Origin: an uncultured Candidatus Saccharibacteria bacterium | Lineage (GTDB): Bacteria; Patescibacteria; Saccharimonadia; Saccharimonadales; UBA4665 | Assembly (NCBI GenBank): GCA_946482285.1 | Contig: CAMLQK010000002.1 | Location: 62,001-126,000, forward strand | DNA: 64,000 nt | Direction of reading: 5' to 3' | Part shown: piece by piece, positions 1-64,000 of the stretch | Numbering within the stretch: the first letter of the stretch is position 1 | How the letters are laid out: each line of letters opens with the position of its first letter | Translations under genes and position numbers: made by a program | Notes under the pieces: generated by a model | What the model was told of the DNA's origin: nothing | The model's database searches: none | The model's input: only the letters and a program-made list of their open reading frames with translations

Positions 1-1
1 T

Positions 2-160
2 TGCTGCGAGCCTTGGTTATGTTTGAAAAGACAAGCTAGCCCTATGCGTGTAGTATTGTGCTCTCAAGAAGAGCTACTCAAGAAACAGGCAAGTGGTGAA
101 TTTTCTTTTGTTGATGGTTTCTTTGAAGATATTAACTTTGCAGTAGACAAGGCTAGATAA
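2..160 (+). CDS. C-terminal end of an unidentified protein (partial)
   Basis: An open frame runs from the window edge to a TAA at 158-160, giving about 52 C-terminal residues; the tail from Met44-46 reads MRVVLCSQEELLKK and ends INFAVDKAR. No motif allows a family assignment. An intrinsic terminator follows within 25 bp, which supports this being a true gene end. The true start lies outside the window, although an internal ATG at 44 could also begin a 38-residue peptide. Confidence 0.5.
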   Translation, partial: CCEPWLCLKRQASPMRVVLCSQEELLKKQASGEFSFVDGFFEDINFAVDKAR

Positions 161-183
161 CCAAAATCTCAGCTAATAAAACA

Positions 184-206
184 GCTCTCCGAAGAGAGCC
201 GTTTTT
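184..206 (+). terminator. Intrinsic terminator, probably used from both sides
   Basis: GCTCTC, loop CGAA, GAGAGC, then CGTTTTT. It closes the gene ending at 160. Read on the minus strand the same stem is followed by TGTTTTA, so it may also end the transcript of the SPFH gene after the hammerhead-like motif. Confidence 0.8.
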
Positions 207-207
207 C

Positions 208-262
208 GCACGTTTTCATCCTTTTGGAATCATCGGTACGAATACACATTCGTATAACGTGC
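208..262 (-). ncRNA. Hammerhead-ribozyme-like motif (variant core), 3' region of SPFH gene
   Basis: On the minus strand: stem III GCACGT paired with ACGTGC; U16.1 and A17 at the expected cleavage position; stem I TACGAA/TTCGTA with loop TGTGTA; core CCGATGA; stem II TTCC, loop AAAA, GGAT; then GAAA. The order is that of a type III hammerhead. Two departures from consensus are visible: C instead of U4 (CUGAUGA expected) and a U-U pair at the base of stem II. It lies between the SPFH gene's GC hairpin and the terminator. Activity is uncertain. Confidence 0.5.
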
Positions 263-296
263 TGACAGATTGAACTAGTAGAAGGGAGCGAGACCG

Positions 297-329
297 GTGG
301 GCGGCCCAGATGTTCGTAGGGCCGCCCAC
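297..329 (-). other. GC-rich stem-loop in 3' region of the SPFH gene
   Basis: A perfect 11-bp stem (GTGGGCGGCCC with GGGCCGCCCAC) with an 11-nt loop. It has no T-tract, so it is better read as an mRNA 3'-end protecting structure than a classical terminator. It lies 75 bp beyond the stop of the minus-strand gene at 404. Confidence 0.75.
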
Positions 330-403
330 GGTGCTCAGTCCTCCTTTGGTTGCCAGTACGTGCCGTGCTGCTGTAGGTCAGTGGCCGCGGGCGGTCACAG
401 GAC

Positions 404-1468
404 TCACTTGGGGGCGGGGATGCCGCTCAGTGCCGTGCCACCCGAGAAGCAGTAGGGGGGGATGCTCCCGCCCTTCTCCTTCCAGATGTCCAGGCACTTG
501 TTGCGGATGACCGGGTCGGTCAGGGACTTGGCGATCGCCTCGTTGGCGCGGGCCTCGGCCTTGGCGGTCTTCTCCTTCTGCTCGGCGATGCGCAGGTCGG
601 CCTTGGCCGCCTGGTAGTCGTTGAGCTTCTTCTGTGTCGCGTCGTCGTAGTCGATGGTGCCGACCACGACCGCCGTGACCTCGATGAGGTGCTTGTCGTC
701 GCTGGAAGCGGCGGTGTGCTTGCCGTCGAGCCGGTCCTGGAGATCCTTGAAGATCACCGGTGATAGATCCGTGCGGCCCAGCTTGTCGGCCTCGGTGCCG
801 GTCTTGTCGGTGGCAGCCGAACCGTCGTCGACGCTGGAGAGCGGGTCCACCTTGGCGTAGTTGCTGAGGAGGACGCTCTCCAGGTTGCGGACGACCAGGT
901 TGCGACGGATGCTGTCGTCGTCCTTGTAGTTCTGGTACAGCTCGTGCGCGGCGGCCGGGACGATGCGCCAGCTGACGGTGACGTCCACGAAGGCCTGGGA
1001 CTCGTTGGCCAGCTTGACCTGGATCGCGCCGTCCGCGTGGTCGCCGCCCTGGCCCTTGAACGCGTCGTTCTGGATCGCGGCGTCGAGCTCGACGATCTCC
1101 TGCCACGGCATCTTGAACTGCAGACCGTTGCTCAGGGCGCCGCTCTCGGGCCTGTTCAGCGTCTTCACGATACCGATCTTCTTCGTGCCCACCGACTGCG
1201 TGGTGCACATGATGCCGAAGACTACGGTCAGCGCCAGCACGAGGGCGAAGAGACCGCGAGCGAGTTTGGCTTCGAGCCTGGCCTCTTTGAGCGTGGTGTC
1301 CGTCGATTTGTCGACCTCGGGAAGACCCGGAGCCGCCTGCTTGGCGTCAGCAACCGCCTGACCCTTGGTGCGGTAGTCTGCCTTGGCGTGACGCCAGAGC
1401 ATGAAGGTCAGCGGCATCAGCAGGACGCCAATCACGAACGCCCAGAAGGATCCATCGAAGGGTCCCAT
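404..1468 (-). CDS. SPFH/band-7 (prohibitin-like) membrane protein
   Basis: About 354 residues. Two hydrophobic segments occur in the N-terminal quarter (roughly residues 5-25 and 72-92, the second ending in GIMCTTQSVGTK). An SPFH-like body follows (IGIVKT, NGLQFKMPWQEIVELD, VTVSWRI, VRNLESVLLSNYA), then an Ala/Lys/Glu-rich helix near residues 285-330 that could form a coiled coil. SPFH proteins oligomerise on membranes and often scaffold FtsH-type proteases; a divergent FtsH lies at 5970. I chose ATG 1468 (MGPFDGS) because AGAGAGG precedes it; the frame opens 14 codons earlier. It is GC-rich compared with its neighbours and flanked by hairpins on both sides. Confidence 0.8.
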   Translation of the reverse strand: MGPFDGSFWAFVIGVLLMPLTFMLWRHAKADYRTKGQAVADAKQAAPGLPEVDKSTDTTLKEARLEAKLARGLFALVLALTVVFGIMCTTQSVGTKKIGIVKTLNRPESGALSNGLQFKMPWQEIVELDAAIQNDAFKGQGGDHADGAIQVKLANESQAFVDVTVSWRIVPAAAHELYQNYKDDDSIRRNLVVRNLESVLLSNYAKVDPLSSVDDGSAATDKTGTEADKLGRTDLSPVIFKDLQDRLDGKHTAASSDDKHLIEVTAVVVGTIDYDDATQKKLNDYQAAKADLRIAEQKEKTAKAEARANEAIAKSLTDPVIRNKCLDIWKEKGGSIPPYCFSGGTALSGIPAPK

Positions 1469-1538
1469 AAGGTACCTCTCTTGGAGAAAGCAGCACTGCG
1501 CAAACAGCAAAAAGCGCAGAGGCGAAAACTGGGGAATT

Positions 1539-1587
1539 CCAGTAGTGCCCAGTATGTTTGGCTAGAAAACACACTGGGCACTACTGG
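1539..1587 (-). other. 15-bp perfect stem-loop upstream of the SPFH gene
   Basis: CCAGTAGTGCCCAGT pairs perfectly with ACTGGGCACTACTGG around a 19-nt loop that contains GTTT/AAAC. It sits about 70 bp upstream of the SPFH start on the minus strand, so it would form in the 5' leader. A -10-like TACTATAT lies further upstream near 1645. Confidence 0.8.
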
Positions 1588-1679
1588 TACTAGTTCATCT
1601 GTCAAAAAAACAAACACGGAGCTATGTCCGCGCTATGCAGATATAGTACAATAATTATGATTTTTCTGCAACTCTATGA

Positions 1680-2588
1680 TTAGTAGGGTGTTTCAGTACG
1701 CAAAAAACTAATCGGGGATGCCGCTTGGTACATGACCTCCATCACACGCTTCCCATATTGCTGCCAAGCAGGGGAGTCAAAGTCGCTTGGTAGCATATGT
1801 TTTTCAGACTGAACCCCTAGCTGGCCCAAGCGGTACACAGAAAGCTCATGCCACTTTCCCAGCATGACTGGCACAGATACGTTCTCATCCAACTTGCCTG
1901 CGCTATCAAGACGGTACAACCATCGCCCCAGCTGACCCATAAGCATCCACTGCCGATGGGACTGGTAAGTACGCTCGGCAATAATTCTTGTAGCATTGCG
2001 GACCCCTGGATCCAGCGAAATATCAGCAGTTGCCTGGGAATATATATCCCACAACTTGCTCATCTCCACGTAAAGCTCTGATGTGTCAGCAACTGGATTC
2101 TGGCATGCAAGCAGAGTTTTATTGCGGCTCCACAACCATTGGAACTGCGCAGCCTGGAAATCGTGACGGCCTGGTGCGCTTTCGACGTCAACCATAATAG
2201 CTCGAGTATCTTCTGGCAAGATGTTTGGATCGTTGTGACTAATAGCAGGGTCACGCGGCGTCCAAGCCGCCTCTATCCCGATATACGGATGCTGGTTAAG
2301 TAGCGGCTCATGTTGGTCAATAGCTGCCTCAAAGTCGGCAGCCGACCCATGGCCACCCAGCAAAAAATGCACACGCAGCTGGTCGGTGCGTCCCATGGAC
2401 TTGAGGTGGTCAAAACCATCACGAAGATTATCGTGGACACTTGTAGGAATGGCCTGGGGTAAAAGCGGCTCCTGAGCCAGCACGTCTCGGAACTGCACTC
2501 CCTCGCCAACCACGTCAAAGTACTGGCCGTCAAAAAACTGTTCTCGTATGTCGTACAGGTCGCGCGGACTAAGGTCATATGTTTTCAT
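1680..2588 (-). CDS. Conserved hypothetical protein, 302 aa
   Basis: Soluble protein, no signal peptide or membrane segment. It has an aspartate/histidine-rich stretch (FLLGGHGSAADFEAAIDQHEP, then HPYIGIEAAWTPRDPAISHNDP) and an acidic MVDVESAPGRHDF. The remainder is helical with many Trp and Tyr. I cannot assign a family; the His/Glu/Asp clusters would suit a metal-binding enzyme, but that is only a guess. The start ATG 2588 is preceded by GAGGAT. It is divergent from the EamA transporter gene 58 bp away. Confidence 0.75.
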   Translation of the reverse strand: MKTYDLSPRDLYDIREQFFDGQYFDVVGEGVQFRDVLAQEPLLPQAIPTSVHDNLRDGFDHLKSMGRTDQLRVHFLLGGHGSAADFEAAIDQHEPLLNQHPYIGIEAAWTPRDPAISHNDPNILPEDTRAIMVDVESAPGRHDFQAAQFQWLWSRNKTLLACQNPVADTSELYVEMSKLWDIYSQATADISLDPGVRNATRIIAERTYQSHRQWMLMGQLGRWLYRLDSAGKLDENVSVPVMLGKWHELSVYRLGQLGVQSEKHMLPSDFDSPAWQQYGKRVMEVMYQAASPISFLRTETPY

Positions 2589-2645
2589 ATCCTCACTATA
2601 ACGTACAAACCATTAAGCCAACATGAGATATGATATGCTTGAGCA

Positions 2646-3533
2646 ATGGACGCATTATTTGCAGCAATCGCACTTGGTTTAGCGGCAGCTATAGGCTGGG
2701 GCTTTTCGGGATTCTTTGATGCAAAAGCAGCCCGCACCGTACACCCGGTTGTCGCATCATTCCTTGTCAATGCAATAGTGGCCGTTGGGTATGCCATTAT
2801 ATATTTTTTGTGGCTACACCAGGGTTTTAGCTTTACAGACACCGGTGTGCTGTACGCGGCAAGTGGCGGTACAATCATTACCATAGGAGCGTTAGCATAT
2901 TTCAAAGGCCTGCATGCCGGGCCAATAAGCTTAGTATCGCCCATGAGCAGTGCATATCCGCTGGTTACAACAGTGCTTGCTGTGGTATTTTTCGGTGCAA
3001 AGCTTACTGGATTACAGTTTGCAGCAATCGCGCTTATTATGTGCGGCGTGTTCGTCGTCACAGAATTGCTAGCGGTGGCCACTAAGCGCAAAACCTTTAG
3101 CAAAGGACCGGTACTGGGTGTTATCGCCGCCCTGTGCTGGGGTATCGGCTATGTTTTAGTGGGGCAGGGAGTTGCTCACGATGGCTGGCAACAAGCAACC
3201 TTGGTAGAATTTGCGGCCATGCTAGTTGCTTTTGGCTTGAGTGTCCCTTTTGTGACCCCATCTTCAGTTCTAAGACCCGCTGCAATATACGGTGCCTTCT
3301 GTAATAAATATGTGTTGCTTGCCGGGGGAATAGCGCTGGCCGCTGCTTTATCGTTCAATATTGGGCTGGCGCATGACAGTTCTTCTGGCGCTGTTGTCGC
3401 AACAATGTCATCGTTTTACCCCGTCCTTACGGTACTGCTAGCATCGCGCCATTTTAACGAAACTGTTCAAAAAGTACAGTTTGCCGGAGCAATCGCCAGC
3501 ATTACTGGTGTTATCTTGCTTGGATTTTCCTGA
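2646..3533 (+). CDS. EamA/DMT-family permease
   Basis: 295 residues with about ten evenly spaced hydrophobic helices in two halves, the arrangement of drug/metabolite transporters of the EamA family. Typical features include IGWGFSGFFDAKAAR in helix 1, an LAYFKGLHAGPISLVSPMSSAYPLVTTVLA stretch in the first half and its counterpart FNIGLAHDSSSGAVVATMSSFYPVLTVLLASRHF in the second. Substrate cannot be read from sequence; amino acids, nucleosides or drugs are known for the family. The start is ATG 2646, with a -10-like TATGAT shortly upstream, so the leader is very short. It is a single-gene unit. Confidence 0.88.
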   Translation: MDALFAAIALGLAAAIGWGFSGFFDAKAARTVHPVVASFLVNAIVAVGYAIIYFLWLHQGFSFTDTGVLYAASGGTIITIGALAYFKGLHAGPISLVSPMSSAYPLVTTVLAVVFFGAKLTGLQFAAIALIMCGVFVVTELLAVATKRKTFSKGPVLGVIAALCWGIGYVLVGQGVAHDGWQQATLVEFAAMLVAFGLSVPFVTPSSVLRPAAIYGAFCNKYVLLAGGIALAAALSFNIGLAHDSSSGAVVATMSSFYPVLTVLLASRHFNETVQKVQFAGAIASITGVILLGFS

Positions 3534-3584
3534 AACCGACCCAAAGAATGCTACACTGGAAGCATTAACGTAATGGGGGCACCA

Positions 3585-4145
3585 ATGAAAAAAATTCTGA
3601 TTCTAGCAATAATCACTGTGTTCAGTGTAGTTGGCATTTTGCCGGCCGCCTCGGCAAACGCCGCGACACCATACTGCGGCATAACCTGGGGAAGTCTGAG
3701 CAAAAGTGCCAACCCATACAGCACCAAGCAACTTATTGACGTCCGCACCGGGCGGCACAGCTGTTACGACCGTATTGTCCTGCAAATGAATGGTACGGCA
3801 GCCGGCTATGATGTGCGCTACGTAGACAATGTCTTTGTTGATGGTTCTGGCGAGCTCATTCCGCTCAACGGCGGCGCAAAGTTGCAAATCATCCTAAAAG
3901 CGCCAGCTTACGACCCATACACAGGCATGCCAACTTACAGTCCAATTATTGACTACGCAAACCCAGCAAAACACCTCACACTGCCGGGAGTAAACCTAAC
4001 CGGCTACACAACTTTCCGCGACGCCCGTTTTGCAGGGACTTTCGAAGGTCAGACAACCATTGGCCTTGGTGTTCGCGCGCACTTGCCATTCCGAGTGTTC
4101 AAACTGGATAACCGTGTAGTTATTGACGTAGCTCACAAGTGGTAG
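3585..4145 (+). CDS. Secreted AMIN-like domain protein
   Basis: 186 residues: a signal peptide (MKKILILAIITVFSVVG, cleavage probably after SANA), then a domain with CGITWGSL, GRHSCYDRIVLQM, GYDVRYVDNVFVDGSGE and GGAKLQIILKAPAYDP. This pattern matches the AMIN-like domain of secreted actinobacterial proteins, thought to bind cell wall or polysaccharide. Two cysteines (in the CGITW and HSCYD segments) could form a disulfide. I prefer ATG 3585 because GGGGG lies 8 nt upstream; ATG 3573 is an alternative. Related proteins are best known from Actinobacteria, the usual hosts of Saccharibacteria. Confidence 0.8.
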   Translation: MKKILILAIITVFSVVGILPAASANAATPYCGITWGSLSKSANPYSTKQLIDVRTGRHSCYDRIVLQMNGTAAGYDVRYVDNVFVDGSGELIPLNGGAKLQIILKAPAYDPYTGMPTYSPIIDYANPAKHLTLPGVNLTGYTTFRDARFAGTFEGQTTIGLGVRAHLPFRVFKLDNRVVIDVAHKW

Positions 4146-4168
4146 AAGCATAAAACAGACAATTGCGA

Positions 4169-4195
4169 GCAGCCTGCCCATGCAGGCTGCTTTTT
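4169..4195 (+). terminator. Intrinsic terminator
   Basis: GCAGCCTGC and GCAGGCTGC form a strong stem with a short loop, followed by TTTTT. It ends the secreted AMIN-like gene and separates it from the convergent ABC-F gene. Confidence 0.85.
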
Positions 4196-4204
4196 ATCGC
4201 ATGC

Positions 4205-5866
4205 CTATTCGCCAACGGTGATAGTATCGCCCTTGATTTTATTGGCAAAGTAACTGTCGTGGGAAATGTAGATAATGGCACCTTGGTACTGCGCAAGTGC
4301 GTCCTCAAGCTCTTCTATACTAGGCAAGTCCAAGTGGTTCGTCGGCTCGTCTAAAATAAGTATCTGCGGATCGTTTGCCAGCATAGCTATAAGTTGGAAA
4401 CGGGCTTTTTGACCGCCGCTTAAGCGCGCAAGTGGCACATCGCCATCACTCATGGGGTTAAACAGATAGTCGCTTAACAGTTGCCGGATACGTTGTCCAG
4501 TTACCGGTATATCGTGCATGTCATGAACTTTCTCGACTGCTTCATTCAGCGTCATATCCAAATAAGACTCGTCCATTTCCTGCTGGTAATACCCAATGGC
4601 TAGTTCTTTCTGCACCGAAATACCACCTGTAAATCGTTGGCTTTGCAGCGGCTGGTCCTGCACCTTGGCCATCACAGCCTGTACTAGCGTCGTCTTACCA
4701 GCGCCGTTACGGCCATGCAATCGGACACGCTCACCTTCGTGCAAGGCAAAGTTAATATCTTCAAAGAGTGGGGTGGCATTGTAGCCTAAACTGAGCTTAT
4801 GCGCCTCGACCAGTAGCCGCCCGCGGTTGGTTTCCTCACGCTTGCGGGTCCGAATACGAATTGTCCGGGCTTTGTGCTTGTCGTATGCGGCAGCCATCTT
4901 GTCGTTCATGCTGTTCGCGGAATCCCGGTCTATCCAAAAGGATGGTTTTTCCATCTTTTGCAGTTCGGCCAGCTCTTTCGCTGCACGCTCCTCCTGACCC
5001 TTAAAGCGATGTATGGTGCCTGGGTCGCGGGCCTTTTCTTTCATGCGCCTGAACCGTATGACATCAGCCTTTAGGTTTTCTATACGACGCTGTGTAACCT
5101 CATATTCATTTACTTGCGATGTGATTTGGCTTTTGTTAGTCCTTAGGTATGCGTCGTAATTGCCGCGAAATGAAAACGCCTTGCCATCGCGGATCTCTAT
5201 AATACGGTCTACGTTATGAAGCACGTCGCGGTCATGAGTAATCACTACGATTGCTTCCTGACTAGCCGTGAACCACTTAATAAATGCCTCTTTGGCGATG
5301 TAGTCCATATGGTTGGTGGGTTCGTCAATGAGCGCGATGTCTGCGCGGGAACGCTGGACTTTTATGAGCTCTGCTAAGCGTTTCTGGCCACCGCTCAGCG
5401 ATCCCATCGTGGCATGCATTTTTGCCTCATCAAGCTGGTACTCCCAGAACATCTGGCGAATTTCATCTTCCAGCTGGTAATACCCTAACTGAGCAAACCG
5501 CTCCAGTGCGTCGGAGTACTGCTGCATTTTGTGGTTGCTGTCGCCCATATGCTCGGGATATGTGGCTATGATATGGCTCAGGCGAGCGTATTCCGGCAAA
5601 TCACCTTGTATATAATCAAGTACTGTCTTATCTTCCAAGCCATGGTGCTCCTGGCGGCTGGCAACCAGGATAGCATTGCGCTTGAGCGTTATTTCACCTT
5701 CGTAATCCGTGTCAGTGCCACTGATAAGGTTGAAAACTGTGGATTTGCCCGTACCGTTCCGTCCGATAAGGCCGACCTTTTCACCAGGTTGTACACTAAA
5801 CTCCAGCCCACTGTACAGGCTTTTGTTGCCAAATGACTTTTCGGTGACATTAACAGATAACAGCAT
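4205..5866 (-). CDS. ABC-F family ATPase
   Basis: 553 residues with two ABC ATPase domains and no membrane segments. Domain 1: Walker A GRNGTGKST, signature LSGGQKRL, Walker B IALIDEPTNHMD. Domain 2: GRNGAGKTT, LSGGQKARF, ILILDEPTNHLD. Between them is a long charged linker (roughly 245-335) that in ABC-F proteins inserts into the ribosomal E site. Family members act as translation factors or antibiotic-resistance ribosome-protection proteins; which applies here cannot be told. The start ATG 5866 matches the family's N-terminus (MLLSVNVTEKSFG). Single gene, transcribed divergently from the FtsH-like gene. Confidence 0.93.
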   Translation of the reverse strand: MLLSVNVTEKSFGNKSLYSGLEFSVQPGEKVGLIGRNGTGKSTVFNLISGTDTDYEGEITLKRNAILVASRQEHHGLEDKTVLDYIQGDLPEYARLSHIIATYPEHMGDSNHKMQQYSDALERFAQLGYYQLEDEIRQMFWEYQLDEAKMHATMGSLSGGQKRLAELIKVQRSRADIALIDEPTNHMDYIAKEAFIKWFTASQEAIVVITHDRDVLHNVDRIIEIRDGKAFSFRGNYDAYLRTNKSQITSQVNEYEVTQRRIENLKADVIRFRRMKEKARDPGTIHRFKGQEERAAKELAELQKMEKPSFWIDRDSANSMNDKMAAAYDKHKARTIRIRTRKREETNRGRLLVEAHKLSLGYNATPLFEDINFALHEGERVRLHGRNGAGKTTLVQAVMAKVQDQPLQSQRFTGGISVQKELAIGYYQQEMDESYLDMTLNEAVEKVHDMHDIPVTGQRIRQLLSDYLFNPMSDGDVPLARLSGGQKARFQLIAMLANDPQILILDEPTNHLDLPSIEELEDALAQYQGAIIYISHDSYFANKIKGDTITVGE

Positions 5867-5919
5867 AGAATATTATCATACCATTTATTGGGATAGCGTC
5901 AAAAAGCATGTGGGTAAGG

Positions 5920-5925
5920 TATACT
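5920..5925 (+). promoter_or_regulatory. -10 element for the FtsH-like gene
   Basis: TATACT matches the sigma-70 -10 consensus at five of six positions. It lies 44 bp before the GTG start; a small GCCT/AGGC hairpin lies in the short leader. No convincing -35 is visible. Confidence 0.5.
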
Positions 5926-5969
5926 AGATCTGCCTGTTTAGGCAACCTCCGACACGTTAGGGGAGAGGT

Positions 5970-7745
5970 GTGAAACACTTCTTCAAGAAAAAGTCCAGCC
6001 TGTGGTATGTGCTGGGCGCTGTTGTGGCCATCGGCCTACTGGCCTGGGTGCTGTTGCTGCCCGATAAAACCGTCGATAAGCTTGGGCAATCCAAGCTCAT
6101 GGACAAGACAGGGCAGCACCTTGTCGCCAAAACGGAGCTGAAGACAGACGAGGGTATCGCAGTCGTCACGCTCAAAAGCGGCAAAACGTATGAGACAACG
6201 TACGCCGCAAGCTTCGAGGACGAGCTGATAAAGGCGTTCGAGAAAGAAGGTGTCAGCTACAAGGTCACCAAGGACTCAAGCAACAAGCTCTTCGGCGTCC
6301 TGATCGGGCTGCTGCCGCTGGTGCTGCTGATAGGTGTCGCATACTTCATACTCATCAAGGGTGGAAGTATGCGGATGAAGGGCTACGCCAGCAATCAAGA
6401 TTTTGCCGCCCAGAGGCCCATGGTCCGCTTTGTCGACGTCATGGGTGCCGATGAAGCCATCGAGGATCTGCAGCCAACCGTTAAAGCGCTCAAGGATCCG
6501 GACAACTACAACGGCCCACCCATCATCCAGGGCATCATGCTGCATGGGCCAACGGGTACCGGCAAGACACTGCTGGCCAAGGCTATCGCGGGTGAGGCAG
6601 GCACCCTGTTCTACCACCTGAGCGGCCCGAGCGTCACCGGTATGTTCGTGAACCAGAGCGCCATGCTGGTACGCAACTTCTTCGACACGATCAAAAAGGA
6701 TCTGGCCAAGCGCAACACCCGCACGGCCGTGGTCTTTGTTGACGAATTCGAAGGCCTGGCACCCAAGCGGCGGCATGGCACAGCCGGCGAGCAAGAGCGG
6801 GCGGTAGTAGTAGACCAGCTGCTGTATGAGTTGAGCGAGCTGTTCGACAACTATCCCTTCGTGGTTTTCGTAGTCGCCACGAACCTGCTGGAACTGGTCG
6901 ACGACGCCATTGCCCGCAGCGGAAGGCTCGGCAGGAAGATCGCCATGCCCAACCCGGACATCCTGGCACGGACCAAAATCCTTGGGCTCAATGCCAAGGA
7001 TATAGAGACCGAAGAAGATGCCGACCTTGGGGCCATAGCCGCCATGACCGACGGCATGTCCGGCGCTGACATGCGCGAAGTCGTCCAGGAGGCCCGACGC
7101 GTCGCATATGCCGACGGGGAACGTACCGCGGTAGCGACTAGCGACTTGCGTGCGGCCGTCATCCGCACCGCGATGGGTGTTCCGCGAAAGTCGGCGCAAA
7201 TCCACCCCAAGGACCGTGCCGTCACTGCTATACATGAGAGCGGCCACACCCTGGCGGCCCTCAAAAGTCCGTACTGTCAGTTCCAGCACGTCACTATACT
7301 GCCCATTGGGCCGAGTGGCGGCAGCACCTGGAGCGCGGGCAACAACCAGCACCTAACCACCATGGCAATGCTGCTTGACAGGGTCGTGATGCTCCTCAGC
7401 GGCCTAGCCGCCGAAGAGCTGCTGAACCCAGATGGGGAGCCAAGCGCGGGCGCATCCAGCGACCTACAAAGCGCCACCGAGCTCGCCGTTAGCATTGTGT
7501 GTCAGACCTCGCTCGGCGGCATCATGCAGACAATCGACCCCCAGACCTGGGTGCACCACCCGATGGCCGGGGAGGTTAACGAAGTCGTCAATGACGTGCT
7601 AACAACCGCCAAAAAGGCCGCAGACCTGCTGATGCGTGAGCACCAGGCCTTCCTGCAGGCGCTCATCGGCATGCTCGACGAAGCCGACTCCCTGGACCGC
7701 GAACAGGTCGTGGCCCTATACGCGAAAATGGAGGCAACCGCCTAA
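5970..7745 (+). CDS. ftsH: Divergent FtsH-like membrane AAA+ zinc metalloprotease
   Basis: 591 residues in FtsH order: TM helix about 12-30, short extracytoplasmic region, TM helix about 107-130, AAA+ module (Walker A GPTGTGKT 193-200, Walker B VVFVDE 254-259, second region of homology ATNLLELVDDAIARSGRLGRKI) and peptidase domain with HESGH at 422-426 and the third-ligand Asp in GASSDLQSA near 498. All catalytic elements are present, but the sequence departs from consensus (T in Walker A, DEFEG for DEIDA). FtsH degrades membrane and misfolded proteins. Start GTG 5970 follows GGGGAGAGG. Strongly GC-rich, with a long rod-like hairpin in the 3' region. It may be an additional FtsH beside a housekeeping copy elsewhere. 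Confidence 0.88.
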   Translation: MKHFFKKKSSLWYVLGAVVAIGLLAWVLLLPDKTVDKLGQSKLMDKTGQHLVAKTELKTDEGIAVVTLKSGKTYETTYAASFEDELIKAFEKEGVSYKVTKDSSNKLFGVLIGLLPLVLLIGVAYFILIKGGSMRMKGYASNQDFAAQRPMVRFVDVMGADEAIEDLQPTVKALKDPDNYNGPPIIQGIMLHGPTGTGKTLLAKAIAGEAGTLFYHLSGPSVTGMFVNQSAMLVRNFFDTIKKDLAKRNTRTAVVFVDEFEGLAPKRRHGTAGEQERAVVVDQLLYELSELFDNYPFVVFVVATNLLELVDDAIARSGRLGRKIAMPNPDILARTKILGLNAKDIETEEDADLGAIAAMTDGMSGADMREVVQEARRVAYADGERTAVATSDLRAAVIRTAMGVPRKSAQIHPKDRAVTAIHESGHTLAALKSPYCQFQHVTILPIGPSGGSTWSAGNNQHLTTMAMLLDRVVMLLSGLAAEELLNPDGEPSAGASSDLQSATELAVSIVCQTSLGGIMQTIDPQTWVHHPMAGEVNEVVNDVLTTAKKAADLLMREHQAFLQALIGMLDEADSLDREQVVALYAKMEATA

Positions 7746-7791
7746 ACACCCGGCCAAGCAAATGTTTGGCAAGTCGGAAGTACCGGCGACA

Positions 7792-7857
7792 GGCAAGCGG
7801 GAGCGCGTGTATTCACCTACAAGTGCCTACCAGCACTCGAATACACCCCCGCTTGTC
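7792..7857 (+). other. Long rod-like stem-loop in 3' region of the FtsH-like gene
   Basis: Three stacked stems: GGCAAGCGGG with CCCGCTTGTC (one G-U), GTGTATTC with GAATACAC, and AGTGC with GCACT. It begins about 50 bp after the stop and precedes the shared terminator. No hammerhead core is present here. Confidence 0.8.
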
Positions 7858-7873
7858 TGGAAAACAATATTAT

Positions 7874-7901
7874 AAACGCCCTCCGTATAGGAGGGCGTTT
7901 T
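7874..7901. terminator. Bidirectional intrinsic terminator
   Basis: AACGCCCTCC, loop GTATA, GGAGGGCGTT flanked by A and T tracts. It serves the FtsH-like gene on the plus strand and enolase on the minus strand. Confidence 0.88.
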
Positions 7902-7920
7902 GCACTTTTCTACCCAAATA

Positions 7921-9189
7921 CTAGAATGGGCGGGCAATTTCCGTACTACCTAAGTCCTGGGCAATACGCAACAGTTCGTTGTACTTAGCGATGCGGTCGG
8001 AACGGCTAAACGAACCGGTCTTAATCTGGCCGGTGTTCAGACCCACGGCCAAATGGGCAATCGTGGTGTCTTCGGTCTCACCGGACCGGTGGCTCATAAC
8101 AGTGTTCCAGCCAGCTTTTTGCGCCATTTGCACAGCCCGGATAGTTTCTGTCAGGCTACCAATTTGGTTTGGCTTGATCAAGATAGCATTTGCGGCTTTT
8201 TCGTTAATAGCTTTTTCCAGCAATGCGGTGTTTGTTACCAACAAATCGTCGCCAACAAGCTGTGTGCTGTCGCCCATTGCTGCCGTCAAGGCCTTCCAGC
8301 CATTCCAGTCTTCTTCGCCTAAGCCATCTTCGATAGAAATGAGCGGGAATTTTTGGGCCAGGTCTTGGTAAAAAGCAATCAGCTCTTCGCTGGTAAAGGC
8401 TTTTCCTTCGCGGGCGAAGTTGTATGTGTCGCCCTCTACAAGTTCACTGGAAGCAACATCAAGCGCCAGCTTAACATCTCCACCCATGCGATAACCGGCT
8501 TTCTCTACTGCTTCGGTTATAAGCTCAAGCGCCTCAGCGGAACCGCCGCTAACGGATGGAGCATAACCGCCCTCATCACCAACAGTGGTTGCATAATTTT
8601 TTGCCTTGAGTACCTTGCCAAGAGCATGATAGATCTCACTTGCCATCTGCATTGCATGAGCAAAGTCGGTCGCGCCAACTGGCATAATCATAAACTCTTG
8701 AATATCCGTAGAGCCCTCGGCATGCTTTCCGCCGTTTAAGATGTTAAGCATCGGCAGGGGAAGCGTGAATGTGCTGTTGCCCGTCAGCTCACCGATGTAG
8801 CGGTACAACGGCTTGCCCTGGGACGCCGCAGCTGCCTTGGCGAGCGCCAATGATACCGCCAAGATGGCATTTGCACCCAATTTACTTTTGTTTTCGGTGC
8901 CGTCTAACTCCAACATGCGATTGTCCAGGCCAAACTGATCTTCGACATCTTGGCCAACCAGGGAAGGGGCAATAATGGTAACGATGTTATCTACTGCCTT
9001 TTCTACGCCCTTGCCATTAAACTTACTGCCACCGTCGCGAAGTTCCAGAGCTTCGCCTGCACCAGTTGAGGCGCCGGATGGGACGGCTGCGCGGCCAACA
9101 ACGCCATTTTCGAGCGTCACAACACACTCGACGGTAGGGAATCCGCGAGAGTCAAAAATCTGCAATGCAGAAATACTTTGAATTTTCAT
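7921..9189 (-). CDS. eno: Enolase
   Basis: 422 residues, usual length for bacterial enolase. It converts 2-phosphoglycerate to phosphoenolpyruvate in the cytoplasm. Hallmarks are present: N-terminal [42 protein letters not shown], the metal ligands in [20 protein letters not shown] and [10 protein letters not shown], the catalytic Lys in [12 protein letters not shown], and the enolase signature followed by [22 protein letters not shown] 9189 is preceded by GGAGGC. It is divergent from the dehydrogenase-phosphoglycerate mutase pair, placing three consecutive lower-glycolysis/fermentation functions together. Confidence 0.98.
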
Positions 9190-9215
9190 AGTGATGCCTC
9201 CTATAATGCATACTT

Positions 9216-10220
9216 ATGGCTTTCGTAACAATCTATAATCCCAACCAATCCGAACAACAAATATATGCAGATCTTTTTGAGGGTACAGACCATCGGTATG
9301 AGTTCGCAAGCGGACCCATTAACACCAAGAATCTTAACCCCGATACCGAAGTAATTGCAATATTTGTTACCGATAAAATAACCCGCGACATCATAGAAGG
9401 GTTGCCAAAATTACAGCTAATCGCCACCCAATCAACCGGTTATGACCACATAGATTTGCAGGCCGCCAAAGACCATGGCGTTACGGTTGTGACTGTTCCG
9501 GCATATGGTGAGCAAACCGTTGCGGAATATACATTCGCCCTCCTTCTGGCACTATCCCGCAAGATACCTGGCGGAGCGCATACGGCAGCACATGGAATTA
9601 CCCCCGACTACGACAAAATCTGCGGTTTTGACTTGCAGGGCAAAACCATCGGGCTAGTAGGCACTGGGCGTATTGGCCAGCACACCGCCAAAATCGCCAA
9701 GGGATTTGGCATGGAAGTAATTGCATACGACCCCTATCCCAACCAACGCATGGCAGAAGAAATTGGGCTCCATTATGTCACGCTTGCTGAGCTAGCCGTT
9801 GCAAGCGATGTCATCTCGTTGCATGCCCCAGCCACACCACAAACCCGCCACATAGTTGACAACACATTCCTGGCAAGCGTAAAATCCAGTGCTGTACTGA
9901 TCAATACTGCCCGAGGTGAATTAGTAGACTCCGCAGCGCTGTTGGCAGCTTTGCAGGCAGGACGGATTGCTGGAGCTGGCCTGGATGTACTGGAGCACGA
10001 AGAATTACTTGGCTCCGATCTCGGCACGGTCATCAAAAGTGATAGTCAACACGCAAGTGCAGCACGGATAATTATGCAACTTATACGTACACCAAATGTC
10101 ATTATTACTCCTCACAACGGCTTTAATACACTCGAAGCCCGAATGCGAATAAAGCAAACGACTGTACAAAATATTATTGGTTTTTATAATGGCGAAACGC
10201 CGAACAAAATAGAGGTTTGA
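9216..10220 (+). CDS. ldhA: D-2-hydroxyacid dehydrogenase, probably D-lactate dehydrogenase
   Basis: 334 residues. NAD-binding motif GLVGTGRIGQHTAK with the acidic residue in VIAYDPYPN, substrate Arg in INTARGELVDSAALL, the Glu in GLDVLEHEELLGSD and the catalytic His in ITPHNGFNT. Long tail features (SDSQHASAARIIMQLIRTPNVIITPHN) resemble fermentative D-lactate dehydrogenases. It would reduce pyruvate to D-lactate and regenerate NAD+, which suits a fermentative organism. It ends three bases before the start of the phosphoglycerate mutase gene, so the two are probably co-transcribed. Other 2-hydroxyacids remain possible substrates. Confidence 0.88.
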   Translation: MAFVTIYNPNQSEQQIYADLFEGTDHRYEFASGPINTKNLNPDTEVIAIFVTDKITRDIIEGLPKLQLIATQSTGYDHIDLQAAKDHGVTVVTVPAYGEQTVAEYTFALLLALSRKIPGGAHTAAHGITPDYDKICGFDLQGKTIGLVGTGRIGQHTAKIAKGFGMEVIAYDPYPNQRMAEEIGLHYVTLAELAVASDVISLHAPATPQTRHIVDNTFLASVKSSAVLINTARGELVDSAALLAALQAGRIAGAGLDVLEHEELLGSDLGTVIKSDSQHASAARIIMQLIRTPNVIITPHNGFNTLEARMRIKQTTVQNIIGFYNGETPNKIEV

Positions 10221-10222
10221 AT

Positions 10223-10861
10223 ATGAGCATGGGACAACTTTTAATTACCCGCCACTGCGAATCCGAATGGAACGCGCTCGGCAAATGGACCGGCACAACA
10301 GATGTCCATTTGAGCGAAAACGGCTTTAAGCAGGCAGGCCAAGTAGGTGAAGCAATCAAGGGTATTTCTATTGACCACGCCTTCTGCTCGCAGCAAATCC
10401 GCACATTGGAAACATTGGAAAATATCTTGGATGGTGCCCAGCAAGTAGAGGTCCCATACCAGCGTGTTGCCGACATTAATGAGCGTGATTACGGTGATTA
10501 TACGGGCATGAACAAGTGGGAAGTACGCGACAAAGTAGGCGAAGAAGAATTTAACGCCATCCGCCGCAATTGGGACCACGCTGTACCGAATGGCGAAACC
10601 CTCAAGATGGTATACGAACGTGCTGTGCCTTTTTACCGCCAAGTTATCGTACCGCTTCTTAAGGAAGGTAAAACTGTTCTGATGGTTGCCCATGGCAACT
10701 CAATCCGTGCACTTATCAAGTACATGGAAGCTGTTGACGACGAAGCCATCAAGGATGTCGAAATGCCATTTGGAACCGTACTTGACTACCAGGTCGATGA
10801 CGATGGCAAGATGCTACAACGCTATGACATCAAAATTGATATCATAGCCCCGCACGCGTAA
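10223..10861 (+). CDS. gpmA: 2,3-bisphosphoglycerate-dependent phosphoglycerate mutase with RHC motif
   Basis: 212 residues of the histidine phosphatase superfamily. The catalytic region reads LITRHCESEWN (His11 the phosphate acceptor), where nearly all members have RHG; here the Gly codon GGC is TGC (Cys12). Further hallmarks are LGKWTGTTDVHLSENG, FCSQQIRTLET, ERDYGDYTGMNKWE, VPNGETLKMVYERAVPFY and the second catalytic His in MVAHGNSIRALIKYME, all typical of dPGM. It interconverts 3- and 2-phosphoglycerate upstream of enolase. Start ATG 10223 has AGAGG 7 nt upstream, inside the previous gene. Its 3' end overlaps the convergent desaturase gene by 20 bp. Confidence 0.92.
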   Translation: MSMGQLLITRHCESEWNALGKWTGTTDVHLSENGFKQAGQVGEAIKGISIDHAFCSQQIRTLETLENILDGAQQVEVPYQRVADINERDYGDYTGMNKWEVRDKVGEEEFNAIRRNWDHAVPNGETLKMVYERAVPFYRQVIVPLLKEGKTVLMVAHGNSIRALIKYMEAVDDEAIKDVEMPFGTVLDYQVDDDGKMLQRYDIKIDIIAPHA

Positions 10862-11771
10862 CCAGCGCGCCCAAGCCACGTTGATATCGGTGAATTCGTG
10901 CGCGAGCTTTTTCGCCAGCCTCGCTTAAGCTAGGCAAGTCGTCAATTGCCAGTGCTTTAAGTGTTGGATTGACAACCTTTTCCAGGTGCAGGCGAGTCCC
11001 GTATACTCCGATTTCTTCAACAGTCCGAGATCGTTCCTGGAAATTGGGGATACCTTCTTTACCTGGCATAGCAAAGTGGCGAAGCTGATAATCCAACGCT
11101 TGTAAGCCGACCGTTGGATCTACATCTAACACCGCTTTCAGAGCCCCTGTATAGAATGCGCAGTGATGCTGTTCATCCTTAGCAACCCTGCCCATTGCCC
11201 GCTGACCTCCGTATTCTTTATCGAGAAAGGGAATTGTACCGCGGTGCGAAACAGCAGTTGCTAACTCCTGTAAGCTGGCATAGGCAAACAATTCGACCGC
11301 TGTAGTAGCATGAGGAGATTCACCGCGGAGCATTTGTTCGTCACGTTCATACTTCATCTGCTGAGGATCAAGCGCACGGGTAACACGAGCCCAGTTTGCT
11401 ATTAAATCAGCATGCTGGGCCTCCTCTTTTGTCCATATTCGCGTCCATTCTTTGAGCGGGTGGCCAGCCGGTGCGTGGCTATTGATTTCTGCAAAATACA
11501 GCGGCAAATTATCTTCGGTCGCCAGATTGATATAAAGCGCGTCACGATATCTGTCATCCAATGGGTAGTCATCCGGAGTCCATGGCTGGCCATCACCGAT
11601 ACCACGATATGACGCATATGTCCGGCCAAGGTGGTATGGAATGTAATCGGTTGGGTCCCAGTCTGTAGTAGATGCCTTGTGAACTTCTATTAAATCGGTG
11701 ACAGGCTTTGCAATATCGTCTAATATCTGTTGCTCGCGTTCTACGCTAAATAGTCGCTTTTCTTCTGGCAT
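10842..11771 (-). CDS. Acyl-ACP desaturase (ferritin-like di-iron)
   Basis: 309 residues, all helical. Di-iron ligands are visible: Glu in ATEDNLPLYFAEI, EEAQH (WTKEEAQHADLI), Glu in FAYASLQELATAVSH and DEQHH (RVAKDEQHHCAFY). These are the motifs of soluble plant/actinobacterial acyl-ACP desaturases (DesA1/2-like), which introduce a double bond into acyl-ACP using ferredoxin and O2. In an organism expected to take lipids from a host it may act on salvaged acyl chains; substrate is uncertain. ATG 11771 is preceded by AGGAG. It overlaps gpmA tail to tail. Confidence 0.85.
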   Translation of the reverse strand: MPEEKRLFSVEREQQILDDIAKPVTDLIEVHKASTTDWDPTDYIPYHLGRTYASYRGIGDGQPWTPDDYPLDDRYRDALYINLATEDNLPLYFAEINSHAPAGHPLKEWTRIWTKEEAQHADLIANWARVTRALDPQQMKYERDEQMLRGESPHATTAVELFAYASLQELATAVSHRGTIPFLDKEYGGQRAMGRVAKDEQHHCAFYTGALKAVLDVDPTVGLQALDYQLRHFAMPGKEGIPNFQERSRTVEEIGVYGTRLHLEKVVNPTLKALAIDDLPSLSEAGEKARARIHRYQRGLGALVTRAGL

Positions 11772-11840
11772 GGTTTCTCCTTTTTATGTTTGCACGTACC
11801 ATACTAGTGTACGATAAACCGTAAAGGTATTTGGGTGAGG

Positions 11841-12485
11841 CTAGAACAAAATTTCGCCGAAAACTCGCGTCCGGAGCAAGTACAAGCGCAGCAAAACAAC
11901 ATAGCCGTGCAGTAGCCCCATCCAGATGGCAAAGTTAATTGCCAGGTATGGCAGCATCTCAGAGACTGACGTGGCTAATAAGAACCGGTAGTCATTCATA
12001 AGGCAGTAGTGCATAGCATCTGTTGCGAAAACCGTTCCCACAACCAACAGGACAATCACTACCAAACGCCATATAAGCCGGCCAATAATAGAACGGTGCA
12101 TTGGACTATACACTGGATAACCCTCGACAAATCGGATTTCTTGCTTAGCAGTTTTTATTTCACTGACATTATTAGTTATAAACGCCACAATGGCATACAA
12201 AAGCCATCCAAAAAGCGCCCACAACATAATACTCAGCCCGTTATTAAACGTAACGTTGTTTGTAAGCCGCAACAGAGGGTCGATAACGGTAGTCGTGTAA
12301 TCCTGGATGGCATACTCGTTTAAGGTTGAAGGCAGTGCTTTGCCATTAAGGGTGATAGACAATATATGGCCGCCGATAATAAAACCAGCAATCAAAAACG
12401 TCACCATCAAACTCAGACTGGAGGGTATGAGACTCCTGATAATGACGTACAAACTATTAGTGGGCCGATGGGCCTGGACCGACAT
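11841..12485 (-). CDS. Four-helix membrane protein, hypothetical
   Basis: 214 residues with hydrophobic segments at roughly 15-42 (SLSLMVTFLIAGFIIGGHIL), 82-105, 128-150 and 165-195. No catalytic motif is seen. The extracytoplasmic loop after helix 1 holds NEYAIQDYTTTVIDPLLRLTNN. Single-gene unit between the desaturase and the divergent cellulase-like gene. No family recognised. Confidence 0.7.
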   Translation of the reverse strand: MSVQAHRPTNSLYVIIRSLIPSSLSLMVTFLIAGFIIGGHILSITLNGKALPSTLNEYAIQDYTTTVIDPLLRLTNNVTFNNGLSIMLWALFGWLLYAIVAFITNNVSEIKTAKQEIRFVEGYPVYSPMHRSIIGRLIWRLVVIVLLVVGTVFATDAMHYCLMNDYRFLLATSVSEMLPYLAINFAIWMGLLHGYVVLLRLYLLRTRVFGEILF

Positions 12486-12608
12486 GCCTATAGTATACCG
12501 TTATTTATTACGTTAATGGTAATTTTATTATTAACTTTTGTTGGCAAGTAATAGTGCTCATGTTATTATGTTGTTAAATATAAACATAAACATGAAAGTA
12601 CGCTTAAA

Positions 12609-14453
12609 ATGGCAACAAAAAGTCGTTCCAAAGCAACGCCGCGGGCCAGAACATCGGCCAAGGTTGTTACAAATAAAAAATCAAGTGGAGCATCTTCGTG
12701 GCTCAGCAAGAAGTGGTCAGGGCCTTTGGTGGCACTGGCCGTTGTTTTAATTGGCGGGTTAACGCTTGTGTGGACACAAGCAGCCACCACAACCCACACG
12801 CTCTTTGGCTCAACAACGCCTAAACAGTCCAATGTCAATGACAATAGAAGCGTGGAGTTAGGTGTCAAATTCCGCGCCCAGTACGCTGGCCAGGTAACAG
12901 GCGTGCGTTTTTACAAGAGTTCACAAAACACAGGTACTCACACCGGCAGCCTATGGACTAAAAGCGGTAAGCTGTTAGCGACAGCTACGTTTAAGAATGA
13001 AAAAACTTCGGGCTGGCAACAAGTGACGTTCTCGAAACCTGTTGATATTAGCGCCAATACCACCTACATCGCATCATACTTCGCACCAAAAGGACATTTT
13101 GCCCGTGACACTGGTGTCTTTGCAAAAGATATCAAGAGCGGGCCGCTTACAGGTTTGCGCAGTGGCTTTGACGGCAACAATGGCGTGTATAAATATGGGA
13201 AGACTTCATCATTCCCATCGAGTGTCTCAAAAGCCCAAAGCTGGTATGGAGTTGACGTGGTATACACAACCAGCCGTTTCAACCCATCCACCAAGCCTGT
13301 TGCCCCAAGCAACCTAACCGTAGGCACTACGGCCACCACGGCAAATTTAAACTGGAAAGCAAGTACTACCACTAACCTCGGCCAATACCGTGTTCACCGT
13401 GATGGTGTAGCAATTGGTACTGTTCCTACTACCATCACCACCTTTACCGATAACAAAGTAACGGCCGGCACGTCGTACACGTACACCGTTGTTGCGGTGG
13501 ATAAAAACAATGTCGCTTCCGATCCGTCCAATGCTGTTAAGGTGACTATTCCAAAACCAACGACACCGCCCACCACTCCACCAGCACCACAAGTACCAAA
13601 CGGCCCACGGGGCAAGGCGCTGTACACTGACCCACGCTTAGCAGGTGACGGACGCGCAGCAGCCATCAGCGGCCAGCCATATGCTGTATGGGTAGGTGGA
13701 TGGAGCGGCGATCCAGCTGCTGCAACCAAGCGGCACACCGACGCAGCAGTGGCTCAAGGCAAGATACCTCAGTTTGTGCTATATAACATCCCGCTCCGTG
13801 ACTGTGGCCTGTATTCTGCCGGCGGCCTCAAGAACTTTACTGAATATAAAGCCTGGATTGACGGCGTTATCGCTGGTATCGGCCAACGCGAGGCGATTGT
13901 CATTGTTGAACCAGATGCGCTCGCTGGTATCGACTGTATGACTGCAGCACAAAGGGCAGAACGCATCAATGGGCTCGCCGACGCTGTAAACCAACTGACA
14001 AGTCGTACGAAAGCCTTTGTGTACCTAGATGCAGGTAACGCAGGCTGGATCCCAGCAGCCGATATGGCCAACCGCCTTAGGAGTGTCGGCGTAGAAAAGA
14101 CCCGTGGCTTTGCGCTGAACACCTCGAACTTCTTCAAAATCAGTGAGAATATCACCTATGGAACCAATATTTCCAAGGCAATTGGCAATAAGCCATTCGT
14201 TATAGACACGAGCCGAAACGCCAATGGTGTATATAACAATCCGCAAGATCCAGAAGCTTGGTGCAACCCTCCCGGACGCGGACTTGGCGTACGGCCAACT
14301 ACCACAACCAACCAGACGCTCGTGGATGCTTACCTATGGGTCAAGACCCCAGGCGAGTCGGACGGCTCCTGTAAGGGCGCTCCTGCCGCCGGCGCATGGT
14401 ACGAAGCATACGCCCAAGAACTTATTCGCAACGCAAATTACACGGTCCAGTAA
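12609..14453 (+). CDS. Secreted glycoside hydrolase family 6 (cellulase-like) with DUF4082 and Fn3 domains
   Basis: 614 residues. Basic N-terminus then a membrane/signal segment at 39-57 (PLVALAVVLIGGLTLVW), a DUF4082-like beta domain about 62-222 (TLFGSTTPKQSN, GVKFRAQYAGQVTGVRFYKS), a fibronectin type III domain about 230-315 (PSNLTVGTTATTANLNWKAS), a Thr/Pro linker 316-332, and a GH6 catalytic domain about 334-614. GH6 hallmarks: AVWVGGWSGDP, PLRDCGLYSAGG with candidate acid Asp398, and IVEPDALAGID with Asp436. GH6 enzymes invert beta-1,4-glucan linkages. It is probably exported or surface-anchored through the uncleaved N-terminal helix and acts on host or environmental glucans. Confidence 0.88.
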   Translation: MATKSRSKATPRARTSAKVVTNKKSSGASSWLSKKWSGPLVALAVVLIGGLTLVWTQAATTTHTLFGSTTPKQSNVNDNRSVELGVKFRAQYAGQVTGVRFYKSSQNTGTHTGSLWTKSGKLLATATFKNEKTSGWQQVTFSKPVDISANTTYIASYFAPKGHFARDTGVFAKDIKSGPLTGLRSGFDGNNGVYKYGKTSSFPSSVSKAQSWYGVDVVYTTSRFNPSTKPVAPSNLTVGTTATTANLNWKASTTTNLGQYRVHRDGVAIGTVPTTITTFTDNKVTAGTSYTYTVVAVDKNNVASDPSNAVKVTIPKPTTPPTTPPAPQVPNGPRGKALYTDPRLAGDGRAAAISGQPYAVWVGGWSGDPAAATKRHTDAAVAQGKIPQFVLYNIPLRDCGLYSAGGLKNFTEYKAWIDGVIAGIGQREAIVIVEPDALAGIDCMTAAQRAERINGLADAVNQLTSRTKAFVYLDAGNAGWIPAADMANRLRSVGVEKTRGFALNTSNFFKISENITYGTNISKAIGNKPFVIDTSRNANGVYNNPQDPEAWCNPPGRGLGVRPTTTTNQTLVDAYLWVKTPGESDGSCKGAPAAGAWYEAYAQELIRNANYTVQ

Positions 14454-14476
14454 TACCCCCAGCGGATAGAAAAAAA

Positions 14477-14500
14477 CCAGCCCTTCGGGGCTGGTTTTTT
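14477..14500 (+). terminator. Intrinsic terminator
   Basis: CCAGCCC, tetraloop TTCG, GGGCTGG, then TTTTTT. It ends the GH6 gene. Confidence 0.9.
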
Positions 14501-14521
14501 ATGGGCTTGCTCGTTGCGGCC

Positions 14522-14806
14522 TTAGTTAACGTCGTCGTCCGGCTCTAGCGGGAATAGCTCGTCATCTGCTTCTTCTGGTTTGGGTATATAACCCGCCTCT
14601 TCGGCCGTACCGCCAAAATACTGGCCGCCAGCATCAATGTCGGTATCAGTAGTGGGGAAGTCTACTGGCATACCATAATCGTCAGTAAAAAGCGGTGGAG
14701 TAGCGGGCGGATCGTTGTCTTCCGGCAAGCGCTCTTCGTCGCGCGTGGGGTTAAAGAAGTCATTGTTTTGTTGTAGCGGGTCTTGCCGCAAATCGTTATC
14801 GTCCAT
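14522..14806 (-). CDS. Small acidic hypothetical protein
   Basis: 94 residues, very acidic and proline-rich (DDNDLRQDPLQQNNDFFNP, EERLPEDNDPPATPP, ending LEPDDDVN). It appears intrinsically disordered. ATG 14806 has AGAGGAG upstream, and the gene lies 11 bp downstream of the SDR gene on the same strand, so they are probably one operon. Function unknown. Confidence 0.7.
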   Translation of the reverse strand: MDDNDLRQDPLQQNNDFFNPTRDEERLPEDNDPPATPPLFTDDYGMPVDFPTTDTDIDAGGQYFGGTAEEAGYIPKPEEADDELFPLEPDDDVN

Positions 14807-14817
14807 ATTGCTCTCCT

Positions 14818-15687
14818 CTATCCGTTTACAATGGTGCCGCCATTAATATGCAGCATCTGGCCCGACATATACGACGAATCGTCGCATGCCAGGTACACAT
14901 ATGCTGGTGCCAATTCCTCTGGTTGGCCAGGACGTTTCATGGGTACGTCCTTGCCGAAAGTAGCCACTTTTTCCTCTGGAAAAGTAGCAGGGATCAGGGG
15001 TGTCCAAATAGGACCAGGCGCAACACCATTAACGCGTATGCCTTTGTCTATAATTTTGTTCGACAGCGCCCGTGTAAAAGCTACGATAGCCCCTTTGGTC
15101 GTGGTGTAGTCCAGCAGATTGGGATTACCTACGTACGCCACAACCGACGACGTATTAATGATAGCGCTGCCTTCTTTTAGGTGGGGCATCGCCGCCTCAA
15201 CAACATAAAACATAGAAAAGATATTGGTCTTGAATGTCCGCTCTAAGTCTTTGGCGGATATTTCTTCGATATCTTCACGTACATGCTGCTCGGCAGCGTT
15301 ATTGACCACAACATCAAGCCGGCCAAACGCGTCAACAGTCTGCTGCACAAGATTGGCGCAAAACTCCGGGTCACCAATATCACCCCCAACAGCAAGGCAG
15401 GTACCGCCGTGTTTCTCGACGAGTTGCTTTGTTTTTTTGGCGTCAATATCTTCGTTCAGATATGCGATGCAAACATCTGCGCCTTCTTTAGCGTAGGCAA
15501 TAGCCACGGCCCGGCCAATACCACTGTCACCACCTGTAATTAATGCAACTTTACCCTCGAGCTTGCCGCTTCCGTGGTGCGCCTTTTTTTCGGATTGCGG
15601 CTGCTGCCGCATTTCGTGCTGCTTGCCCGGCTGAGTATCCAAATGCTCGCCTCGCAACTTTTCTGGCCTGTGTACTGTTTTTTCCAT
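14818..15687 (-). CDS. SDR-family oxidoreductase (general-stress type)
   Basis: 289 residues of the short-chain dehydrogenase family. The NAD(P) motif ALITGGDSGIGRAVAIAYAKEGADV, NNAAEQ, and the catalytic Ser in INTSSVVAY with Tyr-x-x-x-Lys in LLDYTTTKGAIVAF are all present; the C-terminus DSSYMSGQMLHINGGTIVNG is typical. The hydrophilic N-terminal extension (about 40 residues) and overall pattern match the YhdF/YghA general-stress subfamily. Substrate unknown. ATG 15687 is preceded by AAGGAG. Probably co-transcribed with the acidic protein downstream. Confidence 0.9.
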   Translation of the reverse strand: MEKTVHRPEKLRGEHLDTQPGKQHEMRQQPQSEKKAHHGSGKLEGKVALITGGDSGIGRAVAIAYAKEGADVCIAYLNEDIDAKKTKQLVEKHGGTCLAVGGDIGDPEFCANLVQQTVDAFGRLDVVVNNAAEQHVREDIEEISAKDLERTFKTNIFSMFYVVEAAMPHLKEGSAIINTSSVVAYVGNPNLLDYTTTKGAIVAFTRALSNKIIDKGIRVNGVAPGPIWTPLIPATFPEEKVATFGKDVPMKRPGQPEELAPAYVYLACDDSSYMSGQMLHINGGTIVNG

Positions 15688-15880
15688 AGTAACTCCTTAT
15701 CGTTCAATGGTAACGAGCTATATACATACAAGCTGTTAATTATTTACATGTGGGCCTTTGTTAAATATCTAACAGCCACCTGCACAGATACTTGGTATGC
15801 TGCCAGGAGGTGTTGCTAGCGCACCGACCATCCAGATGCTAACAAGAGATCTTCTCTCGGACAATAAGGGGGTCCAAGCC

Positions 15881-16612
15881 ATGCGTATAGCAAAAAAAGT
15901 AAGTGGAGCAGTTGCCGGAGTTTCGGTGTTATCCCTCGTGGGACTAGCCGTACCTGCATCTGCCCAATCCAGCCTGGGCGACACTGCCGCTCCAATCCAT
16001 AAAAATAAGAAAAAGGAACTGAAAAAACAGATCATTGCACTCGACCAGAAAGCCAATGAAGCAGTAGACCTCATGACAGAGCTGGACTGTACGAGCCATA
16101 CATTAACAGCAAAAGTCACCAACAAAACAGACGGGGATATAACGCCAGACGTTACGTTCAACGACGTTATACCACAGTTCTCGTCGACATTGCCAATTGA
16201 ACGTGGCGAAACAAGATCATACTTTTATAGTTTTAGCGGCAACCACATGATGGTTGACGTTGCAGTAGGCGTAGACACCTACGAAACTGTGAAGGTTACT
16301 CCGACTATCCATTGCTCAGAGCCAGTCAGCTTCAAGGCTGATGCCACCAGCGAAAGCGCTGTCACTGGCTACCTGCAAAATAACAGCTCGCTCGTAAGCC
16401 AAACCGTACTGCTGCGCGTAGGCAATGGTGATATTCGCACTGAAATTTTAGCGCCTGGTGAATCACGACTTGTCGCACTGCCATTTACAGCGTACGAAGG
16501 CCAAACAAATGCCTACGTCACTGTTGCAACGACAAACGGGTTCGAGAGCACATACTCGGTAAGCCTAACTGGCACCGTCAGTATTCCAGTTGAACCAAAA
16601 ACTGAAAGCTAA
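15881..16612 (+). CDS. Secreted hypothetical beta-rich protein
   Basis: 243 residues with a signal peptide (MRIAKKVSGAVAGVSVLSLVGLAVPASA, cleavage likely after SAQ), a lysine-rich stretch KNKKKELKKQ, and two repeats of a beta-sandwich-like unit (LTAKVTNKTDGDITPDVTFND..; TGYLQNNSSLVSQTVLLRVGN..). Two cysteines (in ELDCTSH and IHCSEP) could pair. ATG 15881 is chosen for the AAGGGGG 8-13 nt upstream; the frame is open 28 codons further but without a Shine-Dalgarno. Function unknown, probably cell-surface or secreted. Confidence 0.75.
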   Translation: MRIAKKVSGAVAGVSVLSLVGLAVPASAQSSLGDTAAPIHKNKKKELKKQIIALDQKANEAVDLMTELDCTSHTLTAKVTNKTDGDITPDVTFNDVIPQFSSTLPIERGETRSYFYSFSGNHMMVDVAVGVDTYETVKVTPTIHCSEPVSFKADATSESAVTGYLQNNSSLVSQTVLLRVGNGDIRTEILAPGESRLVALPFTAYEGQTNAYVTVATTNGFESTYSVSLTGTVSIPVEPKTES

Positions 16613-16637
16613 ACGCAACCGCTAAACGTGCACATTT

Positions 16638-16663
16638 CCTGGGGCGTTATGCCCCAGGTTTTT
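16638..16663 (+). terminator. Intrinsic terminator
   Basis: CCTGGGGC, loop GTTAT, GCCCCAGG then TTTTT. It ends the secreted protein gene. Confidence 0.85.
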
Positions 16664-16677
16664 GGTATTATTTAAGC

Positions 16678-17691
16678 ATGCGCAAACCAGTCCGCCTCGT
16701 ACGGAACATAGACGCCAACCGTCTGTTCGATATATTTTTACTATCATCGGTAGTAACAGTTTTGGCAACACGGCTATATTTGCACCTTACCGGCTATCCG
16801 CAGATTGGTGGCGACTCCGTACTGCACATCGCCCATTTGTTGCCCGGAGGCTTGCTTATGATGGGCGCCATACTGATTACTATCGGCACTATTAACCGGT
16901 CATCACGTGATAGCGCAGCCTTTCTGGGAGGCATTGGGTTCGGCCTGTTTTGGGACGAACTGGGCAAGTTTATAACCAAGGATAATGATTACTTCTTTCA
17001 GCCCACTATCGGGCTTATTTACCTTTCGTTCATAGCACTTTATCTTGTTACACGGTATATTATCCGCCGCAGCTACCAGCCGCACGATTATCTGGCAAAC
17101 GCACTTGACCTTGCCATGGAAGGAACTATTGGTGAGCTGGATCCGCGCGAGTACCTTCGGGCACGACAGTTACTGCTGAAGGCAGACCCAAGCCACCCAA
17201 TGTACAATGCAGTAGTAGACTTGCTGGACCACGCCAAGCCAACCAAGGCCTACCAGCCTTTTGTTACCGACCGCCTATTGGATGCTCTGCATAAGCCATT
17301 CCATACTATGGTGCAAAAACCATTTTTCCAGCCTCTGTTAGTGCGGTTTTTTGTACTGTTTGGCGCAGCATTGCTAGCCAGCCTAGTCACTATATCAGCG
17401 TGGACATCTCACAACGTATGGAGCTTTTTTATTAGCCACCCGCTACACACAACAACTATTGCGGTTGCATCCGGTGCGGTGGCTGCATGTTTTATCTGGT
17501 GGGGGCTATGGATATTGCGCCAAGGGAACCTGCACCAAGCACTACGCAAATTTGAAACAGCCTTACTTATTATCGTATTTGTAACGCAGGTGTTCCTGTT
17601 CTTTAGCTACCAACTTTCTGCCTGTATCGGCTTGGCGGTTGTACTACCGCTGCTTTTTGCAGTACGGATGCTACTGGCCGAGACTCGCTAA
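16678..17691 (+). CDS. Multi-pass membrane protein, hypothetical
   Basis: 337 residues. Hydrophobic helices at about 17-37, 50-75, 83-95, 105-122 form the first block; a soluble central part (about 130-220, HDYLANALDLAMEGTIGELDPREYLRARQLLLKADP) follows; then helices at about 222-245, 258-280 and 292-330. The motif FWDELGKF lies within a membrane segment. No recognised family. It starts just after the terminator, with no clear Shine-Dalgarno, and its stop overlaps the convergent gene by 4 bp. Confidence 0.75.
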   Translation: MRKPVRLVRNIDANRLFDIFLLSSVVTVLATRLYLHLTGYPQIGGDSVLHIAHLLPGGLLMMGAILITIGTINRSSRDSAAFLGGIGFGLFWDELGKFITKDNDYFFQPTIGLIYLSFIALYLVTRYIIRRSYQPHDYLANALDLAMEGTIGELDPREYLRARQLLLKADPSHPMYNAVVDLLDHAKPTKAYQPFVTDRLLDALHKPFHTMVQKPFFQPLLVRFFVLFGAALLASLVTISAWTSHNVWSFFISHPLHTTTIAVASGAVAACFIWWGLWILRQGNLHQALRKFETALLIIVFVTQVFLFFSYQLSACIGLAVVLPLLFAVRMLLAETR

Positions 17692-18323
17692 GCATCAGTA
17701 TCTTCTTGCCTAGCAAGCAGCTCTTTGCGTGCCTGCCTAAAAGCTCGAGCATAGTTGCGAGCATCAATAACTACTTCACGGCTAAAATTTCCAGCGTTGG
17801 CAAGGACACTGCCTATCGTAGCCCGCAGGTAGGGCTTACCCGTATTCCAATGGCCAGTCGCACCAAAGTGTACTTGGCCTATATTCTTGCAAAATAAAGC
17901 GACGAAGCTTGGATCAGGCGCCTCCAAAAACGGCAGCTCAGGGACTTTATCGTCCAATATAGCTTGCATAATATTAAATCCTCCCGCACCAAAACCTCGA
18001 ATATCACTGAAAAGGTTCTTGCCGCTCACCAATACGTCACGGCACGTCAAAAAGCAACCATAGCCACCTAGTACGTTGAGTACACGCTGCGTTACCCGCG
18101 GGTCTTTTTGCATGTTATAGTCTAATCCTTGCTGGATAGATGGTGTAAACATATCTATCCCCAGGTCATATTCGTGCGGCAGTTCTTCTACAGAAGCACG
18201 GGTTGCAGAAGCCCCGAAACGAGCAGCTAGTTCATGTATTCCTGCCAGTAGCTGCTCCTGCTTCGCAGGATCAAGCCTATTATCATCGGGAAAGGTAAAT
18301 TCAAATGTATGTTTTTCGGGCAT
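17688..18323 (-). CDS. Hypothetical protein, 211 aa
   Basis: Soluble, no signal peptide. Features: EYDLGIDMFTPSIQQGLDYN, VLNVLGGYGCFLTCRDVLVSGKNLFSDIRGFGAGGFN and PDPSFVALFCKNIGQVHFGATGHWNTG. Two cysteines spaced CFLTC and a third later could bind metal, but no known motif fits. ATG 18323. Convergent with the membrane protein gene, divergent from the serine hydrolase gene. Confidence 0.7.
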   Translation of the reverse strand: MPEKHTFEFTFPDDNRLDPAKQEQLLAGIHELAARFGASATRASVEELPHEYDLGIDMFTPSIQQGLDYNMQKDPRVTQRVLNVLGGYGCFLTCRDVLVSGKNLFSDIRGFGAGGFNIMQAILDDKVPELPFLEAPDPSFVALFCKNIGQVHFGATGHWNTGKPYLRATIGSVLANAGNFSREVVIDARNYARAFRQARKELLARQEDTDA

Positions 18324-18399
18324 GAGACCAGATTAATCAACTCAGGCGCCTTATGCAAGGCTCAGATACTTTTAAATATTGTTGGGCAAAATGCAAGGC

Positions 18400-19281
18400 A
18401 TGAAGCAAACTATCGTCCGCATGTGCCAAGGACTTTGCGTAATCGCCGTTGTGGCGGTGATTGCCACTGGCGCCGTTTTGGTGACAAAGCCATCACCCAG
18501 CACGGCTCTGGCGGCAGATAGCCAGACAGCGGAAAGCAGCTCTGCCAGCAATGCCGCGGCCACGCCCCAAAGTACACAGCCCACAGCAACCCTTCAGTCC
18601 CAGCTTGATGCAATTGTCGCTGGCAACCCTGACCTGGAAATAAGCATCGTTGCCATGGATGCCGCAAGCGGATGGTATGTCAGCAGTGGGGAGGCAGTGC
18701 CGTTTAAAGCCGCCAGTATCACAAAAGTCATCAGCGCCTGCGCCTACTTGCAAAAAGTACAGCAAGGGTCGGCCAGTCTCGATACTACTATCCAGAGTAG
18801 TACTGCGCACAGCCTTATCCAACGCATGCTTACCAATAGTGACAATGTCGCCTTAGCGGCAATCAACGGTTATTTAGGCAAAGATGTAGTCCAGCAATAT
18901 GCGGCCAATAGTAGCCTTAGTACATACGACGTCTATGCCAACACCATTGACGCCAAGGACCAGGCAGCTTTTCTAGCGAAGCTTGCCAACGGCGAGCTGC
19001 TATCACAACCACATACCGCACTACTGAAATCGTTTATGCGGCATACCAATAACGATGAGCTGATTCCTGCGGGTGCACCAACCGGAGCCACTACGTACCA
19101 CAAGTACGGCTACTTAGATGGATACTTGCATGACAGCGCCATCATAGAATATGGCGGTAAAACGTATACGCTGGCTATCCTTACAAAAAACAGCACCGGC
19201 AGCCTGGATGATTACGCAACGCGCACCAATGTCTTCCGTAATGCTACGAGGGCAGTTACTTCTCATATGGAACGCAGCTAA
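18400..19281 (+). CDS. Exported beta-lactamase-fold serine hydrolase (class A/PBP type)
   Basis: About 293 residues. N-terminal signal/anchor (CVIAVVAVIATGAVLV), a Ser/Ala/Gln-rich linker, then a catalytic domain with SITK (FKAASITKVISACAYLQK), SDN (MLTNSDNVALAAIN) and HKYG in the place of the KTG box (TTYHKYGYLDGY). These are the three active-site motifs of class A beta-lactamases and related D,D-peptidases, in order. Whether it hydrolyses beta-lactams or acts on peptidoglycan is unknown; the unusual KYG favours a peptidase or esterase. The start is uncertain (ATG 18391 or 18400). It ends 41 bp before the response regulator gene. Confidence 0.82.
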   Translation: MKQTIVRMCQGLCVIAVVAVIATGAVLVTKPSPSTALAADSQTAESSSASNAAATPQSTQPTATLQSQLDAIVAGNPDLEISIVAMDAASGWYVSSGEAVPFKAASITKVISACAYLQKVQQGSASLDTTIQSSTAHSLIQRMLTNSDNVALAAINGYLGKDVVQQYAANSSLSTYDVYANTIDAKDQAAFLAKLANGELLSQPHTALLKSFMRHTNNDELIPAGAPTGATTYHKYGYLDGYLHDSAIIEYGGKTYTLAILTKNSTGSLDDYATRTNVFRNATRAVTSHMERS

Positions 19282-19322
19282 TTCTCAGAATTTATTAAGG
19301 AAGGGGGCATATAGTTAAGGCC

Positions 19323-19997
19323 ATGAGAATTCTAGTTATCGAAGATGAACACAAGATTGCCCGAATCGTTAAAGAAGGACTCGAAGAAGAATCTTACGCT
19401 GTAGACATTTGTTTTGACGGCCAAGAAGGCTTGAACAGCGCGCGTTACGAAGACTACGATTTGGTAGTCCTGGATCGGATGCTGCCAGGCGGCATGGATG
19501 GTGCTGAAATATGCAAAACTCTGCGGTCTGAAGGCAAACACATGCCAATATTGCTATTAACCGCTCGCGACAGCGTACGTGACCGTGTCGAAGGGTTGAA
19601 TAATGGTGCCGACGACTACCTAATCAAACCATTTTCGTTCGAGGAGTTGCTAGCCCGGGTCAAAGCGTTACTTCGGAGGCCCCAGGAAAGCCTTGGCGAA
19701 GTCTTATCTGCTGGCGACCTCACACTAAACACAGTTAGCCACGAAATTAAGCGGGCAGGCAAAAATATCACTCTATCTAGCAAAGAATATGCGTTGCTTG
19801 AATATTTTTTACGCAACCAAAACCGCGTGCTCAGCAAAGAACACATCATTAACCATGTATGGGATTTTGACGCTGATATCCTGCCAAACACTGTGGAAGT
19901 TTTTGTAGCTTACCTGCGCAACAAAATCGACCGGCCTTTTGACAGCCCAGCACTTATTCAAACTGTCCGCGGATTTGGATATAAACTAGGAGCATAA
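19323..19997 (+). CDS. OmpR-family response regulator
   Basis: 224 residues: receiver domain with acidic pocket IEDEH and phospho-acceptor Asp51 (VVLDRMLPGGMDG), the conserved Thr/Lys (LLLTARDS; LIKPF), and a C-terminal winged-helix DNA-binding domain (about 128-224, LTLNTVSHEIKRAGKNITLSSKEYALLEYFL, ending TVRGFGYKLGA). It is followed directly by its histidine kinase (TAATG overlap) and then by a MacB-type permease and ATPase, so it probably controls that exporter. ATG 19323 has GGAAGGGGG upstream. Confidence 0.95.
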   Translation: MRILVIEDEHKIARIVKEGLEEESYAVDICFDGQEGLNSARYEDYDLVVLDRMLPGGMDGAEICKTLRSEGKHMPILLLTARDSVRDRVEGLNNGADDYLIKPFSFEELLARVKALLRRPQESLGEVLSAGDLTLNTVSHEIKRAGKNITLSSKEYALLEYFLRNQNRVLSKEHIINHVWDFDADILPNTVEVFVAYLRNKIDRPFDSPALIQTVRGFGYKLGA

Positions 19998-21004
19998 TGC
20001 CTCAGCACATCAAAACATTTGCCAGAACAACGACAGCCCGGCTTGCGCTGTCGTATTTAGCTATCATTATGGTAATGAGCATTGGGTTCAGCATTGTGTT
20101 CTACAATACATCGGTCAAAGAGCTTGGCCGGCAAGTGCCACCGCGTGGCACTATCTTCCACATATCGGCAGAATCCCAGTTGACTATCACCGATTATATA
20201 GAGGAACGCATTGCCGAAAGCCGCCGCCGGTTATTGGCAAATTTGGTGTTGCTTAACATGTTAACTTTGGTTGCTGGCGGTTACATCAGTTACATTTTAG
20301 CCCGCAAAACACTTGAACCTATTGAAAACGCGCTACAAGCCCAAAGCCGTTTTGCCTCGGACGCCAGTCACGAACTACGCACGCCATTAGCCACGATCCA
20401 GGCCGAGAACGAAGTTGTCTTACGCAAAAAACACCTAACGTTGGAGCGCGCCAAAGAAGCAATTGCTAGCAATGTCGAAGAGATCCAGCGCTTGCGCGAC
20501 ATTACCGACGGCTTGCTCAAGCTTGCGCGGGAAGAATACCTTGAGCTGGCACCCCTCTATGCTTCCGACGCAATGCAGGCAGCGATTGACGGCGTCCAAA
20601 AGCAAGCTGAGAGCAAACACATCCGCATAGACCAAGCTATCCATGCCGAGACTGTTTATGGCGACCAACAAAGCCTGGCGCAGCTCTTTAGCATCCTGCT
20701 GGACAATGCTATCAAATATAGCCCTCACAACAGCACAGTCTATGTGAATTCCCACACTAGCGATAACGTGCTGTTCATCAGCATACGCGACGAAGGGCAG
20801 GGAATGTCCGCCGAGGAGCTGCCACATATCTTTGAGCGTTTTTACCGTGCCGATACAGCCCGGTCCAGCCAGCACGTCGGTGGCTTTGGCCTAGGCTTAT
20901 CTATTGCCGAAAAAATCGCCGAGCAGCACAATGGCGCAATTACCGTTGAAAGCACGCCGGGCAAGGGTAGCACCTTTACCGTAGAATTACCCCTTGTCCC
21001 ATAA
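19997..21004 (+). CDS. Sensor histidine kinase
   Basis: 335 residues. TM helices about 15-36 and 80-101 enclose a short sensor loop of roughly 45 residues. Then DHp with phospho-accepting His125 (DASHELRTPLATIQ), and a HATPase domain with N box SILLDNAIKYSP, G1 DEGQGMSAEELPHIFERFYR and G2 GGFGLGLSIAEKI. It phosphorylates the regulator encoded just upstream; the genes overlap by one base. The short sensor loop is like intramembrane-sensing or envelope-stress kinases that regulate adjacent ABC exporters. Confidence 0.95.
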   Translation: MPQHIKTFARTTTARLALSYLAIIMVMSIGFSIVFYNTSVKELGRQVPPRGTIFHISAESQLTITDYIEERIAESRRRLLANLVLLNMLTLVAGGYISYILARKTLEPIENALQAQSRFASDASHELRTPLATIQAENEVVLRKKHLTLERAKEAIASNVEEIQRLRDITDGLLKLAREEYLELAPLYASDAMQAAIDGVQKQAESKHIRIDQAIHAETVYGDQQSLAQLFSILLDNAIKYSPHNSTVYVNSHTSDNVLFISIRDEGQGMSAEELPHIFERFYRADTARSSQHVGGFGLGLSIAEKIAEQHNGAITVESTPGKGSTFTVELPLVP

Positions 21005-21070
21005 CTCCTCAGGGTTTTCTCAAAACCTTTTCATATACTTCCGGTTATTACCTAATATAAGGAAGAAAGT

Positions 21071-22447
21071 ATGAACGTAGTAGTACGGGGTTTCCGAAAT
21101 GCCTTTAGGAACGGTATTCGCACAACTTCGATTATTGCCATCCTTGGTGTCAGCATCGGCCTTAGCCTGGCAATGCTGGTGGCCAAAGAGGCAGTTACGC
21201 AAAAAATAGCGTCGGTCAAGGCCTCGGTAGGTAATACCATCACCATTTCGCCGGCAGGCGTACGTGGTTTTGAGGGCGGTGGAGAGGCCCTTAAGGGCAG
21301 TGATATTAAAAGCATTGCCGACCTGGCACATGTGACAGATGTCAGCCAAACACTAGGTGACCGCCTGACAAGTGACAGCTCAAGTCTTACGTCAGCCATA
21401 GACGCAGGAAGTCTGGGACAGCGCAACTCGCAAAATAGCGGCATGCGGTTCGAGATGCATACCATGGGTCCAGATGGCGTCGCGAAAACCAGTTTCACCC
21501 CACCAATAACACTTACTGGGACAACTGACCCGACCAATCTGTCACTGCAAGGCGGCGGCACCTTCACGCTTACCGACGGCAACGTCTTTGCTGACGACAG
21601 TGGCGAAAACGTTGCCGTCGTAGGCAAGAGCTTAGCAGAAAAGAACAGCCTAAAAGTGGGCTCAACATTCACTGCCTATGGTACCGAGATCAAAGTTGTG
21701 GGCATTTTTGACAGCGGCAATACCTTTAGCAACAACCAAGTGATCATGCCTATTAAAACTGTCCAGGCCCTGAGTGGCCAAACAGATGCCATAACAAGCG
21801 TCCGTGTAACAACCGACTCAATCGACAATATTGCAAGTGTTACAAAATCCATCGAGGGTGCATTAGGCAGCAAGGCAGATGTCACCAATACGCTCGAGGA
21901 AGCGGAAGCCAGCGTTAAGCCGCTCGAAAGCATCAAGACGATTGCCACGTACAGCCTCATCGGTTCTGTAGCGTGTGGCGCATTGATCATCCTGCTTACG
22001 ATGATCATGATCGTACGGGAACGCCGCCGTGAAATCGGTGTCCTTAAAGCTATTGGTGCATCCAACAAGTCGGTCGTCAGCCAGTTCATGAGTGAAGCGG
22101 TCACGTTGACCCTGGCTGGAGCTATCATCGGCATTGCCTTTGGCATTATTGCAGCTAGCCCTATCACTAATATGTTGGTAGAAAACAGCACGGATGGCAG
22201 CGACACAGCACGAACCGCCCAACCAGCAAATGGCCCCGGACTATCAATAGGCGGGCCGCGCTTGCGTACCGTTGACCCAAGCACCCAAGGCGTTCAAAAT
22301 GCAATAACAAACGTAACCGCATCGGTCAGTGTGGAAACTGTATCGTATGCGCTAGTAGCTGCGTTCCTGATCGCACTTGTTGGTAGCGCAGCGGCAGCGT
22401 ATGGCATCGCCAAGGTCCGCCCGGCAGAAGTAATGAGGACAGAATAA
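21071..22447 (+). CDS. MacB/FtsX-type ABC transporter permease
   Basis: 458 residues: TM helix near 18-38, a large extracytoplasmic MacB_PCD-like domain (about 40-275), then three TM helices (about 297-320, 345-370, 425-450) forming the FtsX domain with RERRREIGVLKAIGASNKSVVSQFMSEA. An extra loop rich in Gly/Pro (TAQPANGPGLSIGGPRLRT) lies between the last two helices. The ATPase partner starts at the next base. AAGGAAG precedes ATG 21071. Likely exports or mechanically acts on envelope substrates, under control of the upstream two-component system. Confidence 0.92.
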   Translation: MNVVVRGFRNAFRNGIRTTSIIAILGVSIGLSLAMLVAKEAVTQKIASVKASVGNTITISPAGVRGFEGGGEALKGSDIKSIADLAHVTDVSQTLGDRLTSDSSSLTSAIDAGSLGQRNSQNSGMRFEMHTMGPDGVAKTSFTPPITLTGTTDPTNLSLQGGGTFTLTDGNVFADDSGENVAVVGKSLAEKNSLKVGSTFTAYGTEIKVVGIFDSGNTFSNNQVIMPIKTVQALSGQTDAITSVRVTTDSIDNIASVTKSIEGALGSKADVTNTLEEAEASVKPLESIKTIATYSLIGSVACGALIILLTMIMIVRERRREIGVLKAIGASNKSVVSQFMSEAVTLTLAGAIIGIAFGIIAASPITNMLVENSTDGSDTARTAQPANGPGLSIGGPRLRTVDPSTQGVQNAITNVTASVSVETVSYALVAAFLIALVGSAAAAYGIAKVRPAEVMRTE

Positions 22448-23122
22448 ATGGTAGAAGTAACAAAGTTATCCAAGCAATTTTCTAGTGGAGGCAGCGTTGT
22501 AAAGGCCCTGCAGGACGTATCGTTTAGCGTACCCGATGGCCAGTTTGCATCCATCATCGGACGCAGTGGGTCAGGCAAGTCAACATTGTTGAGCATCCTT
22601 GGCGCCCTCGAAAAACCAACCGATGGCGCTGTCGAGGTAGCGGGCAAAGACATAACCAAAATGCGCGACACCGCGCTCATAGCATACCGGGCGCAGCAAA
22701 TAGGCTTTATCTTTCAGAGCTATAACCTAATTCCAAACCTCAGCGCCCTGGAAAATGTGCTGCTACCCATGGAGTACGCCAAGGCCGTTCCCCGGTCAGA
22801 ACGGAGGGCACGGGCCGAAAGCTTACTCAAGCAAGTAGGCCTTAGCCAGGAGCACTACAGCCGCAGACCATCAAGACTCAGCGGCGGCCAGCAGCAACGC
22901 GTAGCCATCGCCAGAGCACTCGCCAACAAGCCCGGACTCATACTTGCCGACGAGCCCACAGGCAACCTGGACAGCCAAACAGGAAAAATGATTTTCGACC
23001 TACTGCACAAGCTGGCACGCACCGAAAATACCACCATCCTTGCAGTTACCCACGACCTCAGCATCGCGGGCAAAACCGATAAAACATTTACACTGCACGA
23101 CGGCATGCTCACAATCAAATAA
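22448..23122 (+). CDS. MacB/LolD-type ABC transporter ATPase
   Basis: 224 residues, single ABC domain: Walker [11 protein letters not shown]-loop [18 protein letters not shown], signature [15 protein letters not shown], Walker [13 protein letters not shown], His switch VTHDLSIA. The PTGNLD variant is typical of the MacB/LolD/FtsE branch. It starts at the base after the permease stop and pairs with it. Confidence 0.96.
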
Positions 23123-23142
23123 GCAACCAGGCACTGGTACGA

Positions 23143-23172
23143 ACAGCCACAGCAAAACTGTGGCTGTTTTTT
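23143..23172 (+). terminator. Intrinsic terminator
   Basis: AACAGCCACAG, loop CAAAA, CTGTGGCTGTT with TTTTTT. It ends the two-component/ABC operon. Confidence 0.9.
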
Positions 23173-23271
23173 GGGCGCACGACTTATACAAAACATAGCT
23201 TCACCTCGTTAAGTATTATATAATTGAGACTTCCGCAAGGAAGCCATCACCCCACGACAAGGAGCAATACC

Positions 23272-23769
23272 GTGCCACCGTCTGTCAAGCGCACCCAGGC
23301 GCTTACCCGGCTACAGGAGCTTATCGGCATACTGCCGACTGACCTTCGCCTGGCGGTAAGTGCCCAGCTGACACTGCTGGTGCAGTCCCAGGAGCTGGAT
23401 GCCGCACAAAAGACCCTGCAGCAAGAACTCGAAGTCTGGATCCTGAGCTACCTGCCCGACATCCAGCGGATCGAAGGCACGGCAGAGGCGCAGTCCCTGA
23501 CATGGCTGCAAGAGGCCAAAAAAACGCTGGACGCCAGCTATGCCAGCCTCGGCGTTGCCGCCAACAACAACGAAGGGACTCCAGAGGAACAGCTCGACAA
23601 GCTGCGTCAGCAGGTGTTCGCACTGTTCGATGCGAGGCACAAGTACGACCGCGCCAGCGAAAGCGTCTGCGCCGCAGAGGCGGATTTCGCCCCATACATT
23701 GCCCGCTGGAACGACTCACTGGAGCAGCTACGCAAGATCTTCCGCAAGTACACGGAAGCCTGCTCTTGA
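23272..23769 (+). CDS. GC-rich unit: helical hypothetical protein, 165 aa
   Basis: Almost entirely alpha-helical and Gln/Leu/Ala/Glu-rich (LVQSQELDAAQKTLQQELEVWIL; EEQLDKLRQQVFALFDARHKYDRASESVCAAEADFAP), probably a coiled coil. No signal peptide or known family. GTG 23272 is chosen because AAGGAG lies 8 nt upstream; the frame opens with a TTG 16 codons earlier. Codon use is GC-rich compared with the ABC genes before it. It has a small CTTCC/GGAAG hairpin in its leader, a 13-bp stem-loop after its stop, and another GC-rich gene downstream. Confidence 0.75.
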   Translation: MPPSVKRTQALTRLQELIGILPTDLRLAVSAQLTLLVQSQELDAAQKTLQQELEVWILSYLPDIQRIEGTAEAQSLTWLQEAKKTLDASYASLGVAANNNEGTPEEQLDKLRQQVFALFDARHKYDRASESVCAAEADFAPYIARWNDSLEQLRKIFRKYTEACS

Positions 23770-23784
23770 TTTGGGGGTGACTGT

Positions 23785-23840
23785 GCCGGGGTGTGGATTA
23801 TTTCAACTGGCCGCCTCTAGCGACCGCTCCACACCCCGGC
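23785..23840 (+). other. 13-bp stem-loop after the helical protein gene
   Basis: GCCGGGGTGTGGA pairs perfectly with TCCACACCCCGGC around a 30-nt loop holding a small CGC/GCG stem. No T-tract follows. It lies 15 bp after the stop at 23769. Confidence 0.8.
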
Positions 23841-23882
23841 AAGCCCAACATACCGTATACTTATCAGCCAAAACACGTTATA

Positions 23883-23933
23883 GTGTCTGTGATTCGAGCC
23901 ACAGCTTGGATTAGAACCTACAACGTCAGACAC
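23883..23933 (+). other. Stem-loop in the leader of the 23945 gene
   Basis: GTGTCTG pairs with CAGACAC; within it CTGTG pairs with CACAG. It ends 11 bp before the GTG start with the Shine-Dalgarno CTGGAG in between. Candidate -10 hexamers are TATACT at 23856 and TATAGT at 23879. Confidence 0.55.
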
Positions 23934-23944
23934 CTGGAGCATTC

Positions 23945-24748
23945 GTGAATGCCACCGGAATCGAACTGTGCAGCTTCCTTGGCGAAATCCTGGACGAGGG
24001 ACGGGTACACGCCAACGCAAACCTGGGCATCTTTGCCCTGCAAGACCGCCCGGAGTATGCAGAAGCCATGGCGGCCAGCCAGGACCAAGCCGACCGTTGG
24101 CTGGCAGAAGCCACTTGCACCAGCCAGGTTCGGCTCTTCGCCGGATGCCTGGAGCCCACGGTCCAGGCTATGCGCAATGTAGCCCTGGCTCAGGGTGACC
24201 TGAAGCTCGTCCGGCTCGTCAACAACCCGTATGTCCATGGCGTCTTCCCGAGCAACCCGGCCGTCCCCATCTCGGGACGCCGCTGCGCGGTACTCCTGCC
24301 CAACGACAGCACCGCCGACAACGTACCCCACGCGGATTTGTTCGCAGACAGCGGACGGTACAAACTGCAAGCGGTCATCCTGGAAGATGCTGTACGAGGC
24401 GACACGCGCGAGCACACCACAAAGCTCCATCTGCTGCTGGGCCAACCACGGTCAGTCCTGGCTGTGCGGTACACCTACCTCACCATCGAGGCATCGGGCA
24501 TCGCAACCTGGACACCCTTCGAAGCCAAGCTGAAGCCAGATGCAATCCTCCAGCAGGCCGCACTCGTCCACAAGTCACCGCAGCGTATCACCGAACACTC
24601 CGTCGGATTCCCTTACTCCAACGTCACGCCCTTCCGTGTGGCAACCGTAGGCCAGTATGTCCATCTGGACATCGGCAGCAACATCAGTAAGCTGCCGACA
24701 TACATCGAGGGCGTCGCACAGACACTCGAACGCCAACTGCATCTCTGA
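23945..24748 (+). CDS. GC-rich unit: hypothetical protein, 267 aa
   Basis: Soluble mixed alpha/beta protein without signal peptide. Recognisable stretches are LCSFLGEILDEGRVHANANLGIFALQ, CLEPTVQAMRNVALAQGDL and ITEHSVGFPYSNVTPFRVATVGQYVHLDIGSNISKLP. No family recognised. GTG 23945 follows TGGAGC. Codon use is strongly GC-rich, like the preceding gene. It has a leader stem-loop and an elaborate four-way-junction structure after the stop. Confidence 0.75.
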   Translation: MNATGIELCSFLGEILDEGRVHANANLGIFALQDRPEYAEAMAASQDQADRWLAEATCTSQVRLFAGCLEPTVQAMRNVALAQGDLKLVRLVNNPYVHGVFPSNPAVPISGRRCAVLLPNDSTADNVPHADLFADSGRYKLQAVILEDAVRGDTREHTTKLHLLLGQPRSVLAVRYTYLTIEASGIATWTPFEAKLKPDAILQQAALVHKSPQRITEHSVGFPYSNVTPFRVATVGQYVHLDIGSNISKLPTYIEGVAQTLERQLHL

Positions 24749-24754
24749 CAGCGT

Positions 24755-24858
24755 AGGTTCGCCATCTTGCAATTCCGCAAGATGGGTCCGTCAATCAGAC
24801 GGAACAGGCGGGGCCTGATGTCGCAACGCGACACCAACTAAGCCCCGCCTGCGAACCT
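24755..24858 (+). other. Four-way-junction RNA structure after the 23945 gene
   Basis: Closing stem AGGTTCG with CGAACCT (24755-24761, 24852-24858) encloses three hairpins: CCATCTTGC/GCAAGATGG, TCCGTC/GACGGA, and GGCGGGGC/GCCCCGCC with an inner TGTCGC/GCGACA. The arrangement begins 7 bp after the stop codon. It resembles a cloverleaf but has no tRNA anticodon or T-loop features. Confidence 0.75.
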
Positions 24859-24906
24859 CCTCAGCACATATACCAAATAATTTTTACCTTGTGTCATACT
24901 ATATAT

Positions 24907-25203
24907 ATGAATCCCAGAAAATATCGTTGGTCAAAAGTATATGAATCTGCAGAAGAAGAGCTACAGGACTTTCTTCAGGCGCGCGGCATACATGCCGAAC
25001 GGCATGAGCTCGAAGACTACAGCGAATATACTCTCCGTGCCAGCAACGCTACACGTATATGGGGTGTCGAAGGCACGGCTGGCTTTACGGTAGATGGGGC
25101 GCGCTACTCCATGCAGCCTGGCGACGTGCTAGAACTCCCCGCTGGCAGTGGCTGCACAATAGCCACAGGACTCAGCAATTTTGCGTGGTACCAGTCTGAC
25201 TAA
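24907..25203 (+). CDS. Small cupin-like protein
   Basis: 98 residues: a helical N-terminal part (KVYESAEEELQDFLQARG) and a cupin-type barrel half (IWGVEGTAGFTVDGARYSMQPGDVLELPAGSGCTIATGLSNFAWYQSD), where PGDVLELPAG is the typical cupin turn. Metal-binding histidines are few, so an enzymatic role is doubtful. ATG 24907 has no Shine-Dalgarno, while a -10-like CATACT lies six bases upstream, which fits a leaderless mRNA. Confidence 0.75.
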   Translation: MNPRKYRWSKVYESAEEELQDFLQARGIHAERHELEDYSEYTLRASNATRIWGVEGTAGFTVDGARYSMQPGDVLELPAGSGCTIATGLSNFAWYQSD

Positions 25204-25293
25204 ACGTGGTTGGATAGGTATCATATTCTTAGACTTGCAGTCGGGCTTCATGCCACCATCCTTTAATATTTGTGTGCTAACTTAGAGATACTG

Positions 25294-25935
25294 ATGCATA
25301 CAACAGACACTGAGTTAATTATTAAAATCTTCGTGGCTGCGATTTTTGGCGCCCTCATTGGTTACGAGCGACAACGTTATCAAAAGCCGGCAGGCATGCG
25401 CACCCAAATGCTAATATGTGTAGGCTCGGCTTTATTAGCGGGCATTTCCATCGAAATTGCCTTGCAAAATGTAACACCTGAGACGGTTGTCCGTCCGGAT
25501 CCGGCGCGGCTCATGGCACAGATTGTCGCTGGGATCGGCTTTATTGGCGGCGGTGTCATCCTAAAAGGCAACGATAGGATATCCGGCGTGACCACAGCTG
25601 CGACCATTTGGCTTACAGCGGCAGTCGGCATCGCAGTGGGGGCAGGATTTTATCTGGTTGCATCATGCTGTGTCGCGCTCGCACTCGCAACTCATCCTTT
25701 AAGCCGCATGAAGCACAACACCACGCCGCAGCGGGTAGCATATGTGGTCCATGTTTCCAAAAAGCAATGGCCTCGGTTAATCGCACAGCTTGATGAGGCT
25801 GCACTCCAATACCAAGTACTTACTATTTCGCCGCCCAAATGCGAGGTACATATTTTTAGCAGCCTGGATGCTAAAAATTCCCTTCTCAAGCAGCTGCATC
25901 AAGAAAAAATCGCCTTCGAGATGACAAGTGGGTAG
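25294..25935 (+). CDS. MgtC/SapB-family membrane protein
   Basis: 213 residues. The N-terminal two-thirds has four to five TM helices with the family signature GALIGYERQRYQKPAGMRTQMLICVGSALLAG and RLMAQIVAGIGFIGGGVILKGNDRISGVTTAATIWLTAAVGIAVGAG. A soluble C-terminal domain of about 75 residues follows. MgtC proteins modulate Mg homeostasis and ATP synthase in pathogens; the role here is unknown. I chose ATG 25294 (MHTTDTEL). It precedes the ABC exporter gene by 28 bp. Confidence 0.9.
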   Translation: MHTTDTELIIKIFVAAIFGALIGYERQRYQKPAGMRTQMLICVGSALLAGISIEIALQNVTPETVVRPDPARLMAQIVAGIGFIGGGVILKGNDRISGVTTAATIWLTAAVGIAVGAGFYLVASCCVALALATHPLSRMKHNTTPQRVAYVVHVSKKQWPRLIAQLDEAALQYQVLTISPPKCEVHIFSSLDAKNSLLKQLHQEKIAFEMTSG

Positions 25936-25963
25936 CGTAGCACTTTTGTGATAGAATAGACCG

Positions 25964-27772
25964 GTGTTCCGAGGGCTCAGCAAGTACAAACTCGTTTATA
26001 GCCATTTGTGGCAAACGTACGGACAGTTTTGGTCGGTGCGTATTGCATTTGTGCTACAAATTGCGGCACGCATATGCAAACTCATTATCTTGCCAGTTGC
26101 CATCAGCCTGATTATCACCAACCTTTCCAGGCAGGACTTTGATGGCGCCCAAAAGGCCGTTTTGTTCTATGCCTGCTTCTCGTTACTCCTCGGTATTCTA
26201 ACGCCACTGGTCAAGTACATTGGAATGTTTGGCGAGAATAAAGCATATAACCAAATTACTGATAGCTACTTTTCACGTTTGATATCTGCTGACATCGAAT
26301 ATTTCCATTCCAATCTCGCTGGCTACCTAACGTCAGCAACCCGGCAATACGTGGACAGTTGCATGATTTTAGCCAGAGCATTGCGGGATCGCTATTCAAA
26401 TACGGTGCTCAGTATTATTTTTCCGCTGTGTGTGATCATGTATTTGGATGTGTGGCTTGGCGTAATAGCATTGGCACTCAGCGCAACACAGGCAGCTTAT
26501 TTGCTGTGGGCGTCTCATGCAATTGCCGACCCCCGGGCACGGGCACGGGAAGTATACAAGCGCAATTCAGGGCGCATGGCCGACATTGTATCTAACATTC
26601 TGGCGGTAAAGGCCACCGCCCAAGAAAAGGCTCGGGTAGAGCAAGTGCGCCAAGGTTCACTCGAAGAAGCACGTATCTACCACGAACGGTACACCATGCA
26701 GGCAAAACTCATTTCATTCCGTGAAGGCATAACAGTGACGTTCTTTTTGGTTTTATTATGGCTGACCGTAGAGCGCATGGGTGATGGTGCTATCAGTATT
26801 ACGTCCGCCGTTCTTGTCGTAACATACACCACCACCATCTTGACAGCTATTTACGCCCTATCGGAAGATCTAGATGAACACGACGACCTTGTCGACAAAA
26901 TCCTGCCTGCATTTGAAATTCTAAGTCGCAAAAATGCCATTAATGACCCAGAAAAACCTAAAAAATTGCACAAAGTCCGCGGCGAAATAACATTTGATAA
27001 CATTTCGTTTGCCTACAGCGGACAACAAGACACCAGAGATGTATTCCGTAACTTCTCGCTAACTATTCCAGCCGGACAGAAAGTGGGCGTCGTAGGGTTA
27101 AGCGGCGCAGGCAAGAGTACACTTGCCAAGCTCCTGTTGCGGTTTAATGACACTACCAGCGGACAGGTTATGCTGGATGGCATTGATATACGCGATCTTA
27201 AACAAACAGACGTGCGCAAGAATATTGCCTACGTGCCGCAGGAACCGTTACTACTGCACGCCAGCGTACGCGACAACATAGTAATGTCCCGGCCCGACGC
27301 CACAGATGAAGAGCTACACCACGCGCTGAATACTGCCCATGCCCTGAAGTTTGTGCAACAATTGCCGGAAGGCCTGGACAGCATTGTAGGTGAACGAGGC
27401 GTAAAGCTCAGTGGCGGCCAAAAGCAACGCATCGCCATTGCGCGGGCAGTATTGCAACAATCGCCAATCATGGTGCTGGATGAAGCCACCAGCGCACTCG
27501 ACAGCGAAAGCGAACAGATTATAAAAGATTCGTTTGCGCAGGTATTAAAAGGCAAAACGGCAATCGTGATAGCCCACCGCCTAAGCACCCTGTCCGAAAT
27601 GGACCGCATTATAGTGATAGACAAAGGTGAGTGCGTAGAAGACGGCACGCACAGCGAGCTGTTGGCGCACAATGGGGTCTACGCAAAGCTCTGGAAGCGC
27701 CAGCTGAAGCATATTGATAGTGACGACAGTAGCTCTGGCATATTACAACCTGAACCCGCAGCTACAATATAA
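25964..27772 (+). CDS. ABC exporter, fused permease-ATPase
   Basis: 602 residues: six TM helices in the N-terminal ~310 residues (type I ABC exporter), then an ATPase domain with Walker A GLSGAGKST, Q-loop YVPQEPLLLHASVRDNI, signature LSGGQKQRIAIARA, Walker B IMVLDEATSALD and His switch IAHRLSTL. Acts as a dimer to export lipids, peptides or drugs. GTG 25964 is the likely start, close behind MgtC in the same direction. No recognition of substrate from sequence. Confidence 0.93.
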   Translation: MFRGLSKYKLVYSHLWQTYGQFWSVRIAFVLQIAARICKLIILPVAISLIITNLSRQDFDGAQKAVLFYACFSLLLGILTPLVKYIGMFGENKAYNQITDSYFSRLISADIEYFHSNLAGYLTSATRQYVDSCMILARALRDRYSNTVLSIIFPLCVIMYLDVWLGVIALALSATQAAYLLWASHAIADPRARAREVYKRNSGRMADIVSNILAVKATAQEKARVEQVRQGSLEEARIYHERYTMQAKLISFREGITVTFFLVLLWLTVERMGDGAISITSAVLVVTYTTTILTAIYALSEDLDEHDDLVDKILPAFEILSRKNAINDPEKPKKLHKVRGEITFDNISFAYSGQQDTRDVFRNFSLTIPAGQKVGVVGLSGAGKSTLAKLLLRFNDTTSGQVMLDGIDIRDLKQTDVRKNIAYVPQEPLLLHASVRDNIVMSRPDATDEELHHALNTAHALKFVQQLPEGLDSIVGERGVKLSGGQKQRIAIARAVLQQSPIMVLDEATSALDSESEQIIKDSFAQVLKGKTAIVIAHRLSTLSEMDRIIVIDKGECVEDGTHSELLAHNGVYAKLWKRQLKHIDSDDSSSGILQPEPAATI

Positions 27773-27781
27773 TTGATACCC

Positions 27782-29002
27782 TTACGGCAACCATAGCTCG
27801 CGCTGTAATTTGATTTCACTGTCTACGATTGCCCGGGTATCAAAGGCGTCGCCGATAACCTTGGCTGCAGCATTCAGATAATTCTCGGCAAACGGAACCG
27901 CATCAACAGATGCGCTATCTTTATCAGCCCCCTCTTGCATTAATACATACACTTTATCGGCATGGGCCGCCCGGTATACTTGAGAAACAAGATTTTTGAT
28001 ATTCCCATTATATACGTCCTGAGCAACATCGGATGTCAACCCTGGGTAGGCTTGCCAGTTACTCCCAGCAACCTGGATAGCAGCATAGTCTACTTTTTGC
28101 TTGGCAGCCATCTTGCCTAATAGGTGGCGCGGCGAAACCGCCGCCCGATGCCGCTCCAGAGGCTCGCTATAAAGCTCGCCGCCAAAACGTCTGCCAACGT
28201 GGCGGCTCACCGAATTCCACATCCAAACTTGCTCGCCCATAACGCTATGGCTCATACCTCCGCAAACACCAAGCGCCCCAAGGTTAACCGTGTTATGTGC
28301 TGGCGAAATACTGCGACCGGCGTACTGCACCAGATCGTACCATGCCAACAGTTTATTGGCATTTGGAAACCTATTGTTGTCCAATCGGGTATGGCAAAGC
28401 ATCGGATAGCTCCGATACGCCATCTCATCACGCAGGGCATAGCGGCGCTGGGTCTCGGCAAAGTATCCTTTTGAAGCTGCCAGGGTATCGGCATCCCAAG
28501 ACGTCATAAGCACGTCGGGAACGGCAGCCATGCCATACTGCCTGGTTAACCCGTGAATAACTGACGCATACAAATCATTGCGGATTTTGCCAATGGCAGT
28601 ACCGGCTTCATACGTCGTATTGTAATAACTGAGCGGGATATCCGGGTGATCTTGTATAAATGCTTCCACCACCTCGGCATTATGGCGGGTCTGCGCCTGC
28701 TGGCGGCTGTTCATTTTTTGAGGTGTGTTCAACGATACTACCGCAGCAGAAGCCGGTGCATCGTGTATTTGTGCAGACAACTCATACAATGTTTGCTCTG
28801 TATATATCTCGCTGGCAGCTGCCAGGGGCACGTGAGCGTAGAGTACGTGGGGGTCTTTGGTAAATGCAGTGTTGCCGTGCTCACCCAGCTGGGTAGCCAA
28901 ACCTTCGTGGTACGGCCTCAAATGACCTGCATTATAGTACTGGCTAATAAAATAATTATCCAGTAGACGCTCGTCTACTGGTTGACGCTCACTCATATTC
29001 AT
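27782..29002 (-). CDS. Putative GT-A-like glycosyltransferase
   Basis: 406 residues, no signal peptide. A Rossmann-like N-terminal half has VVSLNTPQKMNSRQQAQTRHNAEVVEAFIQ, GTAIGKIRNDLYASVIHG and PDVLMTSWDADTLAAS; the DAD is placed like the nucleotide-sugar-binding DxD of GT-A enzymes, and IGKIRN is reminiscent of GT2-type proteins. The C-terminal half (GVCGGMSHSVMGEQVWMW) would hold the acceptor site. Assignment is tentative. Last gene of a minus-strand set with a kinase-like gene, a CYTH gene and a HEAT-methyltransferase gene. Confidence 0.6.
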   Translation of the reverse strand: MNMSERQPVDERLLDNYFISQYYNAGHLRPYHEGLATQLGEHGNTAFTKDPHVLYAHVPLAAASEIYTEQTLYELSAQIHDAPASAAVVSLNTPQKMNSRQQAQTRHNAEVVEAFIQDHPDIPLSYYNTTYEAGTAIGKIRNDLYASVIHGLTRQYGMAAVPDVLMTSWDADTLAASKGYFAETQRRYALRDEMAYRSYPMLCHTRLDNNRFPNANKLLAWYDLVQYAGRSISPAHNTVNLGALGVCGGMSHSVMGEQVWMWNSVSRHVGRRFGGELYSEPLERHRAAVSPRHLLGKMAAKQKVDYAAIQVAGSNWQAYPGLTSDVAQDVYNGNIKNLVSQVYRAAHADKVYVLMQEGADKDSASVDAVPFAENYLNAAAKVIGDAFDTRAIVDSEIKLQRELWLP

Positions 29003-29044
29003 TTCATAGTATCATAAAATACCGTTCTAGCGCCATACACTCGG

Positions 29045-29698
29045 CTACGGGCAGCCGGTAACATCTAACCTACCTAGTGCACGATGCATCTCATTTAGGG
29101 CACGCACTGCAACTTCGTGCTCATTGAGCCCACCACGATGCAGCTGGGGGGCGCCCAAGTCAGACCCAAAGTCTATCAGGACAACATCGGTACCATGTGA
29201 GCGTACATCATGCAGGCTTATTGGCCTAAACCCAAGCTCCCACACCTGGTTGTATGTTTGCAGAAACTGGCGGCATAACGCCGCTTGTACATCAGGATCA
29301 GCCACTTCGTAGGCGTCCTTAAAGTTGTACGCCACATGTTCTTCTATGAGCACACCGCGGTTAACAGCATGAAGCCGTGGCACGGCAATACCGTACTCAC
29401 GAAGTAGCATACGACGCGAAAGCCAATCATTAAGAGAGGGAATAACTGGTAATTTTACGCATGCTTTAGCCACGAATCGCTGCAAGTCATTGTGTGCATC
29501 ACTGACCGCAAATTGCATAATATACGATTCCGACCCAGGCATTACCCATGGCTGCTCGGTAGTAATGGTAAACTCTGCTGCGTCGTGGCGCAGCATACCG
29601 TTTGCGGCAAGCCAAGCACCTTGGCCTTCCATACATGAATGTCCCGAAAAGTGGCGGATCTCATCGGAAGCCTGGGTACTATACGCCTCGACCGACAT
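29045..29698 (-). CDS. Small kinase-like (APH/PKL-fold) protein
   Basis: 217 residues. RFVAKACVK resembles the ATP-binding Lys strand; LREYGIAVPRLHAVNRGVLIEEHV a hinge region; SLHDVRSHGTDVVLIDFGSDLGAP a catalytic loop plus DFG. This is the layout of the protein-kinase-like fold (aminoglycoside phosphotransferase or lipopolysaccharide kinase type) in a shortened form. Substrate unknown. ATG 29698 is preceded by AGAGGA and follows the CYTH gene by 16 bp, suggesting co-transcription. Confidence 0.65.
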   Translation of the reverse strand: MSVEAYSTQASDEIRHFSGHSCMEGQGAWLAANGMLRHDAAEFTITTEQPWVMPGSESYIMQFAVSDAHNDLQRFVAKACVKLPVIPSLNDWLSRRMLLREYGIAVPRLHAVNRGVLIEEHVAYNFKDAYEVADPDVQAALCRQFLQTYNQVWELGFRPISLHDVRSHGTDVVLIDFGSDLGAPQLHRGGLNEHEVAVRALNEMHRALGRLDVTGCP

Positions 29699-29714
29699 GC
29701 ATCATCCTCTACGG

Positions 29715-30308
29715 CTACGGTTCAAGTGGCTTGAAACTCTGCTGCCGCAGCATCAGCTCAGGCTTGCCAGCGTTAAGCTCTTCGCCGACTTCCAAGCTAA
29801 GCTCGCCAGCGATGAAATCACGCAAGCCCTGCTTAACGACTGCCACTTGGTCTTCTTCTACCAATGCTTTGTTTTCTACCTCAAGGAAGCGGCCCAGGCC
29901 ATCCACCTCTTCGTAGACAATTTCTTTGGTGCCATCTGCGGTCAGATACACATGTTTCTTGCAGTTAACGATAGTTAATACCTTTAGGCCTAGATTGCGC
30001 ATTATACCGTGTGCGGCCTCGGAATCGTCAACTCGGGTTTCGCTTTCATCACTGTACAACCATTCTTCGCCCTCAAAAACGTCGGATTTATGCGCAATCC
30101 AGCCACCCTCAACACCATCTTTAGTACGAACCCGCATACATGCGCGGATACGGCCGTCTTCTTCGGGTTGTAGGTCTGGACGCAGCGGGTCGTAGTAGTA
30201 GGTGTCGATGGTATGAGCTGTGCTAACTTCGGTAAAGTCAGCAAGCGCGTCACGACAAACCTCTGGTTCGCTGGTAACAGGTACTAAAATTTCTACTTCT
30301 CTTGCCAT
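29715..30308 (-). CDS. CYTH-domain protein
   Basis: 197 residues. N-terminal AREVEILVPV contains the ExE of CYTH (CyaB/thiamine triphosphatase) proteins; further conserved charged strands include RIRACMRVRTKDGVEGGWIAHKS, ESETRVDD, LKVLTIVNCKKHVYL, EIVYEEVDGLGRFLEVENKA. The family hydrolyses or binds triphosphorylated substrates (polyphosphate, ThTP, ATP). It starts inside the end of the upstream gene (16 bp overlap) with AAGGAG 8 nt before ATG, so it is translationally coupled. Confidence 0.85.
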   Translation of the reverse strand: MAREVEILVPVTSEPEVCRDALADFTEVSTAHTIDTYYYDPLRPDLQPEEDGRIRACMRVRTKDGVEGGWIAHKSDVFEGEEWLYSDESETRVDDSEAAHGIMRNLGLKVLTIVNCKKHVYLTADGTKEIVYEEVDGLGRFLEVENKALVEEDQVAVVKQGLRDFIAGELSLEVGEELNAGKPELMLRQQSFKPLEP

Positions 30309-32122
30309 GCTTCTAACTCCTTCAGGATTTCGCTGATCTCTTCCTTTGTATTAAATGTAATACCGTATGCCATATCCCACGATAGGCGGCCGGTCCGAGC
30401 AATTTCTACGCCTGCATCGCGGCCAAACAAGTGCCCCATAACATTCGTTGCTTCTTCTACGGTGTTAAATTGCAATGGTACACGAAGATTGGTCTTAAGC
30501 CAAGTAAGCTTACAATTTCGGGGTGAAGCAAATACAGCCGCACGTTTTCGGCGCCACTCCTCGAAGTTCTTAGCTTCGATGTCGTCGGGAATATACTGAT
30601 ACCACATCATATTGAGTTCGTCATTAAAGGTTTCGTCCCATCCAATCGTGCACAGAACGCCGCCATCCTCCAGCATTTCGTATGCAGCCTTAAGCTCGCT
30701 AATACAAACGTCAGGGCGGGTAAATTTACTCGGGAAACCAAAAGAGCTAACCATAAACGTCGACTTAACATTGAGGTTCTGGGGCAGCTCGGCAATACTA
30801 GACTGCACCACTTGCAATGAACGTGAATAGCGTCGCTCGCGGCGGATATCGCGCTCTACGTAGTCACACATCTCGCTACTCATATCAACGCCGTACAGCG
30901 TACCTTCAAAATCAAGGTCCTTGATAATCGAGCGCAGAGTGCGGCCAGTACCTGTAGCCACGTCAATAGGGTTCTTGATGGTAATGTTGCGGCGTTTCAG
31001 CTCGCGGCGTACCAAGTTAAAGGCTACGTCTTCTGGGTCTTCAGCTTCAGAGAAGTAGTTATAGATACCTGCGTCACGGTACCACTTATCACTCTCGTCA
31101 CAAATAAGGCCGTTCTCATTTTTGGGCGCACGTGCAATACGGCGCTGGATCGCTACAGCCTGCGGGTTGCTCAATTTGTAAATGGCTTTACTAATTTCAG
31201 CCACTACACGGTCGTTTTGTTCGTTATCAAGTGCTTCCTCGAGGGTTGTAATCAGGCTTTTGTCCTCGAGCACTACCATACTCGCGGCTGCCAGCTTGCG
31301 CACCATAGGGTCATCATCGCGCAGGGCATTCAGCAGCAAGTCTTTAAACTGCGCGTTACCAGTCTGTTCGATGCAGCGGAACGCATAGTGGCGCAGCTCG
31401 CGGTCGCTGTCTGTTGTCAGTTCTTTGATACGGGCGATAATATCTGTATCTAGCAAGTTCAACCGGCCGATCAACCAACAGGCGTTCGCCAGCTCTACTT
31501 TGTCTTTTGACGTAAACAGAATTTCCTTAAGGCGTGGGTGAATCTGGGCTGCAATATTTTGCCCGGTACTTTGCACCAACACACCAATTACAGCTTCTTT
31601 GTTATTAATGTTAGACAGGTAGTAGTCCAGACTCTTTATAGAACTTTTTTTGATCGAGCGGCGAAGCAGGTTAACCGCTTGGCCTGCGCCCAGCGACTGC
31701 AAGCTAAATGCAGCTTGCCACCATGCCTCGGAATAGCGTGATTCGCGGACCGCACCACGTAAAAAAGAAAGCAGCTTGGGGTTGTGGTTGCGATAAGCGC
31801 CGATAACCCAGGCAAGACCAACCGAATCATACAGTCGGGCGGGGAACTCCACCATAGAGAGCGCCTTTACTAGGTCATCAGGGCTAAAGTAGCGCAGCAC
31901 GCTGCCCATGTTCCAGTCATACGTGTAATTGCTGGCAGGCAACCGACGAAGCAATTCAACTAATACAGTAACCGGATCTTCCTCATTCCGAATAGCGTTT
32001 ACTATTTCCTTGGCCTCGTTGGGCTCAAGCTTTACAAGCTCAAGTCGTTCAGCAATTGCTATACCGCTCATAGCATCTTTGCGCGTGTACCTGCGCTCAG
32101 ATTTAGTCTTCTCACGAATCAC
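30293..32122 (-). CDS. HEAT-repeat protein fused to a SAM-dependent methyltransferase
   Basis: 609 residues. The first ~340 residues are alpha-solenoid HEAT-like repeats (ELANACWLIGRLNLLDTDIIARIKEL, ELRHYAFRCIEQTGNAQFKDLLLNALRDDDPMVRKLAAASMVVLED). The C-terminal ~240 residues form a class I methyltransferase with motif I PIDVATGTGRTLRSII, motif II TLYGVDMSSEMCDYVE and later STFMVSSFGFPSKF. The solenoid may hold a protein or RNA substrate. The start is a GTG with AAGGA upstream. First gene of the minus-strand operon with CYTH, kinase-like and GT-like genes. Confidence 0.82.
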   Translation of the reverse strand: MIREKTKSERRYTRKDAMSGIAIAERLELVKLEPNEAKEIVNAIRNEEDPVTVLVELLRRLPASNYTYDWNMGSVLRYFSPDDLVKALSMVEFPARLYDSVGLAWVIGAYRNHNPKLLSFLRGAVRESRYSEAWWQAAFSLQSLGAGQAVNLLRRSIKKSSIKSLDYYLSNINNKEAVIGVLVQSTGQNIAAQIHPRLKEILFTSKDKVELANACWLIGRLNLLDTDIIARIKELTTDSDRELRHYAFRCIEQTGNAQFKDLLLNALRDDDPMVRKLAAASMVVLEDKSLITTLEEALDNEQNDRVVAEISKAIYKLSNPQAVAIQRRIARAPKNENGLICDESDKWYRDAGIYNYFSEAEDPEDVAFNLVRRELKRRNITIKNPIDVATGTGRTLRSIIKDLDFEGTLYGVDMSSEMCDYVERDIRRERRYSRSLQVVQSSIAELPQNLNVKSTFMVSSFGFPSKFTRPDVCISELKAAYEMLEDGGVLCTIGWDETFNDELNMMWYQYIPDDIEAKNFEEWRRKRAAVFASPRNCKLTWLKTNLRVPLQFNTVEEATNVMGHLFGRDAGVEIARTGRLSWDMAYGITFNTKEEISEILKELEAWQEK

Positions 32123-32398
32123 TATAATTGTCCTTATGTTAGCTTGGAAATAAATGGAATCTTGATTTTTCCATACGGATTTTTAGCTGTCAAATCATTA
32201 TGCGTATACAATACGCAGCTTCATCTGATAACAGAGGTGGTGAGATTAAAAAAACGTTAATTTACAAGAGCTTTTTTCATGCCTAAAATTATTCCAGACA
32301 GGCGGCAGGATTCGGCAGCGAGCTATTTGAAGTTGCCAAAAATCTGCTAGCATATACTCACGTAAAGAAACTAGTTGCACTAGACCAAAGGGGGGATC

Positions 32399-33493
32399 AT
32401 GACAGCACCATCCGAACAGCTTAACGTTGCACTCGTCGGTTACGGCGACCACAGCCAGCAATCGCATGCGTCATTTTTAGAAGCATCCGCATCATGCAAC
32501 GTTATAGGCGTCGCCGACACGAATGCCGGTCGGCTGGAACAAGCCCAATCACAACATGGCCTGAGAATAGCTACCCATGATTACTTTGATCTGCTGGAAC
32601 GTGACGACGTTGACGCCGTCGTGATTGGCACAGGTGACTCAACGCATTTTTCCATTGCCCGCGATTGCATAGAAGCAGGCAAGCACGTATTAGGCGAGAA
32701 GCCAGCTGCAGCAAACATCAGTGAACTTGCGGCATTGCCGCAATTATTCGCAGAGGCAGCAAGTAATAATTTGCAGTTCTGGGTATGCCACCCGCGTGAA
32801 TTTGGCGAAGGCCCGTGGCGTACTACAGCCCAGCTGATAGGCAATCCGTCTGAAATAAGTGAACGCTTTGGCGTAGGCTATATGGGCAAGCTGCTGGAGC
32901 TACGGCATGACTGCCAGTACACGCTGCCAGGCAATAAACATGAACTCCATTCATCATTTGCCGATGACAAATTAAACCACACCATCGTCAGCGTCATGCG
33001 ATCACTGCCAGACATTATTGGCTTCAAAGACGCCGTATTGCTCGACAACGGACCAGCCCATTACGATGCACGGCTAGAGACCATACCTGGGCATAGCGGC
33101 AATTCATCGGTAGTCGTAAGGGCGAGCGGGCGCCGCAGCGCCCACAGGGAACACCATGGCAACAGCGGTGTTTATCGTGATTGGGTCGAGGCTATCTTTG
33201 AAGAAGGTGTACTGCGCACCGAACCCTCTTCCGGAACCATCACCGTAACCCATGGTAAAACCGAGCATCCGCCCATAACATTCAACCCCGCTACGTTATA
33301 TGACGGCATGTTCGGCGGTATCAACGAGGCCTTCGTAGGCGCCGCGTTAGGCCGCGAGCAGCCAGATGCGCTCAATACGACGACCAAAATACTCGGCACC
33401 GCCGCCGCAATACTCATGCAGCAACCAGGCCACAACGGCTTCATCGTAGAAGATGTCATCGCCACAGAACAGTTTAGGCGCCCCGGATATTAG
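32399..33493 (+). CDS. Gfo/Idh/MocA-family oxidoreductase
   Basis: 364 residues. Rossmann start NVALVGYGDHSQQSHASFLEAS, GVADTNAGRLEQ, AVVIGTGDSTHFSIARDCIEAGKHVLGEKPAA with the family EKP motif, then an alpha/beta substrate domain. The family oxidises or reduces sugars and inositols with NAD(P). The dinucleotide motif reads GYGDHSQ rather than GxGxxG. ATG follows AAAGGGGGG, and TATACT near 32352 is a probable -10. Located beside carbohydrate-related genes. Confidence 0.85.
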   Translation: MTAPSEQLNVALVGYGDHSQQSHASFLEASASCNVIGVADTNAGRLEQAQSQHGLRIATHDYFDLLERDDVDAVVIGTGDSTHFSIARDCIEAGKHVLGEKPAAANISELAALPQLFAEAASNNLQFWVCHPREFGEGPWRTTAQLIGNPSEISERFGVGYMGKLLELRHDCQYTLPGNKHELHSSFADDKLNHTIVSVMRSLPDIIGFKDAVLLDNGPAHYDARLETIPGHSGNSSVVVRASGRRSAHREHHGNSGVYRDWVEAIFEEGVLRTEPSSGTITVTHGKTEHPPITFNPATLYDGMFGGINEAFVGAALGREQPDALNTTTKILGTAAAILMQQPGHNGFIVEDVIATEQFRRPGY

Positions 33494-33495
33494 AC

Positions 33496-33945
33496 TCAAA
33501 CATATTTCACAACCAGTGACCGTTCTGGCATACAGTCTACCGCACGATCAAGCGTGTTGCTGCTAACAGCGCATGTTATATACAGCGTATTAAAATAGGG
33601 CATTACATCGTTAAAATCCTCAGGACGCATTATAAAGGCACGCGCACCAGGGCAATCAATGGGCATGAGCGTCGTAAGCTGCAATTGCTGCATTAGCACG
33701 ATCTGGCGTGTTAGTTCAGCCACAAGCGTGGCATTATCGGTAGCAAAACGCATTATCTGCACCTGACGACACAGATGTGTTAGTTTCTTCTGTAGTAACG
33801 GCAACATTACCTCTGGCTGTTCGGTAAATATCATAATCTTGCCCATGCCAACACGCGTATACATGTGGCGCGCCAAATCCCAAGCCAAGCTGCTGGGGTC
33901 ATTCAGTGTGCGATGCTCGACATAGCAATGGTCACTGCCTTTCAT
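33496..33945 (-). CDS. Hypothetical protein, 149 aa, coupled to zinc-ribbon gene
   Basis: Soluble helix-rich protein (GSDHCYVEHRTLNDPSSLAWDLARHMYTRVGMG; IMRFATDNATLVAELTRQIVLMQQLQL). No family recognised. I chose ATG 33945, which comes one base after the stop of the upstream zinc-ribbon gene with AGGAG about ten bases upstream, so translation is coupled. A longer open frame reaches 34035 but would overlap that gene. Confidence 0.6.
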   Translation of the reverse strand: MKGSDHCYVEHRTLNDPSSLAWDLARHMYTRVGMGKIMIFTEQPEVMLPLLQKKLTHLCRQVQIMRFATDNATLVAELTRQIVLMQQLQLTTLMPIDCPGARAFIMRPEDFNDVMPYFNTLYITCAVSSNTLDRAVDCMPERSLVVKYV

Positions 33946-33946
33946 A

Positions 33947-34171
33947 TCAAGCACACTCCTGGGGACTATATCTGCCATCAGCCATACAATCGGCCCAGCC
34001 TGTGATAAAAAGGTTCTTATCCCAAAAGTGACCATTGCAAGCGAATGCCTGTGTACCGTTGGCTGTCACCATGCCGACAGTTAGATGCGCCAATTGCACA
34101 TTGCGTCCGCAAATAGCACAGCGTTCATGGCTGCCCAAATAAATACCGCGCGGATAGGCTACTATTCCCAT
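33947..34171 (-). CDS. Small zinc-ribbon protein
   Basis: 74 residues. RCAICGRNVQLAHLTVGMVTANGTQAFACNGHF carries CxxC and a later Cys/His pair that could complete a zinc site. ATG 34171 (MGIVAYPRG) has AGGAG six bases upstream; the frame opens further upstream without a Shine-Dalgarno. Short adaptor-like protein, co-transcribed with the 149-aa gene. Confidence 0.6.
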   Translation of the reverse strand: MGIVAYPRGIYLGSHERCAICGRNVQLAHLTVGMVTANGTQAFACNGHFWDKNLFITGWADCMADGRYSPQECA

Positions 34172-34496
34172 AGATGCTCCTAGCATGCGGCTACATCTGG
34201 CTACCAGTAAAGATGCAGCCTTAATAAACCGCATCTTACTATTGTTGCTGATTGAGTGGCGTAGGGAAGAGAGCCTCTAGAAAACACAGAACCCGTCGCC
34301 AGTGAGCGTTGTTGAAGCGCCCCATGCAAGTTTCCAAGCATGACGTACTAGGCCTGACAACGGGATCAGTATCCTAGTACGATTTCAAACCATACCAGAG
34401 CAATTCGCATCTACATTACCGTGGGTTAGGTTAACCAAATTATTGCCCATTTTTTGGGCTCGGCCGCATTTTACGCTACGTTGCCTCGCATTGCAA
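34172..34496. other. Structured non-coding interval
   Basis: No plausible gene. Between 34280 and 34381 several inverted repeats lie close together: CATGC/GCATG (34323-34342) and CGTACTAGG/CCTAGTACG (34344-34381) with an inner CTGA/TCAG. Nearer the 34497 gene is a GCCC/GGGC hairpin with an A/T-rich loop. It lies downstream of the minus-strand gene ending at 34497 and upstream of the zinc-ribbon gene. Could be a leader or small RNA; direction unknown. Confidence 0.45.
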
Positions 34497-35861
34497 CTAC
34501 TCCACCGCTTGTCGTAGAATTGCCTTTGATTCATCTAAAAGTTTAGTGTATGAATCGTCGCCATCAGCCAAGTCCATAAACGTACGCATCATAAGTGCCG
34601 CACGCTTAGAATCGGCATATTTATTGCTCAGCCATGCAGCGGCGAATAATAATGCGGGCTTGTCCGTCTTGTCATACTCAGCCTCTAAGAAAGATATAAC
34701 ATCCAGAATATGCGTCTGATTAACGATTTTGTTATTTAATCGCTTGTAATACGATAGAGCCTTGGCATGTTTGTCGTTGTAAAAATGGAAAAAAGCAAAA
34801 TTTAGATAAGGTAATGTGTTCTTTGGATCAATTTTTTGAGCGATTTTTGAGTATTTTCTCGCACCTGAGGCATCACCGACTAGCCAGCTAGAGAGTGCCA
34901 TTTGAATGTTCGCCTCGAAGTGGTGCGGCTGCAGGGACACCGCCTTAAATGCCCATTCGTAAGACTCTTTGGGGTCTCTTTTTTCTCTTGTAAAATATAC
35001 AGCAGCTTCACTATATTGTATGAATAAGCTTTCGCTTATATGGTTCCGTACTTCAATTAGATTTGGAAAATTGTCATTAGGAATTCTTGGGATTAGCTGT
35101 GTTCTTAACTGCTCCAGCAATCTAGTAGAGTTAGAAAGCATCCGGATATCGCGTGTGGAGATGTAGAGCGAGGTTAGGCAAACTGACAGTGTAAAAAGTG
35201 CGATTTCAATCACGTTCTCCGCAACTACTAGCTGGCCCGGCAGTGAGTTATCGTCAAATATAGACCAAGCTTTCCGTTTAATACTTGAATCAACAATCTG
35301 TTTAGTTTGGTTGGCATCATCCATGCTCTTTGCATCGAAATTATAGGTAACATTTATATTAAAAATTGTCACACCGGTGCCAGCTAAGGTGGCTCTGCTT
35401 GTATCTCCCCAGATAATTAAACGTAAGCCTTTTCTATCGAGGTATTTCTGTGCGTCACTTTCACCCCGGAATTTTATATCAGCGGGAAGCAGTTTAATAT
35501 GAACTAGCTCCTCTAATCTATTTTGTTGGATATGCCTATTAAAACTGGCAAAAATTTCATCATACAATTTTTGTGACTCACCTGGTGCATCTATGGCAAA
35601 TCCAATAGCAAGAGCCTTAGGGTCGAATGGGTGAATATAACGTGAATAGACCCAGCGAGCAATGATGAGAATTTCAAGCACTAAAATAGTAATAGCATAC
35701 CATCTAGACTCAGGTTCAATATTCATTTCCCCTAAGCCAATGGCAATGGCAACAACTACGAGGAAGTTTATGGCTGAAGCGGTGAGCAAACTAGCCTTAC
35801 TACTCCAATCAATCTGACGGAGCATATTAATAAGACCTAGTAACGATCTTTCACCTTCCAT
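34497..35861 (-). CDS. Membrane-anchored TPR-like protein, hypothetical
   Basis: About 454 residues. Two N-terminal TM helices (LTASAINFLVVVAIAIGLG and YAITILVLEILIIARWVYS), a Rossmann-like domain (ALAIGFAIDAPGESQKLYDEI ... RLIIWGDTSRATLAGTGVTIFNINVTYNF), then tetratricopeptide-like helices from about 300 (SEAAVYFTREKRDPKESYEWAFKAVSLQPHHFEANIQMAL). AT-richer than its neighbours. ATG 35861 is preceded by TATAAT nine bases upstream, so the leader is extremely short; ATG 35909 is the longer alternative. Function unknown. Confidence 0.65.
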   Translation of the reverse strand: MEGERSLLGLINMLRQIDWSSKASLLTASAINFLVVVAIAIGLGEMNIEPESRWYAITILVLEILIIARWVYSRYIHPFDPKALAIGFAIDAPGESQKLYDEIFASFNRHIQQNRLEELVHIKLLPADIKFRGESDAQKYLDRKGLRLIIWGDTSRATLAGTGVTIFNINVTYNFDAKSMDDANQTKQIVDSSIKRKAWSIFDDNSLPGQLVVAENVIEIALFTLSVCLTSLYISTRDIRMLSNSTRLLEQLRTQLIPRIPNDNFPNLIEVRNHISESLFIQYSEAAVYFTREKRDPKESYEWAFKAVSLQPHHFEANIQMALSSWLVGDASGARKYSKIAQKIDPKNTLPYLNFAFFHFYNDKHAKALSYYKRLNNKIVNQTHILDVISFLEAEYDKTDKPALLFAAAWLSNKYADSKRAALMMRTFMDLADGDDSYTKLLDESKAILRQAVE

Positions 35862-35969
35862 TCTGCAACTATTATAAGGTATCGGAAGATGCATACCTAT
35901 TAATATCATTCAGCTCCTCTTGACCTTCCGCCCGTACACTAAGGCAGTACACTTTTTAGGAGGTTCTAT

Positions 35970-36308
35970 ATGCAGTGTCCAACATGCAACGTCGCATTAG
36001 TAATGAGCGACCGTAACGGTATCGAAATTGACTACTGTCCGCAATGTCGCGGCGTGTGGTTAGACCGCGGCGAACTCGACAAGATTATCGAGCGTGCGAG
36101 CGCCGGCCAAAGCCAATCACATGGACAGCCACAGCAGTTCCAGCAACAGCCGCAATACCAGCAACATCCACAACAACAATACCAACAGCATCACCGTGAT
36201 TACGACGATGATGACGATGACCACTACCGTGGCCATCACGATAGTCATCATGGCCATCACAAAAAGCACAAAAAAGAAGGTTTCCTAGGTGACTTGTTCG
36301 ACTTCTAA
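35970..36308 (+). CDS. zf-TFIIB-like zinc-ribbon protein with His-rich tail
   Basis: 112 residues. CPTCNVALVMSDRNGIEIDYCPQCRGVWLDRGELDKII is the zf-TFIIB domain with two CxxC pairs. The remainder is a Gln/His/Asp low-complexity tail (QQQPQYQQHPQQQYQQHH, DDDDDDH, HHDSHHGHHKKHKKEGF) that may bind metals. The same organisation occurs in many small bacterial proteins of unknown role. AGGAGG lies upstream of ATG 35970. Confidence 0.88.
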   Translation: MQCPTCNVALVMSDRNGIEIDYCPQCRGVWLDRGELDKIIERASAGQSQSHGQPQQFQQQPQYQQHPQQQYQQHHRDYDDDDDDHYRGHHDSHHGHHKKHKKEGFLGDLFDF

Positions 36309-36489
36309 GTAGCTAGGGATAGTCTTGCAATAAACTCCCTAAGCCCACCAAACCCGGATAAAACTCCACTCAAACGGCGTCAGCACCCCTCATGCTAGCG
36401 CCGTTTTTCTATTTTATAATCCCTAGAAACGCCACTTATTGCGTGTACTTTTAACGGCATTGGCTAACTCTTCTGCTATCATTAGCAGC

Positions 36490-37110
36490 ATGGAATTACT
36501 ACTTACATCATCCGGCATCACCACACCGGCTATTGCCGAGCGGCTCAACACTATGTCGGCAAATACAAACCGCAAGGTAGGTTTTATTTCTACTGCGGCA
36601 AATGTCGAGGCAGGTGACAAGGATTGGTACATCAACCAAATTCTTGATTTGCGGCGCTTTGGCTATAGATGGATCGACTTCGTAGATCCATCCGCCCCTG
36701 GCGTAGACTGGCAAGACAGGCTCGAACAAACCGACATCCTGTTTATGTCCGGCGGCAATACTTTCCACTTGCTAGACCAAGTTCGTAAGACCGGCTTCGA
36801 TGAATGGCTCAAATCCCGGCTCGATAAGGTTGTATATGTGGGCGCTAGTGCCGGATCTATCATAGTTACACCCGACATCAGCATATCGACGCTTGGTGGC
36901 GATGCCAATACGCCAAGCCTCGCCGACCGATCGGGTATGGGCTTGGTTGATTTTGAAATTTCGCCTCATGCAACGCCAGATAGCACTCGAGCACAGACCC
37001 ACGCCCCGCACACAACCAACAAGTTGTACGCAATCGGTGATGACACAGCTATAGCAGTCCACGGCGATGGCTTCCGCATAATCGGCGAGCAATATTGGGA
37101 GTACAATTAA
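36490..37110 (+). CDS. pepE: Peptidase E-like (S51) dipeptidase
   Basis: 206 residues. MELLLTSSGIT start, ILFMSGGNTFHLLDQVRKTGF, and nucleophile elbow VYVGASAGSIIVTPDI with the catalytic Ser of family S51; later FEISPHATP. Hydrolyses Asp-X dipeptides or related. I chose ATG 36490 because it matches the family N-terminus; the frame opens at a GTG 17 codons earlier. It precedes the paired metalloprotease-like genes by two bases, making a small operon of putative peptidases. Confidence 0.88.
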   Translation: MELLLTSSGITTPAIAERLNTMSANTNRKVGFISTAANVEAGDKDWYINQILDLRRFGYRWIDFVDPSAPGVDWQDRLEQTDILFMSGGNTFHLLDQVRKTGFDEWLKSRLDKVVYVGASAGSIIVTPDISISTLGGDANTPSLADRSGMGLVDFEISPHATPDSTRAQTHAPHTTNKLYAIGDDTAIAVHGDGFRIIGEQYWEYN

Positions 37111-37111
37111 T

Positions 37112-37891
37112 ATGCCGCTACCCAGAAGTGCACGGTACCTTGACGAACGGTACGGCCCACAAGAGCCGCCGGAGTTCTTTCCAACGGTTATCGTAGATGC
37201 CAGCATTGGGGAACACCTTTCCGATTTCAGCGTCAACCTGGACGCGATTAATACAACCCTCCTGGAAAATGGCCTTACCGAAGAAGAAATCAACGACACA
37301 ACTATTGTTTTTAAGGCCAGGATGCCACGGGTAAGCAGGGAAGGGACGGTCACTCAAGGCAGGTACAAGGCAAAACAGCGGCGGCTCGACAACTTTCCAG
37401 CCAGACGCATTCAGCGGCGCATCGAATATCTGGAAGATGCCAAAGACCAAACAGAACGCGAGTTTCGTCTGGAAAAAATGGGTAAATATCTTGGTTGGGA
37501 CCTGAGTGAAACATTGCGGCATGAAATGGAACATCATATTGTGCACGTACACGGTGGCATGCCCGAACAAAAATCGCTAGACCAGCGGCAAAAGACCGAA
37601 GCTGTAGGCATTATATGTACCCTTGGTGCCAACAACCTTACGCTCACGGATTTATACGAATGGCTCAGTCCCAGTGAAACGGCAGCTCAAATGGCTGCCT
37701 CTCAGTCAATTATTACTACACTTGTTACCGCCCTGAGTGCAGTTGCTCTGACGAGCCGGTTCAAGCATTACTATAAGATTAGTCCCGAAGAAGCAAGAGC
37801 GCGCAAGGCGACTGACGATGATCTCTCAACTTACATAACCACCCGCTTCAAAATACAAGACGAACACGAAGCCGACCAATTACAGGATTAA
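37112..37891 (+). CDS. HEMEH metalloprotease-like protein, paralogue 1
   Basis: 259 residues. LRHEMEHHIVHVHGGMPEQ carries an HExxH zinc motif (His137, Glu138, His141). The N-terminal part shares PTVIVDASIGEHLSDFSVNLDAINTT with the next gene. After the motif is a hydrophobic helix (IITTLVTALSAVALTSRF) and a basic HYYKISPEEARARK tail. Candidate third ligands are the Glu in KTEAVGI or a later Asp. A metallopeptidase role is inferred from the motif only. Starts two bases after the peptidase E stop. Confidence 0.72.
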   Translation: MPLPRSARYLDERYGPQEPPEFFPTVIVDASIGEHLSDFSVNLDAINTTLLENGLTEEEINDTTIVFKARMPRVSREGTVTQGRYKAKQRRLDNFPARRIQRRIEYLEDAKDQTEREFRLEKMGKYLGWDLSETLRHEMEHHIVHVHGGMPEQKSLDQRQKTEAVGIICTLGANNLTLTDLYEWLSPSETAAQMAASQSIITTLVTALSAVALTSRFKHYYKISPEEARARKATDDDLSTYITTRFKIQDEHEADQLQD

Positions 37892-38646
37892 TGACGCGAA
37901 AGAACCATATGGAAGCCCTACAGCCAGACACACAGCCCTTACCGGACTATTTTCCGCGGATTATTATCGACAAAGGCCTTGGTGAACACCTATCGGATAT
38001 TGACGTCAATTTTGGCGCCATAAACACTACATTTCTAGAACAAGGCATGACGCCCGAACAGATATCCGAAACCACGATCCATATTATTGATACGCCAGCC
38101 AGCCTGGGCAAGCGCGTTGTCGAGTACGGCCATTACACTGCAAAGATACAGCAAATTGAACTCTACCCAGCCGCTAAAATAGAGCGCAATATCAATGCCT
38201 TCAGGCGGTACACCGGCGATTCGCGCGAGTTCAGCAAAGAAAGAGACGGCAAGTACCTTGGCTATTCAGTAAGTGAAGTATTGCGCCATGAAATGGAACA
38301 TCGTATTGTTGATGCCGAAGGTGGGATGCGCGAACAAACATTACATGTGCGGTGTATGCAGGCCGAAACAATTGGCGTATACGCCACGTGTATGGCAGGA
38401 CTTTTTGCACTAACGGATATGTTTGAAAACCTGCGCAAGAGTCAAACGCTTACCGAGTTCGCCCTACGCCAGGCATCGACAGCCATCGCTCTGGGCATTG
38501 GCGGCCTGCTGGTAGGTAGAAGGCGAGCAAAGCATTATTACCGGACCAGCCCCGAAGAAAACCGAGCTTTTGACGTGCAGGAACCTCCGATTGGCCAGCA
38601 CTGGCCATTTATAACAATGCGCTTGCGATACCAAGACGAGCCCTAG
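37891..38646 (+). CDS. HEMEH metalloprotease-like protein, paralogue 2
   Basis: 251 residues, tandem duplicate of the preceding gene with TAATG stop-start overlap. Shared blocks: RIIIDKGLGEHLSDIDVNFGAINTTFLEQGMT, KYLGYSVSEVLRHEMEHRIVDAEGGMREQ (His133, Glu134, His137), a hydrophobic helix AIALGIGGLLVGRR, and HYYRTSPEENRAF. The two have diverged widely outside these blocks, so the duplication is old. The conserved Glu in MQAETIGVYA may be the third zinc ligand. Confidence 0.72.
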   Translation: MTRKNHMEALQPDTQPLPDYFPRIIIDKGLGEHLSDIDVNFGAINTTFLEQGMTPEQISETTIHIIDTPASLGKRVVEYGHYTAKIQQIELYPAAKIERNINAFRRYTGDSREFSKERDGKYLGYSVSEVLRHEMEHRIVDAEGGMREQTLHVRCMQAETIGVYATCMAGLFALTDMFENLRKSQTLTEFALRQASTAIALGIGGLLVGRRRAKHYYRTSPEENRAFDVQEPPIGQHWPFITMRLRYQDEP

Positions 38647-38721
38647 CCCCGCATCTACGCCTGGGAGTAATCACACTCGGACCTTGGCGATCCGCCAGCT
38701 ACACTAGGCAGGGAGCATTAC

Positions 38722-38781
38722 GCCCCGGCAGTCACATATTTCTCATATGCGAGAGATAACTGCCGGGGCTTTTGCTTTTTT
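38722..38781 (+). terminator. Strong stem-loop with T-tract
   Basis: GCCCCGGCAGT pairs with ACTGCCGGGGC (11 bp); inside, ATTTCTC pairs with GAGAGAT. TTTTGCTTTTTT follows. It terminates the metalloprotease-like operon and insulates the GC-rich gene at 38851. Confidence 0.85.
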
Positions 38782-38796
38782 GTACATACAGTGTGA

Positions 38797-38802
38797 TAAT
38801 TA
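38797..38802 (+). promoter_or_regulatory. Possible extended -10 for the 38851 gene
   Basis: TGTGATAAT carries an extended-type -10 (TGn then a TATAAT-like hexamer) about 50 bp before the start. A CCTGTACAGG palindrome and GTGTG/CACAC repeats lie in the short leader. Confidence 0.4.
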
Positions 38803-38850
38803 TCGTGACCTGTACAGGTTGAAGTTCCACACGAAAGGAAGTGATGACGC

Positions 38851-39654
38851 ATGTGCGTCACACTCAGGCCAGCAGCCATAGACAGCACGCAGACCTACGT
38901 CTATGTGCCCCCAACCCCAGAGGGAGCAGACCCCAAGCACATCTGCGCCTACCAGAACACGGCGCGCAGCAGCATGGTGAACTGCATGTTCCTGAATTTC
39001 GCCGGCAGCAATCTGCAGCCGGTCCAGGGACCGGAGCACACCGTGGGCGTCATGAACCGCGTCGTCGCCTACCTGCCTGAGCTCCGCCCCACGCCCAGCG
39101 ACCTACTGGGGGGATCCCGCAGCCGTAAAGGCGCTACTGTGGTCGACTACGGCGACTACACCCTGGTGTATGCCAACAGTCCGGGCGAGATCATCGCAGC
39201 CATCGGTACCGTACGCGCCGACCGGCGCCCGGTCTCCGTTCCGGCGCTGGCTGACATGGCCGCCTTCTATGGCGACTTCCGTCCGCATGACAGCTTCGTG
39301 CTGGCGTGCTTCAGCGGCAACGTCCGCCCCAAGCACCCCATCGTGGTCAGCTACACACCGCACAACCCCGACATCCTGACCGCCCCCGGTCTGGACGGAC
39401 ACAACGGCCGGGTGCCAGTTCCGGGCACCAAGATGGCCCGCGACTTCACAGTCGCCTTCGGGGTCTACGGAACACGGCTGCCGTTCAACGTACAGCACGA
39501 CGCAAGCACCAACACCGAGTGGCTGCCCGAGTCAGTGACTGGCTTCGTCGACAATCGCCGGGAAGGACTGAACCAGGACTACGTCGTACCCATCGACGTA
39601 GTCAAGGAGGGACTGGCCGGGCCGTATCTGGCTGATCAGCTGCTCGCTGCCTGA
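38851..39654 (+). CDS. GC-rich unit: hypothetical protein, 267 aa
   Basis: Soluble beta-rich protein starting MCVTLRP. Distinct stretches: YVYVPPTPEGADPKHICAYQ, NCMFLNFAGSNLQPVQGPEH, YGDYTLVYANSPGEIIAAIG, HDSFVLACFSGNVRPKHPIVVSYTPHNPD. No family recognised. A Cys at position 2 can in some enzymes become an N-terminal nucleophile, but nothing else supports that here. Strong GC bias relative to both neighbours. AAAGGAAG precedes ATG 38851; stem-loops lie on both sides. Confidence 0.75.
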   Translation: MCVTLRPAAIDSTQTYVYVPPTPEGADPKHICAYQNTARSSMVNCMFLNFAGSNLQPVQGPEHTVGVMNRVVAYLPELRPTPSDLLGGSRSRKGATVVDYGDYTLVYANSPGEIIAAIGTVRADRRPVSVPALADMAAFYGDFRPHDSFVLACFSGNVRPKHPIVVSYTPHNPDILTAPGLDGHNGRVPVPGTKMARDFTVAFGVYGTRLPFNVQHDASTNTEWLPESVTGFVDNRREGLNQDYVVPIDVVKEGLAGPYLADQLLAA

Positions 39655-39671
39655 GCAACCGTACGGGTTAC

Positions 39672-39732
39672 GTGAGTCTGGGGCCGGTAGGCGACGTCAC
39701 ATTTGTGGCCATGCCTACCGGCACCAGCTCAC
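39672..39732 (+). other. Rod-like stem-loop after the 38851 gene
   Basis: Three nested helices: GTGAG/CTCAC, CTGG/CCAG and GCCGGTAGGC/GCCTACCGGC, capped by GTCAC/GTGGC with loop ATTT. It starts 18 bp after the stop. The promoter of the next gene overlaps its end. Confidence 0.8.
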
Positions 39733-39755
39733 CTAACTCAAGGGCCACTATTTGC

Positions 39756-39761
39756 TACAAT
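39756..39761 (+). promoter_or_regulatory. -10 element for a leaderless gene
   Basis: TACAAT ends seven bases before ATG 39768, so the predicted transcription start coincides with the start codon. No Shine-Dalgarno is present. Confidence 0.5.
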
Positions 39762-39767
39762 ATGCAT

Positions 39768-40127
39768 ATGGCTCAACACTACGAATCAATCGACGCATAC
39801 ATCAAAACGTTCCCTCGGGATATCCAGCAGAAACTCCAGGACATCCGCCAAACAATTAAGCAGGCAGCTCCTGGCGCCTCAGAAGCAATCAGCTACGATA
39901 TGCCGACCTTCAAGCTGAATAACAAAAACCTCATCCACTTTGCTGCCTGGAAAGACCACCTTGCAGTCTACCCGACACCAAATGTCACCGAAGCGCCTGA
40001 ATTCGCTCAGGATCTAGCAGGCTATACCACTACAAAGGGCTCGGTACATTTAGCACTGGACAAACCAGTCCCACACGCACTCATAACCAAGATGGTCACG
40101 TTCCGCATAGCAAATGTGCAAAAATAA
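39768..40127 (+). CDS. DUF1801 (YdhG-like) protein
   Basis: 119 residues. YESIDAYIKTFPRDIQQKLQDIRQTIKQAAPGASEAISYDMPTFKLNNKNLIHFAAWKDHLAVYPTP and the tail KGSVHLALDKPVPHALITKMVTFRI match the DUF1801 family, which has a SufE/iron-chaperone-like or Fe-S-related fold with unknown role. Start ATG 39768 (or 39762) fits a leaderless mRNA. Single gene preceding galE. Confidence 0.88.
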   Translation: MAQHYESIDAYIKTFPRDIQQKLQDIRQTIKQAAPGASEAISYDMPTFKLNNKNLIHFAAWKDHLAVYPTPNVTEAPEFAQDLAGYTTTKGSVHLALDKPVPHALITKMVTFRIANVQK

Positions 40128-40161
40128 ACAGCGCCAGATATAGTAATACATAGAAGGTTTA

Positions 40162-41196
40162 ATGATGAACATACTAGTCACCGGTGGCGCAGGATATATT
40201 GGCTCGCACACTGTCTTAGAATTATTGGCCCAGGGCCACCAAGTCGTAATTGCCGACGACTATTCCAACAGTAGCCCAGAGGCTGTTAAGCGGCTCAACG
40301 AAATTGCCGGTGTTACCATTCCGGTATGCGAAGGCGACATCAAAGATAAGGAATTCCTGGCGTCAGTATTTGCCAGCCACGCTTTCGATGCCGTCATTCA
40401 CTTTGCTGGCTTTAAGGCCGTGGGCGAATCAGTCACCAATCCATTGGCATACTACGACAACAACATCGGATCCACCGTTGCTTTGTGTGAAACCATGAAA
40501 GAGGCAGGTGTACGCAAGCTCATTTTTAGCTCAACAGCTGCCGTTTATGGCAACCCAGAGGAACTGCCACTGCTCGAAACCAGTCGGGCAGGGGAAGGCA
40601 TCCTGAACGCCTACGGACGTACTAAATATATGATTGAGCTTATACTGCGAGACCTCGCCAACAGTGACCATAGCTGGGAAATTACTGTCCTGCGTTATTT
40701 CAATCCAATTGGCGCACATAAAAGCGGTAGAATTGGCGAAGACCCTAATGGCATACCAAACAACCTACTGCCATATATCGCGCAGGTTGCCGTGGGCAAC
40801 CTAGACCATGTAAATGTGTTTGGTAATGACTATCCGACACCAGATGGCACAGCAATCCGCGACTATATCCATGTCCTTGATTTGGCTGCAGGCCACGTTG
40901 CTGCCCTTAAAAACCTAAAACCACAAAGTAATATTGCTATCTACAACCTTGGCACTGGCAAAGGCTCTTCAGTATTCGAAATGATCCATGCCTTCGAGAA
41001 AGCCTGCGGCAAGCCAATCCCATATAAGATTGCACCCCGGCGAGAGGGTGACTCTGTACAAACGTATGCCAATGCTTCCAAAGCAGAGCGCGAGCTAGGA
41101 TGGAAAGCTAGCCGCAGCATAGAGGAAGCGTGCGCAGATGGCTGGAAGTGGCAGTCCCAAAATCCCAACGGCTACCAGCATACCGACGAACAATAG
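40162..41196 (+). CDS. galE: UDP-glucose 4-epimerase
   Basis: 344 residues. NAD motif ILVTGGAGYIGSHTVLELL, VIHFAGFKAVGES, catalytic Ser-Thr in IFSSTAAVYGNPEE and Tyr-x-x-x-Lys in NAYGRTKYMIELIL, then LRYFNPIGAHKSGRIGED, GTAIRDYIHVLDLAAGH and RREGDSVQTYANASKAERELGW. It interconverts UDP-glucose and UDP-galactose for surface glycans. AGAAGG lies upstream. The two ATGs at 40162 and 40165 are both possible starts. Confidence 0.97.
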   Translation: MMNILVTGGAGYIGSHTVLELLAQGHQVVIADDYSNSSPEAVKRLNEIAGVTIPVCEGDIKDKEFLASVFASHAFDAVIHFAGFKAVGESVTNPLAYYDNNIGSTVALCETMKEAGVRKLIFSSTAAVYGNPEELPLLETSRAGEGILNAYGRTKYMIELILRDLANSDHSWEITVLRYFNPIGAHKSGRIGEDPNGIPNNLLPYIAQVAVGNLDHVNVFGNDYPTPDGTAIRDYIHVLDLAAGHVAALKNLKPQSNIAIYNLGTGKGSSVFEMIHAFEKACGKPIPYKIAPRREGDSVQTYANASKAERELGWKASRSIEEACADGWKWQSQNPNGYQHTDEQ

Positions 41197-41259
41197 CATT
41201 GTCACTGTGCGTAAAAAACGGTATTCTTAAGGAAAACTTAACCTTAAGAGGAAACAAAC

Positions 41260-43557
41260 ATGAACTTCGTATGGAAAGAGCGGGCACGGAAATATTGGCC
41301 ACAAATACTAGGCGTTGTCGGCATTATCAGCTTAGGAACAGTTACCACATTAGCCATTTTTGCTGCCTCACCGAATGTTACAGTCGATTTTAACAAGACT
41401 GTAACTACCGCAGATCCATACGCGTTTTCGGGAACGATTTCCACCTACGGCAACCAAGGAACTATCGTAAATAGCCCCAAGCAGCGCACTAACCTCAGCA
41501 ACCTTGGCCTGGGGCTTTACCGCATTCCGCTGCAATGGAACAATGGTAAACCTGTTTCAAGTGCCGAAGGCGCAGCAGGCGGCCCAAGCGCCGATACATG
41601 GGTAGCCAACATCAAGGCGATTGGCGCCCAGCCAATGGTCGTTTTGGGCGGCTCTCAAGACAATAATTTCACACCGCAGGACGCGGCCAACATGGTGCGC
41701 CATTTTAGCGGCACTAACAAAGTTACATACTGGGTCATTGGCAACGAACCTGACAACCGGGGCATTAGCATGGACCAGTACTGCTCTATATTTAACAGCA
41801 CTGTTGACGCCATGAAGGCAGTTGACCCTACCATAAAAGTGGCCGGGCCGGCTCTTACTGATTATGAAGATTACAAATACGCTGATTACGACAAGTTTTT
41901 GGCTTGCGCCGGATCGCGCGTAGATATTGTCGATTTCCACGACTACGGCGAACGAACCCAGAACCTGAGCGACAACATCACTAAGCAGGCAGAGCGGTAC
42001 GAAGCAAAAATCAAAGATCTGCGCGCACGCATCCAACGGATTGTACCAAACAGGGCATCACAGATTACCATCCAGGTTGGGGAGTGGAACCTGACACCAA
42101 TCGCCAATGGAGACCTCGATGAGCGAATGTACTCCGGCGGCACCACCGTATACGGAGCCCTAGCAGCGGGCAATATTGCAAAAGCAGGTGCGCGCGGGCA
42201 CCAATACTCCGACCAAAATAACCCGCTTGGCCTGACTTTCGAGAGCCAAACTGTTGCCGGGAACTTTGGAAAAACTATTGCCGACCCCATGCCGCTCTAC
42301 CATGGCATAGGTATGTTTACAGGTGAAAAATTATTCCGCGGGTTCGGCAAGCAATTCGTAGAAACAACGTCGCAAAGCGCCAACATATCAGCATACGCTT
42401 CGACAAACCAGAAGAACATCGTACTTGCTAACAAAAATCAGACACAGGCAGAGCTGGCTACGGTAGAGCTGAAAGGATTCAATGGCGGCACAGCCGAGAT
42501 ATGGCAGACCGACAAGAATAAACCATTTGATGCCCCTGCCAAAAAAGCAACGGTTAACGTTAAGGACCTCGTTGAGTACGAGCTACCGGCTTGGACCGTT
42601 ACAACTATCGTTTTAATTGAGGGTTCTACGCCTGCGCCAGCTCCGACACCAACACCCACTCCCACGCCTCCAGCTCCAGCTCCCGCACCAAGCCCCTCAC
42701 CAACAACATCCGGTCTGCTAGCAGAATATTTTGGCAACAAGACCCTCAGTGGCAGCAGCAAGACGCGCACCGATTCTACCATTAATTTCAACTGGGGCAG
42801 TGCAGCACCCCTGGCCGATATCCCAGCCAACCAATTCAGTGCACGGTGGACCGGCAAAATTGCAGTGCCAGCAACAGCCGCTTATACGTTCTATCTGACT
42901 GGCGATGATGGCGTCCGGATGTGGGTTGATGGTAAGCAAGTTATTAACGGGTGGAAAGACCAAAGTTCTGTCGAGCATAGAGGCACCATCACACTGGAAG
43001 CAGGCAAGCGATACGACATAAAGGTCGAGTACTACGAAAACTATGGCGATGCCGTGGTCAAGCTAGCTTGGAGCGCACCAAACCTAGCACAGCAGATCGT
43101 ACCCGCCAGCGCATTCAACACAACAACAAGCGGCCTAAAAGCATCGTATTATACATACAAGGGCAACGGCACGCTGGGTGATCTCATCGCTACTAACATT
43201 AGCCAAACCATTGACTATGATTTGGGCAGCAAGCAGCCGCAAAGCAATGTACCTAAAGACCGGTTCGCAGCTGTTTGGACAGGTACGCTTACGGCATCCA
43301 CCACCGGTAGCTACGAGTTATCTACCGAAAGTGACGACGGCGTACGCGTGAAATTAGATGATAAAACCGTTATCGACAATTGGACCGACCATTCACGCAC
43401 AACAAACAAGACAACCGTGTCGCTCACAGCAGGCAAACCGGTAAAACTGTATGTCGCATATTACGAAAACTACGGCGACTCAGTTATGCGGCTGCTATGG
43501 AAAGCACCGGGCCAGTCCAAACCAATCGTGGTTCCAAGCAGTAGTCTGTCATACTAA
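41260..43557 (+). CDS. Secreted clan GH-A glycosidase with two PA14 domains
   Basis: 765 residues. N-terminal signal/anchor helix (about 14-36), a TIM-barrel with acid/base Glu163 in YWVIGNEPDN and nucleophile Glu275 in IQVGEWNL, a small beta domain to about 450, a Pro/Thr/Ala linker (about 455-480), and two PA14 modules (each with GLLAEYF/GLKASYY, RWTG/VWTG, DDGVRMWVDGK/DDGVRVKLDD, YYENYGD). PA14 binds glycans. The barrel resembles GH39/GH51-type clan GH-A enzymes, so a xylosidase, arabinofuranosidase or glucanase role is possible. Downstream of galE but with its own leader. Confidence 0.85.
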   Translation: MNFVWKERARKYWPQILGVVGIISLGTVTTLAIFAASPNVTVDFNKTVTTADPYAFSGTISTYGNQGTIVNSPKQRTNLSNLGLGLYRIPLQWNNGKPVSSAEGAAGGPSADTWVANIKAIGAQPMVVLGGSQDNNFTPQDAANMVRHFSGTNKVTYWVIGNEPDNRGISMDQYCSIFNSTVDAMKAVDPTIKVAGPALTDYEDYKYADYDKFLACAGSRVDIVDFHDYGERTQNLSDNITKQAERYEAKIKDLRARIQRIVPNRASQITIQVGEWNLTPIANGDLDERMYSGGTTVYGALAAGNIAKAGARGHQYSDQNNPLGLTFESQTVAGNFGKTIADPMPLYHGIGMFTGEKLFRGFGKQFVETTSQSANISAYASTNQKNIVLANKNQTQAELATVELKGFNGGTAEIWQTDKNKPFDAPAKKATVNVKDLVEYELPAWTVTTIVLIEGSTPAPAPTPTPTPTPPAPAPAPSPSPTTSGLLAEYFGNKTLSGSSKTRTDSTINFNWGSAAPLADIPANQFSARWTGKIAVPATAAYTFYLTGDDGVRMWVDGKQVINGWKDQSSVEHRGTITLEAGKRYDIKVEYYENYGDAVVKLAWSAPNLAQQIVPASAFNTTTSGLKASYYTYKGNGTLGDLIATNISQTIDYDLGSKQPQSNVPKDRFAAVWTGTLTASTTGSYELSTESDDGVRVKLDDKTVIDNWTDHSRTTNKTTVSLTAGKPVKLYVAYYENYGDSVMRLLWKAPGQSKPIVVPSSSLSY

Positions 43558-43568
43558 AAAATATATAA

Positions 43569-43600
43569 AAAGGCGGCTGGACATAAACTGTCCGCCGCCT
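43569..43600 (+). terminator. Stem-loop terminator
   Basis: GGCGGC and GGACA pair with TGTCC and GCCGCC in one continuous hairpin, loop TAAAC. Its T-tract is weak (TTACG). Confidence 0.65.
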
Positions 43601-43641
43601 TACGTTGCAGCGCTATAGCTAAAATGATATAACTATTTCAT

Positions 43642-43669
43642 AAGTCAGCATGAGCTGGCTTTGTTTTTT
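43642..43669 (+). terminator. Intrinsic terminator upstream of the ubiquitin-like operon
   Basis: GTCAGC, loop ATGA, GCTGGC (one G-T pair), then TTTGTTTTTTC. It insulates the E2-like operon from the glycosidase gene. Confidence 0.75.
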
Positions 43670-43699
43670 CACAGTCAACCGATGATGATCCTTTTGGGA

Positions 43700-43763
43700 G
43701 TGACTTGCAGGATTCTGGCACAGAGCCGACAACACGTCGTCTGTGTCCCAGAATCCTCGTCAC
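43700..43763 (+). other. Long stem-loop in the leader of the ubiquitin-like operon
   Basis: Stacked helices GTGAC/GTCAC, AGGATTCTGG/CCAGAATCCT, CACAGA/TCTGTG and CGAC/GTCG in one rod. It ends 21 bp before the first start codon, just ahead of the Shine-Dalgarno GGAAGGAAG. Confidence 0.85.
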
Positions 43764-43784
43764 CAACCGGAAGGAAGCCCCACC

Positions 43785-45206
43785 ATGACAGGCCGCACAC
43801 GGCGCGTCTGGAACAGGGCCTACGAGCTCCTGACCAATAACGTCGCCGTCAACTTCGTCGCTGGCGTAATCAGGGTCATCAAGGCGATCGCCAAGGTGAT
43901 AAAGAACCGGCCCCGCCGGGCGCTGACTAAACGCGACACACCGCTGACCGTCAAAGACCTCTGGAGCCGCTACCTCAAGGAAAACCCGCGGCTCAAGTGG
44001 ACGCTCGCATTGCTTATGGTGATGTGGGCAGGCTGGATCCCGGGCGTTTTCATTTTCCCGGACAACAAGCCGTACAACGCCGCCGCTGATGCCCGAGGGA
44101 ATCTCGTGCAGATGTTCGAGCTAGAGGCAACTCCGCCAGCCGAACGGCCTAAGGTCCGCAAGAAATTGGCGGATGCGTTGCTCAATCTGCAAGAGGCAGG
44201 CATTGGCAACAAGATGAACGATGCCGCCCAGGGCGAGCTCAAGGATGTCGTAATCGGAAAGGTCCGACAGACCCGCGAAACCGGACAGCCCTTGCAGCTC
44301 GACTCTTCGCACCGAGGCCTCAGCTCGTCAGTGGAAATTCCGCTCAGCTACTTGGCCGTGTTGCCATTCGCAACCATCACTCTCCTGGGGTGGCGCTACC
44401 TCGACCGCTGCAAGCTACAAGCCGAGCGGGCAATCGACCTACCGTGGAAACGCGGCTGGCCGTTCGTGTTCGTGGCGCTATGCTTCTGGGTCCTCGTCCC
44501 GGCCATGCTCGTGAGCCTCGCCAGGCAATACCGGGCCAGCAAACGCACCAGCAAAGCGGATGCTGCCAAGGAAGTCAAAGAGCAGACGTACACCTTCAAC
44601 CATGACCCGGACGCTGCCCGAAAGCTTTACTTCGAGCTCCGATCCGGCAAATGGCAAGATTACGTCCGCGACAGGCTCGCCCAGATCGAGCAAGATATTA
44701 AGTTGCTGGTCCAGAACATCCTCAGGGAACAGGCACAGCGCAATGCTCTGATGGGTGAGCAGGAGCGTCTACAAGGCGTAGAAGCGAGCCACGACCCGGC
44801 AACCACAGAAGAACTGACAGAGGAGTTCGATTACATCCTGAAGCACGAGGCCGTCCACGGCATTGCCGTTGACGGCTCTGACCTGCTCATCCTGGTCAAG
44901 GCCCGGTTCGCTCTCAACGGCGTGACCTACGACCTCGGCGACTGGGAAGTGCGGATCAGCCGTACTGGCTTCCGCACGCGCGAGCTTCGCACGGGCACAA
45001 AGGTAGACTGGCACTTCTGGGCACATCCGATCTACCGGCTGCCCGACGGCCAGTTTTGCTTCGGTGCCACGGCAGTTGAGATCAGTCTCAAAATCGCTCG
45101 CAACCAGCTAGCACAGGCAGCAGTTCTGGCAGCCGATTCTCTGTGCGCGATCAACGCGAAGGACTACCAGCACGTGCCAGTCGCGTTTAAGGTGGTTAGT
45201 GAGTGA
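43785..45206 (+). CDS. Membrane-anchored E2-like (UBC-fold) protein
   Basis: 473 residues from ATG 43785 (GGAAGGAAG upstream; a GTG 14 codons earlier is less likely because it falls in the leader stem). TM helices at about 72-91, 185-205 and 224-245, a charged helical region 285-345 likely to be a coiled coil, then a C-terminal E2-like domain: GDWEVRISRTGF, and AHPIYRLPDGQFCFGATAVEIS with candidate catalytic Cys425 in the HPx(n)GxxCxG pattern typical of bacterial E2 proteins, followed by helices. Family inference is by that motif and by its neighbours: JAMM, E1-like and ubiquitin-like genes follow in one operon. The membrane fusion is unusual; conjugation might target membrane proteins. Confidence 0.7.
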   Translation: MTGRTRRVWNRAYELLTNNVAVNFVAGVIRVIKAIAKVIKNRPRRALTKRDTPLTVKDLWSRYLKENPRLKWTLALLMVMWAGWIPGVFIFPDNKPYNAAADARGNLVQMFELEATPPAERPKVRKKLADALLNLQEAGIGNKMNDAAQGELKDVVIGKVRQTRETGQPLQLDSSHRGLSSSVEIPLSYLAVLPFATITLLGWRYLDRCKLQAERAIDLPWKRGWPFVFVALCFWVLVPAMLVSLARQYRASKRTSKADAAKEVKEQTYTFNHDPDAARKLYFELRSGKWQDYVRDRLAQIEQDIKLLVQNILREQAQRNALMGEQERLQGVEASHDPATTEELTEEFDYILKHEAVHGIAVDGSDLLILVKARFALNGVTYDLGDWEVRISRTGFRTRELRTGTKVDWHFWAHPIYRLPDGQFCFGATAVEISLKIARNQLAQAAVLAADSLCAINAKDYQHVPVAFKVVSE

Positions 45207-45796
45207 TGCTCATCCGGCGCAAACCGTACATCGGCCACCAACTCGTTGTATCTGCGCAAGCATTCGACGATATCCTGTGCTACACGACACTATGGCCGAA
45301 GGAGGTAGCAGGGTACGGGCTCATCCGGCGCGATGGCATGACCTTCTACCTGGACGAGGTGTTTATCCTCGACCAGGTAGTAAGCGGCTATCACACGACG
45401 GTCAGCCCCAAGGCTCTCCACCGCAAGATCGGGGAACTCACCCAGCAGAACCGGCGCGACCAATTGCGCTTCCACTGGCATTCGCACGTCAACTTCGAGG
45501 CGTACTTCTCGGCCACCGACGTCGCCAACATCCACGGATGGGGTGGCGAGTGGCTGGTGAGTCTGGTGCTAAACAAGCGGGGTGACATCGAGGTTCGCCT
45601 CGATGAGTTCTGCCACGGGCGCCACCACATCTGGCACGTCCGTTTGCTGCTCGCGCAAGACCACCGCAGTCACGCGGAACGCGTGCGATCAATCCTGCAC
45701 GTCAATGACGAGCTCGACCAGCGCGTCCGCGTAGGCAATCCCATCCTGAACACAGGCGGGCACCTGCTCAGCCTACTACGAAGGAGACTCATGTGA
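45203..45796 (+). CDS. JAB1/MPN (JAMM) metallopeptidase
   Basis: 197 residues. Complete JAMM site: Glu34 (WPKEVAGYGLI) and HxHx7SxxD as His93-x-His95, Ser103, Asp106 in WHSHVNFEAYFSATDVANIHG. JAMM proteases remove ubiquitin-like proteins from conjugates or trim their C-termini. As the partner ubiquitin-like protein already ends in Gly, deconjugation is the more likely role here. Its GTG start overlaps the TGA of the E2-like gene (GTGA) and its own TGA overlaps the next GTG, so the three are translationally coupled. Confidence 0.9.
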   Translation: MMLIRRKPYIGHQLVVSAQAFDDILCYTTLWPKEVAGYGLIRRDGMTFYLDEVFILDQVVSGYHTTVSPKALHRKIGELTQQNRRDQLRFHWHSHVNFEAYFSATDVANIHGWGGEWLVSLVLNKRGDIEVRLDEFCHGRHHIWHVRLLLAQDHRSHAERVRSILHVNDELDQRVRVGNPILNTGGHLLSLLRRRLM

Positions 45797-46512
45797 CCGA
45801 GTTCTTCGGCGACTACAGCAACCAGGGTCAGATTTTCGACCCGTCCAGCTTCCACTGGCCGGTCAATGTGATCGGACTTGGCAGCGCAGGCAGCGCGACC
45901 ACCCTGGCACTCCACAGTATGGGGGTCCGGAAGCTCGTGGGCTTCGACGACGACGTCGTGTCACCGCATAACGTCCCAGTACAGGTGCTGTACTCCAACA
46001 ACGACCTCACCGACCCGCCCACGACCAAGGTCGACGCGGTACAGCGATACCTGGCAGGCATGCCCATCGACAGCCAGCAGACGTTCACCGGCCACAACCG
46101 GCGAGTGACACGCGACAACCCGTTCGACCTGTTCGGTGTTGTCGTGATGACCGTGGACACCATGGCCGCCCGTCACGAAATCTGGGAGCTGATCCAGCGC
46201 CCAGAGACTCTGGTCAACGTGCCGTTGGTCATCGACACCCGCATGGATGGCGGCAGCTACCAGGTCCACACCATCAACCCCCAGGACCCGGACCACGTCA
46301 AGAAGTATCAGTCGTGGTTCTACACCGACGAAGAAGCCGACAACGAGGGCTACGGGCTCCGCGGCTATGTCGGTGTAACTTTCAGCTTGGCCGGCCGGGT
46401 GGCCAGCCATATCGCGGCGTTTAGCCGAGGGGAGGTATGTCCGACGTTCTACCAAGATCTGGTAGGCCCGCAGGTAACACCTACGGAACCGCCAGCCGAG
46501 AACGCCGGTTAA
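45793..46512 (+). CDS. ThiF/E1-like activating enzyme
   Basis: 239 residues. Nucleotide motif VIGLGSAGS (GxGxxG at 28-33), acidic LVGFDDDVVSPHNVPVQVLY, Lys79 in TKVDAV, and Asp122 in VVVMTVDTMAARHEI, equal to the adenylation residues of MoeB/ThiF. It would adenylate the C-terminal Gly of the 46555 protein. Only one cysteine is present (Cys216 in RGEVCPTFYQ), so no CxxC zinc site; Cys216 could be the thioester site, or the E2 Cys may attack the adenylate directly. AAGGAG is inside the end of the JAMM gene. Confidence 0.9.
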   Translation: MTEFFGDYSNQGQIFDPSSFHWPVNVIGLGSAGSATTLALHSMGVRKLVGFDDDVVSPHNVPVQVLYSNNDLTDPPTTKVDAVQRYLAGMPIDSQQTFTGHNRRVTRDNPFDLFGVVVMTVDTMAARHEIWELIQRPETLVNVPLVIDTRMDGGSYQVHTINPQDPDHVKKYQSWFYTDEEADNEGYGLRGYVGVTFSLAGRVASHIAAFSRGEVCPTFYQDLVGPQVTPTEPPAENAG

Positions 46513-46554
46513 GCCGCGACAAACAACACACGCTCACACACGAGGAGAAGCAAC

Positions 46555-46929
46555 ATGAGTGACAGCACCGTGTTCGGCAGCGATGGCGACAGTCCCGAAG
46601 ACAGCCCCCACCGCGCCGACTTCACCAAGCACCCCCAACAGGGTGGTGTGCAGCCCGTCCCCGAGGTCAACCTGACCGCCGCGACGGCCGTGCCCGCAGG
46701 CATGGTCCGCGTGGAGACTGCAGGAGGCAGCTACCTGGACTTCGACTTCAAGGCTGGTGCCGACGTCGCGTACTACACGCGGCAGGCAAGCATGAAGGTC
46801 GGCGGCGGTACCCAGCGTCTGTTCACCGGCCGCAGCGCCTCGATCAACGGTATGCAGGTCCCGGGCAAGCACAAGGTCAGGGACCAGGGCGTCGTCATCG
46901 TGGTAGCCCGGAGGCCGCACAACGGCTGA
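46555..46929 (+). CDS. Ubiquitin-like protein with C-terminal glycine
   Basis: 124 residues: disordered acidic/Pro-rich N-terminus of about 45, then a beta-grasp-like domain (MVRVETAGGSYLDFDFKAG, VAYYTRQASMKVGGGTQRLF, SINGMQVPGKHKVRDQGVVIVVARR) ending in PHNG. The exposed terminal Gly124 fits direct activation by the E1-like protein. Sequence identity to ubiquitin is not evident; identification rests on the predicted fold, end residue and operon position. AGGAG lies eight bases before ATG. Followed by a long stem-loop and a hammerhead-like motif. Confidence 0.78.
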   Translation: MSDSTVFGSDGDSPEDSPHRADFTKHPQQGGVQPVPEVNLTAATAVPAGMVRVETAGGSYLDFDFKAGADVAYYTRQASMKVGGGTQRLFTGRSASINGMQVPGKHKVRDQGVVIVVARRPHNG

Positions 46930-47006
46930 CAGCCGGCGCAGCCAACTATGAAAAACACAAAATCCGGGGCTGAATAATCACAGCAGCCCACGGTCGTGGG
47001 GCGGGT

Positions 47007-47059
47007 GTTCTGACGGACGAGAACCTGTCGCTTCCAAAGCGATACTCAACCGTCAGAAC
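47007..47059 (+). other. Stem-loop after the ubiquitin-like gene
   Basis: GTTCTGACGG pairs perfectly with CCGTCAGAAC; inside, TCGCT pairs with AGCGA. No T-tract. It lies 78 bp after the stop and just before the hammerhead-like motif. Confidence 0.8.
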
Positions 47060-47074
47060 CCCGTCACACGAAAA

Positions 47075-47143
47075 CGCACCTCCACAAATGGTGGCACATA
47101 CGCCACAAGTTGTGCCGATGAGCTGTAAACAGCGAAAGGCGCG
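47075..47143 (+). ncRNA. Hammerhead-ribozyme-like motif (U4C core), 3' region of the ubiquitin-like operon
   Basis: Type III layout: stem III CGCACC/GGCGCG with one A-C mismatch; U16.1 (47081) and C17 (47082); stem I CACAA/TTGTG extended by an internal GTGGC/GCCAC hairpin; core CCGATGA (47115-47121); stem II GCTG, loop TAAA, CAGC; GAAA (47134-47137). It shares CACCTCCACAAATG and AAGTTGTG with the canonical motif at 62564-62624, so the two are related. The C at position 4 and the mismatch may lower activity. It ends at the stop codon of the convergent gene. Confidence 0.62.
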
Positions 47144-48805
47144 TTAATCGTTTGTTATAGCTGCTAGTTGTTTGGCTAATTTTGCATTGGCTGGCTTCTG
47201 CATAGTCGTTTCACGCCGCAGGGCCTCGTAGGCAGTTGCAATATCCGTGTGTGCACCATGCTTTGTAAGAGTCTCTACCACGTACATCGCAATCGTACGC
47301 TCACCTTTCAACGGGATATCATCAAATACTTCAATACCCTTAGCGCCCAGCTCTATGAACATATGGGTGATCGCCGTACGTTCGCCAGTCAGGCGTAAGT
47401 TCTTGGCGGGCTTCACAACCCTGCGCAGGTTACCCATACATAGCGCCAACAATTCTGGCTTGTGGTGTTCAATAGCATCAAGTCCGAAAACGCTATACAG
47501 CGAATATAGTTTATAGGCCAGGTCGTGGTACGTCTTATTGAGTCCAATACTGCTGCGGTTGGAATCGACGAAATCAGAGAGCCGAGCAAACAGAGCCTCG
47601 ACAACCGCTTCAATCGCCTCGAAGTAATGCACAGGATAGGCATCGGTATACCGGTCGGCCAGATCTTTATAGCTTTGGAAAAAAGCAACCAGGGCAGCTG
47701 TTACAGTACGGTATTCGCCAGTGTAACTGCCGATAATCGGCACGGTCTTAAGCGGGTTGTCTTTCTGTAGATAGTACGTTTCCGACAGTCGTGTCACTGA
47801 CAGACAAATTTCCTCAAAGGTAACTGCCACCTCATCCCACTTGGCGCCCTCGTGCTTCGCCAGATAAGCATCCGTAAGGGCGTGGATATACCCGACCGCC
47901 GCTAGGATCTCATCATCGTCGTCAGTCATTTTAGCAATGCCCTCCAGGCAACGGACAATAGTCAGAAGACCCTGAGCGTCAGCCGCCTCCAATAACATAT
48001 GCCCCTTGCTATACACCAAGCGGATCATATCCATCTTGCGTTTCTCACTAGACGTCTTCATGAATATTGCAAAAAACTCCATAGAGCTTTCGCTGAGGTA
48101 CTTTGCCAAATAATAATACTCGTCCGGCCCAGCACCCTTGTTTATATCTTTAAGCGTTTTGTCGAACAATTGGCTAAACAATTTAAGGCCCGCTGCCGTC
48201 CCAAAATCGTACAGCTTAAATGCATTGTCTTTTATATATTCACGGATTGGTTGGAAAGGGTCATAGATATCCTGCTCTTTCTCAAAATAACGCTTAAAAT
48301 CTGCCAAATCTTTGACGCTGCGTTTTTTTTGGCTATCAGCAGGCGTACCATCCATAGGATCAACGTATATCGCTTGCAAATAAGCACGTACCGCACTGGC
48401 AGGCACCTTTGTAATGTATGTCTTTAAATATAGCTGCGGGTCAAGCAATGTCCGAGCGCGGTACGTAAGCAACGCAAAGCACAATAGGCCAAACACACAA
48501 AGCGCCAAAAAGACCAGCAACGTTGCACCATTCGTAAAAAAGCTGTACATACCTTGGCCAAAATGAGCTATGGCAGCGGCTGGCGCCGTAAGGACCCAGC
48601 TAGCAAGCGCCAACGCCACCAGCAATCCAACAAGAAACCCTATGTAGGGTATAAGAATCCGGTGGTGCAAAAGCAATCGTGTTTGACGCCGGGGTTTAGA
48701 TCCATTTAATAGCTGTATAAGCGCTACCACACCAGCAATCACAAAACCGACTACTGCCATCTGCACTTGCAGTAGGGCAAGGTAATAATCAAGCATATCA
48801 TTCAT
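47144..48805 (-). CDS. Membrane protein with long cytoplasmic domain, hypothetical
   Basis: 553 residues. Three TM helices near the N-terminus (about 12-32 VQMAVVGFVIAGVVALIQLL, 50-75, 90-115), then a 430-residue helical soluble region (KVPASAVRAYLQAIYVDPMDGTP, ARTLLDPQLYLKTYITK, repeated VEALFARLSDFVDSNRSS). No known domain recognised; the helices could be a solenoid. Convergent with the ubiquitin-like operon; the hammerhead motif abuts its stop codon. Confidence 0.75.
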   Translation of the reverse strand: MNDMLDYYLALLQVQMAVVGFVIAGVVALIQLLNGSKPRRQTRLLLHHRILIPYIGFLVGLLVALALASWVLTAPAAAIAHFGQGMYSFFTNGATLLVFLALCVFGLLCFALLTYRARTLLDPQLYLKTYITKVPASAVRAYLQAIYVDPMDGTPADSQKKRSVKDLADFKRYFEKEQDIYDPFQPIREYIKDNAFKLYDFGTAAGLKLFSQLFDKTLKDINKGAGPDEYYYLAKYLSESSMEFFAIFMKTSSEKRKMDMIRLVYSKGHMLLEAADAQGLLTIVRCLEGIAKMTDDDDEILAAVGYIHALTDAYLAKHEGAKWDEVAVTFEEICLSVTRLSETYYLQKDNPLKTVPIIGSYTGEYRTVTAALVAFFQSYKDLADRYTDAYPVHYFEAIEAVVEALFARLSDFVDSNRSSIGLNKTYHDLAYKLYSLYSVFGLDAIEHHKPELLALCMGNLRRVVKPAKNLRLTGERTAITHMFIELGAKGIEVFDDIPLKGERTIAMYVVETLTKHGAHTDIATAYEALRRETTMQKPANAKLAKQLAAITND

Positions 48806-48873
48806 AAAATTTAGTATAACAGTAATCTATGTTAGTTTGCGCACCTCATAACAAATCAATTATGCTAAAACAT

Positions 48874-49533
48874 ATGAAACGATGGCTGCACGATAACTCA
48901 CTCTCGATTGTACTGTTAGGTTTGTTCGCTATATTCCTGATTGGCCTCAGCTTAAGTGGCCATCGCCACGAGAACGCAGAACTAAGCAACCACGGGCAAG
49001 CAGCTATCAGCTACGGGCAATACATTACCAGTGGTGACTTCATAGAGGCAGTGTTTGAAAACTGGGAAAGTGAGTTCCTGCAGATGGGAGCACTTGTTAT
49101 CCTGACTATCTGGCTCCATCAAAAGGGGGCGGCTGACTCCAAAAAACTGCGTGGAGCCGAAGACGTCGATACAAAGCCAAAGTACCATGTCATACGGGCT
49201 AAAAACTGGCGGGTGCGCCGCAAAGCAATTGGCGAAATGCTATACGCCAACTCGCTGAGTATCGTCTTGTTTGCATTGTTTGCCGGATCCTTTACCGTCC
49301 ACGCGCTCAGCGGCACGGCCGCCTTCAACGAGGAAGCTGCACAGCATGGCGAAGATACACTCTCCACCCTAAGCTACATAAAAAGTTCTTCGTTCTGGTT
49401 CGAGTCATTCCAAAACTGGCAGAGCGAATTCCTAGCCGTCGGGTCTCTCATTCTACTGTCCATATTCTTACGGCAGCGCAAGTCCCCAGAATCCAAACCA
49501 ATTGGTGCCCTTGACGAACAAACCGGGTCATAG
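48874..49533 (+). CDS. DUF6766-family membrane protein
   Basis: 219 residues with an internal duplication: each half has NSLSIVLLGLFAIFLIGLSLSGHR / NSLSIVLFALFAGSFTVHALSG, a polar loop, then FENWESEFLQMGALVILTIWLHQKG / FQNWQSEFLAVGSLILLSIFLRQRK. This is the DUF6766 pattern (four TM helices). Role unknown. ATG 48874 (MKRWLHDN) fits the family start; TATGCT lies seven bases upstream and there is no Shine-Dalgarno, suggesting a leaderless mRNA. Its 3' end overlaps the convergent nucleotidyltransferase gene by 160 bp. Confidence 0.85.
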   Translation: MKRWLHDNSLSIVLLGLFAIFLIGLSLSGHRHENAELSNHGQAAISYGQYITSGDFIEAVFENWESEFLQMGALVILTIWLHQKGAADSKKLRGAEDVDTKPKYHVIRAKNWRVRRKAIGEMLYANSLSIVLFALFAGSFTVHALSGTAAFNEEAAQHGEDTLSTLSYIKSSSFWFESFQNWQSEFLAVGSLILLSIFLRQRKSPESKPIGALDEQTGS

Positions 49534-50177
49534 CCAGGCTTGCGCGCAGCATAAGTGGCGACATCAAGCTTAATCAGCAGCGGCAATACCCGCAGAGCAC
49601 AGCCCGTTTCGGCAATACGGCGCATTAAATACGATTGGTCAACCACAGTGCCATCCCGCAATTGCACAATATCCTCGATATCATGCTTGCCTTGCTCCTG
49701 CCCGCGGGCCAGAATAGCTTTCAGAATAATAGTATCTTCGACTGGTGCAAAAGGGAGCTTCCAGCCCGGATAGTAGTTGCGGGCACCCAGATTTTGCACA
49801 GCTTTGGTGTAGCGCACCGGAAATACCCCGTCGGGAGTGTGGACATCCATATGGGCCATGAGTTCAACCTCGCGCTGTTCGCCCACACCAATCATAATAC
49901 GATCAGAATAGTGGCTGTCGAGCGTTACTGGCAAATCAGTTTCTGTCCGCAAGGCCTCGTACGCAGGCATAATTGCGGCATCGGGCATCCACATGTCCAC
50001 ATCTTGCGATTGGCGGTGCCCGCCAATAACGGCTGCGTGCGTTCCAGACCACACCCCAAATGGAAGGCCGTGGTGCGTCAGGACGCGTCCAACCGAGTGG
50101 GCGACATCCCAAAGCCTCCACGACGTCTCGAGTGCCTCAATAGACATATCGGGCGTATGTACTGTTTCGTGTGACAT
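49374..50177 (-). CDS. Nucleotidyltransferase-like protein
   Basis: 267 residues. GVWSGTHAAVIGGHRQSQDVDMWMPD matches the GG..S/DxD core of the nucleotidyltransferase fold (AbiEii/MNT-like), with KLPFAPVEDTIILKAILARGQEQGKHDIEDIVQL as the helical second part, typical of enzymes handling nucleotides or tRNA. The last ~53 residues are encoded on the strand opposite the DUF6766 gene and look less conserved (SSRAPIGLDSGDLRCRK), so the true protein may have an earlier functional end. Start ATG 50177, with a hairpin plus T-tract immediately upstream. Confidence 0.7.
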   Translation of the reverse strand: MSHETVHTPDMSIEALETSWRLWDVAHSVGRVLTHHGLPFGVWSGTHAAVIGGHRQSQDVDMWMPDAAIMPAYEALRTETDLPVTLDSHYSDRIMIGVGEQREVELMAHMDVHTPDGVFPVRYTKAVQNLGARNYYPGWKLPFAPVEDTIILKAILARGQEQGKHDIEDIVQLRDGTVVDQSYLMRRIAETGCALRVLPLLIKLDVATYAARKPGYDPVCSSRAPIGLDSGDLRCRKNMDSRMRDPTARNSLCQFWNDSNQNEELFM

Positions 50178-50191
50178 TTCTAAAAAAGTAA

Positions 50192-50215
50192 AACGGCCTT
50201 CAGCCGTAGTTGCGT
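50192..50215 (-). terminator. Terminator-like hairpin just before the nucleotidyltransferase start
   Basis: On the minus strand ACGGC, loop TGAAG, GCCGT is followed by TTTTACTTTTTT, then the start codon 15 bp later. TACAAT nearby upstream may be the promoter -10, so this could be an attenuator in a very short leader. Confidence 0.5.
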
Positions 50216-50285
50216 ATCCAACATTGTACTACTTTCATGGCATATACACAACATATACACACGTTACTGCGCGGGCTGCAAGCAT

Positions 50286-50320
50286 TAAAAAACCCACTCC
50301 ATAAGGAGCAGGTTTTTAGT
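50286..50320. terminator. Intrinsic terminator (both strands)
   Basis: AAAAACC with CTCC, loop ATAA, GGAG and GGTTTTT; A and T tracts on either side. It ends the minus-strand gene at 50336. Confidence 0.7.
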
Positions 50321-50335
50321 GTTTCGTTGTATATT

Positions 50336-50611
50336 CTACACCATAGCACGAGGCGCATTCGACACGTTCATAAGCGTCCATGTTGACTCGTTTGTATCGA
50401 ACTTCAGCCGATAGTTTGAAGCGCCGTCTGTCATGTCAAAAAGCTGGATAAGGTTTTGGCCTTTTTGGATAAGGCAGCGGATGCCATCCAAAAATGTGTA
50501 GGTCTCACCATCAAATTCCATGCGCTTCGGAAAGCTCCTCAGCTCGGTGTCATTACGAAAATATACAGCTGTAATTTCCACCTCTTTGTTAACAGAAATA
50601 CGAGTACCCAT
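50336..50611 (-). CDS. Small hypothetical protein, 91 aa
   Basis: Beta-rich, no signal peptide: MGTRISVNKEVEITAVYFRNDTELRSFPKRMEFDGETYTFLDG, QNLIQLFDMTDGASNYRLKFDTNESTWTL. Similar small proteins are common as conserved uncharacterised genes in these lineages, which is an impression rather than a match. ATG 50611 has AGGAG nine bases upstream; ATG 50617 is too close to it. Confidence 0.7.
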   Translation of the reverse strand: MGTRISVNKEVEITAVYFRNDTELRSFPKRMEFDGETYTFLDGIRCLIQKGQNLIQLFDMTDGASNYRLKFDTNESTWTLMNVSNAPRAMV

Positions 50612-51028
50612 AATCATTCACTCCTTTGGTTTTTGGTAGATAAAAAGAGACCTGTAAGAAGTTAATTCCACAGTGAACGGCTGTGAGGAGTAAGGTTGTC
50701 AGCACAATATACGCACCGTCTGAACGTCTATTGGTTAGCGCTTAAAACCATTTGAATGATAGGGAATGCAGTGACGCCATTGGCCTGATTTGCCCGGTTA
50801 GTATGCCTCCCAAAATAATGCATCTAAGCCTGCAGGTAGGAAGGGAACAGCAACAACTTTTCACCAGCACCCACATTGCTAATGCTTATTATGGCGTGCG
50901 TCTTAGTAACATTCAAGCCCAAAAACATGGTGAAATCCACAGCAAATAATATACTATAGCATGCAATTACTAAGATTTTTTTCAAGCAATTTAATGTTTT
51001 TTTAACCGCAACTTAATAAATGATGTGC
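50612..51028. other. Non-coding interval
   Basis: A 65-codon frame at 50752-50949 has no Shine-Dalgarno and no recognisable sequence, so I do not annotate it. The interval is AT-rich towards its right end and probably holds the promoter of the RRM gene. No other structure seen. Confidence 0.4.
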
Positions 51029-51174
51029 TATACTGCGATCTGTTAGAAGATTAGCTGCACAGTCAACGAGTTCTAACGTTGTTAACAATCGCTTGGGGTC
51101 GTGTAGCTAACTGGGAGTGGTTTAGTTGTTGCCAGTTACCTCGGGTTTTATCAAAAAATAAGGAGACCACGGAC
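51029..51174 (+). promoter_or_regulatory. Promoter and long structured 5' leader of the RRM gene
   Basis: Extended -10 TGCTATACT at 51026-51034 with a leader of roughly 130 nt. Two stem pairs, GTTAGAA/TTCTAAC and TAACTGG/CCAGTTA, lie in the leader, then AAGGAG before GTG 51175. Long structured leaders are typical of cold-shock and RNA-chaperone genes. Confidence 0.6.
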
Positions 51175-51486
51175 GTGGCAACAAAACTATTCGTAGGCGG
51201 ACTGCCCTACAGCGTAACAGACGACGAACTACAGGAACTGTTCGCGCCTACCGGTACTGTCGTATCAGCAAAAGTCATTATCGACCGCGAGACCAATCGT
51301 TCTAAAGGTTTTGGTTTTGTCGAAATGAGCAACGACGAGGAAGCCCAGGCTGCAATCAAGCAGTTGCACGACTCAGAAGTCGGCGGACGCAAAATTGCAG
51401 TTAACGAGGCTAAGCCTCAAGAACGTCGTGAACGTCCAGCTTTCAATGGCCCACGTCGTGATAACTACGAAGGCCGTCGTTACTAA
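51175..51486 (+). CDS. RRM-domain RNA-binding protein
   Basis: 103 residues: one RRM with RNP2 LFVGGLP and RNP1 KGFGFVEM, then a short Arg/Asn/Gly tail (RRERPAFNGPRRDNYEGRRY). Small single-RRM proteins act as RNA chaperones in bacteria. GTG 51175 has GGAGA upstream, and MATKLFVGG is the family N-terminus. Convergent with the DEAD-box helicase gene, a natural functional partner. Confidence 0.93.
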   Translation: MATKLFVGGLPYSVTDDELQELFAPTGTVVSAKVIIDRETNRSKGFGFVEMSNDEEAQAAIKQLHDSEVGGRKIAVNEAKPQERRERPAFNGPRRDNYEGRRY

Positions 51487-51516
51487 AGCCTAATTAAGCT
51501 CCGTCTTAATTAACAA

Positions 51517-51546
51517 AATACCTCCGGATAAGGAGGTATTTTTTTC
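51517..51546 (+). terminator. Intrinsic terminator
   Basis: ATACCTCC, loop GGATA, GGAGGTAT then TTTTTT. Serves the RRM gene; on the other strand it may serve the helicase gene. Confidence 0.85.
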
Positions 51547-51559
51547 TAATACAACTTGT

Positions 51560-52762
51560 TTACTTTTCAACAAACGTCAGCGCAAAGCCAATGCGGCCGG
51601 CGCGGCCGGCGCGGCCAATGCGGTGTACGTAATCTTCGTACGCCTGTGGCGTTGTGTAGTTAATAACATGCGTGATGTCCGAAATGTCGATACCACGCGC
51701 AGCTACGTCAGTAGCTACCAAAATAGTAACGTCGTTCTTTTTGAACCGGCGCAGGGCGCGCTCGCGCTGTCCTTGAGTCTTGCCACCGTGAATAGCATCA
51801 GCTTTGAAGCCACGGTCTTGCAATTCGTTGCTGAGTGACTCCACACTACGCTGTGTTTCATCAAAGATCAAAACTTTAATAACGCTAGTGTCATTCAGAA
51901 TATCATGCAGCTTTTCAATCTTTTCACCACGGTGACCATAGCGGACGACGTCCTGCTCGACGTTTTCGCTGGTGCTACCAGTCTTAACCGAAACAGTAAC
52001 ATGGTCATCCTTAAGGAATGTGTGGATCAGCGACTCAATCTTGGCACCCATAGTAGCAGAAAAGAAGAATGACTGGCGGTCGTGGGCAAGCGAGCCGACA
52101 ATTTGGCGCATGTCATCAATGAATCCCATGTCCATCATGCGGTCAACTTCGTCCAATACAACCATATTGAAGGTTGAGAGGTCGAGCGTGCCACGTTCCA
52201 TGTGGTCTTTAATACGGCCAGGTGTACCAATAACGATACGCGGGTTAGCACGCAAATCGCGCAACTGAGGACCCATAGGAGCCCCACCGATAAGCAGCGC
52301 ACCGAACAAACCACTGCGCTTACCGATCTGACGGCACTCGTCTTCGATCTGCTGCGCAAGCTCGCGGGTTGGTGCAATAATCAGAACCTTGGTGTTTGGC
52401 TCTGTAATAAGTTTGTGTAGCACAGGAATTGCAAAGGCGGCGGTCTTACCGGTACCAGTGTCAGCAATACCAACGATATCCTTACCTTCAAGACTTACCG
52501 GAATAGACTGGTCCTGAATAGGGGATGGCATTACAAAGCCTTTCATGGAAAGGTTGTTCTTGATAAGCTCATCTACCGCAAAATCTTCAAAAGAGTGGGT
52601 AGGAATGTAAATGACTTCTTCACGAGGTTTGGCGGGCTGAATAAACCGACGCGGGTCGATATACTGCTTTTGTGGCTTTTTACGGCCACCACTGCGCCTA
52701 AACCCACCAGAACGGCGGTTATTAGACGACCTCGAAGAATAGTTTGAATTTCGATATGACAT
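51560..52762 (-). CDS. DEAD-box RNA helicase
   Basis: 400 residues. Basic Ser/Arg/Asn-rich N-terminus of about 45, Q motif FVMPSPIQDQSIPV, motif I ADTGTGKTAAF, Ia PTRELAQQ, Ib GTPGRI, II VLDEVDRM (DEVD instead of DEAD), III FSATM, IV VLIFDETQ, V ATDVAARGID, VI HRIGRAGRAG. Acts in RNA unwinding, ribosome assembly or mRNA decay (RhlE/CshA-like). The DEVD variant also occurs in other functional members. Likely cooperates with the RRM protein. Confidence 0.95.
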   Translation of the reverse strand: MSYRNSNYSSRSSNNRRSGGFRRSGGRKKPQKQYIDPRRFIQPAKPREEVIYIPTHSFEDFAVDELIKNNLSMKGFVMPSPIQDQSIPVSLEGKDIVGIADTGTGKTAAFAIPVLHKLITEPNTKVLIIAPTRELAQQIEDECRQIGKRSGLFGALLIGGAPMGPQLRDLRANPRIVIGTPGRIKDHMERGTLDLSTFNMVVLDEVDRMMDMGFIDDMRQIVGSLAHDRQSFFFSATMGAKIESLIHTFLKDDHVTVSVKTGSTSENVEQDVVRYGHRGEKIEKLHDILNDTSVIKVLIFDETQRSVESLSNELQDRGFKADAIHGGKTQGQRERALRRFKKNDVTILVATDVAARGIDISDITHVINYTTPQAYEDYVHRIGRAGRAGRIGFALTFVEK

Positions 52763-52942
52763 AAGAGAAGTAGAATCCTTTTTGATTTTTTAGTTAACTT
52801 GCCTGATTGTCGGAATGAAATCGAGCAAATTACCTAAAAGCCCCAGATTCATCAGAACAATATACATAATATAGCATGAAATAACGCTAACGTCAATATG
52901 TATGGCATTTTTTACAGCGTAATGGGAGTATGTATCAAAACC

Positions 52943-53353
52943 CTAATACCGCTGGTCAGTCCACGGTACACGCCGCGGACGGGCAAATTGGCCACCCTCC
53001 GTGACAGTATGGCGCCTATTGCGCCGTAACAAACTCTGCCACAGGCGAGCTACTTCTAGGCGGTGACGAGGCTTGGCATGTTTATCACGTTCTACTTGTG
53101 CCAATCTGTCAAGTGCAAACCGGCCAAGCTTGGTGACATCTGCCGTGCCAGCTTCGCGTTCAAGTGCGCGGCGATTCATCCACTCGTAATACCGGCGCCG
53201 TGCCGCCTGGCTACGCTCGTGGTACCATCGCTGTAAAGCGCGGCGTTTGGCAGCTGCGTCTTGCGGCCTATCGTGCTCACCAGGAGCCAATACTTTCTCT
53301 ATAGCCTGACGCCCGGCTTGCCCTTGTGCAAAAAGGTTTGGATCTCGTTCCAT
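52943..53353 (-). CDS. Basic hypothetical protein, 136 aa
   Basis: Arg/Ala-rich helical protein (RQAIEKVLAPGEHDRPQDAAAKRRALQRWYHERSQAARRRYYEWMNRRALEREAGTADVTKLGRFALDRLAQVERDKHAK). It may bind nucleic acid. ATG 53353 is chosen for AGGAGG six bases upstream. No family recognised. Confidence 0.65.
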   Translation of the reverse strand: MERDPNLFAQGQAGRQAIEKVLAPGEHDRPQDAAAKRRALQRWYHERSQAARRRYYEWMNRRALEREAGTADVTKLGRFALDRLAQVERDKHAKPRHRLEVARLWQSLLRRNRRHTVTEGGQFARPRRVPWTDQRY

Positions 53354-53437
53354 ACGTCCTCCTTTACTCCCGCACAGGGAAGTCATACCAGCATACCATG
53401 GCAAAGCTGGGCAATTCCGTAAAGAATGTTACAAATA

Positions 53438-53908
53438 CTATTCGTATTTTTTGGTCAACGAAATGACATCGCCATCTTCGGAGTGCGTCGCCACAACATT
53501 CACTTCGGTGCCATCAGCATTCTTTTTGATGCTATAACCCGTAGAATATTGCTGGTCATTGGCATCACACTCACCATCTTGGGTAACCATACCCTCGGAA
53601 GGATCATATGGTATGTCCGACAGGTATGTCGGGACCAAGGCGCCGCACAAGTCCAGCTCATCACTGGCAATAGCTTGGAAATCGGTGGTAATACCGTCTG
53701 GCAGGGCACCGTGGTCGCTACGGTAAGCATTTACAGCCTGCACTATAAGCGCCACGTCGTATTTGCGTTGGGCAGTGCGAATCTGGGCGTCAACATCATT
53801 CGTACGCAATAAAAATATAGACAATCCGCCCAATACGATCACCAGAGCGATAGCCACTAACAGTTCAGGTATAGTAAAGCCGCGCTGTGCGGATGGTGCA
53901 CCTCTCAT
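53438..53908 (-). CDS. Type IV prepilin-like protein
   Basis: 156 residues. Prepilin signature RGFTIPELLVAIALVIVLGGLSIFLL with Gly before Phe and Glu5, followed by a pseudopilin-like body (VDAQIRTAQRKYDVALIVQAVNAYRSDHGALP and a Cys-loop DLCGALV ... DGECDAND) close to GspG-type pseudopilins. It needs PilD processing. ATG 53908 gives the usual short leader; a longer start at 53938 is also open. Type IV pili aid twitching and host attachment in Saccharibacteria. Confidence 0.9.
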   Translation of the reverse strand: MRGAPSAQRGFTIPELLVAIALVIVLGGLSIFLLRTNDVDAQIRTAQRKYDVALIVQAVNAYRSDHGALPDGITTDFQAIASDELDLCGALVPTYLSDIPYDPSEGMVTQDGECDANDQQYSTGYSIKKNADGTEVNVVATHSEDGDVISLTKKYE

Positions 53909-54014
53909 TACCTTGTATAGTACGGTTTTACGCGCCATAACACAACACCCGGCAGCTTGCATAGCTTACTCTCAGACAAGTCATGTATAATAGTGCTTAT
54001 ATAGGAGATATTCG

Positions 54015-54959
54015 GTGAAATTAGTTGTCCAGGTCCCATGCCTGAATGAAGAGCAGACATTACCGCTCGTACTTAATAGCATTCCAAAAAAGATTAAAGG
54101 AATCGACCAGATTGAAGTGTTGGTTATCGACGATGGCTCAACCGATAAAACAATAGAAGTCGCCAAGCAGCATGGCGTAAAACACTTTGTAATACATCCC
54201 CGCAACAAGGGTTTGGCACGCTCGTTCCACGACGGCGTTATGAAAGCCCTGGAAATGGGTGCCGATGTCATTGTCAACACCGACGGCGACAACCAGTACC
54301 CGCAAGAAAAAATCGGCGACATGGTGCGGCCGATTCTGGATGGCGAAGCAGATATGGTTATTGCCGACCGCCAGGTGCAATCTATCCAGCACTTTTCCAA
54401 GGGCAAGAAGATTATGCAAGCCTTTGGCACGAAAATCCTTAACAGTGCTGCCGGCACCAAGGTGCCAGACGCGCCAAGCGGATTCCGGGCGTACTCCCGT
54501 GAAGCAGCGTTCCAGCTGAATGTCATAACGCGGTTTAGCTACACAATGGAAACATTGATTCAGGCGGGCAACAAAGGCGTTGCAATTGCCAGCGTGCCAA
54601 TCACCACTAATCCTAAAACACGCGAATCCCGGCTGTTTAAATCATCGTGGGAACATGTATACAAATCTGGACTAGCTATTACTCGTGCGTTCATTATGTA
54701 CCGGCCTTATGTCATTTTTAATACCTTGGCCGCGACATTGTTTATACTGGGTATTATTCCGTTTGCACGATATCTGTATTTCTTTTTGGTAGACCGCACA
54801 CCAGGCGACCATATCCAATCACTTATTTTAGGCAGCGTACTGGTCATTTCAGCGTTCATTGTGATGGCCATTGGCATCATTGCCGACCTAACCCGCATAA
54901 ACAGGGCGCTCAACGAAGAAATGCTTGAGCAAGTAAAGCGAAGCCGCTTCACTAAATAG
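54015..54959 (+). CDS. Glycosyltransferase family 2, DPM1/GtrB-like
   Basis: 314 residues. GT2 domain VVQVPCLNEEQTLPLVL, LVIDDGSTDKT, NKGLARSFHDGVMKALEMGADVIVNTDGDNQYPQEKI with the DxD, then two C-terminal TM helices (FNTLAATLFILGIIPFARYLYFFLV; LILGSVLVISAFIVMAIGI). The build matches polyprenyl-phosphate sugar transferases such as DPM1, making lipid-linked sugar donors for the membrane GT-C enzymes next to it. GTG 54015 has GGAGA upstream. Confidence 0.92.
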   Translation: MKLVVQVPCLNEEQTLPLVLNSIPKKIKGIDQIEVLVIDDGSTDKTIEVAKQHGVKHFVIHPRNKGLARSFHDGVMKALEMGADVIVNTDGDNQYPQEKIGDMVRPILDGEADMVIADRQVQSIQHFSKGKKIMQAFGTKILNSAAGTKVPDAPSGFRAYSREAAFQLNVITRFSYTMETLIQAGNKGVAIASVPITTNPKTRESRLFKSSWEHVYKSGLAITRAFIMYRPYVIFNTLAATLFILGIIPFARYLYFFLVDRTPGDHIQSLILGSVLVISAFIVMAIGIIADLTRINRALNEEMLEQVKRSRFTK

Positions 54960-54988
54960 GGAAGCGGTTCACTAACCGGCCTTATGGG

Positions 54989-56497
54989 TTACGGCTGTTT
55001 GCCATTTGTGCTTTTGGTGCCCTGGAAGATAAATGGATCAAGAAGTACCCGAGCCTTATCATTGGCAGTAACAGCTGCCGAAGATTGCGGCCAGTTCCAA
55101 CTGGAATCGCTGCGTAATATGTAGGTAAATACACCGCCGCCTTGCAGGAAGCACAGCAGCACAGCAAGCGCCACCACTGGCTTGGCTTGGGGGATGCGTT
55201 TAAGCGCAATGCTTAATGCCCGCCATCCGATTATAGCGATAAGCGGGATAATCGGGATCAGGTAGCGGCCGTTAATAGCTACCGGCTGACCAGTTTCACG
55301 GAACATGGCATAGTTTTCGGCGAACAAAATACCACAATACACCGACACTACAATGCCACAGAATAGCACAAGCGGGTGACCTGCAAGCATCCTGCGCCAT
55401 AATGCCAAGGTAAGCGCAGCAATTGTTCCAATAACAATGACGGCCGCCGCAGAGGGGATGGGAAGTGGCGGATAGTTAGCATAGTCGCGTTCCATGCTAT
55501 TCACGGCAAAGAACAAGCGCCACCATAAGCCACGAAGCCATGAAAAGCTATACGCAATCGGATTCTCATCGACATCCCCTTTGCTATGCGATAGGTTGTA
55601 GTCGCGGATCCAGGGGCCGTACGACTTGCAGTTTTCGTACGCAAGCACTTTTTCGCACGATGGGATAGGCGTGTGGTATTGTATGGTATTTATGCCAAAA
55701 CGCTGGAAAAACAATCCAAAACATAACAAAAATAGCACAGCTAGCCCGATTCGCATCTTCGTAGAAAGGATTAGCCAGTTTTCCGTAATCCGACTCCAAA
55801 ATGCGTGCCAGCTCGCAAAACTACGGAATGCGTCGTAAATAACAAACAGAATAATGCCAATAAAAATGGGCAAAAACGTGTACTTGATGATACTGGCAAG
55901 CAAACACACACAAGCCAAGGCCGTAACCGTGCGAATATCGAAACGGCCAGCATTAAACTGGCGGTGGATGTCCGTTACCAATAAACATGCCCAGGCCACC
56001 ATTACCATTTGCAGATTGTCGTAATTAATATGAGCAGCAAGCTGCGGGACGATAGGCACAAGTGTTAGAATCGCCAGACTGACGTTCGTAAAGGCGTTGG
56101 ATCGTGTAATCCGCAGAAGTACCTTTCTGAACAGCACCAGGGCATATGCAAACAAGGCAACATTAATAAAGCGCAGTACAATAATGCGGGTCGTCTCACT
56201 AGCGGTAAGTTGTTCAAGCAGCCGGTAAGGGAAGCTCATGAGATAGTGAAACAGGTACGATGGGTCACGGGCTACCGCTCCGAATGCGTCGCCGCCAGCC
56301 GGATGCGATAGCATAAATGGCGACCATTGCTCGGCATACAACTTGATGATGCCAAAGTGGAACTCTTCGTCGAAAGCCATTGGGTACAACGCCGTCAATA
56401 CGAACCAGCTAGCTTGAATAACAAAGAACCCTATGACAACTGCAAAAAAGATCCTCGAGGCAAAAACATGTGTGAGCGTTCTTAAAAATTGCGTCAT
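54989..56497 (-). CDS. GT-C-type membrane glycosyltransferase
   Basis: 502 residues with about eleven TM helices. The first extracytoplasmic loop has AFDEEFHFGIIKLYAEQWSP, an acidic pair at the place of the catalytic site of GT-C enzymes that use polyprenyl-phosphate sugars; further loop FAENYAMFRETGQPVAINGRYLIPIIPLIAIIG near the C-terminus is typical. It may use the donor made by the adjacent GT2. Convergent with it and divergent from the flippase gene. Confidence 0.82.
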   Translation of the reverse strand: MTQFLRTLTHVFASRIFFAVVIGFFVIQASWFVLTALYPMAFDEEFHFGIIKLYAEQWSPFMLSHPAGGDAFGAVARDPSYLFHYLMSFPYRLLEQLTASETTRIIVLRFINVALFAYALVLFRKVLLRITRSNAFTNVSLAILTLVPIVPQLAAHINYDNLQMVMVAWACLLVTDIHRQFNAGRFDIRTVTALACVCLLASIIKYTFLPIFIGIILFVIYDAFRSFASWHAFWSRITENWLILSTKMRIGLAVLFLLCFGLFFQRFGINTIQYHTPIPSCEKVLAYENCKSYGPWIRDYNLSHSKGDVDENPIAYSFSWLRGLWWRLFFAVNSMERDYANYPPLPIPSAAAVIVIGTIAALTLALWRRMLAGHPLVLFCGIVVSVYCGILFAENYAMFRETGQPVAINGRYLIPIIPLIAIIGWRALSIALKRIPQAKPVVALAVLLCFLQGGGVFTYILRSDSSWNWPQSSAAVTANDKARVLLDPFIFQGTKSTNGKQP

Positions 56498-56582
56498 GGC
56501 TGTTTCTGGACATTATACACACCAAACTTTAAAAAAGCTTGAGTCGATAAGTAAAACCAACTGGAGTATACTAAAGGGCAGC

Positions 56583-57479
56583 ATGAAAAAACACCTTAAA
56601 TCTATACTCGGCCTAGTAGTCGTAGTGGCGACTATCGCTGCCTTTATATGGTATATATCGAACCACCCAGAGCTTATTGACCAACTAAAAGATGTTAAGC
56701 CATGGACACTCGCCGCACTTCTGCTGCTGTATGCAATTTGGTTTGGTGCACTGGCAGTTATCCTGCAAATTTCGGTGCGTATGTTCAGCAAAACGTTATC
56801 GTTCCAGGAAAACGTGCTGGTCAGTGCCTACTCGTCGCTCATCAACTTCTTTGGCCCAGGGCAGAGCGGCCCTGGCCTGCGTGGTATTTACCTAAAAAAG
56901 AAGCATGGTATGCGCATCAAAGATTACATCTTTGCCACGCTGTTGTATTACGCCTGTTACGCCGTTATTAGCGCATTTATGATGTTTGCAGGCAGTGTTG
57001 CGTGGTGGCAGACAGCGCTGTTGGTAATAGCCGCTAGCACCGCAAGCATGGCTGCGATCCGCATATACCTACGGCGCTCCAAAATAAAAGAGCGCCCAGC
57101 ACTCTTTAAATACCTCGGGTGGATGTTCGGCGCAACCGTCCTACAGCTTGCAGCACAGGCCACTATATATGCCATAGAGGTCCGTTCAATTGACGCCCAT
57201 ATCGGATTTGGACAAATCATCAGCTACACGGGCGCTGCCAACTTCGCGTTGTTCGCCGCTCTTACACCTGGCGCCATTGGCATACGTGAGGCATTTTTGC
57301 TGTTCACACAAAACATCCATAATATTGGCGGTAGCGTTATCATTGCCGCAAACGTTATCGACCGCGCAGTGTATATAACATTCTTGGGCATCTTGTTTGT
57401 TCTGGTCTTTGGCCTGCACGCTAATAAAAAGTTCAAGCTAAGGCAGCTGACACACGAAGACGAACCTGCAAACGGGTAG
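56583..57479 (+). CDS. UPF0104/AglD-type flippase-like membrane protein
   Basis: 298 residues with eight predicted TM helices; hallmarks SLINFFGPGQSGPGLRGIYLKKKHGMR and TPGAIGIREAFLLF near the C-terminus, typical of the LPG synthase/UPF0104 family that moves or synthesises phospholipids and polyprenol sugars. ATG 56583 follows AAGGG. Next to two glycosyltransferases, suggesting a shared surface-glycan route. Confidence 0.88.
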   Translation: MKKHLKSILGLVVVVATIAAFIWYISNHPELIDQLKDVKPWTLAALLLLYAIWFGALAVILQISVRMFSKTLSFQENVLVSAYSSLINFFGPGQSGPGLRGIYLKKKHGMRIKDYIFATLLYYACYAVISAFMMFAGSVAWWQTALLVIAASTASMAAIRIYLRRSKIKERPALFKYLGWMFGATVLQLAAQATIYAIEVRSIDAHIGFGQIISYTGAANFALFAALTPGAIGIREAFLLFTQNIHNIGGSVIIAANVIDRAVYITFLGILFVLVFGLHANKKFKLRQLTHEDEPANG

Positions 57480-57498
57480 AAATGGTATACTACGAGTA

Positions 57499-58113
57499 AT
57501 GAACAAAGAAACTACAAAAAAACGTACGCCACTTGTTAAAGTGCTGCCATGGATCCTTATCGTGGCCGGTGCTATCGGGCTTATCTGTTCGTTTATTATC
57601 ATGTTTGAAAAGCTGGAACTCCTGCAAAATCCCGCATACTCGCCATCATGCGACCTTAATCCGGTTATCAGTTGTGGTTCCGTAATGGCCTCCGAACAAG
57701 CCAATGCGTTCGGTTTTCCAAACCCTATTATCGGACTTATTTCATTTCCTGTTGTCATTACCACCGGTGTCGTACTGCTCATGGGTGTCCAGCTCAAACG
57801 CTGGTACTGGGCAGGGCTACAGCTTGGCACCCTATTTGGCGTAGTATTTTGCCACTGGCTATTCTTTCAGAGTGTGTATCGTATTAACGCCCTCTGTCCG
57901 TACTGTATGGTCGTGTGGGCAGTAACTATTACGTCATTTTGGTATGTTCTGTTGTACAACATCCAACTCAATTTCGCCAAGCTGCCTGGGTGGGCAGAAA
58001 AAGTCGCCGTGTTTATAAGAGTCCACCATGCAGACATACTCTTGCTATGGTTCTTTGTTATCGCCGCGTTCATCCTGAAGCATTTCTGGTACTATTACGG
58101 AACGTTTCTATAA
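57499..58113 (+). CDS. Vitamin K epoxide reductase-like (VKOR) membrane oxidoreductase
   Basis: 204 residues, four to five TM helices. Loop cysteines in SCDLNPVISCGSVMASEQAN and CxxC in NALCPYCMVVW are the VKOR redox centre; Ser/Gly-rich FGFPNPIIGLISF also typical. It reoxidises thiol oxidases to form disulfides in secreted proteins, replacing DsbB. Many of the exported proteins here have paired cysteines. Twenty bases after the flippase gene, so likely in that operon. Confidence 0.93.
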   Translation: MNKETTKKRTPLVKVLPWILIVAGAIGLICSFIIMFEKLELLQNPAYSPSCDLNPVISCGSVMASEQANAFGFPNPIIGLISFPVVITTGVVLLMGVQLKRWYWAGLQLGTLFGVVFCHWLFFQSVYRINALCPYCMVVWAVTITSFWYVLLYNIQLNFAKLPGWAEKVAVFIRVHHADILLLWFFVIAAFILKHFWYYYGTFL

Positions 58114-58165
58114 GCCAAAGCAATTGAACCAGGCGTGGTATACTAGGATACAGTAAGCCTCCGCT

Positions 58166-59551
58166 ATGGCCAAAAAACAAAAAGATATTATCACCAAAAC
58201 CATAGAAGCCCCCGCGGTAACGCTGGCACGCACTGTTATGAGTGCCCAGGAAATGCGCAGCCGCGTAGAAAAAGGCAAGGGCGGGGCGGCAATTCGCAAG
58301 ACCCGTAGTTTTTGGCTGATGCTTGGGCCCGGCCTAACCACCGGCGCCTCCGACGATGATCCCTCGGGCATTGCCACATACTCGCAAGTAGGCGCGCAGT
58401 TTGGCTATGGTATGCTGTGGCTTTGCGCCTGGACATTCCCACTCATGGCAATGGTCCAGGAAATGTGCGCCCGGATCGGCATTGTGACCGGGAGGGGGCT
58501 GGCTGGCAATATCCGGATTCATTTTTCAAAACGCATCCTATATGCATGTACGATTTTATTGTTTGCTGCCAATACCTTTAATATTGGGGCCAACCTAGGT
58601 GCGATGGCCAAGGCTGTCCAGCTGATTAGCCCGAATCTAAACTTTTCATTCCTGGTTGTTAGCTTTGCCGTCTTCAGTTTGCTACTGCAAATATACACGC
58701 CATACGTTAAATACGCCAAATACCTCAAATGGCTAGCACTTATTCTATTGTCGTATATCCTTTCGTCTATTTTGGCCAAGCTCAACTGGCACGACGTGCT
58801 GAGCCATGCCTTTGTACCAGACATTCAATTTTCCAAAGATTACATTTTGCTGCTATGCGCTATCTTGGGCACCACTATATCCCCGTATTTGTTCTTTTGG
58901 CAAACCAGCCAAGAGGTAGAGGAGCAAATCCTGATGGGGCGCACTACCTTACGCGCCCGCAGACACACCGAACAGTCAGAAATACGCCATATGCGGGTCG
59001 ATGTCTGGACTGGCATGTTGCTATCCAACACTGTCATGTTCTTTATTATCGCGGCCTGTGGCGGCATCCTGTTTCCGAACGGCATCACCCAAATCGAAAC
59101 AGCTTCGCAGGCCGCTGAAGCGCTTCGCCCGTTTGCAGGTGACGCTACATACTTTTTGTTTGCAATTGGCATTATTGGCACCGGCCTTTTAGCAATCCCG
59201 GTGCTTGCAGGCTCAAGCTCATATGCGCTCGCTGAAAGTTTTCGCTGGAAAGAGGGCCTATACCGCAATATACAGCAAGCGTACGCATTCTATGGAGTTA
59301 TTATAATTTCCATGCTCGTAGGACTGGGTATTAACTTTGTTGGTATTGACCCCATTAAAGCGCTTATCTATTCAGCCGTAGCCAATGGCCTAGTCGCACC
59401 ATTAGTGCTCCTGCTAATCGTGCTCATTAGCAGCAACAAAAAGATCATGGGCAGGTGGGTAAACCGCAAGTTTGTAACGCTGATAGGTTGGATAACATTC
59501 TGGGTTATGCTGCTAGCGGGAGGCGCTACAATTATATCGTTCCAATTGTAG
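58166..59551 (+). CDS. NRAMP-family divalent metal transporter
   Basis: 461 residues, about eleven TM helices. Helix 1 has GLTTGASDDDPSGIATYSQVGAQFG, a DPSG form of the NRAMP DPGN motif; helix 6 has FFWQTSQEVEEQ in the position of the usual MPH. The Met that favours Mn/Fe is absent, so a different metal selectivity (for example Mg or Ca) is possible. It belongs to a divergent but widespread bacterial branch. Also RGLAGNIRIHFSK. Single gene after the VKOR gene. Confidence 0.85.
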   Translation: MAKKQKDIITKTIEAPAVTLARTVMSAQEMRSRVEKGKGGAAIRKTRSFWLMLGPGLTTGASDDDPSGIATYSQVGAQFGYGMLWLCAWTFPLMAMVQEMCARIGIVTGRGLAGNIRIHFSKRILYACTILLFAANTFNIGANLGAMAKAVQLISPNLNFSFLVVSFAVFSLLLQIYTPYVKYAKYLKWLALILLSYILSSILAKLNWHDVLSHAFVPDIQFSKDYILLLCAILGTTISPYLFFWQTSQEVEEQILMGRTTLRARRHTEQSEIRHMRVDVWTGMLLSNTVMFFIIAACGGILFPNGITQIETASQAAEALRPFAGDATYFLFAIGIIGTGLLAIPVLAGSSSYALAESFRWKEGLYRNIQQAYAFYGVIIISMLVGLGINFVGIDPIKALIYSAVANGLVAPLVLLLIVLISSNKKIMGRWVNRKFVTLIGWITFWVMLLAGGATIISFQL

Positions 59552-59552
59552 C

Positions 59553-60191
59553 CTAATCGTCTGAAACAGCAATGTCCAGGGCTAGTGCTAGCTCTGGAGC
59601 TACTGCCGTCAGCTGGGCACTATCTATCGTAATGCCTTTGGCATCTTTCCAGCCACGGATATCAAACAGCCGGGAGGAGCGGAAGTCAACCGCCTGCATA
59701 TGGGCACCATGGATACTAGTTCGTTCCAGGGTACAGTTCTTGAACACTACGTTTTTACAATGTGCATTTTGCAAGTCAGCATCCGTTAAAATACAATCGT
59801 CGAACACAACATTTGTCAGCTTGGCAAAGCGCAAATTAGCCATAGTCAGCTTACACCCCACAAATTGAGTGTCCTTAAGCGTGCAGCGGCTAGCATCAAA
59901 GCCAGTCATACGGCAATCCCTGAATACTACCCGCTGTAAGCCTGTGTCCTGCATCCGTGTAGCTGAAAGTTCGCCACCGGCCACTAGGATATCGCGAAAT
60001 GTCGCTTTGTCGAAACGGGCTTGTGCAAAAAGCGGCTTTTCCAGCTTGCATTCATCAAAACTGACAGCCGGAAGGGTGCCACTTGCAACGGGCATTGTAA
60101 GACGCGCTGCCTCAAATGAAGCCTCGGGCAATATAACCACATCTTGCTGCTCGTCGAGCACGGCTGGCAGTAGGGGAGCTGCAATTTTCAT
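59553..60191 (-). CDS. Pentapeptide-repeat protein
   Basis: 212 residues of right-handed quadrilateral beta-helix repeats with A(D/N)LXX-like units (FDKATFRDILVAGGELSATRMQ, LKDTQFVGCKLTMANLRFAKLTNVVFDDCILTDADLQNAHCKNVVFKNC). Such proteins mimic DNA or bind partner proteins; role unknown. Start ATG 60191 (MKIAAP) lies just past the end of the permease gene; the frame opens 35 codons earlier. Probably last in the MacB-like operon. Confidence 0.88.
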   Translation of the reverse strand: MKIAAPLLPAVLDEQQDVVILPEASFEAARLTMPVASGTLPAVSFDECKLEKPLFAQARFDKATFRDILVAGGELSATRMQDTGLQRVVFRDCRMTGFDASRCTLKDTQFVGCKLTMANLRFAKLTNVVFDDCILTDADLQNAHCKNVVFKNCTLERTSIHGAHMQAVDFRSSRLFDIRGWKDAKGITIDSAQLTAVAPELALALDIAVSDD

Positions 60192-60195
60192 ACGG

Positions 60196-61431
60196 TTACT
60201 CGTGGCGCAGAGCCTCGATAGGGTCTTTGGTCGCTGCCTTAACTGCTGGTGCGGTGCCAAAGATAATACCGATAGCAACCGACACAATAGTGGCAATCAG
60301 GATAGCAGCCACAGAGATAGCTGGCTTAAAACTAGTGTAGGTATTCAGCAAAAGATTCACAATAACAGATATCGTAACACCAAGCACACCGCCGACCGTG
60401 CTCAGCACAGTGCTTTCCAGAAGGAACTGCTGCATAATCTGGCGGTTCGTAGCTCCTACGGCCTTGCGGATGCCAATTTCGTGCATGCGTTCAGTTACCG
60501 AAACCAGCATGATGTTCATAATGCCGATGCCACCGACAAGCAAAGAAATTGCCGCAACAGCGGTAATAAATGTGGTAAGCAAGTTGATAATGCCGCTGCT
60601 CATGATAATACTGCGCTTTTGGTCGAGCACTGAAAAGTCTTGCTGGCCGCCATGCGCCTTTGACAGATTCTTTTGGATAGAGGCAATAGTTGGCTTAACG
60701 GCATCTGTGGAAGCAGCCTTGGCGAGCACAGCATAGAACTGGGTGGTGTTTTGCGTTATATGGTTGGCCATTTGGTATGGGATAAAGATAGCGTTGTCAA
60801 AATTAGCAGTCGGCGACAACGGTGGCGCATTAAAATCTGCGAAAACGCCACGCACGGTAAAACTTTGGCCGCGCATAGTGAATGTCTTGCCAAGCGGAAC
60901 TGTTTGGCCAAAAAGTTTATAGGCCACTTGCTGGCCGATAACAGCGCTGCTAAGTTCCGATTCATCGTCGAAAAAACTTCCATAGCGGACGTTTTGGTTC
61001 AGTGCTTCCGGCAAATCTGGAGCAGTAGCAACGATCAAGCTATCTTGGCTCTTGCGTTCAGGCCCAACAACTTCGCCCGAAATAATACCCAGCGGAGCTG
61101 CGTATTTGACGCCCTTAGCATCTTTTATTGTTGCAAAATCCTGATGCGATAAGCCGCTCAATGACGTCCGACCGAACAGCATGTCGGTACTAGTGAGCAT
61201 TTTTTTAGCGTCCGGTTCAGCAACATGGCCGGGGCGCACCATGATGAGGTCTTTGCCAAAGTGCGAAATCTGGCCAGCGACCTGCCGCTTCATACCCTCA
61301 CCGATACCGACAATAGTCACTACCGACACAATGCCGATAATCACGCCGAGCATAGTAAGCAAGCTGCGCCATTTGGCTTTGCGCAAGCTGGTGATCGCCA
61401 CCTTTAGATTCCCCCGCGAAAAGAAGGTCAT
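60196..61431 (-). CDS. MacB/FtsX-type ABC permease (second system)
   Basis: 411 residues: N-terminal TM (RKAKWRSLLTMLGVIIGIVSVVTIVGIG), extracytoplasmic MacB_PCD domain with TSTDMLFGRTSLSGLSHQDF, then three TM helices with RMHEIGIRKAVGATNRQIMQQFLLEST and a C-terminal DPIEALRHE, the classic MacB end. Overlaps the ATPase gene by four bases. Confidence 0.94.
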   Translation of the reverse strand: MTFFSRGNLKVAITSLRKAKWRSLLTMLGVIIGIVSVVTIVGIGEGMKRQVAGQISHFGKDLIMVRPGHVAEPDAKKMLTSTDMLFGRTSLSGLSHQDFATIKDAKGVKYAAPLGIISGEVVGPERKSQDSLIVATAPDLPEALNQNVRYGSFFDDESELSSAVIGQQVAYKLFGQTVPLGKTFTMRGQSFTVRGVFADFNAPPLSPTANFDNAIFIPYQMANHITQNTTQFYAVLAKAASTDAVKPTIASIQKNLSKAHGGQQDFSVLDQKRSIIMSSGIINLLTTFITAVAAISLLVGGIGIMNIMLVSVTERMHEIGIRKAVGATNRQIMQQFLLESTVLSTVGGVLGVTISVIVNLLLNTYTSFKPAISVAAILIATIVSVAIGIIFGTAPAVKAATKDPIEALRHE

Positions 61432-62306
61432 TTTTTAGCCCCTTTACGGCGGCCAGCGCGTGGTTTGGCGGCTTTTTTTGCTGGCTTCTTTTTGGTTGCT
61501 GCCTTTTCTTTAGTAGTATGGGGCACCGCCTTCATAAGCACCGAAACCCCAGCCAAATCATCATCAACCGTTTTTTCGGGTACCGAATAGAGCGCCTTGC
61601 GCGCCGTAGCGGCAACTTCGCCAATTGCGGTTTGCTCATCATGCATAACACTGCCGTCGTGCATATATACTACGCGCGTCGCGTATCGGGTAAGCTCGGG
61701 GTTGTGCGTTACAAACAAGATAGTATTGCCCGTTTTGTGAATTTCGCTCAACAATTCCATGACCAGGCGGCTACTGGCGCTGTCCAAGTTGCCAGTTGGT
61801 TCGTCGGCAATGATAATTTTAGGGTCGTTAACCAGGGCGCGGGCAATGGCTACACACTGGGCCTGGCCACCACTTAGCTGGTTGGGATAGTAGTAGGCAC
61901 GGTCGAGCAGCCCCACCCGCTCCAGCATGTTACGGGCGCGTTTAGCGCGCTGTGAAGGACTGATTCCTTTATAGGTAAGCGGCAAGGCAACGTTTTCGAG
62001 CACGGTCAGGCGAGGCAGCAGATTGAACGACTGGAACACAAATCCCACGGTATCGCGGCGAGCCTTGGCGCGCTGGGATGTACGAAGCTTGGCAACCGGC
62101 CGGCCCTGGAGGGTGTACATGCCATGCGTGGGACGGTCCAGCAGCCCAATGAGGTTCATAAGCGTCGACTTGCCACAACCGCTTGGCCCCATTACCGCTA
62201 CGAACTCATTTTCGTCAATACTTAAAGAGACTTCGTCGAGGGCAACCGTAGTCGCATCGCCGAAGCCGTACAATTTGCTGACGTCTTGAAGCTCGATAAT
62301 TGGCAT
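61428..62306 (-). CDS. MacB-type ABC ATPase with basic C-terminal tail
   Basis: 292 residues: ABC domain with Walker [11 protein letters not shown]-loop [12 protein letters not shown], signature [15 protein letters not shown], Walker [15 protein letters not shown] and His switch THNPEL. The signature has AQC where QQR is usual. The last ~60 residues ([29 protein letters not shown]) form a Lys-rich tail uncommon in this family, maybe for membrane or nucleic-acid binding. First gene of its operon. Confidence 0.93.
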
Positions 62307-62377
62307 TTATACTAGTGTAACCTCGTTGCGACGCCTTTGCCAAGGTGTTTTCGTAGTAATTTATGACACTTTTACGC

Positions 62378-62383
62378 TATAAT
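62378..62383 (+). promoter_or_regulatory. -10 element of the tRNA-Ser gene
   Basis: Perfect TATAAT 36 bp before the tRNA. No clear -35. Confidence 0.55.
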
Positions 62384-62419
62384 GCCATAGTTACGCCATT
62401 TTTGGCTAATATTACATAC

Positions 62420-62509
62420 GGAGAGGTGTCCGAGTGGTTGAAGGAGCACGCCTGGAAAGTGTGTATACGGGCAACCGTATCGCGGGTTCGAATCCCGCTC
62501 TCTCCGCCA
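62420..62509 (+). tRNA. serT: tRNA-Ser (GGA)
   Basis: Acceptor stem GGAGAGG paired with TCTCTCC, discriminator G, encoded CCA (62507-62509). D-arm GAGTGGTTGAAGGAGC, anticodon loop CTGGAAA giving GGA (reads UCC/UCU), long variable arm GTGTATACGGGCAACCGTATC as in class II tRNASer, T-loop TTCGAAT. All arms are complete. Followed by a terminator. Confidence 0.97.
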
Positions 62510-62512
62510 ATA

Positions 62513-62543
62513 TAAAAAGACGACGATTTGTCGTCTTTTTATA
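62513..62543. terminator. Bidirectional intrinsic terminator
   Basis: AAAAAGACGAC, loop GATTT, GTCGTCTTTTT. Ends tRNA-Ser and probably, on the minus strand, the transcript of the 62815 gene after its hammerhead motif. Confidence 0.85.
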
Positions 62544-62563
62544 TTGGTTCGATCATTCTAATC

Positions 62564-62624
62564 AACACCTTTCGTCGTTTACGACTCATCAGCACAACTT
62601 ACAAATGTCATTTGTGGAGGTGCT
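62564..62624 (-). ncRNA. Hammerhead ribozyme, type III, canonical core
   Basis: On the minus strand: stem III AGCACC paired with GGTGTT, U16.1 (62618) and C17 (62617) at the cleavage site, stem I CACAA/TTGTG with a 14-nt loop, core CTGATGA (62592-62586), stem II GTCG, loop TAAA, CGAC, then GAAA (62573-62570). All conserved core bases are present, and A15.1 pairs with U16.1. It is in the 3' region of the 62815 gene, between the 62-bp junction element and the terminator. Only the loop I/loop II tertiary contact cannot be judged. Cleavage would separate a 3' fragment of about 100 nt. Confidence 0.85.
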
Positions 62625-62662
62625 ACAGAACATACGGAATAACTGAAGGATAGGTGGGGGTA

Positions 62663-62676
62663 TGGCTTGCAAGCCA
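62663..62676 (-). other. 14-bp palindrome
   Basis: TGGCTTGCAAGCCA is a perfect palindrome next to the junction element in the 3' region of the 62815 gene. It may extend the RNA structure or be a protein-binding site. Confidence 0.4.
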
Positions 62677-62680
62677 GTGG

Positions 62681-62742
62681 CGGCCGGGGGACGCTCCAGG
62701 TGGAGTGTCACTCATGGAAGGATCCATGCCCGGCCGCACACA
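62681..62742 (-). repeat. 62-bp three-way-junction repeat, copy 1
   Basis: Identical to 63769-63830 over 62 bases. Closing stem CGGCCGGG with CCCGGCCG; two internal hairpins, CATGGA/TCCATG and GACGCTCC/GGAGTGTC. It is in the 3' untranslated region of the minus-strand gene 62815, preceded by a TGACCC/GGGTCA hairpin (62745-62761). Confidence 0.9.
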
Positions 62743-62814
62743 GATGACCCGAGAAGGGTCAGACGTTCCGAGTAGACCCAGAGGCTACGGGGACTTGAGG
62801 CGAGCTGTCAGCTG

Positions 62815-63423
62815 TCAGGCACCGACGTGTTGGTTCTTGAGCGACTTGTCGACCGAGAGGCCACAGGCCTTTCCGAGCACGCCATGCGTGAAGTCGGGCA
62901 GCTCCTTGGGAAGAGCCTGGGAGAAGTGGAACAGGTCCACCAGATCCTTGAAGCACTCCTGGGCGCTGCCGTTCTTCTTGGCCCGCAGGGCAGGGTCACA
63001 CAGCGACTTCTTGGTGTCTTCGAAGGAGTTGGGCACCATGAACTCGTAGTCGGGGCTGGCGAGGTACGCGATGCGACACAGCACGGCGATCGAAGGATTT
63101 GGCTTCTTGGCCTTGATCACCTCGACGTTGCTTTGTGCGGCGAACATCAGGTTCGTCTTAGTGACGGGACTGACCTGAGCGGTAAGCTCACGGGTGAACG
63201 TGGCGATGGCGTTCTCCGTAACTTCCGTGCACCGCTGGCCAACGTACTTTGGCTTGCCGCAGGTCTGAACACGCGGAGGCTGGTCCTGGGACGTTGGGCG
63301 TCCATTGAGAAGCAGGGCCAGGCCAGCAAGGATTACAGCGCACGTCAGGCCGGCTGCTGCAAGCACCCTCCTGGTTCGGCCACGCGCGGGCTTTCCGTTG
63401 GGACGAGACGAATCACTGCTCAC
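62815..63423 (-). CDS. GC-rich unit: membrane-anchored extracytoplasmic protein, hypothetical
   Basis: 202 residues. Basic N-terminus, TM/signal segment about 19-41 (RVLAAAGLTCAVILAGLALLLNG), then an exported domain with six cysteines (TCGKPKYVGQRCTEV; VLCRIAY; SLCDPAL; QECFKD; KACGLS) that probably form disulfides, consistent with VKOR in this window. No family recognised. GTG 63423 follows GGAGGAATT. Leader carries a 12-bp stem-loop, 3' region the junction element and canonical hammerhead. Confidence 0.75.
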   Translation of the reverse strand: MSSDSSRPNGKPARGRTRRVLAAAGLTCAVILAGLALLLNGRPTSQDQPPRVQTCGKPKYVGQRCTEVTENAIATFTRELTAQVSPVTKTNLMFAAQSNVEVIKAKKPNPSIAVLCRIAYLASPDYEFMVPNSFEDTKKSLCDPALRAKKNGSAQECFKDLVDLFHFSQALPKELPDFTHGVLGKACGLSVDKSLKNQHVGA

Positions 63424-63486
63424 AATTCCTCCATGGGTACTCTATCTCCGGGCGATCCGAAGAATGGAGACACTCCGAGCCTATCC

Positions 63487-63532
63487 GAGGCTGGATATAC
63501 AACAACAAGCATGTGTTGCCATATATCCAGCC
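63487..63532 (-). other. Stem-loop in the leader of the 62815 gene
   Basis: AGGCTGGATATA pairs perfectly with TATATCCAGCCT (12 bp); inside, CAACA pairs with TGTTG. About 64 bp before the GTG start. Confidence 0.8.
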
Positions 63533-63650
63533 TGGAACTTTGCAGTTATTCAATGTATGTTCTGTGAAAGTGCCTGAATCTCTTCAAAGCGTACTTATTT
63601 TACAATAAAAATACAAAATTATCAACTTGTGCCATTCCCCCTGCTGGCAT

Positions 63651-63673
63651 AAAAAAACCAACCTCGCGGCTGG
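63651..63673 (-). terminator. Intrinsic terminator of the partial gene at the window end
   Basis: On the minus strand CCAGCC, loop GCGA, GGTTGG (one G-U) then TTTTTTT. It lies about 180 bp after the stop at 63850, downstream of the junction repeat, so that repeat is inside the transcript. Confidence 0.75.
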
Positions 63674-63768
63674 CAACGTTTTCGCACATGGGTGGGGCAA
63701 AAGTACGTGGAATTTTAGGTGGGTGTTGGATTGGCAAGGGGGTAAGGTGAGTAAAAAACTGTGGCGCA

Positions 63769-63830
63769 CGGCCGGGGGACGCTCCAGGTGGAGTGTCACT
63801 CATGGAAGGATCCATGCCCGGCCGCACACA
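63769..63830 (-). repeat. 62-bp three-way-junction repeat, copy 2
   Basis: Exact copy of 62681-62742, same orientation relative to its gene: it follows the stop of the minus-strand gene at 63850 after an ACCCC/GGGGT hairpin. The flanking bases on both sides differ, so the conserved unit ends sharply. Confidence 0.9.
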
Positions 63831-63849
63831 CGGTCAACCCCAGACGGGG

Positions 63850-64000
63850 TCAGATGTTGCTGGGCTCACCATGGGACGAGGGCAGCGGGGTGCTGCAGAT
63901 CTTGTCGATGGCCTCCTCGGTGAAGTAGTCGGCGATGACGCGCTTCCACACGAAGGTGCCGAAGGTGCTGGACTGGAGGTTGCGCATCTCGTACTCGCAG
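63850..64000 (-). CDS. GC-rich unit: C-terminal end of an unidentified protein (partial)
   Basis: Frame open from the window edge to TGA at 63850-63852, giving about 49 residues: CEYEMRNLQSSTFGTFVWKR, then DYFTEEAIDKICSTPLPSSHGEPSNI. GC-rich codon use like the 62815 gene. The ICSTPLPS end and VWKRVIADYFTEEA helix are not assignable. Its 3' region holds the second junction repeat and a terminator, confirming a real gene end. Confidence 0.7.
   Translation of the reverse strand, partial: CEYEMRNLQSSTFGTFVWKRVIADYFTEEAIDKICSTPLPSSHGEPSNI

Follow-up and report, generated by a model that had tools for sequence, protein, structure and literature searches.

In this study, we show that four consecutive genes in a 64,000-nucleotide stretch of DNA from an uncultured Candidatus Saccharibacteria bacterium (the window) encode the predicted components of a ubiquitin-like pathway, namely an E1-type adenylating enzyme, an E2 with a modeled UBC fold that is fused to a membrane region, a JAMM isopeptidase and a modifier ending in Asn-Gly. 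The explanation that accounts best for these genes, to which we give a probability of about 0.68, is a membrane-tethered ubiquitin-like conjugation cassette, and the best reading of its sequence relatives is that it is related to soluble cassettes borne by phages. The locus contains the following features.

43689..43775, + strand: leader hairpin before the E2 gene, which would pair the ribosome-site-like GGAAGGA (folding of one sequence)
43785..45206, + strand: membrane-fused E2-like protein (ORF1), 473 aa from ATG (open reading frame, alignment, hydropathy)
44001..44519, + strand: three hydrophobic segments (73-91, 183-201 and 227-245), the first two separated by a loop of ~90 residues (hydropathy only)
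44757..45203, + strand: UBC domain with Cys425 (codon 45057-45059), in HPIYRLPDGQFCFG (profile and structure model)
45203..45796, + strand: JAMM/JAB isopeptidase (Prok-JAB; Pfam 29.8 bits, cut-off 25; profile match RPN11, E 1.8e-6)
45793..46512, + strand: E1-like ThiF-family protein, 239 aa, with Tyr187 (codon 46351-46353) at the Cys column of its relatives (Pfam, alignment, profile)
46555..46929, + strand: ubiquitin-like modifier (Ubl, ORF4), 124 aa, ending in HNG (open reading frame; beta-grasp by profile)

A preliminary description of this DNA had claimed four consecutive genes with overlapping stops and starts, forming an E1-E2-JAB-Ubl set with a membrane-fused E2, and had proposed a search of related genomes for the same gene order. 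All four frames are open at the coordinates that it gave, GTGA overlaps occur at the E2/JAB and JAB/E1 junctions, and the set itself is borne out by the sequence families, the UBC model and the recurrence of the cassette. Among the cassettes listed, which besides the window comprise 14 copies in 13 genomes, the order E2-JAB-E1-Ubl was found in 12 of 15, and the distance matrices of the four families were correlated across 12 cassettes (Mantel r 0.44-0.83, p ≤ 0.002 by permutation). Because the same four families recur together elsewhere and their matrices correlate, the grouping is more than chance; by their sequences the four genes are real and all of one conserved family set, and the putative E1, E2, JAMM isopeptidase and Ubl show the pattern of genes inherited together. 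The leader had also been described as structured, which holds for the one sequence folded: the region 43600-43784 (-66 kcal/mol, z -5.3) folds better than 200 of 200 shuffles, and the hairpin gave no match in an Rfam gathering scan.

With the better profile, the E2 was present in 16 of 392 sampled Saccharimonadia genomes; this set and another of 379 genomes were each sampled evenly from a larger group and share members (G002 and G017 are in both), and a search of a 246-genome actinobacterial class was run without a positive control. The relatives found outside Saccharimonadia were mostly on viral contigs from metagenomes. The JAB adjoins the E1 in 71 of 73 viral loci, which were picked by E1 or JAB pattern, so that the share with both genes is biased upwards; some of these loci lie on contigs that are identical or almost so (L111 and L120). 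Alignments A7 and A8 used 22 and 21 of 35 viral domains, respectively. PADLOC matched 2 of 10 neighbors, a plasmid tblastn search left ORF1 and the JAB unmatched and gave four weak partial matches for the E1, the 13 handle genomes searched gave no match, and literature searches restricted to an open-licence library brought up no paper on this cassette family. We rejected a mobile unit with terminal repeats, since the window flanks do not exceed all shuffles; flank repeats did so in only three of 14 loci, namely L095 (flanked on either side by a perfect direct repeat of 93 nt), L097 (terminator-like hairpins) and L105 (tRNA-like by reading). Nor does the GC excess prove transfer; it is +0.112 for the window and ranges from -0.002 to +0.090 among the remaining 13 loci.

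The start of ORF1 is likelier at ATG 43785, from which the Cys425 numbering runs, than at GTG 43743, because P0001 and P0002 begin at ATG. As the preliminary description had anticipated, structure prediction of the ORF1 C-terminus gave a model (pLDDT 86.3, pTM 0.80) with the UBC succession of a helix, four strands, a loop and helices. When a profile built from 36 UBC domains was compared with the PDB, it matched UBE2L3 (E 1.3e-4), and the hP..G..C motif lined up; on this modeling, the domain is an E2/UBC domain. All 16 aligned E2s retain the catalytic-loop Cys425, and YDxGD, R402 and Y417 are likewise conserved. An upstream HP is present in the window and in P0002, yet in only two of 15 Saccharimonadia domains; it is frequent in viral relatives that were themselves found by using HP, the HP..CxG count being made by pattern. 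Other searches returned little: the full-length ORF1 model was poor (pLDDT 44.3) and had no significant Foldseek match, the good UBC model had no Foldseek match at E 0.001, the full-length E2 profile matched a designed membrane binder and coiled coils in the PDB and led nowhere, and the ORF1 alignment found no relative in genome_contigs or viral_contigs. No credible family emerged for the window E2 and Ubl in Pfam, NCBIfam, PADLOC and PHROG scans, nor for five viral E2s against all of Pfam, PHROGs and NCBIfam, and Pfam returned no coherent family for 16 E2s and 14 Ubls; such cassettes are therefore easily missed in annotation.

Three transmembrane helices had been claimed for ORF1. Three hydrophobic segments are indeed seen, together with a fourth, weaker one at residues 21-39, but the third may be re-entrant rather than crossing, in which case the UBC domain would stay cytoplasmic. 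The charge pattern also suggests that this domain faces the cytoplasm, in an analysis in which the third segment of L103 was placed wrongly. By hydropathy, membrane segments occur in the window protein, in P0002 and in 10 of 17 Saccharimonadia E2 relatives, and are essentially absent from the phage-contig relatives (one ORF per locus). A membrane-built E2 with a possible re-entrant segment would suit an enzyme that joins the Ubl to a lipid of the membrane, in the manner of Atg3 acting on LC3, with the JAMM protease cutting it off again, and Atg3 is indeed, in the excerpted text of PMC10485044, an E2-like enzyme active at a membrane. However, seven of the 17 Saccharimonadia relatives have no membrane segment, so that the chemistry does not need one. 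Moreover, JAMM enzymes cut isopeptides, and we consider a lipid target very unlikely.

The peptidase had been described as complete, and E34, H93, S94, H95, S103 and D106 are all there, the JAMM ligands (Glu, His-x-His, Ser, Asp) being kept in 13 of 13 JABs. For ORF4, a beta-grasp ending in a free Gly had been predicted. The Ubl profile agrees, its best PDB matches being PF1061 (2.4e-4) and SAMP2 (4.7e-4), which makes ORF4 a probable SAMP2-like beta-grasp protein; a Pfam scan of the window Ubl was blank. In all 18 of the Ubls listed, six of them chosen by eye, the domain ends with NG; this pair forms the last two residues of 16 and is followed by one more residue in two. Since the Gly is encoded at the very end, most members would need no maturation.

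The window E1 passed the Pfam ThiF model (49.9 bits, cut-off 28.1), and its profile matched UBA3 best in the PDB (5.5e-19), so the protein is predicted to have an E1 adenylation fold of the ThiF/UBA3 type. Its best NCBIfam matches were ThiF and MoeB, and JAB-ThiS-sulfur gene clusters are known (excerpt of PMC1779556), as would be expected of a sulfur-carrier or cofactor pathway (ThiS/MoaD-like) in place of protein conjugation. Against this, the E1 reaches 46.6 bits where the NCBIfam ThiF cut-off is 275, the aligned cassettes hold an E2 with an invariant Cys, and among the ORFs listed no sulfur or cofactor gene was recognized by eye beside the cassettes; we regard such a pathway as highly improbable.

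The E1 had also been credited with adenylation residues and a single cysteine, Cys216. The family assignment and the count of one Cys stand, but Cys216 does not lie at the conserved Cys column: the column after the adenylation core has C in 84 of 90 rows and Tyr187 in the window, and that of Cys216 has C in two of 90, for which reason Cys216 was rejected as the E1 cysteine. The E2 Cys may then attack the adenylate directly, or the window copy may be impaired. If the family works as described and this copy is impaired, the Ubl would be adenylated and the E2 loaded poorly or never, which would fit the two Cys columns and the long end branch of the window in the E1 tree (1.63 vs a median of 0.58; a quick search that left out five rows and duplicates and labels L203-L205 PT, though they are Saccharimonadia). 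However, all four frames are open, and there is no sign of general E1 decay, because the invariant residues of the alignment are all kept and the E1 is as close to its nearest relative (identity 0.36) as are the JAB (0.36) and E2 (0.37). In addition, P0004, which is this E1, represents two member sequences that occur on five contigs; the window E1 alone found no relative in viral_contigs. We consider an impaired copy less likely than not.

In the membrane-tethered cassette that we favor, the E1 would adenylate the C-terminal Gly of the Ubl, which would be handed on to Cys425 of the E2; the UBC domain of this E2 would be attached through a coiled coil on the cytoplasmic face of the membrane. 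The Ubl would then be joined by the E2 to nearby amino groups, with proteins in or associated with the membrane as the likeliest targets, and would be taken off again by the JAMM protease. The loop of ~90 residues would lie on the outside and could act as a sensor. The preliminary description had suggested that the target may be envelope proteins or contact with a host cell. Saccharibacteria are epibionts of other bacteria. The likeliest role may be in conflict with phages or mobile elements, which is the weakest step of the explanation. It is a long shot that Saccharibacteria keep a membrane-resident Ubl pathway of common origin with the phage cassettes, in which an E2 that senses through an outward loop marks membrane proteins or lipids from inside and, in the species of the window, the E1 Cys step has been lost, the Ubl passing straight from adenylate to E2. 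If the proposed working is true, genomes of ~1 Mb encode with four genes a complete E1-E2-Ubl-protease pathway that has a membrane-built E2, and metagenomic phages carry its soluble counterparts. It would then be a compact system for studying the function of ubiquitin-type tagging in bacteria and in phages, and for finding out whether an E1 can do without its Cys and whether an E2 can handle substrates at the membrane in the absence of an E3.

A special kinship with Bil, which the preliminary description had named as a known set of this kind, was not supported. According to the excerpted text of PMC11354881, BilABCD has E1, E2, JAB and Ubl in one operon, as in the window; there, BilB carries a CEHH motif (Cys, +6 Glu, +8 His, +13 His), BilA contains a pair of Ubl domains and is cleaved by BilC, and the E1 includes an adenylation half that is inactive, along with a Cys domain of 80 residues. 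In contrast, the cassette described here has no CEHH, one mostly pre-matured Ubl domain, a 239-aa E1 and a membrane-fused E2. Bil membership was rejected because the residues at +6, +8 and +13 after Cys425 are V, I and A. Among the PADLOC Bil models, the E1 matched one, BilD, weakly (17.2 bits, 4.1e-4; PADLOC prints no cut-off), and the E2, JAB and Ubl matched none. PRTRC, which we take to be operon type 6d, was rejected as well, since the curated NCBIfam cut-offs were missed by far (PRTRC_A 12.5 bits vs 101.8; PRTRC_ThiF 23.1 vs 144.75) and ORF1 and ORF4 were unmatched by PRTRC models. Type 6d of Iyer et al. (2006; excerpt of PMC1779556) resembles the window in its separate genes for Ubl, JAB, E1 and E2, and is set apart by an E2 without the upstream His but with a downstream His, and by an extra N-terminal domain on the JAB. 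The E2/Cap2 of CBASS type II differ in that here the four genes include no nucleotidyltransferase and the E1 is not fused to the E2. Among eukaryotes, the UBE2J type comprises membrane-bound E2s. These and Atg3, which acts at a membrane in the portion of PMC10485044 considered, would share with the window protein a UBC domain working at a membrane, whereas the anchor predicted here lies at the N-terminus, passes the membrane more than once and is combined with a long outer loop and a coiled coil.

Sequence, fold and conservation all lend good support to a putative membrane-tethered ubiquitin-like (Ubl) conjugation cassette in the window. The four genes noticed in the preliminary description are real, and lie next to one another on the + strand:

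43785-45206, + strand, open reading frame, E2-like protein (ORF1)
45203-45796, + strand, open reading frame, JAMM protease (JAB)
45793-46512, + strand, open reading frame, ThiF-type E1
46555-46929, + strand, open reading frame, Ubl modifier (ORF4)

The ORF1, JAB and E1 genes are joined by GTGA overlaps, and the Ubl gene, which has a GGAG-type ribosome site, starts 42 bases after the E1 gene. The G+C content of the four-gene stretch is 61.0% versus 49.8% in the flanks. A strong leader hairpin ahead of the E2 gene (43689-43775) would pair a ribosome-site-like GGAAGGA, and translational control of that gene by the hairpin is possible. Elsewhere in the window there is a LOOT RNA (RF03000; 34304-34432, - strand; 54.3 bits versus a gathering score of 46.4).

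The 13 Saccharimonadia genomes first found carry 14 cassettes, two of them in L101. The same gene order was sought in related genomes, as had been proposed, and E2-JAB-E1-Ubl was indeed recovered in 12 of 15 cassettes, the window counted; L098 and L100 are without JAB and L105 has JAB-E1-Ubl-E2. Among three further genomes, L204 has the window's order, and L203 and L205 have E2-Ubl-JAB-E1. Across the 12 cassettes in which no part is missing, the distances of the four proteins are correlated (Mantel r 0.44 to 0.83; permutation p at most 0.002), as expected if the genes are inherited together. By manual reading, the surrounding genes are mostly unlike from locus to locus, a common neighbourhood being shared by L099 and L102, and topA adjoining the cassettes of L101 and L106. 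The two L101 cassettes (1723-5576 and 8874-11608) lie one on each side of topA; in the second, the E2 is soluble and the E1 consists of two ThiF-like halves. In L095 an exact 93-nt direct repeat flanks the cassette (5914-6006 and 9159-9251), as would fit movement or recombination of the cassette at that site; no such flanking repeat was seen around the window cassette. The E2s of L107 (7623-8945), L203 (6935-8446) and L205 (6218-7657) have two UBC-like halves by eye, one half being without the FCF cysteine.

The window JAB and E1 exceed their Pfam cut-offs, and no credible family match was found for ORF1 or ORF4 in Pfam, NCBIfam, PADLOC or PHROG. A search of 5.8 billion proteins gave a near-copy of ORF1 (P0001) and one further relative (P0002, 50%); at the thresholds applied, the window E1 and Ubl had no match other than themselves. 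Proteins identical to these two are carried on contigs as long as 1.24 Mb. The ORF1 profile has matches in 13 of 392 Saccharimonadia genomes, and the profile of its C-terminal domain in 16 of the same 392, in 2 of 379 genomes drawn from the phylum and in none of 246 genomes of an actinobacterial class, a search run without a positive control. The DEAD-box helicase of the window has 61-70% identity to six sampled Saccharibacteria genomes, 48-50% to three more and at most 43% in seven other genomes (five of other phyla, two from the phylum draw), which places the window in Saccharibacteria. The window also encodes an enolase (7921-9189); of 12 Saccharibacteria genomes sampled, three have it, with 59-63% identity, and in the other nine it was not found.

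The best match of the E1 profile is UBA3 (5.5e-19). The conserved E1 cysteine column of a 90-row alignment holds Cys in 84 rows and a gap in four, of which three are short ORFs and the fourth is L159, with a match divided between two frames; the window has Tyr at this column and L168 has Ile. The sole cysteine of the window E1, Cys216, which had been noted earlier, falls at a column with Cys in 2 of 90 rows. This argues, from sequence, that the transfer step of the window copy would be different or damaged. The window E1 keeps the invariant residues of the alignment and has a long end branch in the E1 tree; nearest-relative identities are 0.36, 0.36 and 0.37 for the window E1, JAB and E2, respectively.

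The predicted beta-grasp of the modifier is supported for its family, the two best PDB matches of the Ubl profile being the beta-grasp proteins PF1061 (E 2.4e-4) and SAMP2 (E 4.7e-4); the viral relative L111 matches both Pfam ThiS (4.8e-9) and the Ubl profile (1.5e-8). The L111 Ubl gene (6885-7292) comprises two tandem copies, each ending near GG, and two ThiS stretches by Pfam. The Ubl domain closes with Asn-Gly in 18/18 Ubls; those of L099 and L105 have one extra residue that would need proteolytic removal. JAMM ligands are kept in 13/13 JABs.

Searching IMG/VR with the E1 and JAB profiles gave 73 viral loci (4 and 69, respectively), some on the same contig. E1 adjoins JAB in 71, and the two remaining loci stop at JAB or close to it. 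Of the 73, 26 include a Ubl match (E < 0.01) and 46 an ORF with HP..CxG, and 17 have both of these as well as JAB and E1. Many of these viral E2s have HPHxxxGxxCxG, and among the 46 that were tested a weak hydrophobic segment occurs in one. Of ten neighbouring genes at five viral loci, nine match PHROGs, including SbcC, SbcD, RNase H, RuvC, primase and ParB families. In the E1 tree, one branch holds all 17 Saccharimonadia rows including the window (SH-aLRT 99), and the rows closest to it are the viral L108 and L111; the root is arbitrary, and the tree therefore gives no direction of transfer. Among deposited phages, a viral E1 query returned 79 records, mostly from Flavobacterium and Bacteroides phages, and a viral JAB query one, so that the full cassette is seen mainly in metagenomic phages. 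The 40 listed E1 matches are mostly "thiamine biosynthesis protein" or without annotation; ThiF-like proteins so named occur, among the matches listed, in Flavobacterium psychrophilum and gut phages, and may be relatives of the cassette E1 family.

Operons of the E1-E2-JAB-Ubl kind were already predicted for prokaryotes in 2006 (PMC1779556), and Bil is an experimentally tested case (reviewed in PMC11354881). No description of the window cassette family was found in open-licence literature, nor is a membrane-built E2 described in the portions of PMC1779556 and PMC11354881 considered here. Such operons are already known and the present family is a variant of them, set apart from PRTRC by curated cut-offs and differing from Bil in its E2 motif, single Ubl domain and small E1.
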